Shown: positions 1 to 64,000 of the stretch, in pieces
How the letters are laid out: the number at the start of each line of letters is the position of its first letter
How positions within the stretch are numbered: position 1 is the stretch's first letter
Assembly: GCF_003130255.1 (NCBI RefSeq)
Contig: NZ_NRCN01000001.1
Span: forward strand, 862,501 to 926,500
DNA from: Aggregatibacter kilianii
Lineage (GTDB): Bacteria; Pseudomonadota; Gammaproteobacteria; Enterobacterales; Pasteurellaceae
Direction: 5' to 3'
Length of the DNA: 64,000 bases
Translations under genes and position numbers: made by a program
Notes under the pieces: generated by a model
Databases searched by the model: none
Told to the model about the DNA's origin: nothing
The model's input: only the letters and a program-made list of their open reading frames with translations

Positions 1-185
1 GATTCTACGCGGTATTAGCGACAGTTTCCCGTCGTTATCCCCCTCCATAAGCCAGCTCCCCAAGCATTACTCACCCGTCCGCCACTCGTCAGCATAAGTA
101 CCAGTACTTACCTGCTACCGTTCGAGTTGCATGTGTTAAGCCTGCCGCCAGCGTTCAATCTGAGCCAGGATCAAACTCTTCAATT
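1..185 (-). rRNA. rrs: 16S ribosomal RNA, 5' end (partial)
   Basis: Read on the minus strand, the segment contains the universal 16S 5' sequence AGAGTTTGATCCTGGCTCAG followed by ATTGAACGCTGGCGGCAGGC, the typical gammaproteobacterial start. The mature 5' end lies near position 185, at AATTGAAGAG. Only about the first 185 bases are present; the rest of the gene and its operon run off the left edge of the window. Confidence 0.97.
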
Positions 186-324
186 CAAAAAGTTTAATCG
201 CTCAATACTGCTAGCTAATTAATCTATCTATAAATAAACGATTGTTTCGTAGCACTATTCAGTTCAATTTTAAAATTCTTTTAAAAACGAATCTTCAAGT
301 GCCCACACAGTTTGTCTGATTGAT

Positions 325-377
325 TGTTAAAGAACAAAAAACGACGCGCTGTTTAGTGCTTTACAACGGCGCGTCGT
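325..377 (-). promoter_or_regulatory. rrn leader antitermination signals: boxB-like hairpin and boxA
   Basis: In minus-strand order there is a hairpin with 9-bp arms (377-369 and 349-341, ACGACGCGC pairing with GCGCGTCGT), then a T run, then TGTTCTTTAACA at 336-325. The last is close to the E. coli rrn boxA TGCTCTTTAACA. Hairpin followed by boxA is the boxB-boxA order of rrn leaders, where the Nus/SuhB complex is recruited to prevent Rho termination. The T run makes the hairpin resemble an intrinsic terminator. Confidence 0.75.
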
Positions 378-387
378 TGTGGGGCGT

Positions 388-415
388 ATTATAGGTTTTT
401 ATCACAACCTTGCAA
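388..415 (-). promoter_or_regulatory. rRNA operon promoter
   Basis: On the minus strand, TTGCAA (415-410) is separated by 16 bases from a perfect TATAAT (393-388). A C-rich stretch (ACGCCCCAC) follows in the discriminator region, as in stringently controlled rRNA promoters. The sequence upstream of the -35 is A/T rich and could serve as an UP element. It drives the 16S gene about 200 bases downstream. Confidence 0.8.
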
Positions 416-461
416 CCCCTTTTTGCAATTTTTTGCAAAATATTTTTCAATTGATTATTTT

Positions 462-1019
462 TTAGATCTTTTGACTAAAAATTAAACTTGGCAGTTCCGC
501 AATAGAATCTAAAACATGGTCTGCTTCATCTTCCTCCTTTGCGGTAACCTCTTTGCCCGTTCTCACTAAAATATTCGTTCTGATCTTTGCGCCTTGGCCT
601 GCAAATATATCCTCGACTTTATCACCGATCATAATCGACCTTGCCGGATCAATATTCAATTCTTCAATCGCCTGCAACAACATCCCCGATTTAGGCTTGC
701 GACAGTCACAATCCTGTTTAAATTCCGCAAGTTTTGCCTCCGGATGATGCGGGCAGTAATAGATGCCGTCCAAATCCACACCACGATCTGCCAATGACCA
801 ATCCATCCACTCCGTTAATTGCAAAAATTCCTGTTCGGTAAAATAACCTCGGGCAATACCTGATTGATTTGTCACTAATACTAATAAATATCCCATTTCC
901 TTTAATTTTTTAAGTGCTTCAATACTTCCTTCAATAAAGTGAAAATCATCGATTTTATGTACATATCCATAATCAATATTTAATGTGCCATCACGATCTA
1001 AAAACACTGCTTTGTTCAT
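462..1019 (-). CDS. gmhB: D-glycero-beta-D-manno-heptose 1,7-bisphosphate 7-phosphatase
   Basis: This HAD-superfamily phosphatase removes the C7 phosphate of heptose bisphosphate in the cytoplasmic ADP-heptose pathway that supplies the LPS inner core. The nucleophile motif FLDRDGTLN is at the N-terminus, followed by the VTNQSG motif II, a zinc-binding CPHHP...CDCRKP loop typical of GmhB, and the MIGDK motif IV. I place the start at 1019 ([11 protein letters not shown]), giving 185 residues, the usual family length. AGGAAG sits just upstream, and the open frame extending to 1079 adds a non-homologous lysine-rich tail. It is divergent from metN. Confidence 0.93.
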
Positions 1020-1139
1020 TTTATTCTTCCTATAGTTGAGTTCCTTAACGATTATCTTCTTTATTTTCGCACCATGCAAACACCTGCTATTTTATTCTAG
1101 CTAAGAACAAACAATTATAATAATATGGCGGATAAAATG

Positions 1140-1167
1140 TTGACACGGCATTCTAGACGTCTAGAAT
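1140..1167 (+). promoter_or_regulatory. metNIQ promoter overlapped by a MetJ operator
   Basis: A -35 TTGACA (1140-1145), a 16-base spacer and a -10 TAGAAT (1162-1167) precede metN. The 18-bp perfect palindrome ATTCTAGACGTCTAGAAT (1150-1167) covers the spacer and -10 and contains the consensus met box AGACGTCT. It can be read as two adjacent 8-base half operators, the arrangement bound cooperatively by the S-adenosylmethionine-dependent repressor MetJ. Repression when methionine is plentiful is inferred from this layout. Confidence 0.85.
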
Positions 1168-1211
1168 ACAAACTTAATTTTCATAAATAAGTAAAGAATC
1201 AAAGGGCTTAT

Positions 1212-2249
1212 ATGATTAAGCTAAAAAATGTAAGCAAAATTTTCAACGTTTCAGGCAAAAAACTGACCGCACTTGATAATGTTTCCTTAGAGATTCCGAA
1301 AGGCCATATCTGTGGTGTTATCGGCGCGTCCGGTGCAGGCAAAAGCACCCTAATTCGTTGTGTAAACCTATTGGAAAAACCCTCTGAGGGCTCGGTCATC
1401 ATTGATGGCAATGATCTTACCCAATTAAGTGATGCCGAATTAGTATTAGAACGTCGTAATATCGGCATGATTTTTCAACATTTTAATTTGCTAAGCTCAC
1501 GCACCGTTTTCGGTAATGTGGCACTCCCCTTAGAATTAGAAGGCGTACCCCAAAAGGACATCGAAGCCAAAGTAAATGAATTACTGTCATTAGTCGGTCT
1601 AAGTGATAAAAAAAATGTTTATCCTGCTAATTTATCCGGCGGACAAAAACAGCGCGTTGCCATTGCACGTGCACTAGCAAGCGATCCTAAAGTGTTATTA
1701 TGTGACGAAGCCACCAGTGCCTTGGATCCGGCCACCACACATTCCATCTTAAAATTATTAAAAGAAATCAACCGCACTTTAGGCATCACCATTCTCTTAA
1801 TTACCCACGAAATGGATGTTGTCAAACGCATTTGTGATTTAGTCGCCATTATCGATCACGGCAAACTGGTGGAGCAAGGTTCGGTGAGCGACATTTTCTC
1901 TAATCCGAAAACCGAACTGGCGCAACAATTTATTCGTTCTACCTTTAATGTCAATTTGCCGGATGAATATCTCGATAATCTGTTACAAACGCCGAAACAC
2001 GCTAAGTCCTACCCAATTATCAAATTTGAATTTACCGGACGCTCCGTGGATGCACCATTGTTATCCCAAGCTTCCAAAAAATTCGGTGTGGAATTAAGCA
2101 TCTTAACCTCGCAAATTGAATATGCCGGCGGTGTAAAATTTGGGTTCACGGTGGCTGAAGTAGAAGGTGATGAAGACGCCATCACACAAACTAAAATTTA
2201 TTTAATGGAAAACAATGTACGCGTTGAGGTATTAGGCTATGTGGAATGA
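1212..2249 (+). CDS. metN: Methionine ABC transporter ATP-binding protein
   Basis: ATPase subunit of the MetNIQ D/L-methionine importer, on the cytoplasmic face. Walker [10 protein letters not shown] is at residues 38-46, the Q-loop region follows, and the signature LSGGQKQR precedes the Walker B LLCDEAT. The C-terminal part (about residues 265-345) is the NIL/ACT-like domain through which methionine inhibits transport. At 345 residues it has the usual length. AAAGGG precedes the start. It is the first gene of metNIQ, overlaps metI by 11 bases, and lies behind a MetJ-type operator. Confidence 0.96.
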
Positions 2250-2916
2250 TTTTTTAACGCAACTTACGCCTCAAATGTGGCAAGCGGTGTGGGTTTCCAC
2301 CTATGAAACCGTGTATATCAGTTTCGCCTCAACCCTTCTAGCAGTGGTCGTCGGTTTACCTTTTGGCGTGCTGACCTTTTTAACCAGCAAAGGTGAAATT
2401 CTGCAGAATTCACGTCTCAATCTGATGCTAAATATCATCATTAACATCGGACGTTCAATCCCGTTTATTATTTTGTTAATTATCTTATTGCCGTTCACCC
2501 GTTTTGTGTTAAATACTACGTTGGGGACAACTGCAGCAATTATCCCGTTAAGCATTTGCGCCATGCCGTTTGTCGCAAGGCTCACCGCGAATGCATTAGT
2601 TGAAATTCCAAAAGGTTTAACGGAAGCGGCAAAAGCCATGGGAGCAACCAACTGGCAAATTATTCGAAAATTCTATTTACCGGAAGCGCTACCAACCTTA
2701 ATTAACGGAATTACCTTAACGTTAGTCACCTTGGTGGGTTACTCCGCTATGGCGGGCATTGTCGGCGGCGGCGGTTTAGGCAGTCTTGCCATCAACTACG
2801 GTGAATATCGCAATATGGTTTACGTCAAGTGGATAACCACGATCATCATCGTGGTATTCGTTATGATTTCACAAAAACTGGGCGATGATTTAGCAAAACG
2901 CGTAGATCATCGTTAA
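2239..2916 (+). CDS. metI: Methionine ABC transporter permease
   Basis: Inner-membrane permease of the MetNIQ importer. The 225-residue protein has several hydrophobic segments and the binding-protein-dependent transport fold. The EAA coupling loop ([22 protein letters not shown]) contacts the MetN ATPase. The length fits MetI of other gammaproteobacteria. The start overlaps the metN 3' end by 11 bases, implying coupled translation. metQ follows after 41 bases. Confidence 0.96.
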
Positions 2917-2957
2917 TCAACCAAGCAAACATAGCATCATAAATAAGAGGATTCTTT

Positions 2958-3800
2958 ATGAACTTAAAAAAATTATTAGGCGTAGCAACATTAGCCTCTG
3001 TTTTCGCCCTAACAGCATGTAACGAAGAGAAAAAAGCAGAAGCCGCACCGGCAGGCAAACCGGCAGCAGAGGCGCCGGCAAAAATCAAAGTCGGCGTAAT
3101 GGCGGGTCCTGAGCACGAAGTGGCCGAAATCGCTGCCAGAGTCGCAAAAGAAAAATATAACTTAGACGTAGAGTATGTTTTATTCAACGACTATGCCTTA
3201 CCAAACACGGCCGTTTCCAAAGGCGATTTAGATGCTAACGCCATGCAACACAAACCGTATTTAGACAAAGATTCCCAAGCGAAAGGCTTAAACAACCTCG
3301 TTATCGTGGGCAATACTTTTGTTTATCCGTTAGCGGGCTATTCCAAAAAAATCAAAAGTGTAAATGATTTGCAAGATGGCGCAGTGATTGCCGTACCAAA
3401 TGACCCAAGCAACCTTGCCCGTGCGTTGATTTTATTGGAAAAACAAGGACTCATTAAATTAAAAGATTCAACCAATCTGTTCTCTACTTCCATGGATATC
3501 GTTGAAAATCCAAAACATTTACAAGTGAAAGAAGTGGATACCTCCGTTGCGGCACGCGCCTTAGACGATGTTGATTTGGCTGTGGTGAATAACAACTATG
3601 CCGGTCAGGTTGGCTTGAATGCGCAAGATCACGGCGTGTTCGTGGAAGATAAAGATTCCCCGTATGTAAACATTATCGTATCGCGCACTGATAACAAAGA
3701 TAGCAAAGCGGTACAAGATTTTGTGAAAGCCTACCAAACTCCGGAAGTGGAACAAGAAGCGAAAAAACACTTTAAAGACGGCGTGGTTAAAGGTTGGTAA
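2958..3800 (+). CDS. metQ: Methionine-binding lipoprotein
   Basis: Substrate-binding lipoprotein of the methionine importer, in the NlpA/MetQ family. The signal peptide ends in the lipobox LTAC with lipidated Cys21. A charged Ala/Glu/Lys/Pro linker (to about residue 40) precedes the binding domain, which starts IKVGVMAGPEHEV and continues with the conserved DLDANAMQHKPYL segment. The length of 280 residues is normal. AGAGGATT lies upstream of the start. It is the last gene of the metNIQ operon, followed by a terminator made of two inverted USS copies. Confidence 0.96.
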   Translation: MNLKKLLGVATLASVFALTACNEEKKAEAAPAGKPAAEAPAKIKVGVMAGPEHEVAEIAARVAKEKYNLDVEYVLFNDYALPNTAVSKGDLDANAMQHKPYLDKDSQAKGLNNLVIVGNTFVYPLAGYSKKIKSVNDLQDGAVIAVPNDPSNLARALILLEKQGLIKLKDSTNLFSTSMDIVENPKHLQVKEVDTSVAARALDDVDLAVVNNNYAGQVGLNAQDHGVFVEDKDSPYVNIIVSRTDNKDSKAVQDFVKAYQTPEVEQEAKKHFKDGVVKGW

Positions 3801-3832
3801 TTTGAAGCCACTGTAAAAACACCGTAAAATGA

Positions 3833-3880
3833 GACCGCACTTTCAGCCAATATGAGGTAAAAAAGTGCGGTCATTTTTTT
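3833..3880 (+). terminator. Intrinsic terminator formed by an inverted USS pair
   Basis: GACCGCACTTT (3833-3843) and its exact complement AAAGTGCGGTC (3862-3872) form an 11-bp stem, followed by a run of seven T. Both arms are uptake signal sequences. It lies 32 bases after metQ and would end the metNIQ transcript. Confidence 0.85.
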
Positions 3881-3907
3881 ACACGTTTTTTTACGGAGGA
3901 AATTAAA

Positions 3908-4405
3908 ATGAAAGTCACCAGTTCAGCCATTGAAAATGGACATTTCGCCGACAAATACGGCAAACGGGGGGATCAATTTAGCCCAAACGGCATGCCAACG
4001 TACTCCATTCCTTTTGAGATCACCGACGCACCCGCCGGCACCAAATCCTTCGCGGTAGTGCTAGAGGATAAAGACGCCATCACCGCCTCAGGTTTTGTTT
4101 GGATCCACTGGCTGATTGCCGACTTGGAGCGCACCTCCATTAAGGAAAACGAAAGCCAAAGCGCCACGGATTTCGTGCAAGGTGCAAACAGTTGGGCAAG
4201 TGTATTAGGCAAGTTTGATATCAAAGAAGCCTCCGCTTACGGCGGCATGGCGCCACCGAATTCAAACCATCGCTATGAACTTTATGTTTATGCACTAGAT
4301 ACCAAACTCAACTTGCCACAAGGTTTCCGTTTTAATGACCTGCATTATGCCATGCAAGGCCATATTTTAGACCAAGCCTATTTAGTGGGTTGGTATAACG
4401 TTTAA
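3908..4405 (+). CDS. YbhB/YbcL family Raf kinase inhibitor-like protein (PEBP fold)
   Basis: A 165-residue cytoplasmic protein of the phosphatidylethanolamine-binding superfamily. Family features are the conserved core SFAVVLEDKDA, the WIHWLIADL strand and the APPNSNHRYELYVYAL segment that lines the anion-binding pocket. There is no signal peptide. The start is preceded by an excellent ribosome site (ACGGAGGAA). It stands alone between two terminators. Bacterial members have no firmly established physiological role, and nothing nearby suggests one. Confidence 0.88.
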   Translation: MKVTSSAIENGHFADKYGKRGDQFSPNGMPTYSIPFEITDAPAGTKSFAVVLEDKDAITASGFVWIHWLIADLERTSIKENESQSATDFVQGANSWASVLGKFDIKEASAYGGMAPPNSNHRYELYVYALDTKLNLPQGFRFNDLHYAMQGHILDQAYLVGWYNV

Positions 4406-4420
4406 TGAATCGTTTAAGAA

Positions 4421-4451
4421 AAATCCTCGCGACATTGACGAGGATTTTTTT
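4421..4451 (+). terminator. Intrinsic terminator after the PEBP-family gene
   Basis: AAATCCTCG (4421-4429) pairs with CGAGGATTT (4439-4447) across a 9-base loop and is followed by further T residues to 4451. It lies just downstream of the stop codon at 4405. Confidence 0.88.
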
Positions 4452-4455
4452 ATGA

Positions 4456-4995
<540 letters not shown>

Positions 4996-4999
4996 CCAA

Positions 5000-5021
5000 A
5001 AGCCCATCGTTTGATGGGCTT
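5000..5021 (+). terminator. Intrinsic terminator after trmL
   Basis: AAGCCCATC (5000-5008) and GATGGGCTT (5013-5021) form a 9-bp stem with a 4-base loop directly after the trmL stop. The T run is short (TTATTT). A USS follows at about 5031. Confidence 0.75.
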
Positions 5022-5070
5022 ATTTCGCTAAAGTGCGGTCGTTTTTCCTCGCGTTTTTTACGACAAATTC

Positions 5071-5946
5071 CTACCGCACTTTTAACGCTGTCGCCATATT
5101 TTCCCGTAGCTGTTCCAACATAGCATAACGTTTGCGATACATAGAACGTTTGTTACTTGGAATATCATCCATGTTCTTGGTTTCAAAATGTAGCGGTAAC
5201 TCCCAATATTCACCAAGTTTCCCCGCGGATTCGGCAAAGATCGCATCATAGTCCACCACATACCGCTTGCTTTGCACGAAACGGGATTTGTTTTGATATT
5301 TATGTGGAATGCCCCAAAGCGCGGAATACCCCAAGGTGACAGTTAAAGCTTTCATTGCCTCCACCATTAAATAGGCCGGACGCAAACCGTGGCATTTTTT
5401 AGTGAGCAATTTTACCATCTCTTTTGAACCTTCAAAGTTCGGACCTTGAATCACGGCGATCAAGAGCGCATGCTGCACTTTCCCGAAGGTTAATAAATAA
5501 ATCAATTCCCCTGTTGGCACATGGGTTAATTCCAATGTCCAAAATCCCTCCATTGGCTGATGCTCGCTCAGTTTCAAGGTCAACTCAAACTCCGGAATCA
5601 CCTCGCCAAAGGAAATCGGCTGTTGCCAAAGTGGCGGCAAACCAAGTGCGGTCAATTTTTTCGGTAAAAACGTCAGGTTGTCGCACATTTCATCAAAGCG
5701 TTGTTTCGTGTTAAAACGCTTATCCAAAAAACGATGTACCAACGGATAACTAAAATTCGGGTGAGCATTGAGTAAAGTGGCTAATGACGGATCTTGATTC
5801 ACAAAACGCTCGAATTTTTTGATGATTCGCCAATGTAAAAGCGAACGCAAATGATAGCGAAAACGCTTCATACGATAAGATTTTTTTCCCTGATCCGGAT
5901 ATAAAAACAGCGGATTAGGCCATTGATAAAGGCTCTGTTCGGTCAT
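5071..5946 (-). CDS. VirK/YbjX family protein (DUF535)
   Basis: A 291-residue protein of the VirK/YbjX (DUF535) family. The conserved central block LLTFGKVQHALLIAVIQGP and the C-terminal SKRYVVDYDAIF and MYRKRYAMLEQL segments are present. There is no signal peptide or membrane segment. Family members are linked to virulence in Shigella (VirK) and envelope properties in Salmonella, but no biochemical activity is established. The C-terminal codons run into a USS (ACCGCACTTT near 5073). It is convergent with trmL and divergent from engB. Confidence 0.87.
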   Translation of the reverse strand: MTEQSLYQWPNPLFLYPDQGKKSYRMKRFRYHLRSLLHWRIIKKFERFVNQDPSLATLLNAHPNFSYPLVHRFLDKRFNTKQRFDEMCDNLTFLPKKLTALGLPPLWQQPISFGEVIPEFELTLKLSEHQPMEGFWTLELTHVPTGELIYLLTFGKVQHALLIAVIQGPNFEGSKEMVKLLTKKCHGLRPAYLMVEAMKALTVTLGYSALWGIPHKYQNKSRFVQSKRYVVDYDAIFAESAGKLGEYWELPLHFETKNMDDIPSNKRSMYRKRYAMLEQLRENMATALKVR

Positions 5947-6094
5947 TGGTATTATTTAAGTTTAAAAATGAATAAAAAATTAGCGCGTATTTTCGCATAA
6001 TCGATACTTTTTTGCATTTTTTTATCGTTTTTTTAGGCTTGATAAAGTATGCTAGCCGCCAATTTCATCGACCAATCACCTATGAGACGGAAAA

Positions 6095-6709
6095 ATGTCG
6101 GATATCAAACTGAATTATCATAAAACCCATTTTCTTACCAGTGCGCCAAATCTAAAAAGCTTACCTGAAGACAGTGGCATTGAAATCGCCTTTGCCGGAC
6201 GCTCCAACGCAGGAAAATCCACTGCACTAAATGCGCTCACTAACCAAAAAAACTTAGCCAGAACCTCCAAAACGCCGGGACGCACTCAATTAATTAATCT
6301 TTTTGAAGTGGAACCGCAATGTAAATTGGTGGATTTACCCGGCTATGGCTATGCTGCCGTGCCGGAACAAATGAAACAGCAATGGCAACACGCCTTGGGT
6401 GAATATTTGCAAAAACGCGAATGCCTTGCGGGTATCATCGTTTTAATGGATATCCGTCATCCGTTAAAAGATTTGGATCAGCAAATGATTGAATGGGCGG
6501 TATCTGCCGACCTGCCGATTTTATTGCTCCTCACCAAGGCCGATAAACTCAGCCAAAGCGAACGTAGCAAACAAGTCAAAATGGTACGCGAAGCTATTTT
6601 GCCGTTTCAAGGCGATATTCAAGTGGAAGCCTTCTCTGCCCTAAAACGCACGGGCATCGACCGCCTCGCCGCTAAATTAGATAGTTGGTTTGCTCCGAAT
6701 TTTGCATAA
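6095..6709 (+). CDS. engB: Ribosome biogenesis GTP-binding protein EngB (YsxC/YihA)
   Basis: Essential GTPase that assists late 50S subunit assembly. The P-loop GRSNAGKS is at residues 35-42. The switch region carries KTPGRTQ, followed by G3 DLPGYGYA and G4 TKAD. At 204 residues it matches the family length. The start follows GAGACGG and agrees with the usual N-terminal extension before the G domain. It sits directly upstream of comM, as in other Pasteurellaceae, but the long hairpin between them suggests separate transcription. Confidence 0.95.
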
Positions 6710-6738
6710 TTAAATCCCTGTTTTGCGATCCATCTCCC

Positions 6739-6780
6739 AAAAAAGTGTGTTTGAAGTAGCCTTCACAACACGCTTTTTTT
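6739..6780 (+). terminator. Intrinsic terminator between engB and comM
   Basis: An A-rich left arm (AAAAAAGTGTGTT) pairs with AACACGCTTTTTT, with one G-T wobble, around an inner TGAAG-TAGC-CTTCA hairpin. It ends in a run of seven T. It follows engB and ends 33 bases before the comM start. Confidence 0.85.
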
Positions 6781-6813
6781 ATGTTGTCACTCCTATTATT
6801 TACGGAGGACAAA

Positions 6814-7674
6814 ATGTCTTTAGCCATCGTTTACAGTCGTGCTTCAATGGGCGTGCAGGCGCCTTTAGTGACGATTGAAGTGCATTTAAGTAACGGCAAG
6901 CCTAACTTTACGTTGGTTGGATTGCCGGAAAAAACTGTTAAAGAAGCACAAGATCGGGTTCGTAGTGCATTGCTGAATGCCGAATTCAAATATCCCGCCA
7001 AACGCATTACCGTCAATCTCGCACCGGCTGATTTACCCAAAGAAGGCGGACGTTTTGACTTACCTATTGCTATCGGTATGCTTGCGGCTTCAGGCTATAT
7101 TGATGCGGAAAAATTAAAACAATTTGAATTTATCGGTGAGTTGGCATTAACCGGTCAACTCCGCGCGGTACATGGCGTAATTCCTGCCATTTTGGCTGCC
7201 AAAAAAGCAAAACGAAAATGTATTATCGCTTATGGCAATGCCAATGAGGCCTCATTGGTCTCCGATCAAGAAACGTATTTTGCCCATTCATTGCTTGAAG
7301 TTGTGCAATTTCTCAATAATCAAGGGGAACTGCCTTTAGCAAAGGACATGACGGCTCAAAGTGCGGTGGATTTTAGCGGCGAAAATCAAAAAGATCTCAC
7401 GGATATTATCGGTCAACAACACGCCAAGCGGGCGCTGATTATTGCCGCAGCCGGGCAACATAACTTGTTATTTCTGGGCCCACCCGGCACCGGTAAAACC
7501 ATGCTTGCCAGTCGTTTAACGGGGCTGTTACCGGAAATGACCGACCAAGAGGCCATCGAAACCGCCTCCGTTGCCAGTCTCGTGCAAAATGAACTGAATT
7601 TTCATAATTGGAAACAACGCCCTTTCCGCGCCCCACATCACAGCGCGTCCACGCCGGCTTTAGTGGGAGGCGGC
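6814..7674 (+). pseudogene. comM: comM, 5' portion (interrupted by a Tn7-like transposon)
   Basis: N-terminal 287 codons of ComM (YifB), an AAA+ hexameric helicase that drives branch migration and extends heteroduplex during natural transformation. The N-terminal Lon-protease-like domain (LVGLPEKTVKEAQDRVR; PADLPKEGGRFDLPIA) and Walker A GPPGTGKT (residues 222-229) are intact. The frame then meets the transposon end, which adds one Cys codon and a stop at 7678-7680. The start at 6814 follows ACGGAGG; an in-frame ATG at 6781 lacks a ribosome site. Loss of the C-terminal half, with Walker B and the arginine finger region, should abolish ATPase function. Confidence 0.96.
7670..7674. repeat. Target-site duplication, left copy (GCGGC)
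   Basis: GCGGC immediately precedes the left transposon end and is repeated exactly at 18646-18650 after the right end. Five bases is the duplication length made by Tn7-family transposases. Confidence 0.93.
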
Positions 7675-7718
7675 TGTTAAAATGACAAATAACTGTCAAA
7701 AGATACAAATAATTGTCA
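7675..7718. repeat. Transposon left end with two TnsB-site-like repeats
   Basis: Beyond the terminal TGT, two near-identical direct repeats, ACAAATAACTGTCA (7685-7698) and ACAAATAATTGTCA (7705-7718), are spaced 20 bases apart. The right end, read inward, starts with the related ACAAATAAGTGGCA. Repeats of this kind at Tn7 ends are TnsB binding sites. A weaker third copy may lie near 7752-7765. Confidence 0.75.
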
Positions 7719-7781
7719 CCTTATAATCCAAATCATTTATAATCTACTTGTCTATTTAACTGACTGAAAAGGAAGTGGATT

Positions 7782-9527
7782 ATGTCATATTTCGGCAAGA
7801 ATAATTTAGAGAGAGTTCGCTGGCGTTGTTCACTTAATTTAGAAAAGTATTTTGAAAAACCTCTTCGCGGTTTTTACAATAAAGAACATGAGTACGTTGC
7901 CACTTGGTATGAAAACCGTCTTTCACTAGATAAATCTAAAACACTCGTTGAAGTCACTTTTATCAATTTAACCAATCCTACCTATACAAACAAGAAAACA
8001 GGTGAAGAATGCCAAAGTTTCTTTAAGATTGCTTTACCTATCAACTACCTGCATAAAATTCCATTCGGCAGTATTTGGAAGAATGGTGAGTCGGAATATA
8101 AGTTTAAACTTAAAGAGTTTAAAGTTACCTTTTCAAAGAGTGAGGGATTAACCTATGAGCCACTTTGGGTAAATAAGGAATCTCATCCATTTGAAGCAGA
8201 TAAATACGTTCATTCAGCTTATTTGAAAATATTTAAAAGCGATGGAAATCAGTTACTTGTTATTAAGCCTGAAGGTGATAGTAAGTCTTATATTGTTCAT
8301 CCGTTACACTTCTTTATGGCTCACTATGGTTATTCGAGCGAGTTAAAACGCATCTTGATTACAGACAACTGGAGTAAGGTTGAGAAGAAATTACACCTGA
8401 ATGAATTTTTCAAAGAAAAAGGCGTGTTCGTACCGAATAACCTTTCCACGAAAGACGCGGTGTTTCTTTATCACTTGAAATATGACGCTTACACAAAAAC
8501 AGTCGTAAAAGATATAACGACTAAAATCATCTTTTCTAAAGGTCAAGAAAGACCGCACTATCGCATTCCTTGCTGGCACGACAAACCAATCATGCTTTCA
8601 TTCTATGGTATTGAGTTAGGAAATTCAGTGCTTTGCTGCCAAATTACAGGGATTAGCCAACCACAAGGCGAGCCAATTAACCTTTATTACCATTCTGCAA
8701 TAAAAACAAATAAAGGTGGTAAAGGACAAAAAGACGGAGAACCTCAATACAGAACTCGAAAACAAGAGCGAGAACATGAACTTGAAAAGCTCGATATTGC
8801 ATTAGATAACGTGAATAACCTTGTAACGGCTGATGTTATTGAACATCTGAAATTACTTGGTGAAGAGCGAACAATTAACCGTATTCAGCTTGTTCAAGAA
8901 ACTGAAAAAGGTGGCAAAGTTAAATTCTTAAATTACGATGAACCAGAAAATTACGGTGTAGGTGAGAAACAAGGAAAAACAGGTCTTACAGGCATTGCCA
9001 ACTGTTTCTATGATATTCCAAATACGGATGAAATCAAAGGAAAATCACGCCTTGATACCGTTTGGGAACATGCTAAACGTCTACGCAATGAACAAGGTGC
9101 TAAGGTCTATTGGTACACACCTAAACTAGGATTTAACGAAAACGATAAGTTTACGTTAGTCTCATTAGAAGAAATCCTTGATTCTCTGGAACAATACTAT
9201 CCCATCGCAACGTTAATATTGCGAGTAGATGTGCAACAAAGAACATTCTTTGTACTAAGTTTTCCTGCGAGAAACGAAAAAGAAAACTCAGGCTTTAGTA
9301 GCGTGCTCTACGAACCGCAGAATATACAACAGTTCTTATCAAGCGAAGTAGATATTGAGAGTCGAAGTGAGAACTTATTTAAATTGTTTATTGAAATTAT
9401 ATCAAGTGAAGGCGTAAGTAGCGATTATGTGGATTCTAAGGACGGAAAAATGTCGTTATTTAGACACAAGGAGGCTAAAAAGACAAATAATAATTGGGTT
9501 TGGAACGGGGTTAGAAAATTACTTTAG
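7782..9527 (+). CDS. tnsE: TnsE-like transposition protein
   Basis: A 581-residue protein that I assign by pattern to TnsE, the selector that directs Tn7 to replicating, conjugating DNA through the beta sliding clamp. Support is modest. A segment near residue 173 (HPLHFFMAHYG) sits where Tn7 TnsE has its clamp-contact region. A middle block (LSFYGIELGNSVLC) recalls the TnsE strand before its charged linker, which here is the basic/acidic stretch KQEREHELEKL. The C-terminal part (from about residue 440) resembles the DNA-binding TnsE_C domain and ends with an RH...W..VRKLL pattern. AAGGAAG precedes the start. Unlike in Tn7, the gene lies alone at the left end facing inward. Its last codons and stop fall in a 71-bp segment copied from tnsC. 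A cargo gene of unknown function is the alternative. Confidence 0.6.
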   Translation: MSYFGKNNLERVRWRCSLNLEKYFEKPLRGFYNKEHEYVATWYENRLSLDKSKTLVEVTFINLTNPTYTNKKTGEECQSFFKIALPINYLHKIPFGSIWKNGESEYKFKLKEFKVTFSKSEGLTYEPLWVNKESHPFEADKYVHSAYLKIFKSDGNQLLVIKPEGDSKSYIVHPLHFFMAHYGYSSELKRILITDNWSKVEKKLHLNEFFKEKGVFVPNNLSTKDAVFLYHLKYDAYTKTVVKDITTKIIFSKGQERPHYRIPCWHDKPIMLSFYGIELGNSVLCCQITGISQPQGEPINLYYHSAIKTNKGGKGQKDGEPQYRTRKQEREHELEKLDIALDNVNNLVTADVIEHLKLLGEERTINRIQLVQETEKGGKVKFLNYDEPENYGVGEKQGKTGLTGIANCFYDIPNTDEIKGKSRLDTVWEHAKRLRNEQGAKVYWYTPKLGFNENDKFTLVSLEEILDSLEQYYPIATLILRVDVQQRTFFVLSFPARNEKENSGFSSVLYEPQNIQQFLSSEVDIESRSENLFKLFIEIISSEGVSSDYVDSKDGKMSLFRHKEAKKTNNNWVWNGVRKLL

Positions 9528-9586
9528 ACATTATTGAGCATAACGCATGGGTACAACCAACACAGGGCTTTCGAAAAATTATCAGG
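9516..9586 (+). repeat. 71-bp inverted repeat, copy 1 (tnsC end/tniQ start sequence behind tnsE)
   Basis: This segment equals the minus-strand sequence of 15021-15091 at 70 of 71 positions. It holds the last codons of tnsC (LDIIEHN.WVQPTQGF) and the tniQ start codon (ATG at 9547). The tnsE stop (9525-9527) lies inside it. The two copies are inverted relative to each other and enclose 5,434 bp that contain tniQ, tnsF and all cargo. Confidence 0.95.
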
Positions 9587-9767
9587 AATTGAAATGGAAA
9601 TGAGTGCAGTTTATGCTAGTGCAAAAAGTTCTTTATCTAAACCAAAATTTTTTGGCGCTAAAGCTGTTGTTGATCTAGGAGATTCACAGAAAAATGATGA
9701 TTATCATAAGACTGGATGTATATTGTCTGCTAGATTTGTTGTAAGTTATTTAAAGGAATATTTGTAA
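9587..9767 (+). pseudogene. C-terminal stub of a phosphorylase-superfamily nucleosidase
   Basis: The frame beginning GIEMEMSAVYASAK and ending in LSARFVVSYLKEYL matches the last 60 or so residues of purine-nucleoside-phosphorylase-type nucleosidase domains. It keeps the nucleoside-binding ME pair and the pattern D.GDSQKNDDYH...SARF. Everything N-terminal is missing and is replaced by the tnsC-derived repeat in another reading frame. A TTG-started frame from 9534 crosses the junction but would not make a folded enzyme. Such domains occur as effectors in bacterial immune proteins, so this is probably the remnant of lost cargo. Confidence 0.7.
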
Positions 9768-9918
9768 TGTAATATTTTTAAATATCCTTTTTTAACATAG
9801 AATTACGCTCTTTATCTGCCACTCCAAGAAATGCCTTTCACAATATTGTTTGGAAAGGCTTTGCAGACGGTGTCACTTAGTATTGGATGTTGAACCAAGT
9901 TCTGGCTATTACCCTAAA

Positions 9919-10161
9919 TTACTTAGAGCTATTTTTTTCTAATTTAGAAAAGGTATTTGGGAATTTTTCATGATATTCATCAATTTGAACATGAGAAAGA
10001 TTTTCTGAGCTTTTTACACCCAATTTATCTTTAACATTATCAATAATTCCAATTAATTGTGCTCGGTTATTTTCTGTTTCTCGATATCCATGCTTACTTA
10101 AAAAGTGATTTAATTCCCAATCTTCAGACGTATTTATGTATTTTCCTCTAGGCTTAGACAT
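9919..10161 (-). CDS. Small hypothetical protein, weakly DUF3606-like
   Basis: An 80-residue cytoplasmic protein starting MSKPRGKYINTSEDWELNHFL. The ATG at 10161 follows GAGGAAATCATC; the open frame to 10188 adds nine residues with no ribosome site. The segment YINTSEDWELNHFLSKHGY has the spacing of the short DUF3606 family (pattern IN..ED.E..YW..K.G), but the match is by eye and weak. The rest is charged and helical in character. It is leftward, between the nucleosidase stub and another small gene. Its role is unknown. Confidence 0.5.
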   Translation of the reverse strand: MSKPRGKYINTSEDWELNHFLSKHGYRETENNRAQLIGIIDNVKDKLGVKSSENLSHVQIDEYHEKFPNTFSKLEKNSSK

Positions 10162-10286
10162 GATGATTTCCTCTATAAAAACTAGCACCTAAAAAATGTT
10201 TTAGTTTCATTAAAGCTAGCTAGTGTGTATATTGGGGCTAATAGATAAATATCAAGTTATACTTGACCTAAGTGGAGTTTTAGTTG

Positions 10287-10535
10287 TCATCTAGGGCAGC
10301 CTCTAATTTTATATCCGAAAAATTCTCTATCTATACGGAATGCTTCACGCCACTCACGCAGGTAACGTTTTTCAAGATGATTCCCTTTGATGATTGCGAG
10401 TCGGCGATCAAACCGTCTTAAAATATGTGGAATCGTTGCAAAGGCAATCATTTCATCCTCTTTTTGCTCTTGTTCAAGCCATAGTTTGAATTGTTGTTTA
10501 AGAGACAAAGTAGATTCGTTGTTTGTACTGTTCAT
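10287..10535 (-). CDS. Small hypothetical protein in transposon cargo
   Basis: An 82-residue basic protein (MNSTNNESTLSLKQQFKLWLEQ...) that I do not recognise. The ATG at 10535 has a strong, well-spaced ribosome site (TGGAG, five bases before the ATG), so I prefer it to the frame opening at 10562. The middle is rich in Arg and aromatic residues (HILRRFDRRLAIIKG; REWREAFRIDREFFGY), which could suit nucleic-acid binding. A hairpin (CCAGTT...AACTGG, 10543-10566) lies over its upstream region. It has the same orientation as the gene at 9919-10161. Confidence 0.5.
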   Translation of the reverse strand: MNSTNNESTLSLKQQFKLWLEQEQKEDEMIAFATIPHILRRFDRRLAIIKGNHLEKRYLREWREAFRIDREFFGYKIRGCPR

Positions 10536-10767
10536 ATAAGCTCCAGTTAGTTTGGTTGACAACTGGGCACTACTTTAGCAGTCGAGCGATTTCTGCCGAG
10601 AAATCCATTTCAATTTTTTTCGAGCGAGATCGCAAAAATAACAAATTTTTACATAAAAACCGTATTTTTATGTACAGAGGAATGCCTTTTAGAGTAAAAT
10701 CCCAGTACAATAAATTAACATTCAAGCCATTGACTATGTCGTTATACGCCAACTCTAGGATTACTTT

Positions 10768-11517
10768 ATGACTTTACCAACCAAACTTAAAGCAGAGCCA
10801 TTAATCGATGCTATTTTCGAATGTCGTTTAGCTACAAGAGAAAACATCCCTTTATCTGGGATTTTTCCAGGTATCTTGTTTTCAAGTATAAAGGATGAAG
10901 AAAAATTTTTAGAGAGATTACCACAGTATGATATACCAGAGTTTATTCGAAAAAATGAACCTAACATGAAGTATCTCCCACTAATTAGGGTTAAGTTATC
11001 AGATTACCATGTACTGATTGGTGATAATAGCATTTCCATCTCTTGTATTTTACCATATAAAGGCTGGGGAAGTTTTAAAGAAAAAATAAAATCAATATTA
11101 TCAATACTTATTGATAATAATTTAATTGAAAGCATTGAAAGATTTTCAATTAAATATATTGATTTAATTGAAGCTGATAGTATTGAAGAGCAAGTCAACT
11201 TGGTTGATATATCCCTATCTATAGGAGATGAGAAGTTAGAAAATCAACCATACCAAATTAGAATGGATATTATAAAAAATGGTTTAATGAATATAATTCA
11301 AATTATATCTAATGCAACATATGAAGATTTAAACAAAACAAAGAATGGTGTAATAATTGATATTGATTCGATAAAGATAATTAACAGCACTATTGAACAA
11401 TTAAAAGATAACTTGGAAAATGATTTAGAGGAAATACATCAAACAAGTAAATCTATATTTTTTAGCTGTCTTAAAGAAGAAACAATTAAAAAGACATTAG
11501 GAGCTGAATATGATTAA
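10768..11517 (+). CDS. TIGR04255 family protein (first gene of a three-gene cassette)
   Basis: A 249-residue soluble protein. The opening LKAEPLIDAIFECRL and the closing pattern of a long helix followed by H..SKSIFFSCL and G.EYD are characteristic of TIGR04255, a sporadically distributed bacterial family of unknown function. The region is much more AT rich than the tns genes and uses many AAA, ATA and TTA codons, which suggests recent acquisition. Its stop overlaps the next start by 8 bases (ATGATTAA), so the pair is translationally coupled. Position in transposon cargo and the compact operon make a defence or host-interference role plausible, but this is inference. Confidence 0.72.
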   Translation: MTLPTKLKAEPLIDAIFECRLATRENIPLSGIFPGILFSSIKDEEKFLERLPQYDIPEFIRKNEPNMKYLPLIRVKLSDYHVLIGDNSISISCILPYKGWGSFKEKIKSILSILIDNNLIESIERFSIKYIDLIEADSIEEQVNLVDISLSIGDEKLENQPYQIRMDIIKNGLMNIIQIISNATYEDLNKTKNGVIIDIDSIKIINSTIEQLKDNLENDLEEIHQTSKSIFFSCLKEETIKKTLGAEYD

Positions 11518-11851
11518 TTACAACTCAAAAACGAGCAGCACAAACTCAATTCTTCTTAATATGATTTTGTCTATTTTGATATTAAATAGCACTATTGATT
11601 CTAGTTATGTAGAAAAAGCAAATTCACATTATCAAAGCAAACATAATATATCATCTAGCCCATATTCATCTAAAAGTATAGATGAAACATTTTCAATTAA
11701 CTCTAAATATAAAAAAATAGACCATAATGAAAATGAAATCTTAAAAAATTTGAATGTATTTTTGGCAAGTTTACTTTCTGAGCAAGAATCTCTTGGAGAG
11801 GAGTTCTCCAAAGTGCTATTTGATGATATTTTTGATTTATACCAAAGTTAA
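11510..11851 (+). CDS. Hypothetical small protein, middle gene of the TIGR04255 cassette
   Basis: A 113-residue unrecognised protein whose start overlaps the end of the TIGR04255 gene by 8 bases. The N-terminal 26 residues contain a short hydrophobic stretch (SILLNMILSILILNS), which could be a helix or a weak membrane anchor. The middle is polar and rich in Ser, Asn and Lys, and so likely disordered. The end is acidic (SLGEEFSKVLFDDIFDLYQ). The layout of hydrophobic N-terminus, disordered linker and acidic C-terminal helix would suit an adaptor between its two neighbours, but no function can be assigned. Confidence 0.6.
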   Translation: MINYNSKTSSTNSILLNMILSILILNSTIDSSYVEKANSHYQSKHNISSSPYSSKSIDETFSINSKYKKIDHNENEILKNLNVFLASLLSEQESLGEEFSKVLFDDIFDLYQS

Positions 11852-11859
11852 TTGATTTT

Positions 11860-12486
11860 ATGGATGCAAATATTTTAGATAATATTGTTGAACATATACC
11901 GTTTTATTTGACGCAAGATAAAGATGCTAAAGAGGGATTTGTAAAGAACTTAGAAAATTTCCCAAACAATATTAATTATTACACGTCATATTACCCAAAT
12001 GATGAATTACAAGGTGATGGATGGGAAGGGTTGGATATTGTTGATGTAGTAACTTCAAGAAAGCGCTCTATAAAAGGGATAATACTAAGCAATAGCTGTG
12101 ATATTTCAACAGAAAATAAAAGAGAACTACCTCCAAATATTCTTTTTGCTCCTATTGTAGAGCTAGAAGTATATAGGAATAGATTAATAAAAGCAGGAAT
12201 TGCAGAAAACCAAATAAACTCAAAAATTGAGGCAATTAAAAAGCAAAAAGTAACATCTTTGTTTTATCTTCCTACAATGGGAAACTTTCCTGAATCAATA
12301 GTTATTTTTGATGATGTACGTTCTCTTCCAATGCATTATTTTCAAGGTAAGAAATCATCGCAAATAATTAAAAAGGTGTTTACCCTAAGCCAGTTTGGGT
12401 TTTATTTGTTTCTATTTAAAATCTCTATTCATTTTTGTCGTTTCCATGAAAAAGTATTAAGGGACACCCCTCCAGTACAATCATAA
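11860..12486 (+). CDS. Hypothetical protein with an LSNSCDIS motif, third gene of the TIGR04255 cassette
   Basis: A 208-residue protein, starting 8 bases after the previous stop. It has the segment GIILSNSCDIS followed by PPNILFAPIVEL. A hydrophobic strand, a Ser-Cys-Asp motif and a later API/V strand recur in several uncharacterised bacterial families, but I cannot name the family. Further on are a lysine-rich helix (about residues 115-130) and a hydrophobic aromatic stretch (SQFGFYLFLFKISIHFCRF) near the end. No catalytic motif is evident. A bidirectional terminator follows, so the cassette is a closed three-gene unit. Confidence 0.62.
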   Translation: MDANILDNIVEHIPFYLTQDKDAKEGFVKNLENFPNNINYYTSYYPNDELQGDGWEGLDIVDVVTSRKRSIKGIILSNSCDISTENKRELPPNILFAPIVELEVYRNRLIKAGIAENQINSKIEAIKKQKVTSLFYLPTMGNFPESIVIFDDVRSLPMHYFQGKKSSQIIKKVFTLSQFGFYLFLFKISIHFCRFHEKVLRDTPPVQS

Positions 12487-12493
12487 TAAAAGA

Positions 12494-12527
12494 AAATGTG
12501 ATATTCGATAATGTCACATTTCTTTTT
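12494..12527. terminator. Bidirectional terminator between the cargo cassette and tnsF
   Basis: AAATGTGA (12494-12501) pairs with TCACATTT (12514-12521). T runs follow in both directions (CTTTTTT on the plus strand, TTTTC...TTTT on the minus strand). It separates the rightward cassette from the converging tns operon. Confidence 0.82.
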
Positions 12528-12529
12528 TA

Positions 12530-13945
12530 TCATTTTAATTTACATATAATATCTTGCGGTAGGAAATAATCCTTATTTCCACTATGGTAGTAGGCTACAC
12601 CATTAACCAGTAAGATACTGTCTCGTTTAGGTTTTTTGACCTCTATACTATGCAGACTATATAGCACCACATAAATCAGCTCCATTTGTTCGTTATCGGT
12701 AAGCTTGGACTTTTTGTAGAGTTCAACTAACCGTCGAGCACAATGTTTTTTAAGCTGTTTAGCCTTAATTTGCTGAATCAATTTACAGTCGATTTCAAGT
12801 TCTCGGTGATACTCCGATTTCAAGTGGTTGATAAAACCTGTTATTGCCGCCGTTTGACCTGACTTTTCCACAAGATACTGGTTTAATTGGTCTTGTGTCG
12901 GGTAATCCGTAATCTCGTTAGCGCTGATTAGGTCTATCGCAGGCTGCAAGGCTAATCGTACTGATTTAAGTGAAGTTTTACCCTCATCACATCGCCGTTG
13001 TAATTTCTGATAATAGCTTGCGATACAATGTACTGACTTTTTGAGTTTATTAAAGAGTGCTTGTATGCGTTCTAATTCCGCTAAATCGTCTTTCAAGGCT
13101 TCATCAATGACAACTTGATTCGTATCAAGTAACCAACGCAATATCGTTAAATTGGCACGTAACCCATTTGGTTTAAAGTGTGTTACCAATTCCGCATAAT
13201 CAGGAATTTTCTGCCAAATATCATCACAATCAATGAAGAAGCGCATAAAATCTGAGCTTTTACGCAAAGCAACGCCGATACCACACTTTCGCATATACCA
13301 GAAAATGAATTTCTTATAGGCGGTTTTTATTGCTTTATTGCGAAAGATATGAACATTCAACCGAATCATGTTGAATAACAGGGTTCGTCTTGCACAATCA
13401 GGGCAAACATTACCGTAACCCGATGGCATTTCACCTTTGCATTTCGGGCAAATTGAAAGTAACTTTTCGTCACATTTCTTGCACAACTGTTTCTCTTGGT
13501 TATAAACCTTACGATAACGACGGCAATTCTTACAAGTTGCAAAGGTATATCGACGATAGCACTGCAAACAGATAGATTCGTTCGTTACTGGTGAACGGTA
13601 TCTGTCGCGTGTCATTTTACAACATTCTGAACATTCTATTTCCTCTCGAAAATAACGAATACAAGAACTACATACTGCACCGTAGCGACTTACCATTCCA
13701 ATTTCAAATGTACCCGCTTCTTTACCGCAGCGCACGCAATCCGTTAATTTTTCGCATTCAAGACAAAGTTCACCCTCGCGGTGAATACGCTTGAGTTGTC
13801 CGCACCGCTTACAAGTATTTTTCTTAAACCATTGAGCGTAGCAATTTGCGCAATAATATTCCTCTTGGAATTTGCGTGTGACTTGAGCTTTGCCACAAAT
13901 AGAGCAACTATTTCTCTTTTGAGAGCGAATCTTGGTGATTTTCAT
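12530..13945 (-). CDS. tnsF: TnsF-like comM target selector (zinc ribbons plus inactive tyrosine-recombinase fold)
   Basis: A 471-residue protein in two parts. Residues about 14-190 carry twelve CxxC pairs, enough for six zinc ribbons. The rest resembles a tyrosine recombinase: a helical core-binding region (QDQLNQYLVEKSGQTAAITGFINHL) and then the start of a catalytic fold (MELIYVVLYSLHSIEV). In that fold the GLR-SE arginine motif is replaced, and no HxxR box or nucleophilic Tyr follows. TnsF of Tn6022-like transposons, with its inactivated recombinase domain, is known to direct insertion into comM, exactly where this element lies. The ATG overlaps the tniQ stop (ATGA), so I place the start at 13945. 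It is the last gene of the tnsABC-tniQ-tnsF operon. Confidence 0.8.
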   Translation of the reverse strand: MKITKIRSQKRNSCSICGKAQVTRKFQEEYYCANCYAQWFKKNTCKRCGQLKRIHREGELCLECEKLTDCVRCGKEAGTFEIGMVSRYGAVCSSCIRYFREEIECSECCKMTRDRYRSPVTNESICLQCYRRYTFATCKNCRRYRKVYNQEKQLCKKCDEKLLSICPKCKGEMPSGYGNVCPDCARRTLLFNMIRLNVHIFRNKAIKTAYKKFIFWYMRKCGIGVALRKSSDFMRFFIDCDDIWQKIPDYAELVTHFKPNGLRANLTILRWLLDTNQVVIDEALKDDLAELERIQALFNKLKKSVHCIASYYQKLQRRCDEGKTSLKSVRLALQPAIDLISANEITDYPTQDQLNQYLVEKSGQTAAITGFINHLKSEYHRELEIDCKLIQQIKAKQLKKHCARRLVELYKKSKLTDNEQMELIYVVLYSLHSIEVKKPKRDSILLVNGVAYYHSGNKDYFLPQDIICKLK

Positions 13946-15060
13946 GCTACGATTTTTAACTGTCGTTTTAAGCGTTCCCATTGACGGTTTAGACTTAAAA
14001 CAGAATCGGTTTTAGGTTTATTGGTTACTGTTTTACGGTTTACGGTTTTGCCTTCTGGTGCATATTTAAAGAGTGTATCAAGCTCCGTAGGGTAGTTTTC
14101 AAAGGCAAACGCCTTTTGTGTTATACCGCTTTGTTGAATAGCCTGAATGAAATCCTTACTTGATAAATTTAGGATTTTAATCGCGTTTACCAGTAAATTT
14201 TTACGTTCTTCAACAGGAAGTTGTTCAAACGCAAGGGCGGTTTTGGTTTGGCATATTTCTGCTTGGAAAATGCCACATTCTTCCACAAATCTTGCAAAAG
14301 CGTGAGTAGATTTTGCGAGTGCTACACACCGAACAAAATTGATGAAGGAACGCAATATAGCAAAGTATATTTGTGCATCCACACGTTTTCCAAAACATTC
14401 ACCTGAATTAGTCATAAACACGTTATCAAGCGTTTCCATTGTTGCGATTTCTATTTCATTAAGTGCTGTTGTAGCAACCTGTAATTTCTCACCACATTGA
14501 TGACAGTAATTTAAGTGTCGTTTTTCTGCGGAAAGCAAATGAGGTTGATACAGTTCGCCACAACAAGGGCATTTAGATTCAAGTAAAACTTGATGTTTCG
14601 AACAACCAAAATGCCACGCAAAACGCCATTCATTACGCAAATAAGGTGTTTCCTCTAAGCAACAAGGACAATAAGATTGACCGACACGAAAAGTGCGATT
14701 ACGCGAACCTCTTGAAATCACCCACTTCGCTTGACCTTTAATAAGGGTGCTTTCGCCATTAATCGGTCTCAATACGGAATAAAGCGAATGGTTGGCTAAG
14801 TTTACCTGCTGATTAAACGATAACGCCCTAATATCTTCATAAATCTTCGGTGCAATCGGTTCAAACCCTCTATCTAAATCATATATCCATAGTCGCCACT
14901 TATCCCAATAAAAGCCAGTAAAAATGATAGGCTCTGTGCCACAATCTAATGCAGCACGAATAAGCCATGAACTAATGCTTTCACTTGGGTAAAGCGATGT
15001 TCGGATAACACCTGATTTTACCTGATAATTTTTCGAAAGCCCTGTGTTGGTTGTACCCAT
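13942..15060 (-). CDS. tniQ: TniQ/TnsD family target-selection protein
   Basis: A 372-residue TniQ-family protein. The N-terminal motif YPSESISSWLIRAA is the family signature. Zinc-binding clusters follow: CPCC with H.GCSKH near residues 130-160, then CPCC and CHQC. TniQ/TnsD proteins bind target DNA or a partner selector and recruit TnsC. At 372 residues it is shorter than Tn7 TnsD (508), as expected where another protein, here TnsF, reads the target. The frame opens at 15060 inside tnsC, a 43-base overlap; a later start is possible. Its first codons lie in the 71-bp segment repeated behind tnsE. Confidence 0.9.
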   Translation of the reverse strand: MGTTNTGLSKNYQVKSGVIRTSLYPSESISSWLIRAALDCGTEPIIFTGFYWDKWRLWIYDLDRGFEPIAPKIYEDIRALSFNQQVNLANHSLYSVLRPINGESTLIKGQAKWVISRGSRNRTFRVGQSYCPCCLEETPYLRNEWRFAWHFGCSKHQVLLESKCPCCGELYQPHLLSAEKRHLNYCHQCGEKLQVATTALNEIEIATMETLDNVFMTNSGECFGKRVDAQIYFAILRSFINFVRCVALAKSTHAFARFVEECGIFQAEICQTKTALAFEQLPVEERKNLLVNAIKILNLSSKDFIQAIQQSGITQKAFAFENYPTELDTLFKYAPEGKTVNRKTVTNKPKTDSVLSLNRQWERLKRQLKIVA

Positions 15061-15911
15061 GAGTTATGCTCAATAATGTCTAAAGTAATTTGCTCTGTAC
15101 CTGTATTGATAGCTTCAACAGCACAGGCAGTTAATAAGCGATGTACGTTCCCTAAGTTACCACCTGAAATCGTATGGATTTTGGTTGCTAACTCTGGCGA
15201 TTGAAGATTAGAACATTTCTTCAATGGCAAAATACCTTGAAATTGGAAGAGTAATTTTTGAAAATCCTTATCCAATTTCCACGTTGGCAACTCCGCTACA
15301 TCAAAACGACTGGCGTGCTGCGGATCGGTGTGTAAAACACGGATTGCATCTTTTGTACCTACGCCTACAATCGGAATCTGCAACTCATTACATAGCATCT
15401 TAATCGCATTCATCACTTGGCGTTGTAAACGCGGTGTACCTACAAGCAATGAATGAAATTCGTCAATAATCAGCATTTTCACCTTGTACTCACGGAATAA
15501 GTGAATCGTCTGATAACGCAATTTAGCTACGCTATCCGTTGGTCGATATGGAACATAAAAACGCTCCAGTAACGAGATATAAAGCTCTTTTTCATTTGCA
15601 CTCGGCGGTGCTTCTGCCAAAATAATGGGGCGTATCCCGTCCGACTGGCTGTCCACGAAAGGTATGCCGTACAAATCATAAAAGTGTCGAATAAGCGTAG
15701 TTTTCCCATTGTTAGAATCACCGACTACCAACAAATTGAACATACGAGGGCGTTTCGGCTTATTCATTAAGGAAACTAAATTCTCAATAATTCGATTCGC
15801 AACAGCATAACCTACCCAACGTGGTTTATCTAAAAACTCAATCCGTTCCTGATTGCTTGCAGTCACTAAATGACGGAATTTTTCGTGAACATACTCATAT
15901 TGTTTTTCCAT
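15018..15911 (-). CDS. tnsC: Transposition regulator ATPase TnsC
   Basis: An AAA+ ATPase (297 residues) that links the target selector to the TnsAB transposase and mediates target immunity. Walker A GDSNNGKT is at residues 64-71 and Walker B MLIIDE at 146-151. A later GGNLGNVHRLL segment fits the sensor 2 region. It is short compared with Tn7 TnsC (555) and closer to TniB-like forms. The start shares one base with the tnsB stop (TAATG). Its last 71 bases or so recur inverted at 9516-9586. Confidence 0.93.
   Translation of the reverse strand: MEKQYEYVHEKFRHLVTASNQERIEFLDKPRWVGYAVANRIIENLVSLMNKPKRPRMFNLLVVGDSNNGKTTLIRHFYDLYGIPFVDSQSDGIRPIILAEAPPSANEKELYISLLERFYVPYRPTDSVAKLRYQTIHLFREYKVKMLIIDEFHSLLVGTPRLQRQVMNAIKMLCNELQIPIVGVGTKDAIRVLHTDPQHASRFDVAELPTWKLDKDFQKLLFQFQGILPLKKCSNLQSPELATKIHTISGGNLGNVHRLLTACAVEAINTGTEQITLDIIEHNSWVQPTQGFRKIIR
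15021..15091 (-). repeat. 71-bp inverted repeat, copy 2 (native tnsC/tniQ junction)
   Basis: This is the parental copy, spanning the tnsC 3' end and the tniQ start. It is identical to 9516-9586 on the opposite strand except for one T/G difference in the codon after HN (TCA here, GCA there). Confidence 0.95.
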
Positions 15912-17830
15912 TATTCAATATCTCCAAACGTGAACTCATTATCTAAAAGCAAGTTAGAAGCAGGTGTTTTGACTGTTTCTGTTGGTTTGCTTTCGGGTAA
16001 ACTTGTTGGGATCACTACCTTACTTTTCGCGTGGACTTTCTGCCGTTGAGCCAGTCTCCGAGCTTTCTTCGTCCGCAGTGCAGACTGTTCAACCAATTCA
16101 CGCATTTCAGTTAATGCATCGTGGATCTGCTGCGAGTGAATGAGTTTTTCATCTTTATCTTTCAAGAACTGACGAACCTGTTTGTATTCCCAAATACTCA
16201 TATCAGGTAAAGACTGGTCGGCAAACGGAATCGGGAAATAACATTTCAACTTCGGATCATAGAACCAAATCCTGCCGATATTACGAGGATCTCGACGGAA
16301 TAAAAATTCCTTGCTCTTACCGCTTTCATCGGAATCGTTAATGTACATATTAAGTGCCACATCATAGTAACGTAAACCATCAATCGTTACGCCATTATGC
16401 TGAATAGTCCGTTTTTCACTTGGCAAGAAATCAAGTAACACTGTTTGTTCATCAACAGGCAGTTGCGGATAACCACAACCAACGTGATCTTTATCACCCA
16501 AAATCCCTAATTTCCATTTTTGAACAGGCGACATACCTAAAGCAGAGTGAGTCCGTTTGTGATACACGTTTACAATGTAGTTAACCAGCCATGTTTCAAA
16601 TTCATCTAAGGTCATCACGGCTTCAGCTTCCGATTGATAAGTATCTTTCTCTTTCGTGTTCGAGAATGTTGTACCACTCAAACCGTGAACTTCTTTCATA
16701 AACGTACCGATCACACGCTCAATGTGTCCGCCAAATTCAGGACGGCCAACAGGACGGAACTCAAGGGCTATGCCGTGTGCCTCACAAGATTTTGATAAAT
16801 CAAGCGAGCGGAAATCTGCACCGTTATCAACATGGATTTTATTTGGATAACCAAACACCCCCCATTCACCTTTCACATTATGATCTAGTAATAGGCGTTC
16901 TTTCGGCAAAATGCTGCGAGCAATACACATTGCAACCGATGTTACCGACGGTGCATCAAGTGATAGATAGTATCCAGTAATCATTCGGCTATATACATCC
17001 ATTGCCAATGTTAGGTAAGGTCTGCCAATCGGCTTACGATACTGGTTATCTACAATAATTAAATCAACAGGCGTATGGTCGATTTGAATAACACTTAAAG
17101 GAAAATCTACGTTCGGGAAGCTATTTGGCTTCGGCGTAAATTTATTTTTCGCTTTCTCTTTCTGCCCGCGTTTACGCAATCTTTCTTCTTCTGAAATACG
17201 CAAAATACGTTGTCGGATTGTGCGGCGACTTGGGCTATCAAGCCCTTTTTGACTGGCGACACGCTGCACTTCACGGATCGTCTGTTCAATCGTTGGGCGT
17301 TGTTTATGTAGATAAAACTCATTGATAACCACTGTCACCAACTCATCTTGTTCTTTGCTTAAACGCGAATTACCTTCCGCCCAGCCACGCTTGCGACTTA
17401 CTAAACCAGCGATAGAGCCGAGAGAGTTGTACGCTTGGATCCAACGATATAAACTTCGATCACTCACCCCCACTTCTTTTGCACGTTCTTTTACAGAAGC
17501 AGGACAATGTTGTTCATAATTAAGCAACGGCTTAATCATTTCGTATTTTTCTAACGCTTTTTCCCAGTATTCGTCGCTGATGGCACTTAAATCAACAGAA
17601 ACATCTTCGCGTTCATTCACTTTCAAATTTTCAAGCTGATGAATACTGGCAATCTTACTTTGGCGAGTATGAAGGTTTCGGATCATCACTTGTGCATCTT
17701 CATCTAAATACTCAATCAACTCATATTGTTCGCCATCTTCGCAGTTTACATAAACGTTGCCTTTTTGCAGAATTAGGCGACCACGCTCTAATCGACCGTG
17801 ATAGCGAGGATGAATAAATCCTTTAGTCAT
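15911..17830 (-). CDS. tnsB: DDE transposase TnsB
   Basis: This retroviral-integrase-type transposase cleaves and joins the 3' transposon ends. With the start at 17830 it has 639 residues. The N-terminal helix-turn-helix domain (CPASVKERAKEVGVSDRSLYRW) binds the end repeats. The catalytic triad is visible: D251 in QIDHTPVD, D335 in HVDNGADF and E371 in GGHIERVIG. A C-terminal TnsC-contact tail rich in Lys and Pro follows. I chose the ATG at 17830 because it overlaps the tnsA stop (ATGACTAA); the open frame reaches 17872. tnsC follows with a one-base overlap. Confidence 0.95.
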   Translation of the reverse strand: MTKGFIHPRYHGRLERGRLILQKGNVYVNCEDGEQYELIEYLDEDAQVMIRNLHTRQSKIASIHQLENLKVNEREDVSVDLSAISDEYWEKALEKYEMIKPLLNYEQHCPASVKERAKEVGVSDRSLYRWIQAYNSLGSIAGLVSRKRGWAEGNSRLSKEQDELVTVVINEFYLHKQRPTIEQTIREVQRVASQKGLDSPSRRTIRQRILRISEEERLRKRGQKEKAKNKFTPKPNSFPNVDFPLSVIQIDHTPVDLIIVDNQYRKPIGRPYLTLAMDVYSRMITGYYLSLDAPSVTSVAMCIARSILPKERLLLDHNVKGEWGVFGYPNKIHVDNGADFRSLDLSKSCEAHGIALEFRPVGRPEFGGHIERVIGTFMKEVHGLSGTTFSNTKEKDTYQSEAEAVMTLDEFETWLVNYIVNVYHKRTHSALGMSPVQKWKLGILGDKDHVGCGYPQLPVDEQTVLLDFLPSEKRTIQHNGVTIDGLRYYDVALNMYINDSDESGKSKEFLFRRDPRNIGRIWFYDPKLKCYFPIPFADQSLPDMSIWEYKQVRQFLKDKDEKLIHSQQIHDALTEMRELVEQSALRTKKARRLAQRQKVHAKSKVVIPTSLPESKPTETVKTPASNLLLDNEFTFGDIE

Positions 17831-18485
17831 TTGAATACCCCCAAACTTCGGTAAATTCAGATAATGGTTCAAACCAGTTGCAAGTCAGTTGCTTGGTTAC
17901 TAATAAGTGATAGATAATTTGCAATCCTTTGGTTCGATAAAGTGAACCTGTAAATAATCGAGAGAGTAGAAAATCTATCGTGGTACTGCCGTGTAACTTA
18001 ACTTGAGTAAGTATTGCTTCAATATCTTCAGGATCACACTGTAATCGTTTGTAACGTTGAACCGCGTTAATGTTGAATAACGCAAGGTGACGAACTCTAT
18101 CTTCATCATAAATATGGAAGATGCACTCGTTCTTTTTGCTGAATGCCATTGCCGCTTTCCATTTTTCTTTCCAATCACGCCAATGTTCCTGCCATTTTGA
18201 TTTCGGTTTTACTTCAATCAAAAGCGATGGTCGTCCATCATTGAAACGAATAAAAAAATCAGGCGTGTAAGGATAAGTCATTCTATTTTTCACAAACAGA
18301 ATGCGAACAGGTTGAGAAATGATTTCCTCTACCGCAGGCATATAAGTAAAATAAAGCAAGAGATCTCGCTCAAGCGTAGATTCGTAAGGAATGCTTACTC
18401 CATCTTTAAAAGGGAGTAAACCTGATACGCTAAGGCGTGTTGGTTTGATCTTACGAACCTGTTGGAAAGTGGATTCTGTTTTCAT
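17823..18485 (-). CDS. tnsA: Transposon endonuclease TnsA
   Basis: This restriction-endonuclease-fold nuclease cuts the 5' transposon strands, so that with TnsB the element moves by cut-and-paste. In the 220-residue protein, ESTLERD contributes E39 (or E35), YTPDFF contributes D76 and LLIEVKPKS contributes E91 and K93, the expected E-D-(E)VK set. A C-terminal winged-helix-like region (about 150-220) would contact TnsC. It is the first gene of the operon. Its promoter region lies within the right-end TnsB-site array, suggesting autoregulation as in Tn7. Confidence 0.93.
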   Translation of the reverse strand: MKTESTFQQVRKIKPTRLSVSGLLPFKDGVSIPYESTLERDLLLYFTYMPAVEEIISQPVRILFVKNRMTYPYTPDFFIRFNDGRPSLLIEVKPKSKWQEHWRDWKEKWKAAMAFSKKNECIFHIYDEDRVRHLALFNINAVQRYKRLQCDPEDIEAILTQVKLHGSTTIDFLLSRLFTGSLYRTKGLQIIYHLLVTKQLTCNWFEPLSEFTEVWGYSND

Positions 18486-18490
18486 GAATA

Positions 18491-18645
18491 ATTTGACCTT
18501 TATTGGTATCTTTTAATATATTTTGACAGCTATTTATAGCTTTTATGTCATTAAATAGTATCTTCTAAGGGTAAAAAAATAGGCTAAAGCCTTATTCTAT
18601 CGTTCTAAGTTTTGCCGATTATGCCACTTATTTGTAACTTTGACA
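18491..18645. repeat. Transposon right end with TnsB-site-like repeats
   Basis: Read inward on the minus strand, the end begins TGTCAAAGTTACAAATAAG. Two more related motifs follow before tnsA: CTATAAATAGCTGTCAAAA (about 18537-18519) and GATACCAATAAAGGTCAAA (about 18510-18492). A terminator-like hairpin (AGGCT..AGCCT followed by seven T on the minus strand, 18575-18592) lies between them and could shield tnsA from read-through. Confidence 0.7.
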
Positions 18646-18650
18646 GCGGC
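18646..18650. repeat. Target-site duplication, right copy (GCGGC)
   Basis: Exact repeat of 7670-7674, lying between the right transposon end and the resumed comM reading frame. Confidence 0.93.
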
Positions 18651-19325
18651 ACAATTCCAAAACCCGGCGAAATTTCTCTCGCACATAATGGTGTGCTTTT
18701 TTTAGACGAACTGCCTGAATTTGAACGTAAGGTGCTGGATGCTTTACGCCAACCGTTAGAAAGTGGCGAAATCATTATTTCGCGTGCCAATGCCAAAATT
18801 CAGTTTCCGGCAAGGTTTCAGCTTATTGCGGCGATGAACCCAAGCCCAACGGGGCATTATCAAGGGACACACAATCGTACGTCGCCGCAACAAATCATGC
18901 GGTATTTAAATCGTCTCTCCGGCCCATTTCTGGATCGTTTTGATTTATCCATTGAAGTGCCTTTGTTGCCACAAGGCAGTTTGCAAAATAATACGGAGCG
19001 TGGCGAACCTAGCGCAATCGTCCGTGAAAAAGTGTTAAAAACCCGCAACATCCAATTAGAACGTGCAGGCAAAATAAACGCCCATTTAACCGGTAAAGAA
19101 ATTGAACGGGATTGTAAACTGGAAAGCAAAGACGCATTATTTCTCGAAAATGCCCTGACCAAACTAGGGCTTTCCGTACGCGCATATCACCGCATACTTA
19201 AAGTCTCCCGCACCATCGCGGATTTGGAGGAGGAGCCGCAAATCACCCAACGACATTTAGCGGAAGCATTGGGATATCGGGCAATGGATCGATTGTTGCA
19301 GAGGTTATCGAAAGAATCCGGTTAA
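18651..19325 (+). pseudogene. comM: comM, 3' portion
   Basis: The remaining 224 codons of ComM, resuming at TIPKPGEISLAHNG with no lost base relative to the left part. It carries Walker B (VLFLDELPEF, residues 306-307 of the joined protein), the MNPSPTGH sensor region, and the C-terminal Mg-chelatase-like domain ending in GYRAMDRLL. An ATG inside the transposon end (18612) opens this frame, but no ribosome site is evident and the product would lack the P-loop. The joined protein would be 511 residues, the normal ComM length. Confidence 0.95.
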
Positions 19326-19372
19326 ATCAAAGCCAATTCACTATATAAAAATGCGGTATTATATAGCAACAT

Positions 19373-20278
19373 TTAAGGCACGCCACGTAGCGATGGCACA
19401 TTTTCATAAGGTGGCGCCGAGGTTGGGGCGGGTGTGGCGCTAAAGAGGAAAATAAACGGTTTCGGCGGTACCACTTTTTCATTCCGCCAAAGACTGCCCA
19501 TAGAAACCAACTGCACATCTGACGGCAAATTGGCAATGCCGGCCTGCAACACTGCAATGGTATTTTTACGCGGATGACCAATAGCAATGGCAGTACCATG
19601 TTTTTGGGCATACTGCACAGCAGCCTGAAATTGGCGTTGAACATCGGCAAAAGCATCGCTATCGTCTAAAAATATGTGCCGATCTAACGCGCGTACGCCC
19701 TGCTCTTTTGCCATTTTCCCCGCTACGCTACGCCCAATGGTACGGCTATCGAGAAAAAATAAATGATGTTCACGAAGTGCGGTCATTAATTTCGTCATTA
19801 ATGGCACATCAGCGGTGGCGGCACTCCCCATGTGATTGTTCATCCCAATGGCATTAGATACGATATGTTTGGCCGTTTGTACGCGTTGATTCACTTCATC
19901 TTGCGTCATGCCTAAATGTAGCCCGCCACCTTCAATCTTGGTTTTAGACAGGGTTTCCATAGGCATGTGGATCAGAATATCGCGTCCTTGTTGATGTGCC
20001 TGTTGGTTGCGCGCTTTAGCGTGTGGTGCGGCGGGAATAATCGCCACGGAAACCGCTTGAGGTAACGCGAGAATTTGTGCATCTTCCTTGGGGTGATAGC
20101 CTAAATCATCAATAACAATGGCAAGTTTGGCAGAATACACCGAAGGCGACAGCAAAAGTGCGGTCAAAAAAAATAACGTTTTTTCAACGTTGGCTTTGCC
20201 AACGACCCTTTTCAGGGTGAATAAGCGAACGAGTGAGCTTATGAATAAAAAAAACAACGTTTTTCTTGTCACGTTCAT
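19373..20278 (-). CDS. yibQ: Divergent polysaccharide deacetylase family protein YibQ
   Basis: A predicted exported protein of the divergent polysaccharide deacetylase 2 (YibQ) family. The domain begins KLAIVIDDLGYHPKED and has ILIHMPME, NNHMGSAAT and GTAIAIGHP motifs. Its catalytic activity is not established. The ATG at 20278 overlaps the envC stop (ATGA), the normal gene pair. The N-terminus is abnormal: 81 bases (27 codons) are inserted in frame, so KTLFF occurs twice. The precursor thus has a second hydrophobic stretch and a basic insert before the original signal core LTALLLSPSVYSA. Export may be impaired. Confidence 0.85.
   Translation of the reverse strand: MNVTRKTLFFLFISSLVRLFTLKRVVGKANVEKTLFFLTALLLSPSVYSAKLAIVIDDLGYHPKEDAQILALPQAVSVAIIPAAPHAKARNQQAHQQGRDILIHMPMETLSKTKIEGGGLHLGMTQDEVNQRVQTAKHIVSNAIGMNNHMGSAATADVPLMTKLMTALREHHLFFLDSRTIGRSVAGKMAKEQGVRALDRHIFLDDSDAFADVQRQFQAAVQYAQKHGTAIAIGHPRKNTIAVLQAGIANLPSDVQLVSMGSLWRNEKVVPPKPFIFLFSATPAPTSAPPYENVPSLRGVP
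20166..20265. repeat. Small structured repeat inserted in yibQ, with flanking direct repeats
   Basis: A 62-base block (20185-20246) lies between two 19-base copies of an A8-N-AACGT-T pattern (20166-20184 and 20247-20265), 81 bases apart. The block folds as three consecutive hairpins: GTTGGC-TTT-GCCAAC, ACCCT-TTTC-AGGGT and ATAAGC...GCTTAT. Removing one copy and the block gives MNVTRKTLFFLTALLL, a normal signal start. It looks like a miniature mobile repeat with a long target duplication. Confidence 0.75.
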
Positions 20279-21573
20279 CGTAACCAACCTACCGGATTCA
20301 CCGCCACGCCTTTACGACGAATTTCAAAATACAACCCGCTTTTGGATTGTCCTCCGCTGTTACCAACTTCACCGATTTTCTGCCCGGCTTTCACTAGTTG
20401 ACCTTCTTTCACTGCAACGGATTGGTTATAACCATATAAACTTAAATCATTTTCGCCATGTTTGACGATCACCATCAAACCATAGCCTTGTAACCAGTTA
20501 GCGAGAATCACCCGCCCATCGGCAATGGCTTTGACCGACGTACCGCTTCCGGCAGCAATCACAATTCCCTTCCAGCGCAATTCGCCCATTTGTGTAGAAC
20601 CAAAACTATTCACAATTTTTCCGCTCACCGGAAAGGCATATTGTTTAGCCGGTTTGCCTAAGCCGGACGAACTGCTTAACAACTGACGCTCCTGTGCAGT
20701 GGGCTGATAAGGTTTCTGCGTTTTGGTTTCTTCCGCCTGTTTTTTCTGCGCCAAGGCGTCCCGCTCACGTTGTTCCTGTTGACGTGCCGCTTGCTCTGCC
20801 CGTTGAATTTCCTGACGAAGGGCATTTTCATTGGCTTTCAGCGCTTCTAATTTACTTTCGTCACGGCTTAAACTTTGATTCAGCTGATTCAAGGTGGATT
20901 GACGCTCCTTCTGCACCTTTTGCAACTCTTGCTGCTGCTTCTTCTGATCGGCAAGTTGTGTCTGTTGTTCTTTATGTTGTTCGGCAATCACATCTTTTTG
21001 TTTTGCCAACTGCGTTTGTGTATTCTGCAAATCCTCAATGAGTTTCATGCGCGCTTGATTCAAATGGGCATAATACGCTTTCATGCGATCGGCGTTTTGC
21101 CCTTTCTCCGACAACATTCGCTGCGCAACCGAAGCATTCGCGCCGGAACGATACGCCGAATCTAACTGCTTCGCCAGTTTCGCTTTTTGTTCTTTTTCCT
21201 GTTTTTGTAACTGTTTGATTTGCTTATCGGTATCGCTAATGCTTTTGCGAATTTCTTTCAAATCAGATTCCGTTTGACGTAATTTGCCAATCACATTGTT
21301 AATCTGATTTTCTTGATTTTTAAGTGTGGATTGCAACTTTTGCTGCTCGGCTTTTTGACCCGCAATTTTTTGTTCTTGTTGTTTAATTTGCTGATGAATT
21401 TTCGATAAGTCATCGCCTTGAGCGGCAAAAGAAAAGGAGGTAAAAAGGAAAAGTGCGGTCAAAATTGAACATGTTTTTTTCAATTGAATAAAACTGCGAC
21501 TTACGGCACGAATATTTTTCGCCCCGCCGATAAGAGATTGCTCATGCTTAATTTTACTCAATTGTTGCCACAT
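20275..21573 (-). CDS. envC: Murein hydrolase activator EnvC
   Basis: Periplasmic divisome-associated factor that activates the amidases AmiA and AmiB for cell separation. The signal core ILTALFLFTSFSFAAQ is followed by a long coiled coil (about residues 55-275, rich in Gln, Lys and Glu heptads) and a C-terminal LytM/M23 domain (about 310-432; FPVSGKIVNSFG, GYGLMVIVKHG, LYFEIRRKG). LytM zinc ligands are incomplete, as expected for an activator rather than an enzyme. The start at 21573 follows AGTAGGTT and gives a long, basic n-region of about 30 residues. It is the first gene of the envC-yibQ pair. Confidence 0.93.
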   Translation of the reverse strand: MWQQLSKIKHEQSLIGGAKNIRAVSRSFIQLKKTCSILTALFLFTSFSFAAQGDDLSKIHQQIKQQEQKIAGQKAEQQKLQSTLKNQENQINNVIGKLRQTESDLKEIRKSISDTDKQIKQLQKQEKEQKAKLAKQLDSAYRSGANASVAQRMLSEKGQNADRMKAYYAHLNQARMKLIEDLQNTQTQLAKQKDVIAEQHKEQQTQLADQKKQQQELQKVQKERQSTLNQLNQSLSRDESKLEALKANENALRQEIQRAEQAARQQEQRERDALAQKKQAEETKTQKPYQPTAQERQLLSSSSGLGKPAKQYAFPVSGKIVNSFGSTQMGELRWKGIVIAAGSGTSVKAIADGRVILANWLQGYGLMVIVKHGENDLSLYGYNQSVAVKEGQLVKAGQKIGEVGNSGGQSKSGLYFEIRRKGVAVNPVGWLR

Positions 21574-21765
21574 AACCTACTTATTCCCTTTAATAAAACG
21601 CGCTAAATATACCATTAATTGCCGGCAGACCTAAGCAAATATTCACAACTCAAAAACTCAACGAAAACCCACCGCACTTTCCTGCCTAAAATTCCCGTTG
21701 ACGGATGCTCAGCATCATCCCACAATACACGCTTATTTTGATTATTTTTAACACAAGGAAAGAAA

Positions 21766-22629
21766 ATGGCTTTTAGCTCCTTATTTACTTTATTAGACGA
21801 TATTGCCTCATTGTTGGATGATGTCTCGGTGATGACCAAAGTCGCCGCCAAAAAGACTGTCGGCGTCGTAGGCGATGATTTGGCATTGAACGCCAACCAA
21901 GTCACCGGCGCTACCGCAGAACGGGAATTGCCTATTGTGTGGGCGGTAACTAAAGGCTCATTAGTCAACAAAATCATTTTAATCCCGATAGCGCTTTTGT
22001 TATCCGCCTTTCTGCCCGCGTTAATTGTCCCACTATTAATGATCGGTGGGGCATATTTATGTTTCGAAGGTGTGGAAAAAATTCTGCACAAATTCTTTTT
22101 TGCTCACCACGACGACCCCCATGAAGACAACAAACCTTTTGATGAAAAAGCCAAAATTAAAGGTGCCATTCGTACCGATTTCATTCTTTCTGCCGAAATC
22201 ATTATTATTGCTTTAGGCGAACTTTCCGACGCGGACATCCTCACACAAATTATCTCGCTTATCATTATCGGGCTAGGCATTACCCTTGTGGTTTATGGCA
22301 TTGTGGCCTTAATCGTGAAAGCAGATGATTTCGGTGTATTTCTTATAAAAAAAGGCGGCGTAGCCGAAACGATAGGCAAAGGCATTTTATTTATCATGCC
22401 TAAATTTATGCGTTCCCTAAGTTTTATCGGCACCGTTGCCATGTTCCTTGTAGGTGGCGGGATTTTTGTACATAACGTTGAAACATTGCATCATTTGCTG
22501 GCAGATTACCAAATCGCTGAAGGTGGGTTGGGAATACTATCCACAATTGCCGTTGGTATAACCGTGGGGGCGCTATGCTGTTTGGTTGTATTACCAATGA
22601 TTAAGTTATTTGAAAAGAAAACCGCTTAA
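21766..22629 (+). CDS. DUF808 (YedI) family inner-membrane protein
   Basis: A 287-residue integral membrane protein of the DUF808/YedI family. The conserved soluble N-terminus (MAFSSLFTLLDDIASLLDDV; AAKKTVGVVGDDLALNANQV) is followed by about six hydrophobic segments. A conserved cytoplasmic loop (DEKAKIKGAIRTDFILSAEI) contains the motif linking the two membrane halves. Its function is unknown. AAGGAAAGAAA precedes the start. It is monocistronic, with a strong terminator, and converges on the phosphohexomutase gene. Confidence 0.88.
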   Translation: MAFSSLFTLLDDIASLLDDVSVMTKVAAKKTVGVVGDDLALNANQVTGATAERELPIVWAVTKGSLVNKIILIPIALLLSAFLPALIVPLLMIGGAYLCFEGVEKILHKFFFAHHDDPHEDNKPFDEKAKIKGAIRTDFILSAEIIIIALGELSDADILTQIISLIIIGLGITLVVYGIVALIVKADDFGVFLIKKGGVAETIGKGILFIMPKFMRSLSFIGTVAMFLVGGGIFVHNVETLHHLLADYQIAEGGLGILSTIAVGITVGALCCLVVLPMIKLFEKKTA

Positions 22630-22710
22630 TTACGCGATAAAAACAATGATTTCTCTGCAAAATATTGAATTGTTTTATATGGTTTGATATTTCTAGGCTG
22701 TAGTACAAAA

Positions 22711-22740
22711 AAACGGTAGGCAATTCACCTACCGTTTTTT
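22711..22740. terminator. Bidirectional terminator between DUF808 gene and phosphohexomutase
   Basis: AAACGGTAGG (22711-22720) pairs with CCTACCGTTT (22728-22737). A T run follows on the plus strand, and an A run upstream gives a T run on the minus strand. It serves both convergent genes. Confidence 0.9.
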
Positions 22741-22759
22741 ATTTCACGGAATTAATCTA

Positions 22760-24418
22760 TTAACAATCCTGTTTCCCATAAGCCTCTTGACGAAGAAGGG
22801 AACGGACGGCGCTGTCAAAATTAGCCAAGACTTGTTCTGCATCTTTAGCATCAGTACCGCGGGAATCAAGGTAGAACTTGATTTTCGGTTCGGTACCGGA
22901 TGGACGGGCAATAAGACGGCTACCGTTTTCTAAAATAAAGACGAGAATGTCATTTTGGCGTTCGGTTTTGGTGTGGTCAATAAATTGTGCCACGTTGAAA
23001 CCGCCGATTTCGCTTGGTGGGTCGTTACGAAGTGCGGTCATTAATTTGCCGATTTCAGCAAGATCGCTAACGCGGATAGAAATTTGTCCGCTTACATAAG
23101 CGCCGAATTCTTTCGTGAATTCATCAGCGTAATCAGCCAATGTTTTGCCTTGTTTTTTCAAGTTACGGACCAAATCCAAGAACACGATGGCAGCGGAAAT
23201 ACCGTCTTTGTCGCGCACTTTGTCCGGGTCAACCAAATAACCCAAGGCTTCTTCAAAGCCGAATAACAAGCCTTGCACTTTACCAATATATTTGAAGCCG
23301 GTTAAGGTTTCTTCAGACTCAAATCCATAACGTTTGGCAATTTCCGCCAAGGCCGGAGAAGACACTAAAGAGCAGGCTAATACTCCTTTTTTACCTTGTG
23401 CTTGATATTGTTTGGCTAAATACCAACCCAAGAAACAACCAACTACGTTGCCGTGTAATGATTTCCAATTGCCTTGTGCATCAGGCACGGCAACCGCTAA
23501 ACGGTCGGCATCCGGGTCATTGGCAATGATGAATTCGGCATTCTTTTCTTTTGCCACTTGAATTGCCAAATCTAATGCGCCTTTTTCCTCCGGATTCGGG
23601 AAGTTCACGGTTGGGAAGGTGCCGTCCGGCCAAACTTGCTCAGCTACGATATGCGGTTGTGGCAAACCTGCTTTGGTTAACGTTTTGCTTAATACTTCAT
23701 AGCCCACGCCGTGCATGGCAGTATAAACGTAGTTAATGTCAGTTTGCGGCTCTTTGGCGAGTGAAGCTGTTTTTGCAATGTAAGCATCAACGATGGTGTC
23801 GTCCAATACGGTGTAATCTTGGCTACGCGGTAGGTTGTTAATGCTGCCGGCGGCCACCTTGTCGATTAATGCGGCAATGTCTTTATCCGCAGGGGAAACG
23901 ATTTGTCCGCCACCGTTGGCTTTGCCTAAATAGACTTTATAACCGTTATCTTCCGGCGGGTTATGGCTGGCGGTAACCATGACACCTGCCGTGGTGTCAA
24001 AATATTGAATGGCATAAGCCAATACCGGAGTCGGCAGTTTGCGAGGCAATAAATAGGCTTTAATACCGGCACCTGCCATGATTTCAGCGGTGTCGCGAGC
24101 GAAAATATCGGAATTTTTACGACCGTCGTAACCAATCACAATAGAAGGTTGTTTGTCATAATCTTTTAAATAATCAGCCAAACCACCCGCCGCTTGTGCG
24201 ACCAACACGCGATTCATGCCCATGGAGCCCGCTTGCAGAGGACCACGTAAACCGGCGGTACCGAATTGCAAACGTCCGTCAAAACGCGCAGCAAGTTCGG
24301 CTTCAGCTTTTGCATCTCCACCTTTCGCCGCCGTTAAAAGTGCGGTCAATTCTGCGTGTGTTTCGGCATCCGGATCTTGGTTTAACCAATTTTGTGCAAT
24401 ATCAAAAAGTGTTGTCAT
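22760..24418 (-). CDS. Phosphoglucomutase/phosphomannomutase family protein
   Basis: A 552-residue alpha-D-phosphohexomutase that interconverts hexose 1- and 6-phosphates for nucleotide-sugar and envelope synthesis. Active-site phosphoserine loop TASHNPPEDNGYKVY, metal loop DPDADRLAV, sugar-binding loop GFEEALGYLV and phosphate-binding loop RPSGTEPKIKFY are all intact. The second of two tandem ATGs (24418) is spaced better from GGAGG. The length matches the long bacterial PGM/PMM group rather than GlmM. Whether glucose or mannose phosphate is preferred cannot be read from the sequence. Confidence 0.9.
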   Translation of the reverse strand: MTTLFDIAQNWLNQDPDAETHAELTALLTAAKGGDAKAEAELAARFDGRLQFGTAGLRGPLQAGSMGMNRVLVAQAAGGLADYLKDYDKQPSIVIGYDGRKNSDIFARDTAEIMAGAGIKAYLLPRKLPTPVLAYAIQYFDTTAGVMVTASHNPPEDNGYKVYLGKANGGGQIVSPADKDIAALIDKVAAGSINNLPRSQDYTVLDDTIVDAYIAKTASLAKEPQTDINYVYTAMHGVGYEVLSKTLTKAGLPQPHIVAEQVWPDGTFPTVNFPNPEEKGALDLAIQVAKEKNAEFIIANDPDADRLAVAVPDAQGNWKSLHGNVVGCFLGWYLAKQYQAQGKKGVLACSLVSSPALAEIAKRYGFESEETLTGFKYIGKVQGLLFGFEEALGYLVDPDKVRDKDGISAAIVFLDLVRNLKKQGKTLADYADEFTKEFGAYVSGQISIRVSDLAEIGKLMTALRNDPPSEIGGFNVAQFIDHTKTERQNDILVFILENGSRLIARPSGTEPKIKFYLDSRGTDAKDAEQVLANFDSAVRSLLRQEAYGKQDC

Positions 24419-24714
24419 CATGTCCTCCTTCTAGAAAATAAAACACCAAAAACTCTGCCTAGCCTATCTAAAAAACACTAAAATTAAAATGTTTATTTCA
24501 GATTAATTTGCAACAATTTGATCTATTTCATAGTTCTCTCAAAGGCAATCGATTGCCCGTAAAAACCGTCCATTGCCAAACAATGACAAATATCAATCGA
24601 ATTAGCCATTTTTAAGCCCAAGTGCGGTGGAAATTAAAAGAGTTTTCCCTTTCAAAAAAAACGTTTTTTTGCTATAAATGACGTAGTTTTTTAATCAATC
24701 TTAGGAGATCTATC

Positions 24715-25398
24715 ATGGAATTAGTTTTTATTCGTCACGGCTTCAGTGAATGGAATGCAAAAAACTTATTTACCGGTTGGCGTGATGTAAATTTAACCGA
24801 ACGCGGTGTGGAAGAAGCGAAAGCGGCAGGCAAAAAATTATTGGATGCCGGCTTTGAATTCGACATTGCTTTCACTTCCGTTTTAACCCGCGCGATCAAA
24901 ACCTGTAACATCGTATTGGAAGAATCCCACCAACTATGGATTCCGCAAGTGAAAAACTGGCGTTTGAACGAACGTCACTACGGTGAATTACAAGGCTTAG
25001 ACAAAAAAGCCACCGCCGAAAAATACGGTGATGAGCAAGTTCATATTTGGCGCCGTTCTTATGACACCTTACCACCATTATTAGATCCGAAAGACCCGAA
25101 TTCCGCCCACAATGACCGCCGTTACGCACACTTGCCGGATGATGTGATTCCGGATGGCGAAAACTTAAAAGTGACCTTAGAACGTGTACTTCCGTTCTGG
25201 GAAGACCAAATCGCACCGGCATTATTAAGCGGAAAACATGTTTTAGTGGTCGCGCACGGTAACTCTCTACGTGCCTTGGCAAAACACATTGAAGGCATTT
25301 CCGATGCAGATATCATGGATTTAGAAATCCCAACCGGTCAGCCGTTGGTTTACAAATTAGACGACAACCTAAAAGTAGTTGAGAAATTCTATTTGTAA
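24715..25398 (+). CDS. gpmA: 2,3-bisphosphoglycerate-dependent phosphoglycerate mutase
   Basis: Glycolytic enzyme interconverting 3- and 2-phosphoglycerate. The phosphohistidine motif [10 protein letters not shown] is at residues 5-14, with [10 protein letters not shown], the acid/base segment [10 protein letters not shown], and the second catalytic His in [11 protein letters not shown]. The length (227 residues) is the family norm. AGGAGATCTATC precedes the start. It is monocistronic, ending in an inverted-USS terminator. Confidence 0.97.
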
Positions 25399-25423
25399 TC
25401 GTTACCCATTCACTATAAAAAAA

Positions 25424-25461
25424 CACCGCACTTTGAAACCGAAAGTGCGGTGATTTTTTTT
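25424..25461. terminator. Inverted-USS terminator after gpmA
   Basis: CACCGCACTTT (25424-25434) pairs perfectly with AAAGTGCGGTG (25442-25452), and a run of eight T follows. Upstream A residues make it usable for the converging yfbU gene as well. Confidence 0.88.
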
Positions 25462-25470
25462 AACGTTTTC

Positions 25471-25965
25471 TTAAGCGTTCAGGATATTTTGAATTTCTGC
25501 CATACTTAAATGATATTCATGTGGGCAGGCTTTCCAGGCTTCCAACATACGGGAATATTTATCCCACATTGGGGTTTGGGAATCACAACCGTGTTCGCAC
25601 CGCATGAATTCTTGATATTGTCCCTCCACGCCGGTGATAAAGCGAAGATAGCTAAGGAATTTTTTCTCACGCACGGCGCAATAACCCACAAACTGTAAGC
25701 GATGCTCGCTTAAGTCGGATTTATCGGCCAAATTGTTGTAAGAAATTTGCAACGCTTTGTACATTTCCAATGTGTTTAAGACGGTGCGGCACTCTTCTTC
25801 CGAAATGGCGGAAAATTCTTTATCCAGTTCGCGCAATTCTAATGCAAAGCCACCTTTAACGATGGTTTCCAAACGTTGATATTTAGCCGCATTATCCGGG
25901 TCCAATAACCCCATTAATTTGTATTGGTTGGCTAAAATTAAACGTTGTGTGGATGACATTTCCAT
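25471..25965 (-). CDS. yfbU: YfbU family protein (UPF0304)
   Basis: A 164-residue cytoplasmic protein, collinear with E. coli YfbU. It starts MEMSSTQRLILANQYKLM and has the conserved LDKEFSAISEEECRTVLNTLEMYKAL and FVGYCAVREKKFLSYLRFI blocks. YfbU is all-helical; toxicity on overexpression has been reported, but its normal role is unknown. It follows mlaA after 13 bases on the same strand, so it is probably cotranscribed. Confidence 0.9.
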   Translation of the reverse strand: MEMSSTQRLILANQYKLMGLLDPDNAAKYQRLETIVKGGFALELRELDKEFSAISEEECRTVLNTLEMYKALQISYNNLADKSDLSEHRLQFVGYCAVREKKFLSYLRFITGVEGQYQEFMRCEHGCDSQTPMWDKYSRMLEAWKACPHEYHLSMAEIQNILNA

Positions 25966-25978
25966 AATCTATCTCCTG

Positions 25979-26722
25979 TTAATCAATTTGATTGAGTATA
26001 TCGTCTGATAACGCCGGATCCGCTTTTTTCTGTTTATTGCCGTTAATGCGTTGTTCCAAGTTTTGGAAATAGGCTTCGCGGAAGGTGACATACGGATCTT
26101 GTGCCTGATCAAGCAGTGCTTCTTTGTCCATTAATTTGGCGCGAGTGTCGATGCCTTGCAAGCCGGATTTTAAGAAACCCCAAGGGCCTAACAGGGAAAG
26201 CATCGGATAGGTGGTGTCGGCTAAATTGCCAATGTCCTGACGCGGCGTAGCGGCGCCGTATAACGGAAGCATCACATAAGGTCCGGTACCAACGCCATAG
26301 CTGCCCAATGTATCGCCGAAACGATTATCACCCTGTTTTTTCAACGGATCGCTATAACTTGCCACATCAATTAAACCACCCAAACCGAAGATGGTATTAA
26401 TCCAAAAGCGGTTAAAGTGAACTAAGGCCAGTTTAAATTCGCCTTGCACCAAACGGTTGGCAAAACTGGCGGGTTCGTCCAAATTGTCCGCCACATTAAT
26501 GACCCCGGTACGTACCGGGCTTGGCACGTATTCTTTCCAACCTTTGGCCAACGGTTTCAATATGTAAGGATCAGCAACCTTATAGTTGAAATCCCACATT
26601 TTACGGTTAAACCCTTCCAAGGCGTCTTTGCGCTCACCGGTTTCCGGATCGATGGTTGACGAACAACCGGTTAACACCACGGAACCCAACAATAATGCGG
26701 CTAATAGTTTCTGTGTCTGCAT
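25979..26722 (-). CDS. mlaA: Phospholipid-binding lipoprotein MlaA (VacJ)
   Basis: Outer-membrane lipoprotein that removes misplaced phospholipids from the outer leaflet and hands them to MlaC, keeping lipid asymmetry. The signal peptide ends in the lipobox LTGC. The mature protein opens with the family block EGFNRKMWDFNYKVADPYILKP and contains GDTLGSYGVGTGPYVMLPLYG. I start it at 26722 (MQTQKLL), giving 247 residues; the frame to 26764 adds an unlikely hydrophobic extension. The other mla genes are not nearby, as is usual for mlaA. Confidence 0.93.
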   Translation of the reverse strand: MQTQKLLAALLLGSVVLTGCSSTIDPETGERKDALEGFNRKMWDFNYKVADPYILKPLAKGWKEYVPSPVRTGVINVADNLDEPASFANRLVQGEFKLALVHFNRFWINTIFGLGGLIDVASYSDPLKKQGDNRFGDTLGSYGVGTGPYVMLPLYGAATPRQDIGNLADTTYPMLSLLGPWGFLKSGLQGIDTRAKLMDKEALLDQAQDPYVTFREAYFQNLEQRINGNKQKKADPALSDDILNQID

Positions 26723-26853
26723 AATTACACTCAAGCTGATGAAAGATGAGGCCATTTTAAACAACTTAACCTCTAACTACAAAAATTTTCTAAAAACCGA
26801 CCGCACTTAACCAAGGTTTAGCATAGTCGGCGTAAAGAACAGGACTTTTCTCA

Positions 26854-28419
26854 TTATTTTGACGAGAAAGACATCCGCTCAAAAGGAATCTCATATTGTG
26901 ATTGATTAAACCCGACCCCCTTTAATTCATTGGAAAACACCGCTTTGGTACGGGCATAAGTCAACGGAATATACACTGCCTGCTCCGCCAAGGTTTTCCA
27001 CAAATTTACATAGAGTTTTTTACGTAAGGTTTCATCAGGCGTCACCAATAATTCACCGATAATCAAATTGATTTCCGGTTTATTTTTCAGACCTTTTTGA
27101 GCTTGATAATCTGCATGCGTCGGAACACGGAAAGACGAAACATAAGATGCAGGCTCATAAGGCTTGCCCCAAGAAAGTGCATACTGCAAGTCAAAATCCC
27201 CGCTCTTCTGGCGATCCGAATAGGCCTGTTTTTCTTCGCCTAAAATACGCAATTCTATGCCGATCTCTTTCAAATCCGCCTGCAACTGGTCGGCAATTTC
27301 TTTTTCTCCCGCATTGTGAATATTATAAGAAAGCAACAAAGACAACGGTTTACCTTGTTTTTCCCGAATGGCTTTGCCGGCAGTTAATTTCCAACCGGCA
27401 AGGTCTAACAATTGACGGGCTTTTGCCACATCATAATCATATACCTTCACTTCCACATCACTATAAGGCACATTTTTTGCCATCAGGGTTGGGGCGACGC
27501 TTTCCGAATTGGCAAATATGCCTTGCGCAATACTTTGTTTATTCACCGCCGATTGCAATGCCTCACGCACTGCCAATTCACCGGTAATTTCACGTCCGCT
27601 GTTCAATACAATGGAACGGGTAGCGGTAGGTTCGCTCAATAAAGTAGAAACGGTTTTGGACGATTTTAATTTATCAAAAGCATCCATATTTACCATATCG
27701 CCATCGGCGCCGAAAATCAGTTGAATATCGCCTTTTTGTAAAGCTAACAACATCGCCTGACGATCCGGAATCACATTCCATACCACAGCATTTAGCTGCG
27801 GCTTTTTGCCCCAATAATGTGGATTAACCTTGAAACGGGCATATTGATTAGGTTTATGCTCCGCCAATACCCACGGGCCGGTGCCCGCATAATTCCGTAC
27901 GCCGTCTTTGGTTTTACCGGCAATGAAAGCGCGTGGAGAAATAAAACGGAACGGACGGGTGAAACTGAGTTCGGTTAGTGTCGGGTAATAGGCATTTTTC
28001 AATTTTAGTTCAATCGTGTAATCATCAATCACGCGTACACTGTCAATTTGTTGCACCAACTCAAGCCAACCATGGCGGGTATAATTGTCCAACACCGCAT
28101 CAATATTCAGTTTTACCGCCTGCGCGTTAAAGGCTTCGCCATCGCTGAAAGTCACATCTTTGCGCAACTTAAAAATGTAGGTTTTACCATCGGGGGAAAT
28201 ACTCCAACTCTCCGCCAAATAAGGCTGCGGACCAAACTCGGTATTTAACACCAACGGCTCAAACACCATATTTTGTGCCGCCATTTCTCCGCCGTACAAG
28301 TGTGGGTTAATGTCACGAATATCTTTCGTGCTGGCATAGTCCAACTCGTTATTTTGCATATTCGCCCAAGCGGGACACGCGGTCAAAAGTGCGGTCAAAA
28401 AATAAAGTGTTTTTTTCAT
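26854..28419 (-). CDS. nikA: Nickel ABC transporter substrate-binding protein, NikA-like
   Basis: A 521-residue periplasmic solute-binding protein of family 5, collinear with E. coli NikA. It has LNPHLY-like INPHLYGGEM, a HGWLELVQQI block, AYYPTLTELSFTRPFRFI, TGPWVL, and RVPTHADYQAQKGL with the His corresponding to the nickel-chelate ligand. Such proteins bind Ni2+ as an organic chelate. The signal peptide (KKTLYFLTALLTACPAWA) has its core encoded by a USS. I start at 28419, after AGGAG. No permease or ATPase genes adjoin, so it is an orphan that must use a transporter encoded elsewhere. Confidence 0.87.
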   Translation of the reverse strand: MKKTLYFLTALLTACPAWANMQNNELDYASTKDIRDINPHLYGGEMAAQNMVFEPLVLNTEFGPQPYLAESWSISPDGKTYIFKLRKDVTFSDGEAFNAQAVKLNIDAVLDNYTRHGWLELVQQIDSVRVIDDYTIELKLKNAYYPTLTELSFTRPFRFISPRAFIAGKTKDGVRNYAGTGPWVLAEHKPNQYARFKVNPHYWGKKPQLNAVVWNVIPDRQAMLLALQKGDIQLIFGADGDMVNMDAFDKLKSSKTVSTLLSEPTATRSIVLNSGREITGELAVREALQSAVNKQSIAQGIFANSESVAPTLMAKNVPYSDVEVKVYDYDVAKARQLLDLAGWKLTAGKAIREKQGKPLSLLLSYNIHNAGEKEIADQLQADLKEIGIELRILGEEKQAYSDRQKSGDFDLQYALSWGKPYEPASYVSSFRVPTHADYQAQKGLKNKPEINLIIGELLVTPDETLRKKLYVNLWKTLAEQAVYIPLTYARTKAVFSNELKGVGFNQSQYEIPFERMSFSSK

Positions 28420-28635
28420 AAATTTCTCCTGTACGCGCAACGCTTATTTGTGTGCCACCAACATAAACATAGGGGTGGAGTAATAATTGATTTTTTCTTT
28501 ATCGTTCCAGCATCGTTCGCCGAGCAGACAAACCGACTCACACAAGGTTTGCCCATCCTGTTGTCATGCTTGTTGCGATATATTCTATGTTGCCTCAATA
28601 GCCGTCACCTGATACAAGGCAAAGGCATAATAGCA
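28420..28635 (-). promoter_or_regulatory. Candidate promoter and long untranslated leader of the nikA-like gene
   Basis: An extended -10 (TGCTATTAT, minus strand, 28635-28627) suggests transcription from about 28620, leaving a leader of about 200 bases before the start codon. The leader holds a 9-bp hairpin of GGGCAAACC with GGTTTGTCT, including two G-T pairs. An ACTCC lies about 50 bases upstream of the GGAG ribosome site and could pair with it. It matches no riboswitch class I can recall with confidence. Confidence 0.4.
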
Positions 28636-28725
28636 AAAAACCCGGTCCCGTGCCGAATCTAAGACCTTGAGTTTCTCTAGATGGTTCGGCGCACGAGATA
28701 AAATTACCTCTTTGGATAAACAAAA

Positions 28726-28747
28726 GGGCACGACATTTGTCGTACCC
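28726..28747 (-). terminator. Terminator after hslU
   Basis: On the minus strand GGGTACGACA pairs with TGTCGTGCCC (one wobble), followed by TTTTG. It lies just beyond the hslU stop at 28765. Confidence 0.7.
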
Positions 28748-28764
28748 TAAATAAAACCGGAAGA

Positions 28765-30096
28765 TTAAAGAATAAAGCGACTCAAATCTTCATTTTCAAC
28801 CACATCGCCTAACGCTTCGCTTACATAAGCGGCATCAATATTAACGGTTTGTCCGTCCATGTCGCTGGCGTTGAAGGAGATTTTATCCATTAAACGCTCC
28901 ATCACCGTATGTAAACGACGGGCGCCGATGTTTTCGGTTTTTTCGTTTACACGAAATGCCGCTTCGGCGATTTTCTTAATAGCGTCTTGAGTGAAGTCAA
29001 TATTCACACCTTCCGTTGCCATTAAGGCTTTGTATTGCTCAGTCAAAGAGGCGTTCGGCTCGGTTAGAATACGCTCGAAATCTTCAGCCGTCAGTGCAGA
29101 CAATTCTACACGAATCGGCAAACGACCTTGTAATTCCGGGATTAAATCTGATGGGCGAGCCACTTGGAACGCACCGGAAGCGATAAACAAAATGTGATCG
29201 GTTTTGACCATACCGTGTTTGGTGTTAACGGTTGAACCTTCCACCAACGGTAATAAGTCGCGTTGCACGCCCTCACGGGAGACATCCGCGCCGCTGTATT
29301 CACCTTTTTTACAAATTTTGTCGATTTCGTCGATAAACACAATGCCGTTTTGTTCCACGGCATCAATGGCTTTTTGTTTCAACTCTTCCGGGTTAACCAA
29401 TTTCGCCGCTTCATCGTCAATTAAGGTTTTCAACGCCTCTTTGATTTTCATTTTGCGTTTTTTGGTTTGTCCGCTAGACAGATTTTGGAACATGGATTGC
29501 AACTGACTGGTCATGTCCTCCATGCCCGGAGGTGCCATAATTTCCACCCCCATAGACACGCCGGCGACATCGATTTCCACTTCTTTATCATCTAGCTGGC
29601 CTTCACGCAATTTCTTACGGAAAATTTGGCGTGTGTTGCTTTGACTATCACGGTTTTCCACTTCGCCCCATTGGTTTTTCGCCGCAGGCAATAAGGCATC
29701 TAAAATTCGCTCTTCTGCCGCTTCTTCCGCTTTGGCGCGATTTTTCACGATTTCACGTTGACGCACCAATTTCATGGCACTGTCGGTTAAATCACGAATA
29801 ATGGAATCCACTTCTTTGCCCACATAGCCCACCTCGGTAAATTTGGTAGCTTCCACTTTAATGAACGGCGCATTGGCTAATTTTGCCAAACGGCGGGCAA
29901 TTTCGGTTTTCCCTACACCGGTCGGACCAATCATGAGAATATTTTTCGGGGTCACTTCATGGCGCATCGGCTCTTGCAATTGCATTCTGCGCCAACGGTT
30001 TCTCAGGGCAATCGCCACTGCACGTTTGGCCTCGCTTTGACCGATAATATATTGATCTAATTCAGAAACTATTTCACGAGGAGTCATTTCAGACAT
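28765..30096 (-). CDS. hslU: ATP-dependent protease ATPase subunit HslU
   Basis: AAA+ unfoldase of the HslUV (ClpYQ) protease, which degrades heat-damaged and regulatory proteins. The 443-residue protein starts [20 protein letters not shown]. Walker [11 protein letters not shown] and pore motif GYVGKE are in the N-domain, the long intermediate I-domain spans about residues 110-240, and Walker B is VFIDEIDKI. The C-terminal tail [10 protein letters not shown] inserts into HslV. It belongs to the hslV-gdx-hslU operon, 18 bases after the transporter gene that separates it from hslV. Confidence 0.96.
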
Positions 30097-30114
30097 AATT
30101 TTTCCTTATTATAA

Positions 30115-30432
30115 CTAGGCTGCCATTTTTAAGACGACAACGCCACTAACAATTAATAATGCACCCATGACCCGCCAAAAGGTAAGCGGATCTTGATAGA
30201 ACAGCACTCCGACAATAAAGGCTCCCGCCGCACCAATCCCTGTCCATACACCATAAGCGGTCCCTATCGGGATAGTACGTTGCGCCAACCACAATAATAC
30301 ACCGCTACCGAACATAAATATCACGGCAATCACAATACCGGAAATTCGAGTCTCCGGGCTATCTGCCATTTTCAACCCAATCGGCCAACCAATTTCCAGC
30401 AAACCGGCAAGAATCAAGCAAAGCCAAGCCAT
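30115..30432 (-). CDS. gdx: SMR-family transporter of the Gdx (SugE) guanidinium-exporter type
   Basis: A 105-residue, four-helix inner-membrane protein of the small multidrug resistance family. The conserved glutamate lies in GLLEIGWPIGLK, and the Gdx hallmark PIGTAYGVWTGIGAAGA is present, favouring guanidinium/H+ antiport over the EmrE type. It works as an antiparallel dimer. Its start shares a base with the hslV stop (TAATG), and hslU follows after 18 bases. It is thus embedded in the hslVU protease operon, which is unusual. No guanidine riboswitch is visible. Confidence 0.85.
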   Translation of the reverse strand: MAWLCLILAGLLEIGWPIGLKMADSPETRISGIVIAVIFMFGSGVLLWLAQRTIPIGTAYGVWTGIGAAGAFIVGVLFYQDPLTFWRVMGALLIVSGVVVLKMAA

Positions 30433-30956
30433 TAGGGTAATTCTTCAATGGTGAAATTGGTATTCGTAAATACACAAATATCACCGGCAATTTTGAGAGA
30501 TTTTTCCACAATTTCACGCGCCGACAACTCGGTGTTTTCCACTAACGCACGGGCAGCAGATAAAGCGTAGTTGCCGCCGGAACCGATAGCAAGAATTTGA
30601 TCTTCTTCCGGTTGTACCACATCACCGATACCGGTAATGATCAGGCTTTCTTTTTCATCCGCCACAATTAACATCGCTTCCAATTTACGCAACGCACGGT
30701 CGGTGCGCCAATCTTTCGCCAATTCCACCGCACTTTTCAGCAAATGCCCTTGGTGCATTTCCAATTTACGTTCAAATAACTCAAATAACGTAAAGGCATC
30801 CGCCGTGCCGCCCGCAAAACCTGCCAACACTTTGCCGTTATACAAACGACGCACTTTGCGCGCGTTACCTTTCATCACCGTATTGCCAAGGGAAACCTGC
30901 CCGTCACCGCCGACAACCACCTTGCCGTTGCGACGTACACTTACAATCGTAGTCAT
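30432..30956 (-). CDS. hslV: ATP-dependent protease proteolytic subunit HslV
   Basis: Proteasome-like threonine peptidase of HslUV. Removal of Met1 exposes the catalytic Thr ([24 protein letters not shown]). The [24 protein letters not shown] core and the C-terminal [15 protein letters not shown] segment are typical. At 174 residues it is full length. It is the first gene of the operon and is translationally coupled to the inserted gdx gene. Confidence 0.97.
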
Positions 30957-31175
30957 AATGCTATCCTTTAAAAATGGAAAATGTGGAGGTTATATTGAGG
31001 TAATTTAGTGGGAATTCAAGGGGAAAAATAATATTGGTCATTTATTCACCAATCACATAATAAAAATGTGATCACGATCATAATTTTGTATAGCAAACGA
31101 TTGCTTGAAATTGCGTAATAGAACAAAAAAGGTAGGATTGCCGCCGATATATTCACAATCTCATCAGGAGTCACA

Positions 31176-31883
31176 ATGAAAAATCTTGTTAAACTTTCTC
31201 TTGTCGCCCTTTTAACCGCGGCAGCAATTCCCGCCATGGCGGCCAAAACCGAACCTTACACCAATCAAGGTACCAATGCCCGTGAAATGCTCGTGGAACA
31301 ACCAATCCACTGGATTTCCGTTGAGCAACTGAAAAAAGAATTGGAAGGTAAAGCACCGATCAATGTAAGTTTTGATATTGACGATACCGTGCTATTCAGT
31401 AGTCCTTGTTTTTATCACGGACAACAAAAATATTCCCCAGGCAAACATGATTACTTAAAAAACCAAGATTTCTGGAATGAAGTGAATGCGGGTTGTGACC
31501 AATATTCCATTCCAAAACAAATTGCTGTGGATTTAATTAATATGCACCAAGCCCGTGGCGACCAAATTTATTTCATCACCGGACGCACTGCCGGCGATAA
31601 AGACGGCGTTACCCCGGTATTACAAAAAGCCTTTAATATTAAAGATATGCACCCGGTAGAATTCATGGGCGGGCGTGAGCTTAGCACCAAATACAACAAA
31701 ACCCCGGGCATTATCAAACACAAAGTCAGCATTCACTACGGCGATAGCGATGATGATATTCTTGCCGCCAAAGAAGCAGGCATTCGCGGTATCCGCCTCA
31801 TGCGCGCCGCCAACTCTACTTACCAACCGATGCCAACCCTCGGTGGTTATGACGAAGAAGTGTTAATTAACTCAAGCTATTAA
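31176..31883 (+). CDS. aphA: Class B acid phosphatase
   Basis: Periplasmic, metal-dependent non-specific phosphatase of the HAD superfamily that dephosphorylates nucleotides and organic phosphates, and in H. influenzae helps process NAD-related nucleotides. The signal peptide (to about residue 22, IPAMAA) is followed by the nucleophile motif FDIDDTVLFSS, FITGRTAG and YGDSDDDILAA. The length (235 residues) is typical of AphA. AGGAGTCACA precedes the start. It is monocistronic, with an inverted-USS terminator. Confidence 0.94.
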   Translation: MKNLVKLSLVALLTAAAIPAMAAKTEPYTNQGTNAREMLVEQPIHWISVEQLKKELEGKAPINVSFDIDDTVLFSSPCFYHGQQKYSPGKHDYLKNQDFWNEVNAGCDQYSIPKQIAVDLINMHQARGDQIYFITGRTAGDKDGVTPVLQKAFNIKDMHPVEFMGGRELSTKYNKTPGIIKHKVSIHYGDSDDDILAAKEAGIRGIRLMRAANSTYQPMPTLGGYDEEVLINSSY

Positions 31884-31906
31884 TTTTTAAAAACACACAA
31901 AAAATT

Positions 31907-31944
31907 GACCGCACTTTGAAATACTCAAAGTGCGGTCTGTTTTT
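31907..31944 (+). terminator. Inverted-USS terminator after aphA
   Basis: GACCGCACTTTG (31907-31918) and CAAAGTGCGGTC (31926-31937) form a 12-bp perfect stem followed by GTTTTT. The A-rich sequence upstream also gives T residues for the converging receptor gene. Confidence 0.87.
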
Positions 31945-31964
31945 ATAATGAATTTCAGCTTGGG

Positions 31965-34400
31965 TTAGAAGCGAATTTCGATGGAGGCGGAGAAGTTTCT
32001 GCCCGGTTGATAGAAACGTTCGAGACCTGGGTAACCACCATAGGTTGAATTAGGACGAAGCCCAACAGAGTTTACCACACCACCGGTGTTATTTAGTCCA
32101 CGTAAAGTATCCCAAGTGTGGTATTTACGATTAAAGATATTATAAACACCTGCGCGTAAAGTAACATTGTCTGCTACTTTATAGAAACCAAACATATCAA
32201 ACACAAAAGCTTTTGCATTTAAATGTTTCCATGTATCTAATTCAGTTTCATGAGAATATTCTACACATGTAGTTTCTGTTGGGCCTGTTCCCCAATACGG
32301 CCAATAAGGATTTGGTCTAGATTCTTGTCTAAGACAGCGCTCTTCCGATGTTCTAATATATTTGGCATCTTTAGCTTTTTTAGCACCAAAGTAAGTCAAG
32401 CGGGAAAAAATTCCCCATTTACCATCAGGCTGTTCATAATCTAGCCCAATAATGGCTTTAATCGGTTGAAGCGACATTAAACTTGCGTTATTAGACATAC
32501 TTCCTTTGCTGTATCCCAATGAACCAAATAATTTCCAACCATTCGGCATTGGGGTAACTTCATTTAGGTTAAGTTTACCTGTAAATTCAACGCCATAGAT
32601 TTTCGCAGAATCAATATTTTGCATTTGTTGAACCGGACGCCAACGCCACATATTGCCCCAATAATTATAGTATTCCCATGTTTCTTGTTCATATAAGAAA
32701 TCTTTATAACTGGAATGATGTAAATTCAAAGATAGTTCTCCCAAACGCCCTTTTCCTAATAAGTTAAGATTTTGGGTCAAACTTTTTTCCGCTTTGAGAT
32801 GAGGATTGGACTTCCAAGCACCGGCAGCATTATCTCGATAATCAAAATACATCTCGGATGCATTTGGCATACGGTAACCAGTACCAATACTGTAACCTAA
32901 TTTCCAATCATCATTGATTATTTTATCAATTCCCACTGTCCAGCTAATATTATGGAATTTAGCATCATCAGCTTTTTGGCAGGTTCTACACTCTAACCCA
33001 CCTAAACTGCCTTGCGAATGTTTTGCCCAGTCATAACGAATACCTAAATGCGCTTTCCATTCAGGAGAAAACTCAATATTATCAAGCAATGAAAGATTGT
33101 GATGACGTGTTTTAACTGGATACATCATTGTTGAATCTTTTGAATTCACCCACTCTTTAACACCATCATTGTTATTATCTACATAAACAGAATCCTGATG
33201 CAAAATATCGAATTTTCGTTCAGAAATAGCTGTTCTAAATGAAAAAGTATGGGTACCTATACCTAAATCAATTGGTTGGCTATCTATACGAAAATTAATA
33301 CGTTTAAATTTAGTGTTAAAGAAACGAAGATTATTATCGCTAGGCTCTCTTGTCTTCGCTGGACTATAACTGGTTGCAGGTTCTGCTCTATAGCCCTCAT
33401 AGTTATAGGCAGCAGTTTGTGTTTTTTGATAATCTACATCAGTTTTCACTAATGCAATGATTTTTGAGTCCGGTAAATATTCATAAAAAACGTTGATGGT
33501 ATCTCGTTTAGCACGGTCGTCCGCCTCTCGCCATCTGGAATATAATGTTACCGCTGAATCTTCAATAATATAATTTTTATTGCGTGAACCACTATAGGAA
33601 GCCCCAACTCGGTGGTTATCATTAAAACGATAAGCAAACTTAGCTAGGTAGCTATTATTGTGATGCGTTGAATCATCAGGAGTTTGTTTACTATAGCCGC
33701 GAGAACGAGTATAACGTGAATCTTCAGGAATAGTGTAACCACCGGCGCTTTTCATTTCATGTCCATGGCGGTTGGAATAAAGTAAAAGTGCTTCCGCTTG
33801 TTCTCCTGCATACGCCACGCCTAAAGTATTCACCCATTCGGAATTTCGAGAAGCGTAACCGGTACGATATAACGCACCAAATTTTCGACCGTTTCTTACA
33901 ATATCAAAAGGTTCAAGGGTACGATAATTAACGCCACCGCCAATGTTGCCACTCCCTTGGTTGAAAGAATCACCACCTTTAGCAATATCAATAGTGCGTG
34001 CAAGCTCAGGATCGATACTTTGACGCGAAGTGTTCAAGTTACCATAACGTTTATAAAGTGAGTTTTCTTCCGAATCCGGTAATGCCACACCATCAATACT
34101 AATTCCGACACGGTTATCTTCTACACCGCGAATGGCAAAACCTTTCTGGTGACGACCTTGATCAACCACCCCAACATCTGGGCTATAACGCACAAGATCT
34201 TTATTATTTTGAATAAGTTCCTGTTGAATTACCGCAGCGGTTTTCTTTTCAGAATGATTGGCTTTGGTGGAATCATCTAATTCCGTAGAGACATTAATGG
34301 TTTCTAGGTTTTCATCGGCAAGTGCCACATTTACCGTTGATAAACCAATTGTTATCGGCAATAGACCATAGGCTGTCATTAGGAGTTTATTATTTTTCAT
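31965..34400 (-). CDS. TonB-dependent hemoglobin/transferrin/lactoferrin-family outer-membrane receptor
   Basis: An 811-residue TonB-dependent receptor. A signal peptide (to about residue 28, NVALA) is followed by a TonB box (ETINVS) and a plug domain with GVVDQGRHQKGFAIRGVEDNRVGISIDGV. The 22-strand barrel includes the family block YRMPNASEMYFDY and ends in the C-terminal Phe (SASIEIRF). The plug and barrel blocks fit the heme/hemoglobin branch; the exact ligand cannot be told. Two Cys pairs (ECRTC; CLRQ...TTC) suggest disulphide-bonded extracellular loops. It is monocistronic and likely iron regulated by analogy, but I see no convincing Fur box. Confidence 0.88.
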   Translation of the reverse strand: MKNNKLLMTAYGLLPITIGLSTVNVALADENLETINVSTELDDSTKANHSEKKTAAVIQQELIQNNKDLVRYSPDVGVVDQGRHQKGFAIRGVEDNRVGISIDGVALPDSEENSLYKRYGNLNTSRQSIDPELARTIDIAKGGDSFNQGSGNIGGGVNYRTLEPFDIVRNGRKFGALYRTGYASRNSEWVNTLGVAYAGEQAEALLLYSNRHGHEMKSAGGYTIPEDSRYTRSRGYSKQTPDDSTHHNNSYLAKFAYRFNDNHRVGASYSGSRNKNYIIEDSAVTLYSRWREADDRAKRDTINVFYEYLPDSKIIALVKTDVDYQKTQTAAYNYEGYRAEPATSYSPAKTREPSDNNLRFFNTKFKRINFRIDSQPIDLGIGTHTFSFRTAISERKFDILHQDSVYVDNNNDGVKEWVNSKDSTMMYPVKTRHHNLSLLDNIEFSPEWKAHLGIRYDWAKHSQGSLGGLECRTCQKADDAKFHNISWTVGIDKIINDDWKLGYSIGTGYRMPNASEMYFDYRDNAAGAWKSNPHLKAEKSLTQNLNLLGKGRLGELSLNLHHSSYKDFLYEQETWEYYNYWGNMWRWRPVQQMQNIDSAKIYGVEFTGKLNLNEVTPMPNGWKLFGSLGYSKGSMSNNASLMSLQPIKAIIGLDYEQPDGKWGIFSRLTYFGAKKAKDAKYIRTSEERCLRQESRPNPYWPYWGTGPTETTCVEYSHETELDTWKHLNAKAFVFDMFGFYKVADNVTLRAGVYNIFNRKYHTWDTLRGLNNTGGVVNSVGLRPNSTYGGYPGLERFYQPGRNFSASIEIRF

Positions 34401-34530
34401 ACTTTACTTCCTTGAAGTTAAAAACTGCGCGGCAAATTATAGAAAAGAAGTAATCGAAAGAACAGATGCTTTTGAGAATAATTTGTATTTTGTGATCTAA
34501 CGCAAAATATCGGGGGGAAATAAAGAGAAG

Positions 34531-35394
34531 TTAGTGAATAAATAAACCGCAAAGTATGGCGATAAACACCATCATGCCGAAATAATTGTTATTCAAGAAA
34601 GCCTTGAAACAATCTTCCCGTTTGCGGTCTTTGATTAAGCGACATTGATATACGAAAAATAGGGTGGCCACGCCAAGCATAAGGAAATAGCTCACGTGGA
34701 AATAATTCAGATTGCCAAGCCAACAAAGCAGCCCCAAGGTAATAAGCTGTAGCAAGGTAATGATTTTATTATCATATTGGGCGAATAAAATGGCGGTAGA
34801 TTTCACCCCAATGCGTAAATCATCATCGCGATCCACCATGGCATATTGCGTATCGTAAGCCACCGTCCACGCCAAATTGGCAATAAACAAAATCCAACAT
34901 TCTAAGGGTAACTGCCCGATAGTCGCGCCATACGCCATGGGAATCGACCAACCGAATGCCATGCCCAAAAACAGCTGTGGCAAGTGGGTGTAGCGTTTCA
35001 TGAAAGGGTAAATCAGCGTTAATAAGGCGCCGATGAAAGACAAGGCAATGGCATAAACATTTAGGAATAACACCAAAACCAACGAACAGGCAAGCAATAC
35101 CATAAACAAGATTTTTGCTTCTTTCGGCGTTGCCCGAGCGGTCGCCAGAGGGCGGTTGAGTGTTCGCTTCACCTGTCCGTCAATATTTCGATCGGCGTAA
35201 TCATTAATCACGCAACCCGCAGCGCGCATAAAAATCACACCGAGGATGAAAATCGTCAGAATCGAAAATGGAGGAATCCCCTTCACCGATAAGAACAACG
35301 CCCACAATGTCGGCCACAATAACAATAATGTGCCAATAGGGCGGTCTAAACGCATGAGTTGGATATAAGCAATCAGCTTTTCTTTAGAAAACAT
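34531..35394 (-). CDS. ubiA: 4-hydroxybenzoate octaprenyltransferase
   Basis: Integral-membrane prenyltransferase that attaches the octaprenyl tail to 4-hydroxybenzoate in ubiquinone synthesis. The two Mg-binding Asp-rich motifs are intact: NDYADRNID, with [10 protein letters not shown] after it, and [21 protein letters not shown]. About eight hydrophobic helices and 287 residues match the family. It stands alone here; ubiE, ubiJ and ubiB lie near 55-58 kb. Confidence 0.95.
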
Positions 35395-35467
35395 AAAAAT
35401 TAGATAACAAAATCAATGTACTCATTTTACGGTAATTTCGTATTCAGAGTAACATTTTTTTAACAAG

Positions 35468-35785
35468 CTATTTGGTGTTGTCTAAAATCCGACTGATTAA
35501 TTTCAGCCATTGCACCGCTAACTCCCGCTGCATAACGCTCGCATTAAACACCGGATCTTCGCCCAATACGCCGCAAGGCAAATCATGTGGAATTTCGCCT
35601 TGTTCATAAGCGGCATAATCCTCACGCCAGTCACCGTCAAAATAATAGCATTCCAAAGCTTCCATTTTCGGTAGAAACGTCTGCCATTTTTCCAAAAATG
35701 CTTCGGCTTCCGCTAAAAAATCATTGGCTTCGTTCAGAATGCCTTCCATTTCTGTGATTTGATCTAAACGGGCTTTCGATAACAT
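35468..35785 (-). CDS. DUF4298 domain-containing protein
   Basis: A 105-residue acidic cytoplasmic protein of the DUF4298 family, with a helical N-terminal half (RLDQITEMEGILNEANDFLAEAE) and the conserved YYFDGDWREDYAAYEQGEIP block. No function is known. The ATG follows GGAGGTCAAATG. It is preceded by an inverted USS pair that ends gnd transcription. Confidence 0.85.
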   Translation of the reverse strand: MLSKARLDQITEMEGILNEANDFLAEAEAFLEKWQTFLPKMEALECYYFDGDWREDYAAYEQGEIPHDLPCGVLGEDPVFNASVMQRELAVQWLKLISRILDNTK

Positions 35786-35811
35786 TTGACCTCCAAAACG
35801 TTGAAAAAAAT

Positions 35812-35838
35812 GACCGCACTTTCACTCAAAGTGCGGTC
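35812..35838 (-). terminator. Inverted-USS terminator after gnd
   Basis: GACCGCACTTT (35812-35822) and AAAGTGCGGTC (35828-35838) form an 11-bp stem with a 5-base loop. On the minus strand it is followed by ATTTTTTTC, giving a terminator for gnd. Confidence 0.85.
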
Positions 35839-35861
35839 GATTTACAGCGTATTTTTACGAA

Positions 35862-37316
35862 TTACACATCATACGTGGTGGATGCGGTATTACCGCCGCG
35901 CCCTGTCCAGTTGGTGTGGAAGAATTCGCCGCGTGGTTTGTCGGTGCGTTCGTAAGTATGCGCGCCAAAGTAGTCACGTTGCGCTTGCAACAGATTTGCC
36001 GGCAAGCGGGCTGAGGTGTAACCGTCTAAGAAGGTAATCGCAGATGCCATACATGGCATTGGAATGCCTACTTCGATGGATTTTGCCACCACTTTGCGCC
36101 ATTCGCCCATGGCGTTTTCTAAAATGCCTTTGAAGTAGCTGTCGGAACCTAAGAAGATTAAATCCGGGTTCGCTTCATACGCATCGCGAATGTTGCCTAA
36201 GAAACGGCTGCGAATAATACAGCCTTCGCGCCATAATAAGGCGGTGTTGCCGTAGTTGATGTTCCAGTTGAAGTTTTCAGACGCTTCACGAATCAACATA
36301 AAGCCTTGTGCGTAAGAAATGATTTTTGACGCCAATAACGCTTTGCGTACCGCTTCAATCCATACATTTTTATCGCCTTCCACTTTGCCAATGGTTTTAC
36401 CGAATAATTGGCTTGCGGCAAGGCGTTGATCTTTAAAAGCAGACACGCAGCGGGCGAACACGGACTCGGTGATTAAGGTCAACGGAATACCGAAATCAAG
36501 AGCATTGATCCCCGTCCATTTACCAGTGCCTTTTTGCCCTGCGGTGTCTAAAATTTTATCCACTAAGCGGTTACCGTCTTCATCTTTATAGCCAAGAATA
36601 TCGGCGGTAATGTCGATTAAGTAGCTGTCTAATTCGGTGTTGCGCCATGCGTTGAAAGTCGCTTCCAACTCATCATCAGACAAGCCCACGCCTTCTTTTA
36701 AGAATTGGTAGGCTTCGCAAATTAATTGCATGTCGCCGTATTCGATGCCGTTATGCACCATTTTTACGAAATGGCCTGCGCCATCTTTGCCCACCCAATC
36801 ACAGCACGCTTCGCCTTTGTCGGTTTTAGCGGAAATCGCTTGCAATACCGGTTTTACGAATGGCCATGCTTCTTCGTTACCGCCCGGCATAATGGATGGC
36901 CCGTGGCGCGCGCCCTCTTCACCACCGGAAACGCCCGTGCCGATAAAGCGAATGCCTTTTTCACGCAACGCCGCCACACGACGGTTGGTGTCCGGATAGT
37001 TTGAGTTACCGCCATCAATAATGATGTCGCCTTCTTCTAAGTGCGGTAGCAATGCATCAATAAATTGATCCACCACCTCACCCGCGCGCACCATTAACAT
37101 CACTTTGCGCGGTTTTTCTAATTTGCTCGCTAAATCTTCCAAAGAATAAGCACCGATAATGTTCGTGCCTTTTGCCGCACCTTGTAAAAATTCATCCACT
37201 TTGGATGTGGTACGGTTATACGCCACCACTTTAAACCCGTGGTCGTTCATATTTAAAATGAGGTTCTGCCCCATCACGGCTAAGCCGATAACACCGATGT
37301 CGCCTTTTACTGACAT
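35862..37316 (-). CDS. gnd: 6-phosphogluconate dehydrogenase (decarboxylating)
   Basis: Third enzyme of the oxidative pentose phosphate pathway, converting 6-phosphogluconate to ribulose 5-phosphate with NADPH. N-terminal Rossmann motif GLAVMGQNL, NADP-binding NRTTSK, substrate motif VSGGEEGARHGPSIMPGG, catalytic HFVKMVHNGIEYGDMQ and C-terminal tail TGRGGNTASTTYDV are all present. Full length at 484 residues. AGGAGAAAAC precedes the start. zwf and pgl, the preceding steps, lie about 5 kb away on the same strand. Confidence 0.97.
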   Translation of the reverse strand: MSVKGDIGVIGLAVMGQNLILNMNDHGFKVVAYNRTTSKVDEFLQGAAKGTNIIGAYSLEDLASKLEKPRKVMLMVRAGEVVDQFIDALLPHLEEGDIIIDGGNSNYPDTNRRVAALREKGIRFIGTGVSGGEEGARHGPSIMPGGNEEAWPFVKPVLQAISAKTDKGEACCDWVGKDGAGHFVKMVHNGIEYGDMQLICEAYQFLKEGVGLSDDELEATFNAWRNTELDSYLIDITADILGYKDEDGNRLVDKILDTAGQKGTGKWTGINALDFGIPLTLITESVFARCVSAFKDQRLAASQLFGKTIGKVEGDKNVWIEAVRKALLASKIISYAQGFMLIREASENFNWNINYGNTALLWREGCIIRSRFLGNIRDAYEANPDLIFLGSDSYFKGILENAMGEWRKVVAKSIEVGIPMPCMASAITFLDGYTSARLPANLLQAQRDYFGAHTYERTDKPRGEFFHTNWTGRGGNTASTTYDV

Positions 37317-37440
37317 TGTTTTCTCCTGTTGTAGGGTACAAGTTGTTGTACCGATTTAAATACTTTGGTGCAATAAGTTGCACCACATGACCACACGCAA
37401 AAAGTGCGGTTGTTTTTTCAATTGTTTTTTATTGATGCTG

Positions 37441-37507
37441 GCGCGCGTCTCCCGACGCGTGCCTTACAAATTTAGCAAGTTATCAGCACGCGTCGGGAGA
37501 CGCGCGC
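37441..37507. repeat. Palindromic intergenic repeat A1
   Basis: Two perfectly complementary 22-base arms (37441-37462 and 37486-37507) flank the 23-base loop CTTACAAATTTAGCAAGTTATCA. The arms are dominated by GCGCGCGTCTCCCGACGCG. Copies A2 and A3 lie 1.6 and 2.5 kb away. Its right arm abuts the truncated gene fragment at 37507. Confidence 0.93.
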
Positions 37508-37674
37508 TATCTAAGGGAAACCAGATCTGAACCATTTTGATAACCTGCCATATTGCAAGTGCCGGTATTATCGCAAATCAAATCCCAGTCTTGATAAGTC
37601 TTTTCAAACCCTTTTAACGATGGCGCAGCCATTGCAGTAAGTGGTAGTAATGCGAGAAGAAGCGCTTTTTTCAT
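37507..37674 (-). pseudogene. Truncated duplicate of the adjacent DUF1176 gene (signal peptide and first residues only)
   Basis: A 55-codon frame (MKKALLLALLPLTAMAAP...) repeats the signal peptide and the first 29 or so mature residues of the gene at 37746-38801, including DWDLICDNTGTCNMAGYQ, at near identity. It then diverges to a stop whose first codon position is the edge of palindromic repeat A1. The upstream leader is also copied. It might be expressed as a tiny secreted peptide, but a truncated duplicate is the simpler reading. Confidence 0.85.
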
Positions 37675-37745
37675 GTTATCAATTCCTAAAAGAAGATTTG
37701 CAAAAAATAGAAGAAATCTGCCCGCTTACAAGTGGGCAGTAATTT

Positions 37746-38801
37746 TTATTTAACGTTAAGCTCGCTCACAAAAATCGGTAATCCGCCCCAAGCTCCACCC
37801 GTAAATCCTTTGCAAGAGCCAGATGTATGTTCTTCAGTACGGATAAAGATTTTGCCATTCCAAACAGCTTCTTGCCCAGACCAACAATCTCCAAGACCAC
37901 GCGCTTTAAATGATCCTTTTACCTTTAAAATGTGGGTGTTTTTATCATAATCAGCATAGTTATACTTATTTGCCAGCACTTGTTCAACTTTGCTTAATTT
38001 TTCGTCTAATACGGCATAGTAATCAGTGTATTGATACGAGCCACCTATGCAAACGGTTTCAGCTAGCACTTTACCTTTCGTTAGTGGGTAAAGTGTAATT
38101 TGTTTATTCGATATATTATCTTCATGAAGGTCATAACAGTAATTTTCTGAGTTTTCATTCGTCTTATTACTTTTACGCAATAACGCTAATACAGAATCAA
38201 ACTGTTTTTCCCCGTGCTTTAACTCTGTTATTTGGCGATTGTTTACACTGACAACATCAATTTTTGGTGCGGCCTGTGGCGCTAATACCGCATGTTTTTC
38301 TTTGCCTTGGCGAATGAGTGCGGAAGGCGTATTTAAACGTTGTTGAAATTCATCCATTTTGAGCATCGCGGCAGCTGCACCTTTATCAGATACTTTTTCC
38401 TTAAACCCACCAAACACCACTTCAATACTTGCGTTTCCTTTTAACGCCGTGAGTAATTCTGTTGTTTGTTTTTCACTTAATTTTGCGTTCCCATCTTCTG
38501 AGATATTTGGAACAATACCGAGTGATTGACCATTTAAGATAATTTCAGCCGTTTTATTACCAACATCTTCACGTAATAATGCCAACTGTGCGGTCACAGG
38601 TGCTTGCTCACCCGCACTTCGGGTAAATAAAATCGAAACAGGATGTTCAGAACCATCGCCCTCTTGATAACCCGCCATATTGCAAGTGCCGGTATTATCA
38701 CAAATTAAATCCCAGTCTTGATAAGTCTTTTCAAACCCTTTTAACGATGGCGCAGCCATTGCAGTGAGTGGTAATAGTGAGAGAAGAATAATTTTTTTCA
38801 T
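37746..38801 (-). CDS. DUF1176 domain-containing exported protein
   Basis: A 351-residue secreted protein. The signal peptide MKKIILLSLLPLTAMA is followed by the DUF1176 domain, starting DWDLICDNTGTCNMAGYQ and containing LLREDVGNKTAEIILNG. Cysteines at 34 and 40, together with those in a C-terminal GDCWSG...SGSCKG region, suggest periplasmic disulphides. Function unknown. I start at 38801; the frame to 38876 adds 25 residues without signal character. A truncated copy lies immediately downstream. Confidence 0.87.
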   Translation of the reverse strand: MKKIILLSLLPLTAMAAPSLKGFEKTYQDWDLICDNTGTCNMAGYQEGDGSEHPVSILFTRSAGEQAPVTAQLALLREDVGNKTAEIILNGQSLGIVPNISEDGNAKLSEKQTTELLTALKGNASIEVVFGGFKEKVSDKGAAAAMLKMDEFQQRLNTPSALIRQGKEKHAVLAPQAAPKIDVVSVNNRQITELKHGEKQFDSVLALLRKSNKTNENSENYCYDLHEDNISNKQITLYPLTKGKVLAETVCIGGSYQYTDYYAVLDEKLSKVEQVLANKYNYADYDKNTHILKVKGSFKARGLGDCWSGQEAVWNGKIFIRTEEHTSGSCKGFTGGAWGGLPIFVSELNVK

Positions 38802-38858
38802 GTTATAAATGCCCAAAAGAAAATTTGTAAAAAATTCGTCAAATCTAACCGCCCTATG

Positions 38859-38922
38859 ATAGCGCACGTTTCCCAACGTGTGCCTTTACCTACAAGCACA
38901 CTCTATGACGCGTGCGCTATCA
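38859..38922. repeat. Palindromic intergenic repeat B1
   Basis: GATAGCGCACG (38859-38869) is complementary to CGTGCGCTATC (38912-38922). Inner arms CACGTTTCCCAACGTGTG add a second hairpin. It is related to the A repeats in its outer GATAGCGC arms and occurs again as B2 near 39841. Confidence 0.85.
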
Positions 38923-38942
38923 GTGAGCTGCTATCAAACCGA

Positions 38943-39031
38943 TTACTTTTGGTTAATAAAATAATGTAATTTAATATTTTTTCTGTTTGCGGCTTTTTCT
39001 AAATCGGCTTTATCGCTTTCACTGCCGCCCT
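38943..39031 (-). pseudogene. 3' fragment of the small lipoprotein gene found at 40452-40868
   Basis: On the minus strand the frame GGSESDKADLEKAANRKN followed by IKLHYFINQK and a stop matches the last 29 or so residues of the lipoprotein at 40452-40868 (GDSQSDKADLEKAAKAKN...). No 5' part is present. It is bounded by palindromic repeats B1 and A2. Confidence 0.85.
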
Positions 39032-39038
39032 CATGATG

Positions 39039-39105
39039 GCGCGCGTCTCCTGACGCGTGCCTTACAAATTTAATAAGTTATCAGCACGCGTCAGGAGACG
39101 CGCGC
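39039..39105. repeat. Palindromic intergenic repeat A2
   Basis: Perfect 22-base arms (39039-39060 and 39084-39105) around a 23-base loop. It is nearly identical to A1, with a compensated C-to-T/G-to-A change in the stem (CTCCTGAC instead of CTCCCGAC), which indicates that pairing is maintained. Confidence 0.93.
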
Positions 39106-39116
39106 TATCAAAGTGG

Positions 39117-39827
39117 TCATTTTTCTAAATGTTTTTTTATACCTAAAACAAAATCAGCAGCCATTTGAGAATGCAATTTAGCCGTGTCGAAAAATGGCAA
39201 TGGCGAATCGCTTTGATTAACCAACAATCCGATTTCCGTACACCCTAAAATTACGCCTTCTGCCCCCTGATTTTTCAATTCATCAATGATTTTTAAATAA
39301 AATGCTTTTGATGTCGGTAAAAATTTACCCACACAAAGCTCATCAAAAATAATTCGATGGATTTCGTTTTGAGTTTCATCAATTGGCACAATTGGCATAA
39401 TGCCTCTCTGCTGTAAACCATCACGATAAAAATTATCGCTCATAGTAAATTTTGTACCCAGCAAAGCCACTTTATTTAAACCTCGCGATTTAATAGCATC
39501 TGCTGTAGCATCTAAAATATGTAAAAACGGAATAGAAAGCACCCACTCAATTTGAGGTGCTACTTTGTGCATGGTATTAGTTGCAAGCACAATACCTTCT
39601 GCACCAATCATCTCTAATTTTTTTCCTGCTTCAGCGAGAATCTCTCCGGCTCGTTGCCATTCACTTTGTTTCTGGCATTGCACAATTTCTTCAAATTCTA
39701 CACTCACCATGACAATAGGCGCAGAAATATTCCCGCCTTTTTTCTGATTCACTAAACGATTGATCTCAGTGTAATAAGTTGCCGTACTTTCCGGGCTCAT
39801 TCCACCGATAATACCTAATATTTTCAT
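39117..39827 (-). CDS. Aspartate/glutamate racemase family protein (L-specific YgeA type)
   Basis: A 236-residue cofactor-independent amino-acid racemase: N-terminal GIIGGMSPESTATYY, first catalytic region LATNTMHK, second catalytic region GVILGCTEIGLL. Classic enzymes use two cysteines. Here the first position is Thr (ATNTMHK), as in E. coli EcL-DER (YgeA), which uses a Thr/Cys pair and acts on L-aspartate and L-glutamate. It would be cytoplasmic. AAGGTGATATG precedes the start. It sits between palindromic repeats A2 and B2. Confidence 0.88.
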   Translation of the reverse strand: MKILGIIGGMSPESTATYYTEINRLVNQKKGGNISAPIVMVSVEFEEIVQCQKQSEWQRAGEILAEAGKKLEMIGAEGIVLATNTMHKVAPQIEWVLSIPFLHILDATADAIKSRGLNKVALLGTKFTMSDNFYRDGLQQRGIMPIVPIDETQNEIHRIIFDELCVGKFLPTSKAFYLKIIDELKNQGAEGVILGCTEIGLLVNQSDSPLPFFDTAKLHSQMAADFVLGIKKHLEK

Positions 39828-39840
39828 ATCACCTTCCTAT

Positions 39841-39903
39841 GATGGCGCACGTTTCCCAACGTGTGCCTTTATCTACAAGCACAGGCTATGAAGCGCACAC
39901 TAT
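39841..39903. repeat. Palindromic intergenic repeat B2
   Basis: Same 5' half as B1 (GATGGCGCACGTTTCCCAAC and GTGTGCCTTTA.CTACAAGCACA), but its right arm is degraded (AAGCGCACACTATC), so the outer stem is imperfect. Confidence 0.75.
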
Positions 39904-39968
39904 CAGAAATCTATCTTCTTGCTACGCAAAAGTGCGGTCATTTTTTCAATTATTTTTTATTTACGCTG

Positions 39969-40035
39969 GCGCGCGTCTCCCGACGCGTGCCTTACAAATT
40001 TAGTAAGTTATCAGCACGCGTCAGGAGACGCGCGC
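39969..40035. repeat. Palindromic intergenic repeat A3
   Basis: The left arm (39969-39990) matches A1 and the right arm (40014-40035) matches A2, leaving one C-A mismatch in the stem. It looks like a recombinant of the two versions. Confidence 0.92.
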
Positions 40036-40086
40036 TATCTAAGGGTATAAGAAGCTTGTTTCAGATATCCTATAGCAAAACTTCTT

Positions 40087-40419
40087 TTAAATTTCTCTAA
40101 TTAAAGAGCTACCTTGCTCTAACGTATCTAGCGACTGCCATTTTTCATGACCGATGAGTTTACTTTCTTCTAAAGAAAATGTTGTATAGCAACGCCCCAA
40201 ACGATTTTCTAGAGATTGATTTAAATGTTGATACGTAAATTCAATTTGAGTATCGTCAACCCATTTCCCAATTAAAAAGCCTTTTAAAATTTCACCGCCA
40301 CCATATTCGGCCCAAATCATTTTACCTTGTTGATGGTAATGAAATTCTGTTTGGCTACTCACCTCACCATTTACGGTGTTTTCAACAGCAACAAATTTTT
40401 TATTATCTAAATTCAACAT
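40087..40419 (-). CDS. Conserved hypothetical protein
   Basis: A 110-residue cytoplasmic protein (MLNLDNKKFVAVENT...) with alternating strands typical of a small beta-barrel: KMIWAEYGGGEILKGFLIGKW, IEFTYQHLN and GHEKWQSLD. Relatives are widespread and sometimes labelled N-acetylglutamate synthase, a name the sequence does not support because no GNAT motif is present. The ATG at 40419 is preferred over 40428. It lies upstream of palindromic repeat A3 and downstream of the lipoprotein gene. Confidence 0.65.
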   Translation of the reverse strand: MLNLDNKKFVAVENTVNGEVSSQTEFHYHQQGKMIWAEYGGGEILKGFLIGKWVDDTQIEFTYQHLNQSLENRLGRCYTTFSLEESKLIGHEKWQSLDTLEQGSSLIREI

Positions 40420-40451
40420 TAAAGTCACTCTGCATCTAATTCATCTGTATC

Positions 40452-40868
40452 TTATTTTTGGATAATGTAATGCATTTCTACATTTTTCGCTTTTGCGGCT
40501 TTTTCTAGATCTGCTTTATCACTTTGACTATCTCCAACAAGGTATAAAGATACATCTTTGCCGACCTTTTCTGCATTATTTAGTCCATACATAGCAACTG
40601 CTTTATTCACAGATTGACTGTTCCCTGCAATTCCGATGTGTAAATTATCTGTAGCTAAAAGAGATACGAGTCGTTTTCCTGAAGTACCACCTGCGGTTCT
40701 AATCGTTGCTACAAGCATTCCATTTGAAACTGGGTTTCCTGCTTCTGGAACTTGAAGCATTACTGAGCGATTATCTTTTGGCATTTGTGCCGCTAACTGA
40801 TCTAAAGATGGACCAGATGAACAAGCAAATAACAAAGTTGAAGTAAGTAGTACAAACAATTTTTTCAT
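40452..40868 (-). CDS. Small putative lipoprotein
   Basis: A 138-residue protein with a lipoprotein signal (MKKLFVLLTSTLLFAC, lipidated Cys16), followed by SSGPSLDQLAAQMPKDN. The rest is a compact alpha/beta region containing VATIRTAGG, ATDNLHIGIAGNSQSV and a C-terminal DSQSDKADLEKAAKAKNVEM helix. I do not recognise the family. A 3' fragment of a second copy lies at 38943-39031. The ATG at 40868 follows GGAGACAAA. Confidence 0.7.
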   Translation of the reverse strand: MKKLFVLLTSTLLFACSSGPSLDQLAAQMPKDNRSVMLQVPEAGNPVSNGMLVATIRTAGGTSGKRLVSLLATDNLHIGIAGNSQSVNKAVAMYGLNNAEKVGKDVSLYLVGDSQSDKADLEKAAKAKNVEMHYIIQK

Positions 40869-40894
40869 TTTTGTCTCCATACCATTCTAATAAA

Positions 40895-41287
40895 TTAACT
40901 CTTCGTCCATGCACTCATGTGCTGTGTAAACCCAATATGCGGATAGTAATCCACCGCTTGCGGAGCGGATAAAAGTACAATTTTGGCTTGTGGATGTAAC
41001 GCCTGTTTGGTGTGTTCAATTAACTGCACGCCGATACCTTGTTTTTGATATTGCTCGTCCACCGCCAAATCAGACAAATAACAACAATAAGCAAAATCCG
41101 TTACCGAACGAGCGACACCCACTAATCGCTCACCATCCCAAGCTGTCACCAATAAATCGGCATGATGTAACATCGCCGCCACACGTCTTTCATCTTCTAA
41201 TGGACGACGCGTGCCTAACGAGGTTTTATTGAGTAGTTCAATAAATTGTTCTACTGAAATGGGAAAGTTGGTTTTGTATTCGATCAT
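40895..41287 (-). CDS. GNAT family N-acetyltransferase
   Basis: A 130-residue acetyl-CoA-dependent acyltransferase. The core has LLVTAWDGERLVGVARSV, then the acetyl-CoA site AVDEQYQKQGIGVQLIEHT with the Q/R-x-x-G-x-G/A pattern, and VLLSAPQAVDYYPHIGF. The substrate is unknown. It is leftward, behind pgl. Confidence 0.87.
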   Translation of the reverse strand: MIEYKTNFPISVEQFIELLNKTSLGTRRPLEDERRVAAMLHHADLLVTAWDGERLVGVARSVTDFAYCCYLSDLAVDEQYQKQGIGVQLIEHTKQALHPQAKIVLLSAPQAVDYYPHIGFTQHMSAWTKS

Positions 41288-41321
41288 ATTGTGAAACCCG
41301 CTATGTTTGATATACCATCCT

Positions 41322-42020
41322 TTATAGCAATTTTGCCGCCGCTTTATCCAAATACCATTCCGTCACGCCATTTTTTGCTTTAATTTTTGCAGCGGGATAA
41401 GGCAAGTTTTCTGCTGGCGTGGATTGAATTTCTTTCAAAATGTCCGCTTTGCCTTCGCCTGTCACCAAATAGGTAATGCGTTTGGCTTGTTCAATCAGTT
41501 TGGCTGTTTTAGAAATACGAATTTGACCACTTTCAGGGTGTTTTGCAATGACCGCAAGGTTTTCATCATCAAAATTAGTTTGATGTGGGAAGAGAGAGGC
41601 GGTATGACCATCTGTTCCCATGCCTAAAATGATCCAATCAAAAATACTGTTTGGAATGACCGCACTTAATTCTTCTTCGAAGCGTTTTAGTTCAAAGTGC
41701 GGTTCATTTTCGCCACGAATTCTGTGGATGTTTTCCGTTGGAATTTGAATGTGATCGAACAAGAGTTTTTGCACTTCGCCGTAATTACTTTCAGGGTCTG
41801 TCGGGCTCACCATGCGATCATCGCCCCACCAGAAATGGAGGTTTTTCCAGTTAATGGCGTCCGCGTAAGGGGCTTGCGCCAAGGTTTTAAACAATAATTT
41901 CGGCGTGGAACCGCCGGACAGGGAAATGTGTACGGGGTGGTTTACGTGGCTATAAATCACAAATTCTTGGGCGATTTTTTCCACCGCACTTTGCGCGGTG
42001 GGGAAGGTGATGTAGTTCAT
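41322..42020 (-). CDS. pgl: 6-phosphogluconolactonase
   Basis: Second enzyme of the oxidative pentose phosphate pathway, hydrolysing 6-phosphogluconolactone. The 232-residue protein has the NagB/DevB fold with ISLSGGSTPKLLFKTLA, the FWWGDDRMVSPTDPESNYGE block and ILGMGTDGHTASLFPH with the catalytic His. It lies 87 bases downstream of zwf, separated by a palindromic element, and is probably cotranscribed with it. Confidence 0.95.
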   Translation of the reverse strand: MNYITFPTAQSAVEKIAQEFVIYSHVNHPVHISLSGGSTPKLLFKTLAQAPYADAINWKNLHFWWGDDRMVSPTDPESNYGEVQKLLFDHIQIPTENIHRIRGENEPHFELKRFEEELSAVIPNSIFDWIILGMGTDGHTASLFPHQTNFDDENLAVIAKHPESGQIRISKTAKLIEQAKRITYLVTGEGKADILKEIQSTPAENLPYPAAKIKAKNGVTEWYLDKAAAKLL

Positions 42021-42038
42021 GTTTTCTCTTCCTAAAAT

Positions 42039-42101
42039 GATGGTGAGCGTTTTCTCACGCGAGCCTTATTCACTAACGCACGCGATAACGCGTGCGCCAT
42101 C
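42039..42101. repeat. Palindromic intergenic repeat, variant C, between zwf and pgl
   Basis: Outer GATGGTGAGCG pairs imperfectly with CGTGCGCCATC, and an inner ACGCACGCGATAACGCGTGCG hairpin is present. It shares outer ends and GCGTGCGC blocks with the A and B repeats. Lying inside the likely zwf-pgl transcript, it would form an RNA hairpin. Confidence 0.7.
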
Positions 42102-42107
42102 AAATGA

Positions 42108-43592
42108 TTACACTTTTTTCTTCATCGCACCCGACGGTTTGCGCCAGACACGGCCTGCTTTGGCAATCAGTTTATCCGCCTCTGTCGGCCCCCAAGTGCC
42201 TGCTTCATATTCATACACTCTGCCGCGTTCGGCCTTGTAATCCAAAATAGGTTGTACAAATTTCCAGCAGGCATGAACCGCATCGGTACGGGCGAACAAG
42301 GTCGCGTCGCCTTTCATTGCATCCAATAACAAACGCTCATAGGCGGTTAACAGGCTCGGGGAGGCTAAATCCGCATAACGGAAATCCATCGAAACTTCCT
42401 TGGATTCAAATCCGGCACCCGGTTTTTTCAAGCCGAAACGCATAGAAATGCCTTCATCCGGTTGAATACGGATGATCAGTTTATTCTCCGGCGCGCTTTT
42501 ACTGAACACAGGGTGCGGCGTGGTTTTAAAATGAATCACCACTTCTGTAACCCGCACCGGCAAGCGTTTTCCGGTACGCACATAAAATGGCACGCCCGCC
42601 CAGCGCCAGTTGTCAATCTCACAGCGTAATGCCATATAAGTTTCCGTATTGGAATCTTCAGGCACACCTTTTTCCTGTAAATAACCCGCTACTGTTTCGC
42701 CGTTGATTTCAGCTTTAACATATTGACCCAATACGAGATTATTTTTTAAATCTTCCTGAGTTAACGGGTGCAAACAGTGCAATACTTTCGCCACTTCGTC
42801 ACGCATGGAATTGGCATTGATAATTGCCGGCGGTTCCATGGCCACCATTGCCAATACTTGTAATAAGTGATTTTGGAACATATCACGCATCGCGCCGGAA
42901 CCATCGTAATAACCGCCGCGATCTTCTACACCGATAGATTCCGCACCGGTAATTTCCACATATTCAATGTAGTTACGATTCCACAACGGCTCAAATAGTC
43001 CGTTAGAGAAGCGCAAGACCAACAAATTTTGCACGGTTTCTTTGCCGAGATAATGGTCTATACGGTAAATTTGATGTTCTTCAAAGAAACGGTGAATTTG
43101 AATATCCAAGGCATGCGCGGTTTTTAAATCATAACCGAAAGGTTTTTCTACGATAATCCGCTTCCAACCGTATTCTTCGGTGTTCAAACCGTGTGTGGCG
43201 AGGCATTCGGGAATCACACCATACAAACTCGGCGGCGTGGACATATAGTATAAGGTGTTGCCGCAGGTTTGATATTTGTCATGCAACTCATCAATACGCG
43301 GCACTAATTTGCCATAATCCTGCGCATCAGAAGTGTTAATCGGTTGATAATAAAGATGAGAACAAAATTTCTCCAGCATATCGCCGTTGGCTTTTTCATG
43401 TTTAATGAGTGCCTGACGCATCTTTTCACGAAATGTTTCATCATTTAACTCGCTACGAGCCACGCCTAATACAGAGAAATTCTCCGTTAAACGTCCGATT
43501 TTATACAGGTTATACAGCGCCGGAATCAGTTTGCGGTGAGTCAAATCACCGGAGGCCCCAAAAATTACAATACAATTATTTTCTGCTTTCAT
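42108..43592 (-). CDS. zwf: Glucose-6-phosphate 1-dehydrogenase
   Basis: First, NADP-linked enzyme of the oxidative pentose phosphate pathway. The 494-residue protein has the coenzyme motif [20 protein letters not shown], the active-site [13 protein letters not shown], and the substrate segment [15 protein letters not shown]. The length is normal. It is the first gene of a leftward zwf-pgl group. With gnd at 35.9-37.3 kb, all three NADPH-generating steps lie within 8 kb. Confidence 0.97.
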
Positions 43593-43663
43593 TTGTTAAA
43601 CCACATTTGTTTTAATAATTCGTGTTTATGATAGATAAGATGATGTTTTATTTCCAATCGCTC

Positions 43664-44476
43664 TTATGAATCGGAGCGAAAGATTTTTTCCCACGCAAAA
43701 TCCTGCGTCGCCGCCATAATAAAATTCGGATTCACAAAAGATTCGCGTTGGTTATAGGTTAAGGCTTGATAATTCAAATCGAAAACCACGCCGCCCATTT
43801 CCGACAATAAAATTTCTGCCGCCGCGGTGTCCCATTCGCCGGTTAAACCGAGACGAATGTAGCAATCACATTGCCCATCGGCCACCATGGTGCTTTTCAG
43901 TCCACTGGAGCCGAAAATATGAAATTCATAGTCAAAATTCTTGTTCAAAATCGACCGCACTTTTTCCGCTGCGGAGGAAGAGCCTACGGCAATGCGTAAG
44001 GCACGATTCGGTTCGATGTCGCGAAATGTCAGTTTAATGTGCTGTTTCGCCGTTTTTTTATACGCACCAAAACCTTGCATAGCGTAGTATGTGCACTCCA
44101 ATATTGGCGCATAAATAACGCCTAGCACCGGTTGGCCGTTCTTTACTAAGCTAATTAAGACAGAGAATTGATCGGTATGATTAATAAATTGCTGCGTGCC
44201 ATCAAGGGGATCAATAAGCCAATAATATTGCCACCGACTGCGTTCTTCTAGCGGAATTTGACAATTTTCTTCAGACAAAATAGGAATATCGGGCGTAAGT
44301 GCGGTCAGTTTTTCCGTTAAAAACTGACTAACAAACATATCCGCTTCTGTCACCGGGGTGTTATCTTCTTTCAGATGAACGGCAACGGAATCTTGATAAA
44401 AGCGACGTAAATGCTCCCCTGCCTGTTGTGCGATATCTACTACATCCTGCAATAAATGAGTTGTGAGTATAGGCAT
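43664..44476 (-). CDS. cysQ: 3'(2'),5'-bisphosphate nucleotidase
   Basis: Li-sensitive phosphatase that converts PAP to AMP and so protects sulphur metabolism. Metal-binding motifs of the inositol-monophosphatase family are intact: ILSEEN, WLIDPLDGTQQFI and the C-terminal GEWDTAAAEILLSEMGG. I start at 44476 (MPILTTHLL), preceded by AGGAGG, giving 270 residues; the frame to 44563 runs into the next gene upstream without a ribosome site. Confidence 0.93.
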   Translation of the reverse strand: MPILTTHLLQDVVDIAQQAGEHLRRFYQDSVAVHLKEDNTPVTEADMFVSQFLTEKLTALTPDIPILSEENCQIPLEERSRWQYYWLIDPLDGTQQFINHTDQFSVLISLVKNGQPVLGVIYAPILECTYYAMQGFGAYKKTAKQHIKLTFRDIEPNRALRIAVGSSSAAEKVRSILNKNFDYEFHIFGSSGLKSTMVADGQCDCYIRLGLTGEWDTAAAEILLSEMGGVVFDLNYQALTYNQRESFVNPNFIMAATQDFAWEKIFRSDS

Positions 44477-44502
44477 AGCATCCCCTCCTTGTATTTGCTG
44501 AA

Positions 44503-44931
44503 TTATCTCTCCTTCGGTAACAACAAGGGTAATGTCAGTACGGAATATAACGCCATACCGCAACTGAATAGTAGCGCAACATCCAAAGCACCGCTACGCA
44601 ACCAAATACCGAAAGTCATTGTTTTTTCAAACAACGTCATATAAACAAAACCTGCTACATTGCTATAACAAAACGCGATAATCGCCGAAATCAGAACAAT
44701 GGCAAATACATTGTAACGAATATAACGATATGCTTTTGCCCACAATGCAATCAGAAATGCCGGAATGGTAGCGACAAAAAAAGTGACATACATATGGAAT
44801 AGCACCAAATCCACAACACCAAACATCTCGTCAGTATTGTCGCTAATACAAACCGCAATGATGGTTCCCAGAATTTGCATGATTAAAGGAAATATAATTA
44901 ATGCTTTTAGATAAGGGTAATTAGACTGCAT
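44503..44931 (-). CDS. Hypothetical inner-membrane protein
   Basis: A 142-residue hydrophobic protein (MQSNYPYLKALIIFPLIMQ...) with four likely membrane segments at about residues 10-27, 42-62, 73-97 and 108-132. It ends in PLLLPKER. I do not recognise the family. The ATG at 44931 follows GGAAAATT; the frame to 44961 extends into the terminator. It is followed by cysQ on the same strand, so the two may be cotranscribed. Confidence 0.65.
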   Translation of the reverse strand: MQSNYPYLKALIIFPLIMQILGTIIAVCISDNTDEMFGVVDLVLFHMYVTFFVATIPAFLIALWAKAYRYIRYNVFAIVLISAIIAFCYSNVAGFVYMTLFEKTMTFGIWLRSGALDVALLFSCGMALYSVLTLPLLLPKER

Positions 44932-44946
44932 AATTTTCCAAAGTAA

Positions 44947-44976
44947 AAAATAGGCTATCAAAAGATAGCCTATTTT
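44947..44976. terminator. Terminator of the OPT transporter gene
   Basis: AAAATAGGCTATC (44947-44959) pairs over 13 bases with GATAGCCTATTTT (44964-44976). On the minus strand it ends in a T run, just after the stop of the OPT-family gene at 44993. Confidence 0.88.
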
Positions 44977-44992
44977 AGATGAAATTACGAGA

Positions 44993-46999
44993 TTAAGCAG
45001 ATTTTTTTGCTCTCAACACGCGAGAGGTGAAAATCAGTACGCCAACAATGAAGACGACCAAACCAAGCACTTCACCAATCGTGCCCCAGTTTTCCAAATT
45101 CAAGGCTAACGGTGCTTCAGAACCGCCTGAGGTAACAGAGGCGGCGATAATAAAGGCTAAAATAACCCCCATTAAGCTCTCACCGACAATTAACCCCGCG
45201 GAGAATAGTGTTCCGAAGCGTTCTGCCCGTTTGCTAACGCCATGATCTCCGGTGCGGGCGGCGTATTTGGCAATATGGCGATTAACCAACCAAGCCAAGA
45301 ATGCCCCGGTCACTACCGGCATATTAATGGACGGCGGTAAGTAGATACCAATCCCTACGGCAAGCACCGGTAAAGCGAAACTTTTGTTACTCACTTTTTT
45401 CAAGAAGCTGTCGATGATAATTAACACGGCCCCCAAACCTACGCCGGTTAAGATGTAAGTCCATTCCAATTTATTGGAGAAAATCCCTTGTGAAATAGTG
45501 GTCATCAACGTCGCTTGCGGTGCGGACAACGCTTGTGACGGATCCATATCCGGGCGCGGTAACGCACCGGTGAAGCCGTATGCGTGGTAAAGGATTTCCA
45601 ATACCGGCGCAATCACTAACGCCCCCACGAAACAACCGATAATCAATGCAACCTGTTGACGCCAAGGAGTAGCTTCCACCAATAAACCGGTTTTTAAGTC
45701 TTGCAGGTTATCGTTAGAAATCGTTGCCGTAGTTAACACGATAGATGCGGTAAACAAGGTAAGTGCGGTCAAAAATTTCTGTCCATCGGCGGTTTCAAAT
45801 AACCCGGAAGCATTCCCGATAGAAACCAACACCAAGGAAATTACGATGACGGAAATAATCCCGATTCCGGAAATCGGACTGGAGGAAGAACCTACAAGTC
45901 CCGCCATATAACCGGAAGCTGCCGCCACGAAGAAACCGATAAACACCGCTAAGAAAGTACAAACCACGACCAACAATAACGCCAATTCAGGAGAAACCGG
46001 AGCAGCGGCAATAAAGTGATGTAACGAAATGACGATTAACGCCACGGTGGCAATTAAAATGTAAATCATGGTTTTTGGTGAAAGGTCAATATCAATACGA
46101 TGTTCCGAAGCCTCTTGTGTACCTTTCAACATACGGAAGGAATGCACCATGCCTTGTACCATTGGTTTCATCAAAATCAATAAGGTCCAAATTGCTGCAA
46201 TCCCGATCGTTCCTACGCCGATAAAACGCACTTTCGTTTTCCACATACTCATGGCATAGCTGACGATAGTCGCATCGGTCGGTATATCACCGGACATGGT
46301 AAAGAACGGCACAGCTAAGCCCCAAGCGAAAAAGGTACCCAACAACATCGCAATACCGCCCACGATACCGATTAAGTAACCGGCACCTAATAATGCTAAA
46401 GAAAAGCCCATCGGAATTTGGAAGACCGCTTTGCCGCCGATGCCGGTAAACCACGCGCTAGCGCCATCTGCCATAACGCGTAAACCATTAGTTAAGAAAG
46501 CCACCGAACCGGCCAATACGCCACCATAAGCAATATCTTTGACGCCACTGTCGCCATCGGTATGATTACCGGCTTTTAAAATTTCCGCAGCTGCAACGCC
46601 CTCCGGATAAGGCAAATCGCTGTTTACCACCATTGCTCGACGCAACGGAATGGTAAATAACACGCCCAACGTACCGCCCGCGGCACAAATCAACATGGTT
46701 TGCCAGAATGGGAAATCTTGCCAATAGCCCATCATCAATAAACCCGGTAAGACAAAAATCACTGAAGATAGCGTCCCCGCAGAAGAAGCCTGCGTTTGCA
46801 CCATGTTATTTTCAAGAATATTGGAACCATGGAAAAATTTGAGAATCGCCATTGAAATCACAGCGGCAGGAATGGAAGACGCAAAGGTCATACCGACTTT
46901 TAGACCTAAATAAACGTTAGATGCGGTAAACAACACCGTAATCAACGCCCCGAGCAACATCCCCCGAAAGGTCAATTCTTTTAAGTTTGTGGATTGCAT
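44993..46999 (-). CDS. OPT-family oligopeptide transporter
   Basis: A 668-residue inner-membrane protein with about 14-16 hydrophobic segments, of the OPT superfamily. Diagnostic segments are the N-terminal ELTFRGMLLGALITVLFTASNVYLGLKVG, DLPYPEGVAAAEILKAG, and SNDNLQDLKTGLLVEATPWRQQ with its NDNLQDLKTG motif. Bacterial members carry peptides or metal-siderophore-like compounds; this one's substrate is unknown. It is monocistronic, divergent from the rclC-like gene across 356 bases. Confidence 0.9.
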   Translation of the reverse strand: MQSTNLKELTFRGMLLGALITVLFTASNVYLGLKVGMTFASSIPAAVISMAILKFFHGSNILENNMVQTQASSAGTLSSVIFVLPGLLMMGYWQDFPFWQTMLICAAGGTLGVLFTIPLRRAMVVNSDLPYPEGVAAAEILKAGNHTDGDSGVKDIAYGGVLAGSVAFLTNGLRVMADGASAWFTGIGGKAVFQIPMGFSLALLGAGYLIGIVGGIAMLLGTFFAWGLAVPFFTMSGDIPTDATIVSYAMSMWKTKVRFIGVGTIGIAAIWTLLILMKPMVQGMVHSFRMLKGTQEASEHRIDIDLSPKTMIYILIATVALIVISLHHFIAAAPVSPELALLLVVVCTFLAVFIGFFVAAASGYMAGLVGSSSSPISGIGIISVIVISLVLVSIGNASGLFETADGQKFLTALTLFTASIVLTTATISNDNLQDLKTGLLVEATPWRQQVALIIGCFVGALVIAPVLEILYHAYGFTGALPRPDMDPSQALSAPQATLMTTISQGIFSNKLEWTYILTGVGLGAVLIIIDSFLKKVSNKSFALPVLAVGIGIYLPPSINMPVVTGAFLAWLVNRHIAKYAARTGDHGVSKRAERFGTLFSAGLIVGESLMGVILAFIIAASVTSGGSEAPLALNLENWGTIGEVLGLVVFIVGVLIFTSRVLRAKKSA

Positions 47000-47355
47000 A
47001 ACATTACCTATATTTTCATTAAAACTGCGCTACCATGGCAAAAAATCGCTGAATAATCAAGATTCATTCGGTTTATTTTGCTTAAATTGGATTTTATTTA
47101 AATATCAATCGTATTTTTAAACCGTTTACAATGCTAATCCGCTTTATTACAGACTATTGAATAGCAAAGCTATCTTCCTAACGTCGTTATAATCTCAAAT
47201 TTATCTGATTTAGTCTCAATCATAAAAAATAGCGAATCCTATCAAATTATTTATTTTTAATATCCGATATAGTTCGCCGACCTATCCATTTAGGTAAATA
47301 ACCACTCAAGGTTTTGTATCATCTGCTTAATTATGAAGTTCTATGAGGCTAAGAA
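47000..47355. other. Intergenic region between the OPT transporter and the rclC-like gene
   Basis: This 356-base, AT-rich gap between divergent genes must hold both promoters and probably the RclR operator. I see no convincing terminator, repeat or USS in it, and no dominant promoter match. Confidence 0.5.
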
Positions 47356-47982
47356 ATGAACGCATTAGTTGAATTACTCGCAAAAATTGTTGCCCCAATG
47401 CAACGCCAATTTATTAACTTTATACGCATCGCCATTTGTATCGTTATGGTATGGATTGGCGGGTTAAAAGTCTGTCAATATGAAGCAGACGGTATTGCTC
47501 ATTTTGTTTCGAATAATCCATTTTTAAGTTTCCTCTATAAAAACGGACCGAATTTAGTACAAAATGATAAAGGCGAATTAGTAAAAGAATATACCCTTTA
47601 TAAAAATCCCGAAGGTAAAATGGTGGCGAAAAATATTGAGTGGCATAAAGCTAACGGCACCTATACTGCATCTTATATTATCGGCGCTATGATTGTGACC
47701 ATCGGGTTATTAACATTGGCAGGGATCTGGTCTCCAACCTTAGGGCTATTCGGCGGTTTGCTAACGTTCGGTATGTCCATCGTGACCTTGTCGTTCCTCA
47801 TTTTCACGCCGGAAACTTGGGTGCCTAATTTAGGCGGCGATTTGCCTACACCAAATTACGGCTTTCCATATTTATCCGCTGCGGGACGGCTGATTATTAA
47901 AGATATTATTATGATGGCGGGGGGATTAGTTGCCGCTGCCGAATGTGCGAATCGCTACTTAAAATATAAAACATCCGTCTAA
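47356..47982 (+). CDS. YkgB/RclC family inner-membrane protein (DUF417)
   Basis: A 208-residue DUF417 protein with four membrane helices. Typical blocks are RIAICIVMVWIGGLKVCQYEADGIAHFVSNNPFLSF, ASYIIGAMIVTIGLLTLAGIWSPTLG and FPYLSAAGRLIIKDIIMMAGG. E. coli RclC (YkgB), in the rclABC operon, contributes to survival of hypochlorous acid. An RclR-like regulator follows 76 bases downstream, supporting the same role here, although rclA and rclB are not in the window. Confidence 0.85.
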   Translation: MNALVELLAKIVAPMQRQFINFIRIAICIVMVWIGGLKVCQYEADGIAHFVSNNPFLSFLYKNGPNLVQNDKGELVKEYTLYKNPEGKMVAKNIEWHKANGTYTASYIIGAMIVTIGLLTLAGIWSPTLGLFGGLLTFGMSIVTLSFLIFTPETWVPNLGGDLPTPNYGFPYLSAAGRLIIKDIIMMAGGLVAAAECANRYLKYKTSV

Positions 47983-48058
47983 TTAAAAAGCCTATATGAA
48001 GCTTATCACTCTGTGATAGGCTTCTTAGCTTGTTATTTTAATCAGGAGAAAATAGAAC

Positions 48059-48940
48059 ATGGATTATTTAGATCAGCTTGTCCGACAGTCAGGTATTGAG
48101 GGAAAAATCAATATCCTCTGTCGTTTTCAAGGTGACTGGCTAATCCATCATAAACAGGAACCGAATTTAATCGGCAGATTTCATATTGTGTCACAAGGTA
48201 CATGTCAAATTCGGCTGAAAGATCAAACCTACCATCTCAAACCGGGCGATGTCGTCTTCCTGCCCTACGGAGAAGAACATATTATTTATCATGGTGCCGA
48301 CACAGAAACACAAATTACAGAAACCACACAAGGTGTTTTCACATTGCATCGCAATAGTTCAAACGAATCCGGTGATTTTGAAATGTTTTGCGGTTATTTC
48401 CGTTATTTAAACGTTGCGCAAAGTTTACTGTTTAATTTACCGCACTGGCATCTTGCCGGAAATAACGACTCCATCATGGCCTTACTGAAGTTATTGCGCA
48501 AAGAAACAGAAGATAACCTCGGCAATGAAGTTGTCGTCGATGCTTTATGCAACATTCTTTTCACTTATTTGATCAGAGATTACCTTCAACACCATCAGGT
48601 TAATCAAGGCATTCTCGGCGCATTACAGGACAAGCGCTTAAAAAATGCCGTGAACGCCATCATAGCCAATCCTGAAGAAAGCTGGAGCATGGAAGTCTTA
48701 GCAGAAAGTTGCGCCATGTCCCGCGCCAATTTTATTCGTGCGTTTAAACAAAAAACCGGGATTTTGCCCGGTAAATTTCTGACTATAATGCGAATGAACA
48801 TGGCAGGAATGTTGCTAAAAAACACGAAAAAACCGATTAGCGTGATTGCCTCGGAGGTAGGCTACCAATCAGACACCCACTTTACCAAAGTCTTCAAATC
48901 GTATTACGGCATTTCCCCAGGGAAATACCGATTAATATAA
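48059..48940 (+). CDS. AraC-family regulator resembling the hypochlorite sensor RclR
   Basis: A 293-residue AraC/XylS regulator. The N-terminal cupin domain (LKPGDVVFLPYGEEHIIYHG) precedes two helix-turn-helix motifs (WSMEVLAESCAMSRANFIRAFKQKTG; ISVIASEVGYQSDTHFTKVFKSYYGISPGKYR). It is collinear with E. coli RclR, whose Cys21 and Cys89 sense HOCl. Cys21 is conserved here (INILC), and the second Cys lies in FCGYFR at residue 111 after a longer loop. It likely activates the upstream rclC-like gene. AGGAGAAAATA precedes the start. Confidence 0.83.
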   Translation: MDYLDQLVRQSGIEGKINILCRFQGDWLIHHKQEPNLIGRFHIVSQGTCQIRLKDQTYHLKPGDVVFLPYGEEHIIYHGADTETQITETTQGVFTLHRNSSNESGDFEMFCGYFRYLNVAQSLLFNLPHWHLAGNNDSIMALLKLLRKETEDNLGNEVVVDALCNILFTYLIRDYLQHHQVNQGILGALQDKRLKNAVNAIIANPEESWSMEVLAESCAMSRANFIRAFKQKTGILPGKFLTIMRMNMAGMLLKNTKKPISVIASEVGYQSDTHFTKVFKSYYGISPGKYRLI

Positions 48941-48960
48941 CCACCGATTTATTTGTTAAC

Positions 48961-49512
48961 TCACGCTTTTCGTTGCAAATAATCTCTGAGGCAATAAAGT
49001 GCGGTCAGATTTCTCGCTTCATTAAACGTGGAGTCGGCAATTAATTCGTCTATTTTCGCTACAGGGAAACGCACTAATTGCAAGGGTTCCGGCTCATCAC
49101 CCTCCAATTTGCTCGGATAAAAATCCGTGGCAAGTAAAATATGCATCGGGTTATTCATAAAACTGACAGACGTATTAATAGTACGTAAATGCACCCATTT
49201 TCTTGCGCCCAACCCAATTTCTTCCTGCAATTCCCGATTGGCGCTTTGCTCCGGCGTTTCGCCCGCATCCATTCTCCCTTTTACAAAACCCAGTTCATAA
49301 TTTTCCGTCCCTACGGCATATTCACGTACCAGCAATAAATCGTCACCATCAATGGCAACCACCATCACTGCCGCGTACTTACCGGGACGAAATCGTTCAT
49401 AAGTACGACACTCGCCATTGGCGAATTTTAAATCTACCGATTGAATCTCAAAAATAGTTGATTTTGCTATGGTTTTTATATTTAAAAGCTGCGGTTTTAT
49501 TAAGTCGCTCAT
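48961..49512 (-). CDS. nudE: ADP compounds hydrolase NudE
   Basis: Nudix hydrolase for ADP-ribose, NADH and Ap3A-type compounds. The Nudix box is GRMDAGETPEQSANRELQEEIG (pattern G.5E.7RE.EE.G, all key residues present). EYAVGTENYELGF and SKLEGDEPEPLQLVRFP match E. coli NudE, as does the length (183 against 186). It converges on the araC-like gene and diverges from the yrfG-like gene. Confidence 0.92.
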   Translation of the reverse strand: MSDLIKPQLLNIKTIAKSTIFEIQSVDLKFANGECRTYERFRPGKYAAVMVVAIDGDDLLLVREYAVGTENYELGFVKGRMDAGETPEQSANRELQEEIGLGARKWVHLRTINTSVSFMNNPMHILLATDFYPSKLEGDEPEPLQLVRFPVAKIDELIADSTFNEARNLTALYCLRDYLQRKA

Positions 49513-49591
49513 ACTACATTCCTGATTTTACAAACGTCTAAAATGGCGATACCATACCCCACTATTTGCACAAAGAAAAGGAACGGCACGA

Positions 49592-50251
49592 ATGAATCGA
49601 AAAAAATTAAATTGGCAGGCAATTGATACCGTAATTTTGGACTTAGACGGTACGCTAATTGATCTTTATTTCGACCATCGTTTTTGGAAAAACGTGGTGC
49701 CACAGGCCTATGCACAAAAATTTAATCTCTCGGTGGAACAAAGTCGCGAACTAATTCACCATCGTTATCAACAAGTGGAATTCAGCATGCAATGGTATTG
49801 CATTGATTTTTGGGAAGAAAGCCTGAATTTACCCTTGCGGGAATTGATGCAACAACAGCGTGAATACATCAAAGTGCGGTCGGATGTTTATCCGTTTTTA
49901 CAAGCCGCCCGCGAGCGCCGCAAAAAATTAATTCTGCTGACCGACAGTCACCCGTTCAGTTTAGAAGAAAAATTAAAACACTGCGATTTAGCACCACACT
50001 TTGACTTGTTGCTTTCCAGCCATCAGTTTAACGCGCCGAAAGTGGAGCAATCCCTGTGGCACAGCTTGCAACAATTCTCGCCGTTTGATCCGCAACGCAC
50101 CTTATTTATTGACGATACGGAACCCGTGTTGGACAGCGCCAAACAATTCGGCATCGCTTATACCATCGGCGTAGAAAACCCCGACAGCACATTATCAGAT
50201 AAAACCTTCGCCCGTCATTTCTCGGTAAAAAACTACCGCACTTTGATTTAA
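49592..50251 (+). CDS. yrfG: GMP/IMP nucleotidase YrfG (HAD superfamily)
   Basis: A 219-residue HAD phosphatase with nucleophile motif ILDLDGTLIDLYFD, motif II LLTDSH and motif IV LFIDDTEPVLDSA. YrfG of E. coli dephosphorylates purine nucleoside monophosphates. A USS is embedded in the reading frame (IKVRSD). The next gene, hslR, begins 13 bases on, the same yrfG-hslR-hslO order as in E. coli. Confidence 0.9.
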   Translation: MNRKKLNWQAIDTVILDLDGTLIDLYFDHRFWKNVVPQAYAQKFNLSVEQSRELIHHRYQQVEFSMQWYCIDFWEESLNLPLRELMQQQREYIKVRSDVYPFLQAARERRKKLILLTDSHPFSLEEKLKHCDLAPHFDLLLSSHQFNAPKVEQSLWHSLQQFSPFDPQRTLFIDDTEPVLDSAKQFGIAYTIGVENPDSTLSDKTFARHFSVKNYRTLI

Positions 50252-50264
50252 CGGAACGGCATAC

Positions 50265-50678
50265 ATGGCAAAACATCAACCCACTGAAGAAAAAGACCCG
50301 GTTCGTCTAGACAAATGGCTCTGGGCGGCGCGTTTTTACAAAACCCGTACGCTCGCTAAAGAGATGATTGACGGCGGCAAAGTGCATTACAACGGGCAAC
50401 GTACCAAACCGAACAAAATAGTGGAAGTAGGTGCCACCCTCAAATTACGCCAAGGCAACGAGGAAAAAGAAGTGGTGATTTTAGCCTTATCCGCCCAACG
50501 TCGTGGCGCACCTGAAGCCCAGTTGCTTTATCGCGAAACGGAACAAAGCCTTACCAATCGTGAAAAACTTGCAATGGCGCGTAAAATGAACGCCCTTTCG
50601 ATGCCGCATCCCGATCGTCGCCCCGACAAAAAAGAACGTCGCGATTTACTCAAATTTAAACATCAACAGCAAGATTAA
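50265..50678 (+). CDS. hslR: Ribosome-associated heat-shock protein Hsp15
   Basis: A 137-residue S4-domain RNA-binding protein that rescues stalled 50S subunits carrying nascent peptidyl-tRNA. The S4 motif VRLDKWLWAARFYKTRTLAKEMIDGGKVHYNG fills the N-terminal half, with a basic C-terminal tail (RRPDKKERRDLLKFKHQQ). It is the middle gene of yrfG-hslR-hslO; hslO begins 65 bases downstream. Confidence 0.94.
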   Translation: MAKHQPTEEKDPVRLDKWLWAARFYKTRTLAKEMIDGGKVHYNGQRTKPNKIVEVGATLKLRQGNEEKEVVILALSAQRRGAPEAQLLYRETEQSLTNREKLAMARKMNALSMPHPDRRPDKKERRDLLKFKHQQQD

Positions 50679-50743
50679 CCGCACGCCTTGTAATGGCCGC
50701 AAACGCCCTTATATTTGAGCGAACAATATTCATTAGGAACAAC

Positions 50744-51625
50744 ATGATGACAAATTACACACAAGACAATGACCAACTTTATCGTTATCTCTTTAAAGGT
50801 CGCGCCGTGCGCGGTGAATGGGTTCGCCTGAACCAGGCCTTCAACGACACGTTAAACACCCATCATTATCCACAAGCCGTACGCAATTTATTGGGCGAAA
50901 TGATGGTCGCCACCAGCCTACTCACTGCCACCTTAAAATTTAACGGCAACATTACCGTGCAAATTCAAGGCGATGGCCCGTTAAAACTCGCTCTCGTCAA
51001 CGGCGACGACCAACAACGCATACGCGCCCTTGCCCGTCTGCAAGGTGATATCCAAGACGGCATGAGCCTACATGAAATGATCGGCAAAGGTGTTTTAGTC
51101 ATAACCATCGCCCCACAAGAAGGCGAGCGTTATCAAGGAGTTGTGCCTTTAGATAAACCGACCATTACCGAATGTTTGGAAGAGTATTTTATCCGCTCCG
51201 AACAACTACAAACCCAACTTATCATTCGCACCGGCGAATACCAAGGCCAACCGGTAGCGGCAGGCATGCTATTACAAATCGTACCGGATGGTTCCGGCTC
51301 ACCGGAAGATTTTGAGCATTTGGCAACCTTAACTGCCACGATCAAAGACGAAGAAATTTTTGGCTTAACCGCCGAAGAACTGCTTTATCGCTTATACCAC
51401 GAAGAAATCGTCGAACTCTTCCCGGCACAAGCAGTTCATTTCTATTGCGGTTGCTCCCAAGACCGTTCCGGCGCAGCGTTATTGCTCATTTCCGACGAAG
51501 AAATCGAACAAATCCTTGCAGAACACAATGGCAGCATCGATATGCAATGCGAATGCTGCGGCACCCATTATTTATTCAATAAAGAAGCGATTGCGAAGTT
51601 GAAAGAATCCGCTTCCGGAATTTAA
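50744..51625 (+). CDS. hslO: Redox-regulated molecular chaperone Hsp33
   Basis: Cytoplasmic holdase activated by oxidants, including HOCl. The zinc/redox centre is intact: HFYCGCSQDR then MQCECCGTHYLF (CxC and CxxC). N-terminal QLYRYLFKGRAVRGEWVRL is typical. I start at 50744 (MMTNYTQ), after AGGAACAAC; the frame from 50693 adds a spurious 17 residues. Length 293, as in other Pasteurellaceae. It ends the yrfG-hslR-hslO group. Confidence 0.95.
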   Translation: MMTNYTQDNDQLYRYLFKGRAVRGEWVRLNQAFNDTLNTHHYPQAVRNLLGEMMVATSLLTATLKFNGNITVQIQGDGPLKLALVNGDDQQRIRALARLQGDIQDGMSLHEMIGKGVLVITIAPQEGERYQGVVPLDKPTITECLEEYFIRSEQLQTQLIIRTGEYQGQPVAAGMLLQIVPDGSGSPEDFEHLATLTATIKDEEIFGLTAEELLYRLYHEEIVELFPAQAVHFYCGCSQDRSGAALLLISDEEIEQILAEHNGSIDMQCECCGTHYLFNKEAIAKLKESASGI

Positions 51626-51630
51626 AAAGA

Positions 51631-51655
51631 AAGCGACCTGATAAGGTCGCTTTTT
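51631..51655 (+). terminator. Terminator after hslO
   Basis: AAGCGACC (51631-51638) pairs with GGTCGCTT (51645-51652) and is followed by more T residues. Confidence 0.88.
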
Positions 51656-51674
51656 GGTTTATGTCATAAACCAA

Positions 51675-52946
51675 TTAATGGCTTAATAAGCGTTGCATCA
51701 TGCCGACATAAATATTTACCCCGGTAAGTAATTGTTTCTCGTCAAAATCAAATTCTGCCTGATGATGTCCCGCAGTACGATCAGCACCAAGGATAAAATA
51801 AATAGCTTTGCCTCCATGCTCCTGTACTCGACGACCTAACACCGTTGCATCTTCACTTGCATTGAATGGGTAATCATCTTTCACTTCGTGTACCTGTGGC
51901 TGTTGTAACGCAATCTCCTCAACCAATTTCACTAATTCAAGATCATTTACCATATCCACGGCCTCACCCGTGATTTCCGTTTCATACGCTACATCAAAAC
52001 CGATGGCTATCCCCTTAGCAATTTGTATAACCTGTTGGGTCATATACTCATTAATCGCTTTATTTTCACCGCGTACTTCCAATTGAAGTCGGGCAAAACT
52101 TGGAATCACATTCCGCCCTTCACCGGCTTGTAATACACCTACGTTAATACGGGACATCCCATCTCCATGGCGGGCGATACCATGTAATTGCGTCACCGCA
52201 TGCGCTGCAGCCAAAAGTGCGTTACGACCAAGATGGGGCGCAGCACCGGCATGAGCCGGTTTACCTTGATAGCGAATGTCGATTTTTGACGTAGAAAGAA
52301 AATTGCGCGGATTAGAAACAACGGTTCCGCTATCAGCACAAAAACCAATATGTGAACTAAGGAAATAATCCGCATCATCTACTATGCCACTGGCAGCGAT
52401 AGCCGCGGCACCCCGCACACCTTCTTCCGCAGGCTGAAAGACGATTTTAATTTTACCGTTCAGTTTATCTTTATTCTGTGCAGCCCATAAGGCGACACCT
52501 AAACCGATAGTAATATGACTGTCGTGTCCGCAGGCGTGCATGAGGCCTTCATTTAACGATGCGAATCCCTCTTTATTCGGAAGATGATCAGGCGATTTGC
52601 TTTCGTCTACATTAACGCAGTCAATATCAAAGCGTAATGCCACGGTTTTGCCCGGTCGTCCTGTATCAAGAAGGGCAACACAACCGGTGTACTGCTCCAT
52701 TTTATCCAACCATTTTTGATTGGCACCATATTCTATGGCGCGCACCAGTGCCTTTTCTACCAAAATGTTATTGCGTCCGCGCACAAAGTCCCGATGAATA
52801 ATTTGACTCCCCAATAAAATCTCAAATCCCATGCTTTCAAGATAATCTGCAATACGGGTGGTGGTCCAAAATTCAGTCCAACCTTCCTCCGGGAAACGAT
52901 GGAACTCACGACGCCATTTCACTAACTGAGCATAATCCAATATCAT
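51675..52946 (-). CDS. M20-family amidohydrolase resembling p-aminobenzoyl-glutamate hydrolase subunit A
   Basis: A 423-residue metallopeptidase-fold hydrolase, collinear with E. coli AbgA: WRREFHRFPEEGWTEF, ALRFDIDCVNVDES, MHACGHDSHITIGLG with metal ligands, FQPAEEGVRGAAA, and a C-terminal TAGHHQAEFDFDE. Expected activity is cleavage of aminoacyl-type amides. AbgA normally pairs with AbgB and AbgT; here the partner is a DcuC-type carrier, so the substrate is open. The ATG at 52946 follows AAGGAG. Confidence 0.83.
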   Translation of the reverse strand: MILDYAQLVKWRREFHRFPEEGWTEFWTTTRIADYLESMGFEILLGSQIIHRDFVRGRNNILVEKALVRAIEYGANQKWLDKMEQYTGCVALLDTGRPGKTVALRFDIDCVNVDESKSPDHLPNKEGFASLNEGLMHACGHDSHITIGLGVALWAAQNKDKLNGKIKIVFQPAEEGVRGAAAIAASGIVDDADYFLSSHIGFCADSGTVVSNPRNFLSTSKIDIRYQGKPAHAGAAPHLGRNALLAAAHAVTQLHGIARHGDGMSRINVGVLQAGEGRNVIPSFARLQLEVRGENKAINEYMTQQVIQIAKGIAIGFDVAYETEITGEAVDMVNDLELVKLVEEIALQQPQVHEVKDDYPFNASEDATVLGRRVQEHGGKAIYFILGADRTAGHHQAEFDFDEKQLLTGVNIYVGMMQRLLSH

Positions 52947-52985
52947 GATGAACTCCTTCATTAAGAAAAAACAGTCTGAAAACCC

Positions 52986-53022
52986 ACCGCACTTTTATAC
53001 AAACAATCAGAAAAAGTGCGGT
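52986..53022. terminator. Inverted USS pair between carrier and amidohydrolase genes
   Basis: ACCGCACTTTT (52986-52996) and AAAAGTGCGGT (53012-53022) form an 11-bp stem. T runs are short (CCCTTTTG on the plus strand, GGGTTTTC on the minus strand), so termination may be partial and leave the two leftward genes linked. Confidence 0.55.
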
Positions 53023-53038
53023 CCCTTTTGATAACGTT

Positions 53039-54328
53039 TTACAACATAAACAAGGCAAGAAATAAGAGAGCGAAAATCATACCCGGTGCGGTGCGTTTAA
53101 CAATTTCTACCGGACTGACCATTGTCAAACCCGCACAGACAATAGCTACGCCGGCAATCGGAGAAGCTGTTCTGCCCAACGCACCGGCAATCGCGGCGCC
53201 CATGCCTAAATTCACTTGGGTATAACCGAGTTCTGCCGCATGCGGAGTCACTGCCGTATTAAAGGCTATTGCCGCCGCATCGCCCGAACCGGTAATAACC
53301 CCCATTAAGAACGGACCGATAGTGGCTCCCCAGCGTACATATTCATTAGAATGTTTAAGAAATTCAATGGCGGAATTGACTGCTCCCGTGGCATTTAAAC
53401 CCGCCACAAAAACACTGGCGGCAATAATAATACCGAGCACATTGGCATACGAATTTCCCATTCCATTAAAAAACTCTTCCGTGATTTTCACGGGAGAGAC
53501 TCTGGTGACAATAATGCTGTAAATTGCACCAATTAACATAGCTTGGGGAACACCCATTTTTGTCCATTCCAAGCCTGCCGTTTTTTGCAAAGATGTGCCT
53601 CCGATAATCAAGATAATCAGCGGAATTAACGGCGCTAATGCATACAATACATTTACATTCGTTTTTCCCTCAGCCGTACTTTGTTCGGCTAAATAAGCTT
53701 GTCGATGTTCTTCCCCATAATCTTTCAGAAAAAGCGCCAACAACGTCAAAATAACAACACCGATTGAGGCGGCGGTCATGGTGTAAGGCGCATGCATAAA
53801 GTTAATTTCGGTCACGGTTAAACCGGACATTTCACTGATCATCGCAGGATGGGATGAACCCGGGCTCATTAAGGAACCGAAAGTACCGGCTAAAATTGCT
53901 GCCCCCGCCATTGCCGGACGAACACCCGCACCGCGTAAAACAGGTATTAATGTTGCGCCCACGGCAGCGGCACAACCGGCCGCCGAAGGAATGGCAATAT
54001 TAATAAAAAAAGTCAAAATGGTAGCGATAGGGATGAGCAGAAATTTTAAGCCACTCATAGGCTTGGTCAGTAAGTGAACTAAATGAGAATCGCATTTGGT
54101 GAATTTCATCACGTAGGCAAACCCCATACTGGAACAGATTGCCATAATCAAACCACCTGTAGTCATACTTTTAGCAAATGCATCCAATGCCCCCATTGGA
54201 TTTAACGTCAGTATTGCCATCAGCAACCCCATCCCAATCAGCACGGTTCGGGTTTCATATTTTTTAATTAATAGATAAATTGTTGCTACCAACCCCACAA
54301 TGGCAACAAGGTATTTCAGATCTTCCAT
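53039..54328 (-). CDS. DcuC-family anaerobic C4-dicarboxylate-type carrier
   Basis: A 429-residue inner-membrane protein with about 12 hydrophobic segments. It has the DcuC-family blocks GGLIMAICSSMGFAYVMKFT, INIAIPSAAGCAAAVGATLIPVL, GTFGSLMSPGSSHPAMISEM and GVITGSGDAAAIAFN. DcuC carries succinate and other C4-dicarboxylates. Being upstream of an AbgA-like hydrolase on the same strand, it may instead import that enzyme's substrate or export its acidic product. Confidence 0.85.
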   Translation of the reverse strand: MEDLKYLVAIVGLVATIYLLIKKYETRTVLIGMGLLMAILTLNPMGALDAFAKSMTTGGLIMAICSSMGFAYVMKFTKCDSHLVHLLTKPMSGLKFLLIPIATILTFFINIAIPSAAGCAAAVGATLIPVLRGAGVRPAMAGAAILAGTFGSLMSPGSSHPAMISEMSGLTVTEINFMHAPYTMTAASIGVVILTLLALFLKDYGEEHRQAYLAEQSTAEGKTNVNVLYALAPLIPLIILIIGGTSLQKTAGLEWTKMGVPQAMLIGAIYSIIVTRVSPVKITEEFFNGMGNSYANVLGIIIAASVFVAGLNATGAVNSAIEFLKHSNEYVRWGATIGPFLMGVITGSGDAAAIAFNTAVTPHAAELGYTQVNLGMGAAIAGALGRTASPIAGVAIVCAGLTMVSPVEIVKRTAPGMIFALLFLALFML

Positions 54329-54713
54329 AGTAACTCCTCTATTTTTTTACTTGATTCAACTAACAACTCGCGATGAAGAATGTTTGGAAAAATAAAAAGT
54401 CAGGCAACATCATATCTGCTTTTTATCGGCTAAAATGACTACACTGTTTAGAAAGTATACGGGTAACTATTTAAAAGTAAAAGGTAATAAGACCTCTTAT
54501 CGAATCTTTAAGCGGCACGGCAAGTTTTAGTTAAGTATAAAAAGTGCGGTCACAAAATCTGAAGGATTTTGAAAGTCTGCTTTGCCAACAGCGCCGAAGA
54601 CGCCAATAAATCCAATGAATTTTTAACATTCCCATTATTTACCCAAATTCCCCAAGAAAGCTTGCGCTTTTTTTGCTATGCTAGGTCTTATTTTTAACTT
54701 ACCCGAGCCGACC
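54329..54713. other. Intergenic region upstream of ubiE
   Basis: A 385-base gap between divergent genes. It contains a USS near 54541. About 60 bases after that (54565-54625) read like a degenerate small repeat (TCTGCTTTGCCAACAGCGCC, similar to the TTGGCTTTGCCAACG of the yibQ insert). No gene is evident. Confidence 0.45.
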
Positions 54714-55532
54714 ATGACCGAACACATCTCCGATTCACAACCTTCAGAAAAACACGCTGAAAATCAACCGCACTTTAACCCAGCCGATCAGCAGGAAACG
54801 ACCCACTTCGGGTTCAAAACCGTGGCGAAAGAAGACAAGCAAAAACTGGTGGCGAATGTGTTTCATTCGGTGGCCGGCAAATACGATTTAATGAATGACT
54901 TGCTTTCTTTCGGCATTCATCGCCTGTGGAAACGCTTTACTATTGATTGTAGCGGTGTGCGCAAAGGACAAAAAGTGTTGGATTTGGCAGGTGGTACAGG
55001 GGATTTTACGGCGAAATTTTCCCGTTTAGTGGGCCCAAGCGGTGAAGTGGTGTTGGCAGACATTAACGACTCCATGTTGCAGGTAGGGCGTGAGAAATTG
55101 CGCAATCTCGGTGTGGTAGGCAATGTGAATTATGTGCAAGCCAATGCGGAAGCTCTGCCGTTTCCCGACAATACTTTCGATTGTGTCATTATCAGCTTTG
55201 GCTTACGCAACGTGACGGATAAAGACAAAGCCCTGCGCTCCATGTATCGCGTGTTAAAACCGGGCGGTCGCTTGTTAGTTTTGGAATTTTCCAAGCCGAT
55301 TTTAGACCCGCTCAGCAAAGCCTACAATTTTTACTCTTTCAATATTCTGCCGAAAATCGGCGAAATGGTAGTGAATGACGGCGAAAGTTATCGCTATTTG
55401 GCGGAATCTATTCGTATGCATCCCGCACAAGAACCGCTAAAAGAGATGATGCTTCAAGCAGGTTTTGAGGAAGTCAGCTATTACAACCTCACCGCCGGCA
55501 TTGTGGCGTTACATCGCGGTTATAAATTCTAA
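54714..55532 (+). CDS. ubiE: Ubiquinone/menaquinone C-methyltransferase
   Basis: S-adenosylmethionine-dependent C-methyltransferase of ubiquinone and menaquinone synthesis. Motif I is [56 protein letters not shown] and the C-terminal [13 protein letters not shown] match E. coli UbiE closely. The family start region is [11 protein letters not shown]. Here about 29 extra residues precede it, partly encoded by a USS (NQPHFNPAD). I take MTEHISDS (54714) as start; 54678 is less likely. It leads ubiE-ubiJ-ubiB. Confidence 0.94.
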
Positions 55533-55541
55533 GGAAAAGCT

Positions 55542-56183
55542 ATGAATTTAGACATTGCGGGACTAAAACAACAATGGATGTTGCCCCAATTACTCAATAG
55601 CGGTTTGGAGTCGGTGTTAAATTATCTCATCGGTCGAACCGCCTATTGTGCACCATATTTACGTAAACTGTCAGGTAAAAGTTTACAAGTTAACGTAAAA
55701 AACATGGATATCACGCTGTTCTTTCTATTTTCTGAAAGCCGCGTCGATATATTACAGCAATACGAAGCCACGCCAGATTGCGCCGTTACCGTCAGTTTGA
55801 AGTTGTTATTTACGCCATTAAAAAAATCGCAAATCAGCCAATGGATTAATGATAAATCTATTGTTTTGGAAGGCGATTTGCAGGTATTGCAGGATTTTGC
55901 CGCGTTGGTGGAATTTTTGGAAAAAGATCCTGCCGAACTGTTATCTCCTTATGTGGGCGACATTGCGGCGCAAAGTGCGGTCAATTTTTTACGCAAAATT
56001 ACCGCTATCGGTCGGCAGAAATTGAGCCAAAGCCAACGCTATTGGGGCGAACGCCTAACAGAAGAATGGCAGCTGATTTCTCCCGCCTTAGCCCTTGCGG
56101 ACTTTGCCGATGAAGTAAAAACGTTGGAAAAACAGACCGCACTTTTAGAACAAAAAATAAATCAATTAACGGAATCCAAATGA
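55542..56183 (+). CDS. ubiJ: Ubiquinone biosynthesis accessory factor UbiJ (SCP2 domain)
   Basis: A 213-residue lipid-binding accessory protein of the cytoplasmic Ubi complex. An N-terminal SCP2-like domain ([37 protein letters not shown]) is followed by a C-terminal coiled coil ([18 protein letters not shown]). The position between ubiE and ubiB is the classical one. It overlaps ubiB by four bases (ATGA). Confidence 0.92.
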
Positions 56184-57817
56184 ATTTGGCAAATCTGAAA
56201 CGATTGTACAAAATTATTCATACCTTTCTCGTCTATGGTCTTGACGAGGTGTTGCCACATAATGGTTACACCCGCCCGTTGCGCTGTTGGCGTAAAACGC
56301 TATTTTGGCTACGCAATCAACACAAGGGGCTTGCCTTTGGTGTACGTTTGCGTTTGGCTCTGCAGGAACTTGGGCCTGTGTGGATTAAGCTGGGGCAAAT
56401 GCTCTCCACCCGACGGGATTTGTTCCCGCCGGAAATCGCAGATGAACTGGCATTATTGCAAGATCAGGTAGATCCCTTTGATGGCAAACTGGCACGCGCC
56501 GAAATTGAATGGGCGTTAGGCGGTCAATTAGAAACTTGGTTTGATGACTTTGACGAGAACGCCCTGGCATCCGCCTCTATTGCCCAAGTACACACGGCAA
56601 AATTCAATGCTTCACAGCCGTTGGCGGGGCAAGAAGTGGTGTTGAAGGTCATTCGCCCGAATATTCAACAGGTGATTGATGCGGATTTGGCGCTGATGTA
56701 TCGCCTTGCCGGTTGGATTCCCCGTTTATCGGCGGAAGGCCACCGCCTGCGCCCGGTGGAAGTGGTGCGTGAATACGAAAAAACCTTACGGGACGAACTG
56801 GATTTGCGTCGTGAAATGGCTAACGCTATACAGTTACGCGCCAATTTTGAAAACAGCCCGATGTTATACGTTCCGCAAATGTATTCGGATTTTTGCCATA
56901 AAAATGTCATTGTGATGGAGCGCATTTACGGCATTCCGGTATCCGATGTTGCCACCTTAGAACAAAACGGCACGAATATGAAATTGTTGGCGGAGCGTGG
57001 CGTGCAGGTGTTTTTCACACAGGTGTTTCGTGACAGTTTTTTCCATGCCGACATGCATCCCGGCAATATTTTTGTCAATCCGCAACACCCTGAGGATCCG
57101 CAATACATCGGCATCGACTGCGGCATTGTGGGACGTATGAACGATCACGATAAACGCTATTTGGCGGAAAGTTTCGTGGCGTTTTTTAACCGCGATTATC
57201 GCCGCGTGGCGCAAATGCACGTGGAATCCGGTTGGACGCCCGCTGACACCAATATTGACGAATTTGAACAGGCATTCCGCGAAGTATGCGAACCGATTTT
57301 CGCCAAACCCCTGTCGGAAATTTCTTTCGGTCATGTGTTGTTAAATCTCTTTAATGTGGCACGCGAATTTAATATGCAGGTGCAGCCACAATTAGTGTTG
57401 TTGCAAAAAACGCTGCTCTACATTGAAGGGCTGGGGCGCCAACTTTATCCGCAGCTCGATTTATGGGACACCGCGAAGCCATTTTTACAAAATTGGTTGG
57501 ATGAACAAATGGGTGTGAAAGCCGTATTGAAAACCGTCAAACAAAAACTGCCTTACTGGCGTGAGCATTTTGCCGAATTACCGGAAAATGTTATGGATGC
57601 GTTGCAACAACAACGGGTTATTGCACATCAGCTGATTGAATTAAATCGTAAAATACAGAAAAAACAACATACCGTAAGCAAATACTACGCTCTGTTGATC
57701 GGCACATTGGTTTTCATTTCCACCCTGTTGCAATTTCAGCAATTGCCGGGGTGGTTAAGTGCGGTGTTTTTTACGCTCAGTTTTATCATTTGGTTGTTGG
57801 GCCTATTGGTGCGTTAA
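56180..57817 (+). CDS. ubiB: Ubiquinone biosynthesis protein kinase-like ATPase UbiB
   Basis: Membrane-anchored atypical kinase/ATPase of the ABC1/ADCK family required for ubiquinone synthesis. The signature KxGQ motif is [16 protein letters not shown]. The kinase-like core contains [11 protein letters not shown] (Ala-rich P-loop), [20 protein letters not shown] and IGIDCGIVG. Two C-terminal hydrophobic helices anchor it ([35 protein letters not shown]). Full length at 545 residues. Confidence 0.95.
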
Positions 57818-57962
57818 CGCGTGTCACCACGGGCTTCTACACAATACGAACTAAATCAATAAATCCAAAAATAATCAGGCTTAGCTATTGTTCAACGAGG
57901 GCAAAACGGGTATAGTCAGACACGTTTTTAACTTACAAATTTCATCTATTAACGAGGTTTTT

Positions 57963-58193
57963 ATGGGCGGTATTAGCATTTGGCAATTAGCGATTTTAGT
58001 CTTAATCATTGTATTGCTATTCGGTACGAAAAAATTACGTACTTTAGGCACAGATTTAGGCGAATCGGTAAAAGGCTTCAAAAAAGCAATGAACGAAGAA
58101 AATAAAGCGGAAGATGCGGGTTTTAATCAAGTAGAACAAAAACAAAACGCGCAGCCGGAACAACAAAAAAACAAAGACAAAGAACAGGCTTAA
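57963..58193 (+). CDS. tatA: Sec-independent protein translocase protein TatA
   Basis: Pore-forming subunit of the twin-arginine translocase. One N-terminal membrane helix ([21 protein letters not shown]) with the FG-TKKL hinge is followed by an amphipathic helix ([15 protein letters not shown]) and a charged tail rich in Glu, Gln and Lys. I start at 57963 ([10 protein letters not shown]), after ACGAGGTTTTT; the frame to 57888 is spurious. The product has 76 residues. tatB follows after three bases. Confidence 0.94.
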
Positions 58194-58196
58194 TTC

Positions 58197-58850
58197 GTGT
58201 TTGATATTGGTTTTTCCGAAATTCTATTAGTTTGCATTGTGGGCTTAGTGGTACTAGGCCCACAACGTTTACCGGTGGCAATTCGCAGCGTAATGTCTTG
58301 GGTGCGTACCATTCGTGGTTTGGCTGCGAATGTACAAAACGAGTTGAAACAAGAATTAAAATTGCAGGAATTACAAGAAAGCATTAAAAAAGCGGAAAGT
58401 TTAAATCTCAAAGCCCTATCGCCGGAATTAGGCAAAACGGTTGAAGAGTTGAAAGCTTCTGCCGATAAATTACGTGCTGATCTAGAACAAAAGGCAAGCG
58501 ACAGCAACACCACCTTGCAAGATCAAATCAAGAAAATGAAAAGTGCGGTGGAAAATCCGGATGAAAACAACGACATCCATCCCGGCTCAAATGACCACAA
58601 CCCGATGGCCAACTACGACATTCTCGATGTCGAAGATTTTTCCGAGCAAAACACGGAAGCTCTGGCTGTCGCAGAAATGTCGCGTAATTCAACCGCACTT
58701 TCCCCGGCAGAACAAGCGGAGCAAGAAGAAATCGAGCTGGATGAAAAACTGGCTTATTACATCAATCAATACGATCCGGATAATCCTTTGCCGGCCAATT
58801 CAGAAGATGCCCATTCGGAGAAAACCGAACAATCCTCAAATAAAAGCTAG
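58197..58850 (+). CDS. tatB: Sec-independent protein translocase protein TatB
   Basis: Substrate-receptor subunit of the Tat system together with TatC. The N-terminal helix has [25 protein letters not shown], with the conserved GP-RLP hinge; a long amphipathic helix and an acidic, low-complexity tail follow. The start is GTG at 58197, three bases after the tatA stop. At 217 residues it is somewhat long because of the acidic tail, which also includes USS-encoded residues (near 58540 and 58690). Confidence 0.93.
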
Positions 58851-58876
58851 GGCGTAACCCTCAATTAGGACAATTT

Positions 58877-59644
58877 ATGACCAGCGTTGACGACACTCAA
58901 CCCCTCATCACTCATCTGGTAGAACTGCGCAACCGTTTATTACGCAGCATTATTTTCGTTGCCGTGATATTTGTGGCACTCGTTTACTTTTCCAATGAAA
59001 TTTATAACTTTGTGGCAGCACCTTTAACGGCTAACCTACCGAACGGTTCGAGCATGATTGCCACTAACATCGCCACGCCGTTTTTCACCCCAATCAAACT
59101 GACCGGCGTTGTCGCGATTTTTATTTCCGTACCTTATTTGCTCTACCAAATCTGGGCATTTGTAGCACCTGCGTTATATCAGCATGAAAAACGCCTGATT
59201 TATCCGTTGTTATTTTCCAGCACGTTGTTGTTTTATTTAGGCGTGGCCTTTGCTTACTATGTGGTATTCCCGCTAGTGTTTGGCTTTTTAACCAAAACTG
59301 CACCGGAAGGCGTGGCTATCGCCACCGACATCAGTAGCTACTTAGATTTTGTTCTCACCCTTTTCTTGGCTTTTGGTATCTGCTTTGAAGTGCCTGTCGC
59401 CATCATTCTGCTGTGCTGGACAGGTGTCACCACGCCGGAGGATTTAAGAGCTAAGCGTCCTTATATTATTGTCGGTGCATTCTTTATCGGCATGCTTTTA
59501 ACCCCGCCGGATGTATTCTCACAAACCTTGCTCGCCATTCCGATGTGTTTGTTGTTTGAAGTGGGTGTATTCTGCGCACGCTTTTACCGCCCGCGTGAGG
59601 AAGACGAGAGCACTCAAGAAGAAAAAAACACATCTAATCACTAA
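58877..59644 (+). CDS. tatC: Sec-independent protein translocase protein TatC
   Basis: Core membrane receptor of the Tat pathway that recognises the twin-arginine signal. It has six hydrophobic helices, N-terminal [17 protein letters not shown] with the key HLxELRxRL motif, and the conserved periplasmic [38 protein letters not shown] block. 255 residues is typical. AGGACAATTT precedes the start. It ends the tatABC operon; hemB follows after 18 bases. Confidence 0.96.
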
Positions 59645-60685
<1,041 letters not shown>

Positions 60686-60706
60686 TTTCTTGATAGAAGA
60701 TCTAAA

Positions 60707-60739
60707 GAAAAAGCCGAATAATCCTATTCGACTTTTTTT
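60707..60739. terminator. Terminator after hemB
   Basis: AAAAAGCCGAATA pairs with TATTCGACTTTTT (one mismatch) around ATCC and is followed by T residues. It could also serve the converging glyS from the other side. Confidence 0.8.
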
Positions 60740-60793
60740 ATACGGAAATTGCGGTGGAAAAAACACATGATTTTGTGACCGCACTTTTATCTT

Positions 60794-62860
60794 TTATTGC
60801 AACAACGAAATATCCGCCACCTGTAAGAATAACCCTTGCAACGTGTTCAAAATGGCTAGGCGGTTTTGACGCAATTTTGCATCCTCCGCATTCACCATCA
60901 CATTGTCAAAGAAGTTATCCACCGGTTGACGCAAGCCGGCGAGTTTATCCAACACTGCCGTGTATTCGCCTTGTGCGATTAACGGCTGAACCTCTTTTGC
61001 CAAACTTAACACGCTTTGGGCAAGCACTTGTTCTGCCGGCTCAACGCATAACGCCACATCAATTGCGCCAATGTCGCCTTCCGCTTTCGCCAAAATATTC
61101 GCCACACGTTTATTGGCTGCCGCTAACGCTTCTGCTGAATCTAAAGTACGGAAGTGTGAAACCGCACGCACGCGCGCATCAAAATCAGCCGGGCGAGTTG
61201 GACGACGAGCCAATACCGATTGAATCACATCCACCGCAATGCCTTCATCTTGATACCATGCACGGAAACGACCAAGCATAAAGTCCACTACATCGGCAAC
61301 CACGTTTTGATTAGTGAGTTTATCACCGAAAAGTGCGGTGGATTTTTTCACTAAATCTTCTAAATCCAGTGGTAAGTTTTTCTCAACGATAATACGTAAC
61401 GCACCTAATGCCGCACGACGCAATGCAAATGGGTCTGCACTGCCTTTTGGTGCTTGTCCAATGCCGAAGATCCCCGTTAAGGTGTCAAATTTATCCGCTA
61501 ATGCGACCGCACTTGCAACCAATGATTTAGGTAATTCATCGCCGGCAAAGCGTGGCATATATTGTTCGTTTAACGCCACCGCCACTTCTTCGTCCTCACC
61601 GTCATGACGGGCATAGTGCATGCCCATTACACCTTGCGTATCGGTGAATTCAAATACCATGTTGGTCATCAAGTCACATTTTGACAGTAAACCTGCACGT
61701 TTTGCTTTTGCTTCGTCTGCGCCAATTTGTTTTGCAATTTCGCCTGCAAGTTGCTCAATGCGGTCAGTTTTATCTTTCAATGTACCAAGTTGTTGTTGGA
61801 ACAACACGGTTTCTAAGCGTGGTAAACGCTCAACCAGTTTTTGTTTTAAGTCGGTTTTGAAGAAGAATTCCGCATCGGTTAAACGTGGGCGAACCACTTT
61901 TTCGTTCCCTTCGATAATTGCCGTTGGATCTTCCGGGTTGATGTTCGATACAAAAATAAAGTGCGGTAATAATTTGCCGTCTTTGTCATAAATTGGGAAA
62001 TATTTTTGGTCGCCTTTCATGGTGTAAACCAAAGCTTCAGCAGGCACCGCTAAGAAGCGTTCTTCAAATTTTGCCGCTAAGACGTTTGGATATTCCACCA
62101 AGGAAGTGACTTCTTCAAGCAAGCTTTCTTCAATGTCCGCTACGCCGCCAAGTGCGGTCGCTTTTGCTTGAGATTTTGCAAGAATTTCTGCTTTACGCTC
62201 GTTGAAATCGGCTACTACAGAACCTTTTTCACGTAATAATTGTGGATATTGGTCTGCATGTTGAATTTCAAATTCTTTTTCACCTAAGAAACGGTGACCG
62301 CGAATAGTGCGCGCACTTGCCACACCTAAAATTTCGCCTTCAATTAACTCATCGCCCAATAACAAAGTTACCGTGTGAACCGGACGGATAAATTGCACGG
62401 TTTTGTCTGCCCAACGCATTGGTTTTGGAATTAGCAATTTCGCCAACGCATTTGCCACAATGCCGTTAAGCAAGTTTTTAGTCGGTTGACCTTCAATTTT
62501 CGCACGGTGAACGAGCCATTCGCCTTTATCGGTTGCAATGCGTTCTGCTTGCTCAACGGTAATACCACAACCACGCGCCCAGCCTTCAGCTGCTTTCGTC
62601 GGTTTTCCTTCAGCATCAAAGGCTGCAGACACTGCAGGCCCTCGTTTTTCGATTTCTTTACTCGGTTGTTGTGTCGCCAAGTTCAACACTTTCACCGCCA
62701 AACGACGCGGCGCCGCAAACCATTCGATTTTGTCGAAGGTTAAACCCGCTTGGTTTAATTCCGCTTCAACGTTATCCGCAAAAGAGGTTGCTAATGTTTT
62801 GAGAGCTTTTGGTGGCAGCTCTTCTGTGCCGATTTCTACTAGGAAGTTTTGAGTTGTCAT
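60794..62860 (-). CDS. glyS: Glycyl-tRNA synthetase beta subunit
   Basis: The 688-residue beta subunit of the alpha2beta2 glycyl-tRNA synthetase, contributing tRNA recognition. It starts [23 protein letters not shown] and contains WAGGCGI-like [31 protein letters not shown], an HD-like core ([29 protein letters not shown]), and a C-terminal anticodon-binding-like region ([23 protein letters not shown]). The alpha subunit glyQ should lie further right, outside the window, beyond the DUF559 and phosphatase genes. Confidence 0.96.
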
Positions 62861-63377
62861 TTTGTTTCTCTTATTTAAAAATTCTGTAGGTTTAAATCCT
62901 TATTTTCTTCGTTGTCACTTCTGCCAAATCTCCCCTCCCCCTCTTTGCTAAAGAGGGGATTGGATCTTTGCAGAGTTAAATATCTATGTTCTACTTTAAT
63001 GTTTTTTGAAAGCAGATAATTTAATCTATATTGAAATTAAAATATAAATAGCCAGTTAATATTAATTTACTCAAGAACTTCCCCCTCTTTAGCAAAGAGG
63101 GGGAGGGGAGATTTACTCGCTTCGCTCGCACTTCGTGCCGTTGCTAAAGCAACGTTCAAACGCAAGCGTTTGTGGCAGACGTTAATCCAACCTAATACTC
63201 AACAATCCCTCATATTCTAAAATATAAATAGCCCACTACTATCAATTTACTCAAGAAATCCCCCTCTTTAGCAAAGAGGGGTAGGGGAGATTTACTCGCT
63301 TCGCTCGTACTTCGTGCCATTGCTAAAGCAACGTTCAAACTCAAGCGTTTGTGGCAGAAGTTAATTCAACCTCACAC
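62861..63377. repeat. Intergenic repeat array upstream of glyS
   Basis: This 517-base region holds two direct copies of a unit of about 160 bases (about 63039-63198 and 63219-63379, offset 180). Each has AAAATATAAATAGCC, a CCCCCTCTTTAGCAAAGAGGG hairpin, TTTACTCGCTTCGCTCG, TGCTAAAGCAACGTTCAAAC and CAAGCGTTTGTGGCAGA. An inverted copy of the CTCTTT hairpin block lies at about 62927-62957. It contains no ORF of note; several stretches are self-complementary. Confidence 0.85.
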
Positions 63378-63743
63378 TCAATCCGCCCTTACATTCTCCA
63401 AAAACAAATAAATCTGCTCTACCACCGCTTCAACTTCACGCATTACTTCATCATTACTAAATCGCATCACCGTAAAACCAAGTGAATTTAATTCTGCATC
63501 TCGCAATGCGTCTTTTTCCTGATGATCGGGCTCATAGTGCTGACTACCGTCTAATTCGATAATCAGCTTTGCTTTCGCACAATAAAAATCAACGATATAA
63601 CTTAAAAGTGGCTTTTGTCGATTAAACCGAAAGCCTAATAACTGATCCCGATTAATCCGCTGCCAAAGTTTATTTTCTGCATCGGTTTGATTATTGCGAA
63701 GTTTTTGTGAATTTTCTTTTAAGTATTTTTCATAGGGTTGCAT
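63378..63743 (-). CDS. DUF559 domain-containing protein (Vsr-like endonuclease fold)
   Basis: A 121-residue protein of the DUF559 family, which shares the very-short-patch-repair/restriction endonuclease fold. Family blocks are LRNNQTDAENKLWQRINRDQLLGFRFNRQKPLLSYIVDFYCAKAKLIIELDGSQHY, containing the D...E-D catalytic pattern (VDFYC; LIIELDG), and LGFTVMRFSNDEV. It is probably a nuclease of unknown target. Its stop codon lies at the edge of the repeat array, and it follows the phosphatase gene by five bases. Confidence 0.87.
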   Translation of the reverse strand: MQPYEKYLKENSQKLRNNQTDAENKLWQRINRDQLLGFRFNRQKPLLSYIVDFYCAKAKLIIELDGSQHYEPDHQEKDALRDAELNSLGFTVMRFSNDEVMREVEAVVEQIYLFLENVRAD

Positions 63744-63748
63744 GAAAG

Positions 63749-64000
63749 CTACTTCTTTCCATTCTCAATCCCTTCACTCAACACCTTTTGAAACTGCTCA
63801 TAATCACAGAAACCACTTTCATCTTTTGTACAAGCATCGATCGTTAATGCCGTTTGTTTTGGTGGTGTAGCAAGGCTTAACGGCGTTAGTTTAACGAGTT
63901 GTTCAGTGCTTTGATACACATAATCTAACTTAAATTTCAATTTGCCACTTGGTTTGTGCTTCCACACTTCAAATAGCAACTTGCCGCCAATTGGGATATT
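63749..64000 (-). CDS. Histidine-type phosphatase, Agp (glucose-1-phosphatase)-like, C-terminus (partial)
   Basis: The C-terminal 83 residues, open to the right edge. IPIGGKLLFEVWKHKPSGKLKFKLDYVYQSTEQLVKL is collinear with the end of E. coli Agp (IGGKIVFQRW...IEYVYQSAEQLR). The CTKDESGFCDYEQF segment keeps the disulphide-forming pair and the DGFC pattern. Periplasmic histidine acid phosphatases of this type hydrolyse sugar phosphates or phytate. The catalytic RHGxRxP motif and signal peptide lie outside the window. Confidence 0.8.
   Translation of the reverse strand, partial: NIPIGGKLLFEVWKHKPSGKLKFKLDYVYQSTEQLVKLTPLSLATPPKQTALTIDACTKDESGFCDYEQFQKVLSEGIENGKK

What the first reader, a model, noticed from the sequence alone, without database searches (positions are those of the whole stretch)
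7670..18650. A complete Tn7-like transposon resolved to the base inside comM
Both ends (TGT...ACA, 19 of 24 terminal bases matching), a GCGGC duplication and exact restoration of the comM frame (VGGG|TIPKPGE) are visible. All five core genes have intact frames and catalytic motifs, so the element may still be able to move.
Basis: partly seen in the sequence, partly recalled or inferred. Interest (0 to 1): 0.85.

Follow-up and report, generated by a model that had tools for sequence, protein, structure and literature searches.

The report
Complete Tn6022-like transposon inside comM
A complete, apparently working jumping element of a known kind has inserted at its preferred spot in the DNA-uptake gene comM of an Aggregatibacter bacterium; the element type is known, but its sister copies and its small phage-associated cargo are informative.

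Summary
The element is 7675-18645 (10,971 bp), flanked by GCGGC; its ends match at 19 of 24 positions, and joining the comM flanks restores one open frame. It is a Tn6022-family Tn7-like transposon: tnsA, tnsB, tnsC, short tniQ and tnsF (the published comM-targeting selector), plus a remote TnsE-like gene on the other strand. TnsF is about 30% identical to an Acinetobacter homologue, and its model ranks tyrosine recombinases first. TnsB occurs in 16 of 140 Pasteurellaceae genomes; in 12 the right end sits at the same comM base. In 7 of 8 elements with both comM junctions intact the 5-bp copies agree, though their letters differ between hosts. Sister elements also sit outside comM with perfect duplications (four sites, three genomes), so this lineage moves. 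This is a new member of a known kind. Less expected: three comM copies show comM deletions ending exactly at the left terminus, and the cargo is a gene module shared with Pseudomonas phages, there beside a portal gene or a CI repressor: a candidate antiviral module (inference).

The parts
7670..7674 (.). 5-bp target-site duplication GCGGC, left copy (comM Gly codons)
   Evidence: equals right copy
7675..18645 (.). Tn6022-family Tn7-like transposon, 10,971 bp
7675..7718 (+). Left end TGTTAAA... with two TnsB-like repeats (7682-7698, 7702-7718)
7782..9527 (+). TnsE-like protein, 581 aa (remote similarity)
   Evidence: hhalign with 8 TnsE proteins E 0.0017 but probability only 15%; control pairs E 0.15 and 0.93; no Pfam TnsE_C match
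9513..9586 (+). Scar: copy of the 3' end of tnsC (inverse of 15021-15094, 97%) fused to the tnsE-like 3' end
   Evidence: not seen behind tnsE in the ten relatives read
9919..10188 (-). Small ORF, 89 aa, also in the Actinobacillus capsulatus element (83%)
10287..10562 (-). Small ORF, 91 aa, just downstream of tnsF in 12 of the 13 related loci that have tnsF (16 loci examined); unknown function
   Evidence: phrog_7561
10768..11517 (+). Cargo gene 1, TIGR04255 family, 249 aa
   Evidence: E 7e-31; phages
11510..11851 (+). Cargo gene 2, 113 aa
   Evidence: weak similarity
11860..12486 (+). Cargo gene 3, 208 aa, phrog_4575
12530..13981 (-). tnsF (tniE): zinc-ribbon N-terminus, tyrosine-recombinase-like C-terminus, 483 aa; inferred comM selector
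13942..15060 (-). tniQ, 372 aa
   Evidence: PF06527 E 1e-17
15018..15911 (-). tnsC/tniB AAA+ ATPase, 297 aa
   Evidence: PF05621 E 8e-70
15911..17872 (-). tnsB DDE transposase, 653 aa
   Evidence: rve, Mu-transpos_C; 16 of 140 family genomes
17823..18485 (-). tnsA endonuclease, 220 aa
   Evidence: PF08722 E 1.5e-15
18494..18645 (-). Right end with four TnsB-like repeats
18646..18650 (.). Target-site duplication GCGGC, right copy
6781..7674 (+). comM 5' part (ends in VGGG)
18651..19325 (+). comM 3' part (TIPKPGE...; Walker B LFLDE begins 45 bp after the duplication)

Best explanation
This is a complete Tn6022-family Tn7-like transposon that homes to comM. Inferred working, by homology to the Acinetobacter johnsonii Tn6022 system (PMC10293859): TnsF binds the comM segment around the Walker B codons, TniQ bridges TnsF to TnsC, and TnsA+TnsB cut the element out and join it 45 bp upstream of Walker B with the right end towards the 3' part of comM, duplicating 5 bp. 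comM is split, which should lower natural transformation and so the chance that the element is removed by recombination (known for comM, inferred here). A TnsE-like protein probably serves a second, non-comM route. Shown here: anatomy, exact boundaries, the duplication, the shared right boundary in relatives, and other insertions of close relatives. Inferred: the protein functions and present activity.
Confidence: 0.93

Rival explanations
1. The element is an immobile relic: inserted long ago, vertically inherited, and now fixed in comM.
For: Single copy in the genome; a rearrangement scar (copy of the tnsC end) sits behind the tnsE-like gene.
Against: Perfect duplication, intact frames and motifs; absent from the closest sister's comM; TnsB 99% identical in A. 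segnis and 96% in Pasteurella bettyae while ComM is 93% and 79%; a sister element has three sites in one genome.
Confidence: 0.12
2. It inserts by another logic (random TnsE-type insertion, or a CAST) and comM is coincidental.
For: At least five insertions of relatives lie outside comM, four of them with matching duplications.
Against: 12 of 12 comM-borne elements read use the same base and orientation for the right end; TnsF is present; no Cas families among the ten element ORFs scanned.
Confidence: 0.03
3. For the left-flank comM deletions in sister elements: two separate insertions plus homologous recombination between copies, rather than replicative intramolecular transposition.
For: G015 and G020 carry more than one copy.
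Against: Needs a second insertion within about 45-480 bp of the first, against the target immunity expected of Tn7 relatives (recalled, not tested). G108 showed only one right end.
Confidence: 0.35

Closest known systems
Tn6022 / AbaR backbone (Acinetobacter; AjTn6022 in PMC10293859)
   Same: tnsA-tnsB-tnsC-short tniQ-tnsF operon, tnsE on the opposite strand, comM target, 5-bp duplication; the AbaR duplication ACCGC is the reverse complement of GCGGT, the same codon pattern as here
   Different: TnsF only about 30% identical; different small cargo, no resistance gene among the cargo proteins scanned; TnsE-like protein very divergent
comM-borne mobile elements of Aggregatibacter actinomycetemcomitans and Mannheimia (PMC4774983, passages; PMC1626085, passages, reports a 17-kb insertion in M. 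succiniciproducens comM)
   Same: Same gene, same bacterial family; the A. actinomycetemcomitans elements fetched here have TnsB 97% identical
   Different: The passages I saw describe the interruptions without target selector, duplications or the left-flank deletions
Tn7
   Same: TnsA/TnsB/TnsC chemistry, TGT...ACA ends, 5-bp duplication, probable TnsE (Tn7 features recalled)
   Different: No TnsD/glmS site; short TniQ plus TnsF instead
Tsy (PMC10293859, passages)
   Same: Uses a TnsF homologue to enter comM

Membership tests
Tn7-like transposons | TnsA + TnsB + TnsC genes with intact catalytic motifs | tested here: met
Tn7-like transposons | TGT...ACA ends with several TnsB-type repeats, 5-bp duplication | tested here: met
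Tn6022 family | short TniQ followed by TnsF (zinc ribbons plus tyrosine-recombinase-like part) | tested here: met
   TniQ 372 aa, TnsF 483 aa; (fold support moderate)
Tn6022 family | TnsF tyrosine-recombinase domain lacks the catalytic chamber | tested here: inconclusive
   XerH alignment stops at residue 258 of a 345-residue chain, rmsd 9.2; active-site residues not mapped
Tn6022 family | insertion in comM near Walker B | tested here: met
   45 bp upstream of LFLDE
Tn6022 family | tnsE on the opposite strand | tested here: inconclusive
   Gene in the right place and orientation; profile comparison E 0.0017, probability 15%, against controls E 0.15 and 0.93, but no Pfam TnsE_C and no decisive fold match
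Tn6022 family | TnsF required for transposition into comM | not testable with these tools
   needs an assay
Canonical Tn7 (attTn7) | TnsD and insertion downstream of glmS | tested here: not met
   comM insertion; only a short TniQ
CRISPR-associated transposon | Cas effector genes | tested here: not met
   no Cas family in the ten ORFs scanned
Tsy | own tyrosine recombinase, no Tn7 genes | tested here: not met
   Tn7 genes present

The most novel reading that the evidence does not exclude
Two things beyond a new family member. (a) The cargo, TIGR04255 protein + small protein + 208-aa protein, is an undescribed antiviral module that moves between accessory hotspots of P2-like and other temperate phages and at least this Tn7-family element; the probability given is for this. 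(b) After landing, the transposase can make left-flank deletions in comM that end exactly at its terminus (3 of 11 comM-borne elements with both junctions read, all on the left), turning a revertible insertion into a permanent loss of comM by intramolecular, replicative transposition; my separate estimate for (b) is 0.5.
Probability: 0.5. Interest if true: 0.55.

Novelty: new member of a known kind. Interest (0 to 1): 0.4.

Why it matters
It ties the TnsF/comM mechanism worked out in Acinetobacter to a lineage that has spread across several genera of Pasteurellaceae, a family with natural competence, with empty sites, intact insertions, insertions with comM deletions and non-comM insertions side by side. 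That makes the idea that mobile elements profit from disabling transformation testable there. The cargo points to a candidate antiviral module that the defence-system library used here lacks.

Tried and rejected

TnsF by PDB sequence profile gave only zinc-finger-like and other chains with E of 0.03 or more. The hhalign is not used as evidence, because its target was also a row of the query profile.

The 74-nt inverted repeat was considered as a functional site and rejected: it is a tnsC 3'-end fragment joined at a short shared sequence, not present behind tnsE in the ten relatives read.

A split comM without a TnsB match in genus g14 (G046, G047) was considered as an excision footprint and rejected: both share a +1 frameshift about 15 bp downstream of the duplication site, not at it.

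PADLOC found no family for the cargo or its phage counterparts; its only hit, KwaA E 0.012 to the 89-aa ORF, was judged chance. No paper in the library holds 'TIGR04255'. Text searches inside PMC8649781, PMC7253598 and PMC3139650 gave nothing used here. No tree was built.

Rows dropped: in going to I left out L035 (G108 TnsF, stop in the range) and, at the same time, the Methylobacter TnsF row. L036 (G129) TnsB has a stop in the range and that alignment was abandoned. G129 (TnsB 41%) has intact comM; its insertion site was not resolved. G011 and G026 hold remnants; G012 and G051 have a left end and a tnsE-like gene but no TnsB match and were not examined further.
Full report
OBSERVATION. The element runs from 7675 to 18645 (10,971 bp) and is bracketed by GCGGC. 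The first 24 bases of the two ends match at 19 positions; 3 of 2,000,000 random pairs of window 24-mers did as well. A 17-base motif like GATACAAATAATTGTCA recurs near both ends, twice on the left and four times on the right at 12 or more matches of 17; eight hits of 12 or 13 of 17 also occur inside the element, so single weak sites mean little. Removing the element in silico gives a comM frame of 522 codons...ALVGGGTIPKPGE.... GC is 36% in the element, 28% in the cargo module and 42% in the window.

TNSE-LIKE GENE. The 581-aa gene at the left end has matches, some partial, in 17 of 140 family genomes, and a relative lies on a Methylobacter plasmid with tnsA, tnsB, tnsC and a TnsF match. Against a profile of eight TnsE proteins hhalign gives E 0.0017 over 268 columns running nearly to both C-termini, but a probability of only 15%; two control profile pairs gave E 0.15 and 0.93, probability 0.4% or less. 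Against a single TnsE the result was not better than a control, Pfam TnsE_C does not match and the fold search was undecided. I call it TnsE-like with moderate confidence, mainly because Tn6022 elements are described as carrying tnsE on the opposite strand.

RELATIVES AND EMPTY SITES. TnsB (E<=1e-20) is in 16 of 140 Pasteurellaceae genomes, the window's included. Twelve have the element in comM, and in all twelve the right end abuts the same base of comM. For eight, both comM junctions show the expected layout: in seven the two 5-mers are identical (GCGGC, GCGGT, GTGGT, GTGGC, GTGGT, GCGGC, GAGGC; the last from two copies of one genome), following the host's own glycine codons; in Pasteurella bettyae they differ. 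Three have the left end deep inside comM (next paragraph); in one (G014) the left junction was not found. Of the other four genomes, Mannheimia G094 has an element outside comM with duplication GGTAT in a gene with Sel1-like repeats (naming by eye), G129 has a distant relative with comM intact, and G011 and G026 hold remnants. The search with the comM 5' part matched 137 of 140 genomes. Among the 30 loci it returned, 27 have an uninterrupted comM through this site, including four same-genus sisters. The closest sister, G017, reads GTGGC where the window has GCGGC, a synonymous difference; G018 reads GCGGC. TnsB identity to the window is 96% (P. bettyae), 95% (G094) and 92% (Glaesserella), whereas ComM identity is 79%, 74% and 75%: the element has crossed genera.

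MOBILITY AND LEFT-FLANK DELETIONS. A. segnis HK_296 (G020) has three left and three right junction contigs: two pairs share ATTGA and CTTCA, the third pair is comM. A. actinomycetemcomitans HK_961 (G015) has two: one pair shares ATAAT, the other is comM. In G020 the pairs were assigned by these shared 5-mers; the two ATTGA flanks also carry the two parts of one cytochrome-c-peroxidase-like frame (naming by eye). In G015, G020 and G108 the comM copy keeps its right boundary but the left end follows comM codon ~126, ~231 or ~269 directly, the terminal TGT being intact. Deletions stopping at the terminal base point to transposase action. Replicative intramolecular transposition would do this, and AjTn6022 gave 39% cointegrates in E. 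coli; recombination between two insertions is the rival. Three cases, all on the left, is not significant for a side preference (1 in 4 by chance for all on one side). Literature searches listed no paper that I recognised as describing this; they are not exhaustive.

CARGO. Between tnsF and the 91-aa gene, which follows tnsF closely in 12 of the 13 related loci that have tnsF (16 loci examined), the window has three genes in opposite orientation: TIGR04255 family (249 aa), 113 aa, 208 aa. Gene 1 is in none of the other 139 family genomes at E<=1e-5 and gene 3 in none of the other 294 genomes sampled from the order at E<=1e-10. Genes 1 and 3 occur in the same four Pseudomonas phage records, two of which are the same phage; gene 1 also occurs in one Phocaeicola plasmid. 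In phage Dobby (Peduoviridae, the P2 family) the set ends at the portal gene and in VW-6S it follows the CI repressor. Gene 2 of Dobby is only weakly similar (28 residues, E 2e-05). Of 17 IMG/VR contigs with gene 1, 11 also have gene 3 downstream with 271-458 nt between them, room for a small gene. Five of the 17 have a P2-like portal gene nearby, but three of these lack a gene-3 match and the other two are practically Dobby; five have a CI-like match upstream, three of them weak, and all five have gene 3. Rousset et al. (PMC9122126, passages) describe the region next to the P2 portal gene as an anti-phage hotspot and another between cI and integrase of a P2-related Vibrio phage. Hence my inference that the module is antiviral; PADLOC does not know it.

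WHAT IS KNOWN. Faure et al. 2023 (PMC10293859: outline, passages, sections 14 and 31) showed that TnsF directs AjTn6022 to comM, that TnsA, B, C, TniQ and TnsF are all needed, and that the recognised segment overlaps Walker B. Croucher et al. 2016 (PMC4774983, passages) report comM insertions in A. actinomycetemcomitans, Mannheimia, Acinetobacter, Francisella and Pseudomonas. Redfield et al. 2006 (PMC1626085, passages) report a 17-kb insertion in M. succiniciproducens comM. AbaR islands show the duplication ACCGC (PMC3691203 and PMC6496155, passages) and, for a second copy, TCTTA (PMC6496155). PMC11472951 (passages) says that loss of comM lowers transformation by two orders of magnitude in its assay. 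Jorth and Whiteley 2012, cited there for A. actinomycetemcomitans, was not held. The finding is therefore a well resolved new member of a known kind.

Noticed in passing
window 10768-12486; L115 1117-2786; L116 4001-5644: Three-gene module (TIGR04255 + small + 208 aa) shared in order with Pseudomonas phages, beside the portal gene or the CI repressor; candidate antiviral module.
   Followed up: partly
L075, L161, L035: comM deletions that end exactly at the element's left terminus in three sister elements.
   Followed up: partly
window 9513-9586 and 15021-15094: 74-nt inverse copy of the tnsC 3' end fused to the tnsE-like 3' end, seen only in this element: trace of cargo rearrangement, perhaps with a second element.
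   Followed up: yes
L073, L085, L031, L089 (Rodentibacter caecimuris, G117): Two nearly identical element copies; the comM halves lie about 1.67 Mb apart, each next to a different copy. The non-comM flank of one copy matches hsdR, that of the other matched no family, and their 5-mers do not agree. Looks like a large inversion between copies.
   Followed up: partly
L076, L077 (G046, G047): comM in another genus broken by a shared +1 frameshift just downstream of the insertion site, without a TnsB match in the genome.
   Followed up: yes
window 10287-10562: 91-aa gene conserved behind tnsF in related elements, with good matches also in four genomes (G058, G068, G074, G104) that lack a TnsB match; unknown function (phrog_7561).
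   Followed up: partly
L027, L029, L031, L033: TniQ is only about 70% identical in elements whose TnsC is 86-95% identical, suggesting mosaic exchange or fast change of tniQ.
   Followed up: no
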